Of a stretch of DNA of 15,906 nt, positions 1 to 15,906 are shown one piece after another. Position 1 is the stretch's first letter, and each line of letters opens with the position of its first letter. Origin of the DNA: Solirubrobacteraceae bacterium (GTDB taxonomy: Bacteria > Actinomycetota > Thermoleophilia > Solirubrobacterales > Solirubrobacteraceae); the NCBI GenBank assembly GCA_024710825.1, contig JANJUA010000304.1, positions 1 to 15,906 of the forward strand, read 5' to 3'. Position numbers and translations under genes: made by a program. The notes under the pieces are model-generated. The model did no database searches, had not been told where the DNA came from, and saw only the letters and a program-made list of their open reading frames with translations.

Positions 1-468
1 GCGCTCGACGCCGCCACCCGCGTGGCGCTCGCCGCCGGCCTGCGACCCGTCGAGGTCTCAGACGACGACCGCGCCGCCTACCACGCCGCCGCCTCGATCG
101 CCTCGAACTTCCTCGTCACGCTCGAGGGCGCCGCCGAGCGCCTGGCCGCCACCGCCGGGGTCGACCGCGCCGCGCTCGCGCCGCTCGTCCGCGCCGCCGT
201 CGAGAACTGGGCCGAGCTGGGCGCCGAGCGGGCGCTCACCGGCCCCATCGCCCGCGGGGACGAGGCCACGGTGCGGCGCCAGCGCGCGGCGCTCGAGCAC
301 CGCGCGCCGGAGCTGGTCGCGCTCTTCGACGCCCTGGCCGCCGCGACCCGCGAGCTGGCCGCACGCCCCGCCAAGCGCGAGGCCGACCGACCCGACCGCG
401 AAGCGGATCGCCCCGCGACCGGCGAAGCCGAACGGTCCGACCGCGCACACGTGGAGGCGCTCGCATGA
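1..468 (+). CDS. Rossmann-like DUF2520-domain protein, C-terminal part (5' end outside window)
   Basis: The frame is open from base 1 to the TGA at 466-468, so only the last 155 residues are visible. Residues around 73-120 of the DNA ([15 protein letters not shown]) are typical of the helical C-terminal DUF2520 domain that follows a Rossmann NAD(P)-binding domain; that N-terminal domain lies left of the window. A charged tail ([14 protein letters not shown], with a short repeat) ends the protein. The fold is shared with ketopantoate reductase and pyrroline-5-carboxylate reductase. The gene overlaps panC by four bases (ATGA), so it is almost certainly in one operon with panC, panD and panB. 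Since no panE is seen, it could supply the ketopantoate reductase step, as reported for the alternative enzyme PanG in Francisella. That assignment is inference; the family call itself is fairly sure. Confidence 0.8.
453..457 (+). promoter_or_regulatory. Ribosome binding site of panC
   Basis: GGAGG lies seven bases before the ATG at 465 and inside the end of the preceding gene. It fixes the panC start and supports translational coupling through the ATGA overlap. Confidence 0.75.
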
Positions 469-1316
469 GGACCGTCCGCAGCGTCGCGGACCTGCGCGCC
501 GCGCTCGCCGGCCCCCGCCGCGACGGCCGCACGATCGGCCTCGTCCCCACCATGGGCGCCCTGCATCAGGGCCACCTGTCGCTCGTCCGCCGCGCCCGAG
601 CCGACACCGACGTCGTCGTCGTGAGCCTGTTCGTCAACCCCGCCCAGTTCGCCCCGACCGAGGATCTCGCCGCCTACCCGCGCGACGAGGCCCGCGACGC
701 CGAGCTCGCCGAGAAGGCCGGCGCCGACCTGCTGTTCGCCCCTCCGGTCGACGAGGTCTACCCACCCGGCTTCGCCACCACCGTCCGCGTGGGCGGCGTC
801 TCCGAGCCGCTCGAGGGCGCCCAGCGCGGCGCGAGCCACTTCGACGGAGTGGCCACCGTCGTCACCAAGCTGCTGAACATGGCCGGCCCCGACGTCGCCT
901 ACTTCGGGCAGAAGGACGCCCAGCAGGCGGCGGTCGTCCGCCGCGTCGTGCGCGACCTCGACCTGCCCGTGCGCATCGAGGTCTGCCCCACGGTCCGCGA
1001 GCCCGACGGCCTCGCCATGTCGAGCCGCAACGCGTATCTCACCGCCGACGAGCGAGCGCGCGCCGTCGCCCTCAAGCACGCGCTCGACGCCGCCCGCGCC
1101 GCCGTCGAGCAGGGCGAGCGCGACGCCGCCGCCGTCGCGAGCGCCGCCGCCGCGCCGATGCGCGCGCTCGACGTCGAGCCCGAGTACCTCGCGCTCGTCG
1201 ACCCCGAGAGCTTCCTACCGGTCGACAGCATCGACCGCGACGTCCTCGTGGCGGTCGCGGCACGCGTCGGGAAGGCCCGACTGATCGACAACGCAACCAT
1301 CCGGAGAGCCCGCTGA
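465..1316 (+). CDS. panC: Pantothenate synthetase (pantoate--beta-alanine ligase)
   Basis: A cytoplasmic ligase that activates pantoate with ATP to pantoyl-adenylate and joins it to beta-alanine, the last step of pantothenate synthesis. The 283-residue length is normal for PanC. The nucleotidyltransferase HIGH-like signature is at residues 28-40 ([13 protein letters not shown], His34 and His37), followed by [16 protein letters not shown] and the KMSKS-like loop AMSSRN are also present, so the active site looks complete. The start is set by a GGAGG seven bases upstream. It overlaps the DUF2520 gene by four bases and panD by one base (TGATG). Its two substrates come from the neighbours: beta-alanine from PanD, and pantoate from PanB followed by a ketopantoate reductase. 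Confidence 0.97.
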
Positions 1317-1699
1317 TGCAGCGAACCATGCTCAAGTCGAAGATCCACCGTGCCACGGTCACCGACTGCGACCTGCACTACGTGGGCTCGATCACCATCG
1401 ACCCCGACCTCCTCGAGGCCGCCGACATCATGGAGCACGAGCAGGTCCACGTCGTCGACGTCGACAACGGGGCCCGCTTCGAGACCTACACGATCGCCGG
1501 CGAGCGCGGCTCGGGGGCGATCAAGGTCAACGGCGCCGCCGCGCGCCTCGTCCATCGCGGCGACACGATCATCGTCATCTCCTACGGCCAGTACGACCGT
1601 GCGGAGATCGAGCACTACGAGCCGCGCGTGGTGCACGTCAAGGCAGGCAGCAACGAGATCATCGATATCGATGCCGAGGTCGCGACCCTCCTCAGCTGA
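1316..1699 (+). CDS. panD: Aspartate 1-decarboxylase proenzyme
   Basis: Makes beta-alanine from L-aspartate using a pyruvoyl group. The 127-residue length matches the family. The self-processing site is visible as Gly24-Ser25 in [11 protein letters not shown]; cleavage would give a beta chain (1-24) and an alpha chain whose Ser25 becomes the pyruvoyl cofactor. Lys9, Tyr58 and the [17 protein letters not shown] segment line up with the active site and core of the E. coli enzyme. GGAGAG lies seven bases before the ATG, and the start overlaps the panC stop by one base. Actinobacterial PanD can need no separate maturation factor; nothing here tests that. Confidence 0.97.
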
Positions 1700-1714
1700 G
1701 GGCGCGAACCACCC

Positions 1715-1720
1715 AAGGAG
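1715..1720 (+). promoter_or_regulatory. Ribosome binding site of panB
   Basis: AAGGAG lies seven bases before the ATG at 1728. It decides the start: the frame is open further upstream, across panD, but that stretch is a shadow of panD and has no protein-like composition. Confidence 0.8.
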
Positions 1721-1727
1721 CAGCGCC

Positions 1728-2612
1728 ATGTCAGCAGCACCCCAGATCCTCGACCACCCCACGACCCTCCCCATGACCCTCCCCCGGCTCGCCGAGAAGC
1801 GGCGCCTGGGCGAGCCCATCGTCATGGTCACCGCCTACGACTACCCCTCCGCTCAGGTGGCCGAGGCCGCCGGCGTCGACATGGTCCTCGTCGGCGACTC
1901 GGGCGCCATGACCGTGCTCGGCTACCCCTCCACCGTGCCGGTCTCGGTCGACGAGATGCTCATGCTGACGGCCGCGGTGCGGCGCGGGCTGCGCTCGCCG
2001 TTGCTCGTCGCCGACCTCCCCTTCGGCTCCTACGAGGCGTCCGACGAGCTGGCCATCGCCACCGCGCAGCGCTTCGTCAAGGAGGGCGGCGCGGACGCCG
2101 TCAAGCTCGAGGGCGGGGGCGCCATGGCCGCCCGCGCGCGGGCGATCGTGAGCGCGGGGATCCCCGTGATGGCCCACGTCGGCCTGACGCCGCAGACCTC
2201 GACGGCGCTCGGCGGATACAAGGCGCAGGGCCGCACCTCCGACGCGGCGCTGAAGGTCGCCCGCGAGGCGATCGAGCTCCAGGAGGCCGGCTGCTTCTCG
2301 ATCGTCTGGGAGGCGATCCCGGCGGCGGTGGCCGAGGAGCTCATGGCCCGCATGGAGATCCCGGTGATCGGCATCGGAGCCGGCCCCCGGACCGACGGTC
2401 AGGTGCTGGTCTTCCACGACCTGCTCGGCATCTACGACGGGCACGCGCCGCGCTTCGCCAAGCGCTACGCGCACCTGAAGGGCGAGATGGTCGAGGCCGT
2501 GAGCCACTACGCCGACGAGGTCCGCCAGGGCCTGTTCCCCGCGGCGGAGCACACGTACTCGATCGATCCGGGCGAGCTCGCCGAGTTCCGGGAGCGCCTG
2601 CAAGCGACGTAG
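1728..2612 (+). CDS. panB: 3-methyl-2-oxobutanoate hydroxymethyltransferase (ketopantoate synthase)
   Basis: Transfers a hydroxymethyl group from 5,10-methylene-tetrahydrofolate to 2-oxoisovalerate, the first committed step to pantothenate. The protein is a 294-residue TIM barrel, about 30 residues longer than E. coli PanB. Metal and substrate residues are visible: GDS at 56-58 (Asp57), Asp96 in VADLPFGSYEA, Lys126 and Glu128 in VKLEGG, and Glu195 in FSIVWEAIP. MAHVGLTPQT, GGYKAQGR and VIGIGAGPRTDGQVLVFHD are family signatures. It is the last gene of the operon, 28 bases after panD, with its own AAGGAG, and a hairpin follows the stop immediately. Confidence 0.97.
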   Translation: MSAAPQILDHPTTLPMTLPRLAEKRRLGEPIVMVTAYDYPSAQVAEAAGVDMVLVGDSGAMTVLGYPSTVPVSVDEMLMLTAAVRRGLRSPLLVADLPFGSYEASDELAIATAQRFVKEGGADAVKLEGGGAMAARARAIVSAGIPVMAHVGLTPQTSTALGGYKAQGRTSDAALKVAREAIELQEAGCFSIVWEAIPAAVAEELMARMEIPVIGIGAGPRTDGQVLVFHDLLGIYDGHAPRFAKRYAHLKGEMVEAVSHYADEVRQGLFPAAEHTYSIDPGELAEFRERLQAT

Positions 2613-2636
2613 CGGGGTTCCGTAACCCCGTTCTCT
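2613..2636 (+). terminator. Probable intrinsic terminator of the pantothenate operon
   Basis: Immediately after the panB stop, a perfect seven-base stem CGGGGTT / AACCCCG (2613-2619 and 2624-2630) encloses a CCGT loop. It is followed by TTCTCT, a weak pyrimidine-rich tract rather than a long T run. Position and symmetry favour a terminator. Confidence 0.65.
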
Positions 2637-2639
2637 CCG

Positions 2640-2668
2640 TTGCGATAGCACGCTGGGCGGGGTAGCGC
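2640..2668 (+). promoter_or_regulatory. Weak candidate promoter of the lytic transglycosylase gene
   Basis: TTGCGA (2640-2645) and TAGCGC (2663-2668) are 17 bases apart and end eight bases before the ATG at 2677. The first box fits the -35 consensus at four of six positions; the second fits the -10 poorly. TAGCGCTA (2663-2670) is also an eight-base palindrome. No Shine-Dalgarno sequence at normal spacing is seen, so the mRNA may be nearly leaderless. Confidence 0.3.
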
Positions 2669-2676
2669 TATAGGAC

Positions 2677-3585
2677 ATGCGTCCAACTGCGTTGCTCCTC
2701 CCGTGTGCGGTCCTCGGCGCCCTCGTGGCCCCCGCGGCCGCCTCGGCCGCCGTCGCCCACACCGTCGCGCCCGGCGAGACCCTGTGGTCGCTCGCCGCGG
2801 CCCAGAACATGACGACCCGCGCCTTCGCCGCCGCCAACGGCCTGTCGGAGGACCACCGGATCGTCGCCGGGACGACGATCCAGATCCCCTCCGTCGACGA
2901 GGCGGCGGTCGCGCTGCAGTCGTCGCCGACCGCTCCGGCGCCGCAGGCGAGCGCCGCGCCGGAGCCGCTCGGCGCCTACACCGTCCGCCTGGGCGACACG
3001 CTCAGCGGCCTCGCCGCCCAGTCCGGGGTCTCCGTCGCCCAGATGGCCTACATGAACGGCCTGGACCCGAACGGCGTCCTCGTCGAGGGCACGGTCATCA
3101 AGCTGCCGACCGGTGCGCCCGCCCCGGCGGCGTCCTCGCAGCCCGCGCCCGCGCCGGTCGTGGCCCAGGCCGACCCGGCGCCCACCCCGGGCCACGTCAC
3201 GTCCGACCAGATCGCCGAGGTCGCCTCGCGCAACGGCGTCGACCCCGCGCTCGCCGCCGCGATCGGCTGGCAGGAGTCCGGCTTCAACAACGCGATGGTC
3301 TCCTCGGCGAACGCGCGCGGCGTCATGCAGGTCATGCCCGGCACCTGGGACTGGGTGCAGCAGAACCTCGCCGCCCGCCAGCTCGACCCGAGCAACCCGA
3401 TCGACAACGTCGGCGCGGGCGTGCTCTACCTCGGCCGGATGCTCCAGGAGACCGGCGGCGACCACGCGATGGCCGCGGCCGGCTACTACCAGGGGCTCGC
3501 CTCCGTCCGACGGATCGGCATGCTGCCGGAGACCGAGCGCTACGTGGCGAACGTCCTGGCGCTGAAGTCCCGCTTCGGGGGCTGA
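2677..3585 (+). CDS. Secreted lytic transglycosylase with two LysM domains
   Basis: A 302-residue exported cell-wall enzyme predicted to cleave the MurNAc-GlcNAc bond of peptidoglycan. Residues 1-24 or 1-27 form a signal peptide (short basic start, hydrophobic stretch, AxA sites in ASAAVA). Two LysM peptidoglycan-binding modules follow at about 28-71 (HTVAPGETLWSLA...) and 101-144 (YTVRLGDTLSGLA...), then an Ala/Pro linker at 146-172. An SLT goose-lysozyme-like domain (about 183-300) has catalytic Glu200 in GWQESGFN, then ARGVMQVMPGTW and AAAGYYQG. It stands alone: a terminator precedes it and a convergent gene ends 20 bases beyond it. A role in wall remodelling or spore/resting-cell activation is inference. 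Confidence 0.93.
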   Translation: MRPTALLLPCAVLGALVAPAAASAAVAHTVAPGETLWSLAAAQNMTTRAFAAANGLSEDHRIVAGTTIQIPSVDEAAVALQSSPTAPAPQASAAPEPLGAYTVRLGDTLSGLAAQSGVSVAQMAYMNGLDPNGVLVEGTVIKLPTGAPAPAASSQPAPAPVVAQADPAPTPGHVTSDQIAEVASRNGVDPALAAAIGWQESGFNNAMVSSANARGVMQVMPGTWDWVQQNLAARQLDPSNPIDNVGAGVLYLGRMLQETGGDHAMAAAGYYQGLASVRRIGMLPETERYVANVLALKSRFGG

Positions 3586-3605
3586 CCGCAGCGACTCGAC
3601 CGCCG

Positions 3606-4181
3606 TTAGTACTCGATCGTGCGCAGCACCCTGGCCGGGGCGCCGGCGGCGATCGAGTACGGCGGGATGTCGGTCGTGACGACGCTGTTGGCGCCGATCA
3701 CGCAGCGCTCGCCGATTGTCACGCCGCTCGTGACGACGACGTGCGCGCCGCACCAGACGTTGTCGCCGATCCGCGTCGGCCCCTTCGTCGTGAAGCCCTG
3801 CCACGGCACGGGCCGGTCGGGGTCGTCGAAGCGGTGGTTGGCGTCCGTGACGAAGCAGCCGTTGGCGAGCATGCAGTGCGCGCCGATCTCCACCAGCTCG
3901 ACCGCCGCGACCATCACGCCGATGTTCAAGAACGAGCCGGCGCCGATGCGGATCCGCGCCGGGGCGGGCGCGGTGAGCCAGACGTTCGGCTCGAGCACGA
4001 CGTCGCGTCCCAGCTCGAGGCGGCCCTCCGCGAAGGCCTCCAGGAGGTTCCCGTGAACCGGCCAGCGGACGAAGGCGCCGCGCCGCAGCGCGTGGGCGTG
4101 GATCCGGGCGCGGTTCCACGGCAGGCTGTTGCGCTCGTACCAGCGCCACTTCCGCAGCCAGATCCGGGCGCGCTCGTCCAC
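3606..4181 (-). CDS. Hexapeptide-repeat (left-handed beta-helix) O-acetyltransferase
   Basis: A 191-residue acyltransferase of the maltose/galactoside/serine acetyltransferase (LbH) type, probably using acetyl-CoA and acting as a trimer. Hexapeptide turns run from about residue 56 to 172 (LELGRDVVLEPNVWL, RIGAGSFLNIGVMV, VEIGAHCMLANGC, RIGDNVWCGAHVVVTSGVTIGERCVIGANSVVTTDI). The catalytic His is probably His116 in TDANHRF, and the typical ending PPYSIAAGAPARVLRTI is present. The basic, Trp-rich N-terminus (RIWLRKWRWYERN) is unusual and might touch membrane or a large acceptor. The GTG start at 4181 is the only one available, because an in-frame stop lies 16 bases upstream; no clear ribosome site is seen. 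It is the last gene of a three-gene unit, 15 bases after the zinc-ribbon gene. The acceptor is unknown. Confidence 0.88.
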   Translation of the reverse strand: MDERARIWLRKWRWYERNSLPWNRARIHAHALRRGAFVRWPVHGNLLEAFAEGRLELGRDVVLEPNVWLTAPAPARIRIGAGSFLNIGVMVAAVELVEIGAHCMLANGCFVTDANHRFDDPDRPVPWQGFTTKGPTRIGDNVWCGAHVVVTSGVTIGERCVIGANSVVTTDIPPYSIAAGAPARVLRTIEY

Positions 4182-4196
4182 GAGCGCCGCATCATG

Positions 4197-4448
4197 TCAG
4201 TGGTGGCGCAGGACCGTCGACATGCCCCGCCACGGCGGGCGCAGCTCGAGGCGCAGCTCCTGCTCGAGGTCGAGCGCGACCGTCCACGTCGTCTCGCAGC
4301 CTGCGCACCGGCAGAGGACGGTGGCGCCGTCCGGCCCGTGGTCGACCGTGGCGGCGCTCGGCTCGCGGAGGCACAGCGAGCAGGCGAAGCTCGCCCGCAC
4401 CAGGGGGTCCGGGTCGTTCGGGCGGAAGCGGGCGGCCTCGATGACCAT
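4197..4448 (-). CDS. Small protein with two CxxC-type pairs, putative zinc ribbon
   Basis: An 83-residue protein I cannot assign to a named family. Two cysteine pairs are visible, CSLC (residues 23-26) and CRCAGC (46-51), separated by 19 residues. This is the layout of a zinc ribbon, with a Trp-containing strand (CETTWTVALDLEQELRLELRPPW) after the second pair. The ATG lies five bases after the stop of the reductase gene and the stop is 15 bases before the acetyltransferase start, so co-transcription and coupling are likely. A zinc-stabilised accessory protein is a guess. The coding call rests on the tight spacing and the ordered cysteines; no strong ribosome site is present. Confidence 0.7.
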   Translation of the reverse strand: MVIEAARFRPNDPDPLVRASFACSLCLREPSAATVDHGPDGATVLCRCAGCETTWTVALDLEQELRLELRPPWRGMSTVLRHH

Positions 4449-4453
4449 GGCGC

Positions 4454-5539
4454 TCAGGCCGCCTCGACCAGGACGTGCTCGGCGCGGGCGTGGGCAGCGG
4501 CCTCGCGCGTGGTGCCGGCGCGCCCCCAACGGGTCGCCTCGGCGTAGTCCATGAGCCGGGCGAACAGCGCGTCGAGCGGCTCCGAGGAGATGCCGTGCGG
4601 CTCGAGCAGCGCCCGGGAGGCGGTGTCGTCGAAGCGCGTGCGGACGTCGAAGTACGGGACGAGCGCGTCGGTGCCGGCGCCGCGCGGCGCCGCGGTGATC
4701 GCCGCTCGCGGCTGGGCGAAGCGCTCCTGGGCGAGGCGCAGGACGTCGGCGACGGTCGCGGCGCGCTCGCCGGCGACCAGGTGGTACGTGTTGCCGGGCG
4801 CCTCGGGGGCGTCGAGCAGCTGGAGCAGCGACGCGGCGACGTAGTCGAGCGGGACGACGTCGACGACGCCGTCGGCGACGGCCGCCACCGTGTCGAGCAG
4901 GCCGAGCGCGTACGCGCGCAGCGGCAGGTAGAGCGCGCTGAACGCGGGCGTCCAGCCCGTCGTCGAGTCGCCGACGACGATGCTGGGGCGGGCGATCGCG
5001 ACGGGCAGCCCCGAGCCGACGACGAGCCGCTCGCCGAGGTGCTTGCTCTGCTCGTAGGTGTTGCGGAAGCTCTGACCCAGCGCGAGGTCGGTCTCGCGGA
5101 AGACGCCGTCGTGGCGCCCCGCGACGAAGGCGGTCGACACGTGGACGACGCGATCGAGGTCGTCGAGGTCGTTGGCGAGCTCGAGCACGCGCTGGCTGCC
5201 CAGGGCGTTGATCGAGAGCGCGTCGGGAAGCGTCTGGTCGAAGCCGACCGCAGCGGCGCAGTGCACGATCCGGTCGGCGCGCGAGCGGATCTCGCGGCGG
5301 TCGGTGCGCGTCAGGCCGAGGGCCGGCTCCGTCACGTCCGCCGCGAACGCGGTGACGCGGTGGGCGCGGGGCTCGTCCCACAGGCGCGCGAGGGTCGCCT
5401 CCAGGCGCCCCTGGGCGTCCGCGCGGTCCTGGGCGCGCAGCAGGACGATGACCTCCTCCTCGCGCTCGACGAGTCGGGCCAGCACCTCCATCCCGACGAC
5501 TCCGGTGGCTCCGGTCAGGACGATGGCGGACTCGCTCAT
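4454..5539 (-). CDS. Thioester-reductase-like NAD(P)-dependent dehydrogenase (extended SDR, NAD-binding 4)
   Basis: A 361-residue Rossmann protein. The nucleotide-binding motif GATGVVG is at residues 10-16. A catalytic Ser/Tyr/Lys set is visible as Ser135 (VVHVSTAFVAG), Tyr162 and Lys166 (TYEQSKHLGE), and the family stretch ARPSIVVGDSTTGW follows. This matches the reductase domain that releases fatty-acyl or peptidyl thioesters (fatty acyl-CoA reductase / carboxylic acid reductase type), but here it stands alone without adenylation or carrier domains. I chose ATG 5539 because GGGAG lies nine bases upstream and it begins directly before the first strand; an in-frame start 36 bases earlier is less likely. 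It heads the unit with the zinc-ribbon and acetyltransferase genes. A role in lipid or polar head-group modification is inference. Confidence 0.85.
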   Translation of the reverse strand: MSESAIVLTGATGVVGMEVLARLVEREEEVIVLLRAQDRADAQGRLEATLARLWDEPRAHRVTAFAADVTEPALGLTRTDRREIRSRADRIVHCAAAVGFDQTLPDALSINALGSQRVLELANDLDDLDRVVHVSTAFVAGRHDGVFRETDLALGQSFRNTYEQSKHLGERLVVGSGLPVAIARPSIVVGDSTTGWTPAFSALYLPLRAYALGLLDTVAAVADGVVDVVPLDYVAASLLQLLDAPEAPGNTYHLVAGERAATVADVLRLAQERFAQPRAAITAAPRGAGTDALVPYFDVRTRFDDTASRALLEPHGISSEPLDALFARLMDYAEATRWGRAGTTREAAAHARAEHVLVEAA

Positions 5540-5580
5540 GCCACCAGGCTCCCGCGACGGCCGGCCCACCGCCACCGCAA

Positions 5581-5596
5581 CCCCCCGCCCGGGGGG
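5581..5596. promoter_or_regulatory. C6-N4-G6 inverted repeat upstream of the reductase gene
   Basis: CCCCCC-GCCC-GGGGGG lies directly after the response-regulator stop and 41 bases before the reductase ATG on the - strand. It has exactly the geometry of the repeat at 7425-7440. It could be an operator of the neighbouring response regulator. On the - strand it could instead be a terminator, but the bases after it (TTGCGG) are not T-rich. Confidence 0.5.
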
Positions 5597-5597
5597 A

Positions 5598-6239
5598 TCA
5601 GTCCAGCAGGCCCAGGCGCTGGGAGCGCACGACCGCCTGGGCGCGGTTCTTGACCCCGAGCTTCCGGTACAGCGAGCTGGTGTGCTCCTTGACCGTGTGG
5701 TGCGACAGGAACAGGCTGGCGGCGATCTCGCGGTTGGTCGCGCCCGAGGCCATCAGGTCGAGGACCTGGCGCTCGCGCGCGGTGAGCATCGGCCCGGCCT
5801 GATCCTCCTGCGGCGGGAAGACCGCCTGGCCGAGGCCGATCGCCCGGACGGCCCGGGCGATCTCGACGGCAGGCCGGTCCTTGGAGACGAAGCCGGAGGC
5901 GCCCGCGGCGCGCGCCGTGTTGGGGGAGATGCGCCCGGCGCCGGAGATGAGCAGGACGCGCGTGGCCGGGACCGCCGCGCGCAGCCGCTCGCAGATCTCC
6001 GGGCCGGACTCCTCGCCGACGAAGAGGTCGACGAGCGCGACGTGCGGCTCGTAGCGGCGGGCGTGGGCGAGCGCCTCGCGGCCGTCGCGCGCCGCCAGGC
6101 AGCGCTCGACCCACGGCTGCTCGCCGAGCATCAGGCGCAGGCCCCAGTGGACGACGTCATGGTCGTCGACCACGAGCACCCGCAGGCGGCGCTCGTCGGC
6201 GGCGAACGGGTCGACGCCCGTCTGCGCCTCAGGCTTCAT
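5598..6239 (-). CDS. NarL/LuxR-family response regulator
   Basis: A 213-residue DNA-binding response regulator. The receiver domain (about 19-135) has the acidic pair Asp25-Asp26 (VVDDHD), phospho-acceptor Asp71 (ALVDLFV), the Thr/Ser position in LLISGAG and Lys120 in FVSKD. The LuxR-type helix-turn-helix (about 151-206) has LTARERQVLDLMASGATNREIAASLFLSHHTVKEHTSSLYRKLGV, the full signature. I chose ATG 6239, which overlaps the last 11 bases of the kinase gene. The frame extends 63 bases upstream, but that part is the kinase C-terminus read in another frame. It is translationally coupled to the kinase and is its cognate partner. Likely targets are promoters carrying the C6-N4-G6 repeats on either side, by inference. 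Confidence 0.94.
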   Translation of the reverse strand: MKPEAQTGVDPFAADERRLRVLVVDDHDVVHWGLRLMLGEQPWVERCLAARDGREALAHARRYEPHVALVDLFVGEESGPEICERLRAAVPATRVLLISGAGRISPNTARAAGASGFVSKDRPAVEIARAVRAIGLGQAVFPPQEDQAGPMLTARERQVLDLMASGATNREIAASLFLSHHTVKEHTSSLYRKLGVKNRAQAVVRSQRLGLLD

Positions 6240-7368
6240 CGTCGGGCACCACCAGGCGGACCTGCCAGCCGTCGGGCGCTCGTGAGCCGAACTCCACGAC
6301 ACCCCCGCTCTGAAGCGCCTCGAAGGCGGCCAGGCGCAGGCCCATGCCGGTCGTCGGCGGGCGGCGCCGCTGCTCCGGGACGCCGTCGTTGACGACCTCC
6401 AGCACGACCGCGCCGCCGGCGCGCCGCAGGCGCACGCCCACGCGGGTCGGCGCCGCGTGCTTGTGGGCGTTGCGGACCGCCTCGGCGAGCACGGACTGGG
6501 CCAGCGACTCCAGCCGCGGCGGGAGCGCCGCCGGGTCGCCGTCCTCGAGCACCACGCCGAGGTCGGGGTGCTCGCGGGCGAGGCGGTCCACCTCGGCGGC
6601 GAGCGTCGTCTGCGTCGGCCGCGGCGCGCGCCCCAGCGGGCGCTGGAGCGCCGCGCGCAGCTCCGTCAGGGCGGCCTGGACCTCGTCCGCCGCGCGGGTC
6701 CGCGCCTCGCGGCTCAGCTCGTGCTCGCCGGACAGCGCGAGCGAGACGCCGAACAGCCGCTGGATGACGCCGTCGTGGACCTCGCGGGCGAGGTCGATGC
6801 GCTGCTCGAGCTGGGTGGCGCGCTCGCGCTGGCGGGTGGCGATGCGGGCGACGGAGGCGAGCGCGGCGGCCTTGCCGAGCGTCCACAGCAGGTCGCGCCG
6901 GCCGTCGTCGAGGGCGGGGGCGTCCGCGGACCGGTCGCAGAGGATGACGCCGACCCAGCGGTCCGCGGCAGCCATCGGGGTGCAGACGACGTGCGTCGGC
7001 TTGAGCAGCCGGACGTACGCGGCCGGGAGCTGACGCTCGAGGTCGGCGGACATCTCGATCACCCGGTCCTCGGCGAGCGCGCGGCCGGCCAGCGGCGCGG
7101 ACTCGACGCTGAAGCGCTCGCCGGCGAACAGCTCCAGGGGGATGCCGTGGGCGCCGGCGGCGCGCACGCGCCGGACGGCCGAGTCGTAGCGGAACAGCAC
7201 CGCCCGCTGCATGTTCGCGAGGCGGCAGATGGCCTCGCACAGGCCGCGGTAGAAGGCGTCGGAGGTCTCGCTCTGGTCGCTCTGGGAGAGGACGTCGACG
7301 AAGACCTCGAGCGCGGCGACGGGCGTGCCTGGGGCGGCGGGGTGCATGCGCCGCCCATCTTCCCGCAT
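6229..7368 (-). CDS. GAF-domain sensor histidine kinase (HisKA_3 / NarX-type)
   Basis: A 379-residue kinase without membrane segments, so probably cytoplasmic. Residues about 35-178 form a GAF domain (FYRGLCEAICRLANMQRAVLFRY ... VVCTPMAAADRWVGVILCDRS), a small-ligand or redox sensor; the ligand is unknown. A dimerisation/phospho-acceptor helix follows with His198 in AREVHDGVIQRLFGVSLALSG, the HisKA_3 signature. The ATPase domain has the N-box Asn300 (AVRNAHKHA), NDG at 327-329 and GMGLRLAAFEAL at 341-352. I chose ATG 7368 because a strong GGGGGAGG precedes it (four-base gap). ATG 7347 is possible. The frame stays open 162 bases further upstream, but that segment is low-complexity Pro/Gly/Ala/Arg and covers the inverted repeat. 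Confidence 0.92.
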   Translation of the reverse strand: MREDGRRMHPAAPGTPVAALEVFVDVLSQSDQSETSDAFYRGLCEAICRLANMQRAVLFRYDSAVRRVRAAGAHGIPLELFAGERFSVESAPLAGRALAEDRVIEMSADLERQLPAAYVRLLKPTHVVCTPMAAADRWVGVILCDRSADAPALDDGRRDLLWTLGKAAALASVARIATRQRERATQLEQRIDLAREVHDGVIQRLFGVSLALSGEHELSREARTRAADEVQAALTELRAALQRPLGRAPRPTQTTLAAEVDRLAREHPDLGVVLEDGDPAALPPRLESLAQSVLAEAVRNAHKHAAPTRVGVRLRRAGGAVVLEVVNDGVPEQRRRPPTTGMGLRLAAFEALQSGGVVEFGSRAPDGWQVRLVVPDDEA

Positions 7369-7372
7369 GGCG

Positions 7373-7380
7373 CCTCCCCC
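7373..7380 (-). promoter_or_regulatory. Strong ribosome binding site deciding the kinase start
   Basis: On the - strand GGGGGAGG ends four bases before ATG 7368. It is one of the best Shine-Dalgarno sequences in the window and argues against the longer reading frame. Confidence 0.6.
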
Positions 7381-7388
7381 GGGTCCTG

Positions 7389-7410
7389 GACCGCCGCCGC
7401 GCGGCGGGTC
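7389..7410 (-). other. GC-rich hairpin in the kinase leader
   Basis: A nine-pair stem (GACC/GGTC plus GCCGC/GCGGC with one bulged G) lies between the inverted repeat at 7425-7440 and the kinase ribosome site. An adjacent short palindrome, GGTCCTGGACC, occupies 7382-7392. Together they could form a folded 5' leader. Such stems arise easily in very GC-rich DNA. Confidence 0.3.
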
Positions 7411-7424
7411 GCCCGCGGCCGCGT

Positions 7425-7440
7425 CCCCCCACTTGGGGGG
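7425..7440. promoter_or_regulatory. C6-N4-G6 inverted repeat upstream of the kinase/regulator operon
   Basis: CCCCCC-ACTT-GGGGGG is centred about 65 bases upstream of the kinase start. The spacer differs from the copy at 5581-5596 but arm length and spacing are identical. I saw no further G6 run in the window. A NarL-type regulator bound here would give autoregulation. Neither side is followed by a T tract, so a terminator is unlikely for this copy. Confidence 0.55.
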
Positions 7441-7483
7441 TTGGGCGCGCGGGTTGCCTGGCGCGCCGGGCGGCGCCGTCCTA

Positions 7484-7506
7484 GGCTCCGTTCGCCTCGG
7501 GCTCCG
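7484..7506. repeat. Short direct repeat upstream of the kinase promoter region
   Basis: GGCTCCG occurs at 7484-7490 and again at 7500-7506, a 16-base period, just upstream (on the - strand) of a TAGGAC that might serve as a -10. The units are short, so chance is possible. Confidence 0.3.
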
Positions 7507-7543
7507 CAAGGACAACTCGCCCGGGGCCACCCCCCTCCAGGGA

Positions 7544-7571
7544 GGTCCCGGCGCTGAGACGCGCCGGGACC
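7544..7571 (-). terminator. Strong hairpin after uvrA, probable terminator
   Basis: A perfect 11-base stem (GGTCCCGGCGC / GCGCCGGGACC) encloses a six-base loop, about 42 bases past the uvrA stop. It lacks a following T run (TCCCTGG on the - strand), as is common in high-GC actinobacteria. It separates uvrA from the kinase operon. Confidence 0.6.
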
Positions 7572-7576
7572 GAAGG

Positions 7577-7595
7577 GGCGCCGCTCGCGGGCGCC
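7577..7595 (-). terminator. Second hairpin after uvrA
   Basis: GGCGCC arms at 7577-7582 and 7590-7595 enclose a seven-base loop, between the uvrA stop and the stronger hairpin at 7544-7571. The two may act as a tandem terminator. Confidence 0.4.
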
Positions 7596-7612
7596 ACGGA
7601 CATCGCTCCCCG

Positions 7613-10513
<2,901 letters not shown>

Positions 10514-10519
10514 TCCCCC

Positions 10520-10525
10520 ATGATA
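10520..10525 (-). promoter_or_regulatory. Candidate -10 element of the uvrA promoter
   Basis: TATCAT on the - strand matches five of six bases of the -10 consensus and ends six bases before the GTG of uvrA. Transcription would therefore begin at or next to the start codon. CTGACG (10546-10551), overlapping the divIVA stop, is a possible -35 but at a long 20-base spacing. Confidence 0.5.
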
Positions 10526-10531
10526 GGCAAT

Positions 10532-10545
10532 CGAACAGACGTTCC
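10532..10545. promoter_or_regulatory. LexA (SOS) box in the uvrA promoter
   Basis: CGAACAGACGTTCC on the + strand matches the Gram-positive LexA/DinR consensus CGAACRNRYGTTYC at every position. It sits in the 34-base gap between the divIVA stop and the uvrA start, between the possible -35 and the TATCAT -10, where bound LexA would block RNA polymerase. uvrA is a classical SOS gene, so site and context agree. Confidence 0.85.
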
Positions 10546-10547
10546 CG

Positions 10548-11327
10548 TCAGCCGGCCTCCCCGGCGACCGTCTCGTAGACCTCGTCGAGCAGCCGGTCGC
10601 GGTCGGGCAGGGTCTCGAAGTTCTCGGCCAGGTAGCGCTCGGTCTCCTCGCGCGCCTGCCCGTTGAGCGCCATGTTGAGGGCGATCAGGCGCGCGCCCTC
10701 CACATCCCCGTCGACCGCGGACGGCCGCTCCACGCGGAAGGGCTCGAACTCGGGCGCGGCCGGCATGGCGACGGGCCTCGCGCGCTCGGCCTCCGCCTCG
10801 ACGGCCGGCTCGGGGTCGGGCTCGAGCACGGCGCCCTCCCCGGCGCCGGCCGCCGCGTACAGCTCGCCCATGTTGGACTCGAGCAGCGACAGGTCGGCGT
10901 TGACGCGGTTGGCGCCGGTCCGCAGCGTCTCGACGAGCGTCCCCAGCTCCGTCTGCATCGCCTCGACGCGCTCGAGCATCTGCGACGTCGCGGTCGACAC
11001 CCGCCCGACGTGCCCCTGCGCGCGCTCGATCGCGTCCGCGCGCGTGCGCTCGGCGTCGCGGTCCGCGTCGTCGCGGATCTGGTGGGCCTCCTCCTCGGCG
11101 GAGCGCTCGATCTCCGAGGCGCTGGCCTCGGCCGCCTCGACGATCGCCCGGACCTGCTCGGACGCGGACTGCGCCAGCGACTCCCCGGAGCGCCGCTTGG
11201 CCTGCCGCGCAAGGGCGTCCATCTCGTCGGCCAGGCGGGCGAGGTGGGCGTCGACGGCGGCGGGGTCGTAGCCCCGGCGGCCGATGGGAAAGTCGCGCTT
11301 CTCGATGGCTTGGCGGTCGAGGGGCAC
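10548..11327 (-). CDS. DivIVA/Wag31-like coiled-coil protein
   Basis: A 259-residue protein with the DivIVA N-terminal motif at about 8-36 ([29 protein letters not shown]), which in relatives binds curved membrane at poles and septa. A long coiled coil (about 30-155), rich in Ala/Glu/Arg, follows. Next come an acidic Pro/Glu linker (about 163-205) and a conserved-looking helical end ([27 protein letters not shown]...). The GTG at 11327 has GGAGG seven bases upstream. It is divergent from the Ada/AlkA gene and ends 34 bases before uvrA. A polar growth or division role is inferred from the family; it is shorter and more divergent than canonical Wag31, so I give no symbol. Confidence 0.85.
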
Positions 11328-11366
11328 TCTTGGTCCTCCGGAAGTTGCACACTGCTGGGAGGCGCA

Positions 11367-11372
11367 AGCCTA
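11367..11372 (-). promoter_or_regulatory. Weak candidate -10 of the divIVA-like gene
   Basis: TAGGCT on the - strand lies about 40 bases before the GTG and upstream of the GGAGG. It fits only the TAnnnT core and no good -35 is seen. The rest of the 11328-11427 divergent gap holds nothing else I recognise. Confidence 0.2.
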
Positions 11373-11427
11373 CGCGTCGGCGCGGCGATCCTCACGCCTG
11401 GACCGCGCGGTGCGTCGCCACCACACC

Positions 11428-12450
11428 ATGATCGTCGCCGTCACCACCACCGGGATCTACTGCCGCGAGGGCTGCCCGGCCCGCGCGCCGCTTGCACGCA
11501 ACGTCCGCGAGCTGCCCTCGGCGGCGGTCGCCGAGGCGGCCGGCTTCCGTCCCTGCCGCCGCTGCCTGCCCGCCGACGACGCGCCTCGGCTGCCGGTCGA
11601 GCCGGTGCGGCTGGCCGTCCGGCGGCCGTTCGCGTGGCGCGACCTGCTCGCCTGGCTCGACGCCCGCGCCGTCCCCGGAGTCGAGGCGGTGGGCGAGACG
11701 ACGTACGCCCGCACGACCGCCCACGGGACGGTCCGTCTGGCGCTCGACGACGACGGGGCGCAGCTCGACGGCGACGGCAACGACCTCCTCGACGCCGTCC
11801 GCCGCGCGCGCCGGCTGCTCGACCTCGACGCCCGTCCGCGGCGCATCGGCGGCGCCCTGCGCGCCGACCCTGCGCTGGCGCCGCTGGTCGCCGACCATCC
11901 CGGACTGCGCGTGCCCGGCTGCTGGGACCCGTTCGAGCTGACGGTCCGGGCGATCGTCGGCCAGCAGGTGAGCGTCGCGCGGGCCTGCGCGCTCGCCGGC
12001 GGCCTCGTCCGCGCCCACGGCGAGCCGCTCGAGCGACCCGTCGGAGCCCTCGAGCACCGCTTCCCGCGGCCCTCCGCCCTGGCGGACGCCGCCATCGCGG
12101 GCATGCCCGCCGCCCGCGCCCGGGCGATCCGCGCCGTCGCCGCCGCGTTCGCCTCGCCCGCACCGCCGGACCCCGCCGACCGAGAGGCCCTGTGCGCGCT
12201 ACCGGGCATCGGCCCGTGGACGGCCGCCTACGTCGCGATGCGCGCCGGCCGCGACCCCGACGCCTACCCCGACGGCGATCTCGTCCTGCGCCGCGCCGCC
12301 GGCCCCCGCGCCGGCCGCTGGCACCCGTACGGCGCCTACGCGGCCATGCACCTCTGGGCGGCAGCCTCCGCCGCCCCACGGCGGCGGCGCACGCGCCAGG
12401 CCAGCTCGTCCAGCAGCAGCGCCGCGACGACCGGCACGGTCGCCGGGTAG
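11428..12450 (+). CDS. Ada zinc-domain / AlkA DNA-3-methyladenine glycosylase fusion lacking the AraC helix-turn-helix
   Basis: A base-excision repair protein for alkylated DNA. Numbering from ATG 11428 (340 residues), residues 1-50 are an Ada methyl-phosphotriester domain with all four zinc cysteines: Cys12 (the acceptor position), Cys16, Cys43 and Cys46. The AlkA N-terminal domain follows at about 58-165 (RLAVRRPFAWRDLLAWLDARAVPGVEAV), then the HhH-GPD glycosylase domain with hairpin LPGIGPWTAAYVAMR (258-272) and catalytic Asp284 in YPDGDLVLRR. The usual AraC-type domain of about 100 residues between the Ada and AlkA parts is absent. About 12 residues between GDLVLRR and the final RWHPYGAYAAMHLW are also missing relative to typical members. 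The frame is open back to ATG 11284 and GTG 11410 is possible; none has a good ribosome site. The Ser/Arg-rich tail overlaps the convergent membrane gene by 115 bases. Confidence 0.82.
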   Translation: MIVAVTTTGIYCREGCPARAPLARNVRELPSAAVAEAAGFRPCRRCLPADDAPRLPVEPVRLAVRRPFAWRDLLAWLDARAVPGVEAVGETTYARTTAHGTVRLALDDDGAQLDGDGNDLLDAVRRARRLLDLDARPRRIGGALRADPALAPLVADHPGLRVPGCWDPFELTVRAIVGQQVSVARACALAGGLVRAHGEPLERPVGALEHRFPRPSALADAAIAGMPAARARAIRAVAAAFASPAPPDPADREALCALPGIGPWTAAYVAMRAGRDPDAYPDGDLVLRRAAGPRAGRWHPYGAYAAMHLWAAASAAPRRRRTRQASSSSSSAATTGTVAG

Positions 12451-13151
12451 GGTCCGCCGCCGCCGGCCAGCAGCGCCCCCTCGACCAGCATCAGCGCCAC
12501 GGTGAGCCCCGCCACGCGGAGCTGGCCGCGCGGCCGGGCCGAGGCGATCGCCCCGACGATCCCGGCCACGAACAGGTCGCCGTAGCCCAGCGTGAACGTG
12601 CCGAGCGCGACGTGCGAGAGCTCCGGCAGCGCGCCCACCTGCGCCTGCGACAGCGCGGCCGCCGCCTCCTCGACGCGGCCGTCGGCCACCAGCACGACGT
12701 CAGCGATCGCCAGCGCCGTGATGCCGATCACGACGCGCCGCGTCCCGCCCAGCCGCACCAGCGCGGCCCCGAGCGCGACGGCGCTCAGCGCGCACAGCAG
12801 CGTCGTGCCGAGCTGGCCGGCGAAGCTCTCGGGCCCAGCGAACGAGGCGAGCACGAGCACTCCGACGACGGCGGCCCACTCGGGCCGGGCGCCGCGGGCC
12901 AGGCGCGTGGCGGCGAGCAGCGCGAGCGCGGGCACGGCGACGACCGCGAGGCCGGTGACCAGGTCGGCCGCCTCGGGGCGCCAGGCGAGCAGGAGGACGG
13001 CGGCCGCGAACAGCGTCGGCGGAGCCAGCCACAACCAGCGCGCACAGGGTCGGACGGTCGTCGCGCGAGGCAGCGCGACCGTCAGACCCTGTACCACGGC
13101 GAGGCCGGCACACGACGACACGTCCAGGGCGCTGAGGCCTTGGAAGAGCAT
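12336..13151 (-). CDS. Polytopic membrane protein with presenilin/signal-peptide-peptidase-like GxGD motifs
   Basis: A 271-residue, strongly hydrophobic protein. By eye I count nine membrane segments: about 10-28, 40-57, 62-83, 91-105, 114-133, 138-156, 181-204, 211-230 and 236-252. Asp151 lies in helix 6 (AIADVVLV), GYGD at 189-192 in helix 7 (TLGYGDLFVAGIVGA), and PAT at 236-238 in helix 9 (YPATVPVV). Presenilin and signal peptide peptidase place YD, GxGD and PAL in helices 6, 7 and 9. The Tyr before the first Asp is Ala here and PAL is PAT. A basic tail (WRVRRRR) follows. The gene is 81 bases downstream of uvrB on the same strand. No ribosome site precedes ATG 13151. Protease function is inference. 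A prepilin-peptidase relation is the main alternative, but the KL after GxGD is missing. Confidence 0.75.
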   Translation of the reverse strand: MLFQGLSALDVSSCAGLAVVQGLTVALPRATTVRPCARWLWLAPPTLFAAAVLLLAWRPEAADLVTGLAVVAVPALALLAATRLARGARPEWAAVVGVLVLASFAGPESFAGQLGTTLLCALSAVALGAALVRLGGTRRVVIGITALAIADVVLVADGRVEEAAAALSQAQVGALPELSHVALGTFTLGYGDLFVAGIVGAIASARPRGQLRVAGLTVALMLVEGALLAGGGGPYPATVPVVAALLLDELAWRVRRRRGAAEAAAQRCMAA

Positions 13152-13171
13152 CGGTGCACACGTGCTACCCC

Positions 13172-13185
13172 GAACGCCCGCGTTC
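13172..13185. promoter_or_regulatory. Perfect 14-base inverted repeat upstream of the membrane protein gene
   Basis: GAACGC-CC-GCGTTC lies 20 bases before ATG 13151, in the uvrB/membrane-gene gap. It could be an operator. The GAAC and GTTC half-sites are six bases apart rather than four, so it is not a standard LexA box. Confidence 0.35.
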
Positions 13186-13193
13186 TGCCCATC

Positions 13194-13210
13194 CCGGAGG
13201 CCCTCTCCGG
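13194..13210 (-). terminator. Hairpin after uvrB, possible terminator
   Basis: CCGGAG (13194-13199) and CTCCGG (13205-13210) form a perfect six-base stem with a five-base loop, 22 bases past the uvrB stop. No T run follows. If it terminates weakly, the membrane protein gene would be partly co-transcribed with uvrB. Confidence 0.4.
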
Positions 13211-13232
13211 CGCCCCGACGGGCCCCGCCCCG

Positions 13233-15254
13233 CTACTTGCTCCCGGCGGCCGCGTTCAGGTTCATCAGATCGCGCTGGAGCTCGCGGATCTCGTCGCGCA
13301 GACGCGCCGCGTACTCGAACTTCAGCTCGTCCGCGGCCGCCAGCATCTCCTCCTCGAGCTCGACGATCGTCCGCTCCAGGCCCGCCGCGTCCAACGGCTC
13401 GTCGCTCGTCTTGCGACGCCGCTTGCCGCGCCGGTTCGACGGCACCTTCGACTCGCCCTGGAGGAACTCGGTGATGTCCGAGATGCCCTTGACGATCGTC
13501 GCCGGCGTGATGCCGTGCGCCTCGTTGTAGGCGACCTGGATCGCGCGCCGCCGGTCGGTCTCCTGCAGCGCGACCCGCATCGCCTCCGTCTCCTTGTCCG
13601 CGTACATCACGACCATGCCGTGCTGGTTGCGAGCGGCGCGGCCGATCGTCTGGATGAGCGAGGTCTCGCCGCGCAGGAAGCCCTCCTTGTCGGCGTCGAG
13701 GATCGCCACGAGCGACACCTCGGGCAGGTCGAGGCCCTCGCGCAGCAGGTTCACGCCCACGAGCACGTCGTACTCCCCGAGGCGCAGGTCGCGGATGATC
13801 TGGATGCGCTCGAGCGTGTCGATCTCGGAGTGCAGATAGCGCACGCGGAAGCCCATCTCGAGCAGGTAGTCCGTGAGGTCCTCGCTCATCTTCTTCGTGA
13901 GCGTGGTGACCAGCACGCGCTCGGAGCGGTCGACGCGGATGCGGACCTCGTTCATCAGGTCGTCGATCTGGTTGCGCGTCTCGCGCACCTCGACCCGCGG
14001 GTCGACGATGCCCGTGGGCCGCACGATCTGCTCGACGACCCGCGCCGAGTGCGCCCGCTCGTAGCGGCCGGGGGTCGCGGAGACGAACACGAGCTGCGGC
14101 GCGATCGAGAGGAACTCCTCGAACGTCTGCGGCCGGTTGTCCAGCGCGCTCGGCAGCCGGAAGCCGTAGTCGACGAGCGTCTGCTTGCGCGAGCGGTCGC
14201 CCTCGTACATGCCGCCGATCTGCGGAACCGTCTGGTGCGACTCGTCGATGAACACGACGTAGTCGTCGGGGAAGTAGTCGAGCAGGCAGTACGGGCGCGC
14301 GCCCGGCTCGCGGCCGTCGAGGATCCGCGAGTAGTTCTCGATGCCGTTGCAGAAGCCCATCTCCCGCAGCATCTCCATGTCGTACTGCGTGCGCTGGCGC
14401 AGGCGGTGGGACTCGAGCAGCTTGCCCTCGCTCTCGAGCTGGGCGCAGCGCTCGTTGAGCTCGCGGCCTATCTCCGCGACCGCGCGGTCGACCGTGCCCT
14501 CCTTGACGTTGTAGTGCGTCGCCGGCCAGATCGCGACGTGCTCGAGGTCATCCGCCAGCAGCTCGCCCGTCAGCGGGTCGAAGCGCTGGAGCCGCTCGAC
14601 CTCGTCGCCGAACAGCGTCGCCCGGTAGGCGGTCTCCTCGTAGGCCGGGAAGACCTCCAGCGTCTCGCCGCGCACGCGGAACGTGCCGCGGCCGAGCGCC
14701 GTGTCGTTGCGCGTGTACTGGATCGAGACGAGCTTGCGCAGGAGGGCGTCGCGGTCGATCTCCTCGCCGCGCTTGAGCACCTGCATGTTCATCTCGTAGG
14801 TCTCCGGGGAGCCGAGGCCGAAGATCGCCGAGACGCTCGCGACGATCAGCACGTCGCGGCGGGCGAACAGCGCCGCCGTCGCAGCGTGGCGCAGCCGGTC
14901 GATCTCCGAGTTGATCGCGGAGTCCTTCTCGATGTACAGGTCCCGGCTGGGGACGTACGCCTCCGGCTGGTAGTAGTCGTAGTAGGAGACGAAGTACTCG
15001 ACCGCGTTCTCCGGGAAGAACGTGCGGAACTCGTTGCAGAGCTGGGCGGCCAGCGTCTTGTTGTGCGCGAGCACGAGCGTGGGCCGTTGGACGGCCTCGA
15101 CGGTGGCGGCCATCGTCATCGTCTTGCCTGTGCCCGTGGCCCCGAGCAGGGTGAGCCCGCGCTCGCCGGCCTCGATGCCCTCGGCGAGCGAGGCGATGGC
15201 CTTCGGCTGGTCGGCCGTCGGGCTGAACGTGCTGTCGAGCTTGAAGGGCGGCAC
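13233..15254 (-). CDS. uvrB: Excinuclease ABC subunit B
   Basis: The helicase-like subunit of nucleotide excision repair that verifies damage handed over by UvrA and recruits UvrC. The 673-residue length is normal. Walker A is GATGTGKT at 38-45. The beta-hairpin that clamps DNA is visible ([25 protein letters not shown], about 90-113). Motif II DESH is near 337, and motifs V/VI appear as [33 protein letters not shown] and [11 protein letters not shown]-terminal UVR domain ([25 protein letters not shown]) that contacts UvrC is present. The GTG at 15254 is preceded directly by GGGAG, and by TACCGT seven bases upstream; no other start fits the conserved [17 protein letters not shown]. No LexA box is seen upstream, unlike uvrA. 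Confidence 0.98.
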
Positions 15255-15261
15255 CTCCCAG

Positions 15262-15267
15262 ACGGTA
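15262..15267 (-). promoter_or_regulatory. Candidate -10 element of uvrB
   Basis: TACCGT on the - strand ends seven bases before the GTG, a spacing that would place transcription start at the start codon, as in uvrA. No clear -35 is seen, so this is weak on its own. Confidence 0.3.
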
Positions 15268-15292
15268 CCGACGCCGGAGGCGTTCGCCCGGG

Positions 15293-15308
15293 CCGCCGAC
15301 CGCGGCGG
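15293..15308 (-). terminator. Hairpin after the glycoside hydrolase gene
   Basis: CCGCCG (15293-15298) and CGGCGG (15303-15308) enclose a four-base loop, just after the stop of the hydrolase gene on the - strand and before uvrB. No T tract follows. Confidence 0.4.
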
Positions 15309-15315
15309 GCCGGCT

Positions 15316-15906
15316 CTATCCGGTCGAGCGGCCCTGGGCGCGGCGGGCGACCGCGGAGAACGCGCCCAGCGAGGGCTTGGCGCGCAGCCTGCCGTCGGCG
15401 CGGCGGGTCAGCAGCCCGCTGTGGTCGAACGCGTCCCGGTCCGAGCGGTCGGTGCCGATCCACGTGTACCAGAGCAGCAGGTCGATGCCGAGCCGCTCGC
15501 GCTGGGAGATCAGGCGGCGGAACGTCGCCCGCAGCCAACCCGCCTGGACCGCGAACGACCGCTTGCGCCCGAGCTTGCGGACCGAGGCCGCGTCGAACGC
15601 CGGCCAGCCCAGCTCGGTGATCTGGATCGGCAGCGCGCCGTCGCCGTTGCGGTCCATCGTGCGGCGGACGTAGCGGACGATCCGCACGACGTCCTTCGCG
15701 TCGGAGGTGTACGGGTGCAGGGCGACGGCGTCGAAGGCGCCGCGGCCGCCGGCGTCGTAGATGCGCTGGAGCGTCTGCCAGCTGCGCCCGACGAGGGCGC
15801 CCATGACGACCGTGGCGCTCGGGTCGACGGCCTTGATCGCGTCGCGAGCGGCGCGCATGAGCGCGATGAAGCCCTGCTCGAACGGCTCGTCGTCGACCCA
15901 GAAGAC
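15316..15906 (-). CDS. Glycoside hydrolase (clan-A-like TIM barrel), C-terminal part (5' end outside window)
   Basis: The last 196 residues of a protein that continues past the right edge; the frame is open to base 15906. Visible segments are [38 protein letters not shown] (a barrel strand-helix unit), [26 protein letters not shown] and [14 protein letters not shown]. The Glu in ITELGW is at the position of the catalytic nucleophile in clan A hydrolases (GH5/GH39/GH53-like), and the HPY and LWYTW strands fit the same barrel. The acid/base Glu would lie in the missing part. The substrate cannot be told. The protein ends at a TAG 61 bases before uvrB, with a hairpin between, so it is probably a separate transcript. 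Confidence 0.75.

Follow-up and report, generated by a model that had tools for sequence, protein, structure and literature searches.

Background

Presenilin, the Alzheimer's-linked enzyme, cuts proteins inside membranes. The fold of presenilin and signal peptide peptidase (SPP) has nine helices, with YD in TM6, GxGD in TM7 and PAL at the start of TM9, and the Asp of TM6 and TM7 are catalytic. As three papers describe it, SPP and SPPL lie with the N-terminus outside and the C-terminus inside and act on type II substrates, and presenilin is inverted (PMC7768045, PMC7366577, PMC2947513). For the archaeal PSH, PMC9282858 gives models in which TM6a is H171-E177 and beta2 is A213-G217. PSH, an active enzyme, apparently has PPL at the PAL place, thus the PAL motif may not be strict. 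Its two Asp carboxylates are modelled about 7 A apart. In bacteria such as E. coli, the clearance of signal peptides falls to SppA, oligopeptidase A and RseP (PMC9360617).

Does a protein of the Thermoleophilia belong beside these enzymes? The open-licence PMC literature yielded no paper on the Thermoleophilia presenilin-fold family described below. The wording 'bacterial presenilin' was found there only in PMC8396450, a lipid study with a presenilin homologue, the accessible part of which names no such family.

Results

The gene and its surroundings

The window is the whole stretch of 15,906 nucleotides that was analysed, and its features are collected in Table 1. An earlier note, made from its letters alone, had claimed a presenilin/SPP-like GxGD membrane protein gene next to uvrB. 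The uvrB gene is indeed there, on the same strand, and the presenilin-fold gene follows it after a gap of 81 bp. GC3 is 94.9% in the presenilin-fold gene, as expected for genes of the source genome (an assembly of 444 contigs and 3.04 Mb, 90%-complete), and 98.4% in uvrB. Since this GC3 goes together with a reading frame kept in homologues of other genomes, 12336..13151 looks like a genuine gene. The order over 7613-15254 is uvrA, the DivIVA gene, the Ada/AlkA ORF, the presenilin-fold gene and uvrB, with both UvrAB halves flanking the presenilin-fold gene. The Ada/AlkA-type ORF runs convergently into the 3' end of this gene with an overlap of 115 bp. In locus L097 of a related genome (G002), a DivIVA-like gene, recognised by eye, stands at the place of that ORF.

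Table 1. Positions of the genes and of the coded features (window coordinates, save the last line)
Feature	Position	Strand	Remarks
Presenilin-fold membrane protein gene	12336..13151	-	271 aa, ATG start, stop codon in coordinates
uvrB	13233..15254	-	Pfam UvrB domains
DivIVA-domain gene	10548..11327	-	PF05103, E 2.4e-8
Ada/AlkA-type DNA repair ORF	11284..12450	+	
Short helix after TM6, residues 159-169	12645..12677	-	DSSP of model; TM6a counterpart by position
Asp151 codon, first putative catalytic Asp, TM6	12699..12701	-	Invariant 97/97, 79/79
Two short strands, 180-183 and 186-189 (residues 180-189)	12585..12614	-	DSSP, both models
G189-Y190-G191-D192 codons (GxGD, second putative catalytic Asp), TM7 start	12576..12587	-	G189 77/79, G191 71/79, D192 79/79
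P236-A237-T238 codons (PAT at PAL place), TM9 start	12438..12446	-	P236 76/79, A237 78/79, T238 79/79
DivIVA-like gene beside homologue in L097 (G002)	2901-3722		Judged by eye from translation

Predicted fold and motifs

A structure prediction, which the earlier note had proposed as a check, gave the presenilin/SPP fold, with a wide margin over unrelated folds in the fold comparison. The model matches presenilin and SPPL2a over nearly its full length and has the nine helices of that fold (8-26, 38-57, 61-84, 90-103, 110-135, 137-156, 190-203, 209-228 and 238-270). In it Asp151 lies in TM6, TM7 begins with Gly189-Asp192 and TM9 with Pro236-Thr238, just where they had been read from the hydrophobic segments. 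The two putative catalytic Asp are thus predicted in TM6 and TM7. GxGD is present in TM7 of the window protein, and some divergent family members are without it. The two strands directly precede the GxGD Asp and by position may be the counterpart of the substrate-docking strand. Two changed positions had been pointed out as well, and both are real: residue 150, before the TM6 Asp, is Ala instead of the Tyr of YD, and TM9 starts with PAT instead of PAL, followed by V239 and P240.

Which residues are conserved? An alignment of the window protein with 96 of the 119 other listed homologues (97 rows; the 13 closest relatives are 65-76% identical to it) has invariant columns which include D151, D192, G189, P236, A237, T238, P240 and P176. 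TM6-TM9 cores were also collected from genomes, 79 distinct ones remaining from 105 starting rows after identical cores were merged and locus L049, which was in the wrong frame, was dropped (read separately, it gives AVADASLV, GYGD and PATVP). D151, D192, P176, T238 and P240 are kept in 79/79 cores, and G189 (77), G191 (71), P236 (76) and A237 (78) are less strict. The Asp pair thus outlasts the glycines. Judged from these alignments, the Asp151/Asp192 pattern exceeds chance, and the invariance of both Asp, which had been named as a further check, is found at both depths. The residue before D151 is always A, V, I, L, T, G or S and never Tyr (0/79), while the x of GxGD is aromatic in every core (Tyr 63, Trp 9, Phe 7). 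The second Gly of GxGD is lost in 8 cores. The variants at the GxGD place in diverged members are GWLD, GWMD, GYAD, DYGD and EYAD, most of them from other Thermoleophilia families. Loci L087-L095 and L106, from other families of the class, have GWLD, GWMD, GWGD or EYAD and keep both Asp and the TM9 Thr-x-Pro.

Predicted membrane topology

The orientation was predicted from charge, by a positive-inside count of K+R over 172 rows. The mean K+R is 0.10 at the N-terminus, 2.46 in loop 1-2, 0.27 in loop 2-3, 1.95 in loop 3-4, 0.59 in loop 4-5, 0.80 in loop 5-6, 1.11 in loop 6-7 (31 residues long), 2.66 in loop 7-8, 0.09 in loop 8-9 and 6.90 at the C-terminus. The contrast is clear save for loop 5-6, where the family carries little charge (though the window protein has 3 K+R). 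Under the positive-inside rule, this distribution places the N-terminus outside and the C-terminus inside, so that the predicted topology is that of SPP (A22B). It agrees with the earlier remark that the surroundings of GYGD resemble the SPP form.

Relation to known protease families

A profile search against A22 and A24 had also been proposed, and it gave nothing significant. The window protein has 0 matches to Pfam and NCBIfam up to E 10, and the models of A22 and A24 (PF04258, PF06550, PF01080, PF01478) have 0 matches up to E 1 among sets of 97 and 15 family members. The Pfam search of these two sets gave scattered weak matches only (best E 0.0011 and 0.004), and no Pfam family was common to more than 3 of the 97 or 15. 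The PDB gave no match by sequence or by profile. The family is thus not recognised by the protein-family libraries searched, i.e. Pfam and, for the window protein only, NCBIfam.

Comparison of profiles by hhalign between the family and the archaeal PSH relatives gave a probability of 4-6%, centred on the GxGD stretch (GTFTLGYGDLF against GAFVMGMGDLI of PSH). The score, 26.5, lies above that of the alignment run in reverse (9.4) and above the highest of 40 column shuffles (18.5), and a forced full-length alignment also pairs D151 with D162 of PSH. Note that the PSH alignment is shallow (it holds 44 of the 120 proteins listed, none of them below 58% identity to PSH), and that the locally aligned part is short, 18-22 columns around GxGD in two comparisons and 55 in the third. 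For this shortness, the match is consistent with homology and is not proof of it.

With PF06550, 0 of 396 Actinomycetota genomes had a match above the cut-off, and 11 weak matches were seen; the controls Haloferax and Methanosarcina worked. No prepilin peptidase above the PF01478 cut-off was seen in the 90%-complete source genome. The sole PF01478 match there (C301:2887-3153, L107; 13.8 bits against a cut-off of 26.5) lies inside a second copy of the family (C301:2494-3222), which is 36% identical to the window protein and keeps both Asp, GFGD and PATVP.

Family size and distribution

How widespread is the family? The single-sequence search found at least 189 homologues, and none of the 120 listed has a functional name. 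The profile search reached at least 1331 proteins; both counts are lower bounds, as each search scored about 8000 candidates. Among relatives of the source genome, with that genome itself counted, 43 of 101 match at E 0.01. For the class as a whole the number is 77 of 299 at E 0.001. For the phylum it is 8 of 396, each of them a member of that class (15-row profile, E 0.001). With the single protein at E 0.01, 13 of the 396 matched; five of these lie outside the class, are short (E 8e-4 to 6e-3) and disappear with the 15-row profile, and were treated as chance. In what was sampled, the presenilin-fold family is confined to one class, the Thermoleophilia. No relative was found in phages (query the window protein), in viral contigs (39 pattern matches, 0 confirmed) or in plasmids (query P0122 only).

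The 40 loci from named genome records are titled Solirubrobacterales/-aceae, Conexibacter, Thermoleophilia, or unplaced Actinomycetes, Actinomycetota or Actinobacteria, with two exceptions. Orthologues from named genera include P0018 of Capillimicrobium parvum and L039 of a Conexibacter sp. L064, in a record titled Marmoricola, carries a homologue with a long branch in the tree (76 rows; duplicates and pieces <200 aa were left out). L069, titled Chlamydiae, shares its MgtE-Nramp neighbours with L062 (titled Actinobacteria), is grouped with it at 100% support and falls within a clade of Solirubrobacterales loci. Because of these neighbours and this place in the tree, its label is probably a binning error.

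Gene neighbours across clades

The neighbours are clade-specific, and none is common to all clades. Of 71 loci, 24 have phosphoenolpyruvate carboxykinase (PEPCK) next to the gene, and 21 of these 24 are among the 40 loci with wider flanks. The PEPCK rows in the tree, 21 in number, form one clade at 100%. Spacing was measured in 21 PEPCK loci: in 15 the first in-frame start follows the PEPCK stop by 18-141 bp on the same strand; another is at 225 bp, two have frames open before the PEPCK stop, and three have an insert of 1.7-1.8 kb. Downstream in the PEPCK clade is a convergent gene whose product, about 187 aa long and unnamed, is highly conserved (88-93% identity to the L034 copy) and contains two CxxC pairs (loci L007, L009, L010, L033-L043, L047, L048, L050, L052, L054, L058, L061, L065, L067 and L070). 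Another clade is accompanied by MgtE and/or Nramp (9 of 71 loci). In the clade of the window protein, uvrB adjoins the gene in the window itself and lies at a distance of 2-3 kb in L097 and L032/L099, the latter two (24,494 bases each) being apparently one and the same contig.

Discussion

These analyses describe a conserved, lineage-restricted bacterial family whose predicted fold is that of presenilin/SPP and whose Asp pair never varies, and the presenilin/SPP resemblance first seen in the earlier note was right. What does the protein do? Our main reading, to which we give a probability of about 0.7, is that it is an SPP-like intramembrane protease of a Thermoleophilia family working with Asp151 and Asp192. 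Most likely these two would form a di-aspartyl active site that cuts peptide bonds inside the membrane. In the predicted orientation the site would face the outer leaflet, and suitable substrates would be membrane segments with a cytoplasmic N-terminus, such as signal peptides left over after export or N-anchored proteins. The substrate, once unwound, would pair with the strand that precedes GxGD, and the TM9 start bearing PAT would close the site, Thr238 taking the position that Leu has in PAL. We infer proteolysis of such N-in segments, the choice between a catalytic and a dead protein being argued from conservation.

The main reading can be drawn further, to a bacterial branch that stands apart within the presenilin fold, has its active site re-wired and clears signal peptides as SPP does. 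Here the strictly kept parts would be the two Asp and the Thr that replaces Leu of PAL. The aromatic residue missing from YD would have shifted to position x of GxGD, the second Gly of which would be dispensable. This extended version is tentative, and we put it at somewhat less than an even chance. As no neighbour is common to all, the role may be general rather than dedicated, and clean-up of signal peptides in general, rather than of a single dedicated substrate, is our guess from the way the neighbour genes vary between clades.

Could the protein be a non-catalytic relative, one that keeps the presenilin fold but serves as a chaperone, channel or transporter, with another purpose for its buried Asp pair? 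The missing Tyr before the TM6 Asp and the Thr at the PAL Leu place in all 79 cores, the occasional loss of the second Gly and the metal transporters beside the gene in the MgtE/Nramp clade would fit. However, dead proteases usually lose a catalytic residue, whereas here both Asp, and not the Gly, persist without exception even in very diverged members, as do the Pro176 that precedes the strands and the Thr-x-Pro of TM9. These are what catalysis would select, which argues against a non-catalytic protein and makes it unlikely.

A protease dedicated to the product or pathway of its neighbour, i.e. PEPCK, Mg/Mn transporters or DNA repair/DivIVA according to clade, is very improbable. The close spacing behind PEPCK, the MgtE and/or Nramp loci and the nearness of uvrB speak for it, but no neighbour is common to different clades, and there is no obvious single-pass substrate, since PEPCK and UvrB are soluble and Nramp and MgtE polytopic. 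Hardly credible is a relative of the A24 prepilin peptidases or of the preflagellin peptidase FlaK instead of presenilin: GxGD is common to A24 and the only PF01478 match in the source genome is the family paralogue, but that match is below the cut-off, the window protein and its 97 homologues have none, GxGD is followed by LF where A24 has Lys-Leu, and the model has nine helices with Asp in TM6 and TM7 and matches presenilin/SPPL2a nearly from end to end.

If the SPP-like protease is active, it would be a small bacterial version of presenilin/SPP that is testable in a group with named isolates (Capillimicrobium, Conexibacter). Its natural variants, with no YD, PAT for PAL or no GxGD, would tell what catalysis truly requires of the active site, and the question would arise whether the fold was gained from archaea or kept from an ancestor. 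If it also clears signal peptides, it would do the eukaryotic job of SPP, which in E. coli is done by RseP and SppA.

How does the family compare with the known systems? The A24 prepilin/preflagellin peptidases (PF01478) are alike in GxGD, in being bacterial and in being intramembrane Asp proteases. They differ in helix order and in their motif GxGDxKL, where the window protein has GYGDLFV without Lys-Leu. Archaeal PSH (PF06550; 4hyc, 4hyg, 4y6k) is barely linked to the family by profile and absent above cut-off from the Actinomycetota genomes, while the family was found in a likewise-drawn sample; YD is kept in 44/44 PSH relatives and never in the Thermoleophilia family. Presenilin (A22A, PF01080; PSEN1 in gamma-secretase) has a topology opposite to the one predicted here and no sequence match to the family, in which YD and PAL are changed and the host is bacterial. 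SPP/SPPL (A22B, PF04258; SPPL2a 9k93) has Tyr before the TM6 Asp, where the window protein has Ala and its relatives mostly Ala, Val or Ile, and it has PAL where the family has PAT. As YD, PAL and the Pfam models all fail, the family should not be filed as a member of A22. It is better regarded as a separate family on the presenilin/SPP fold, one that most likely works like SPP.
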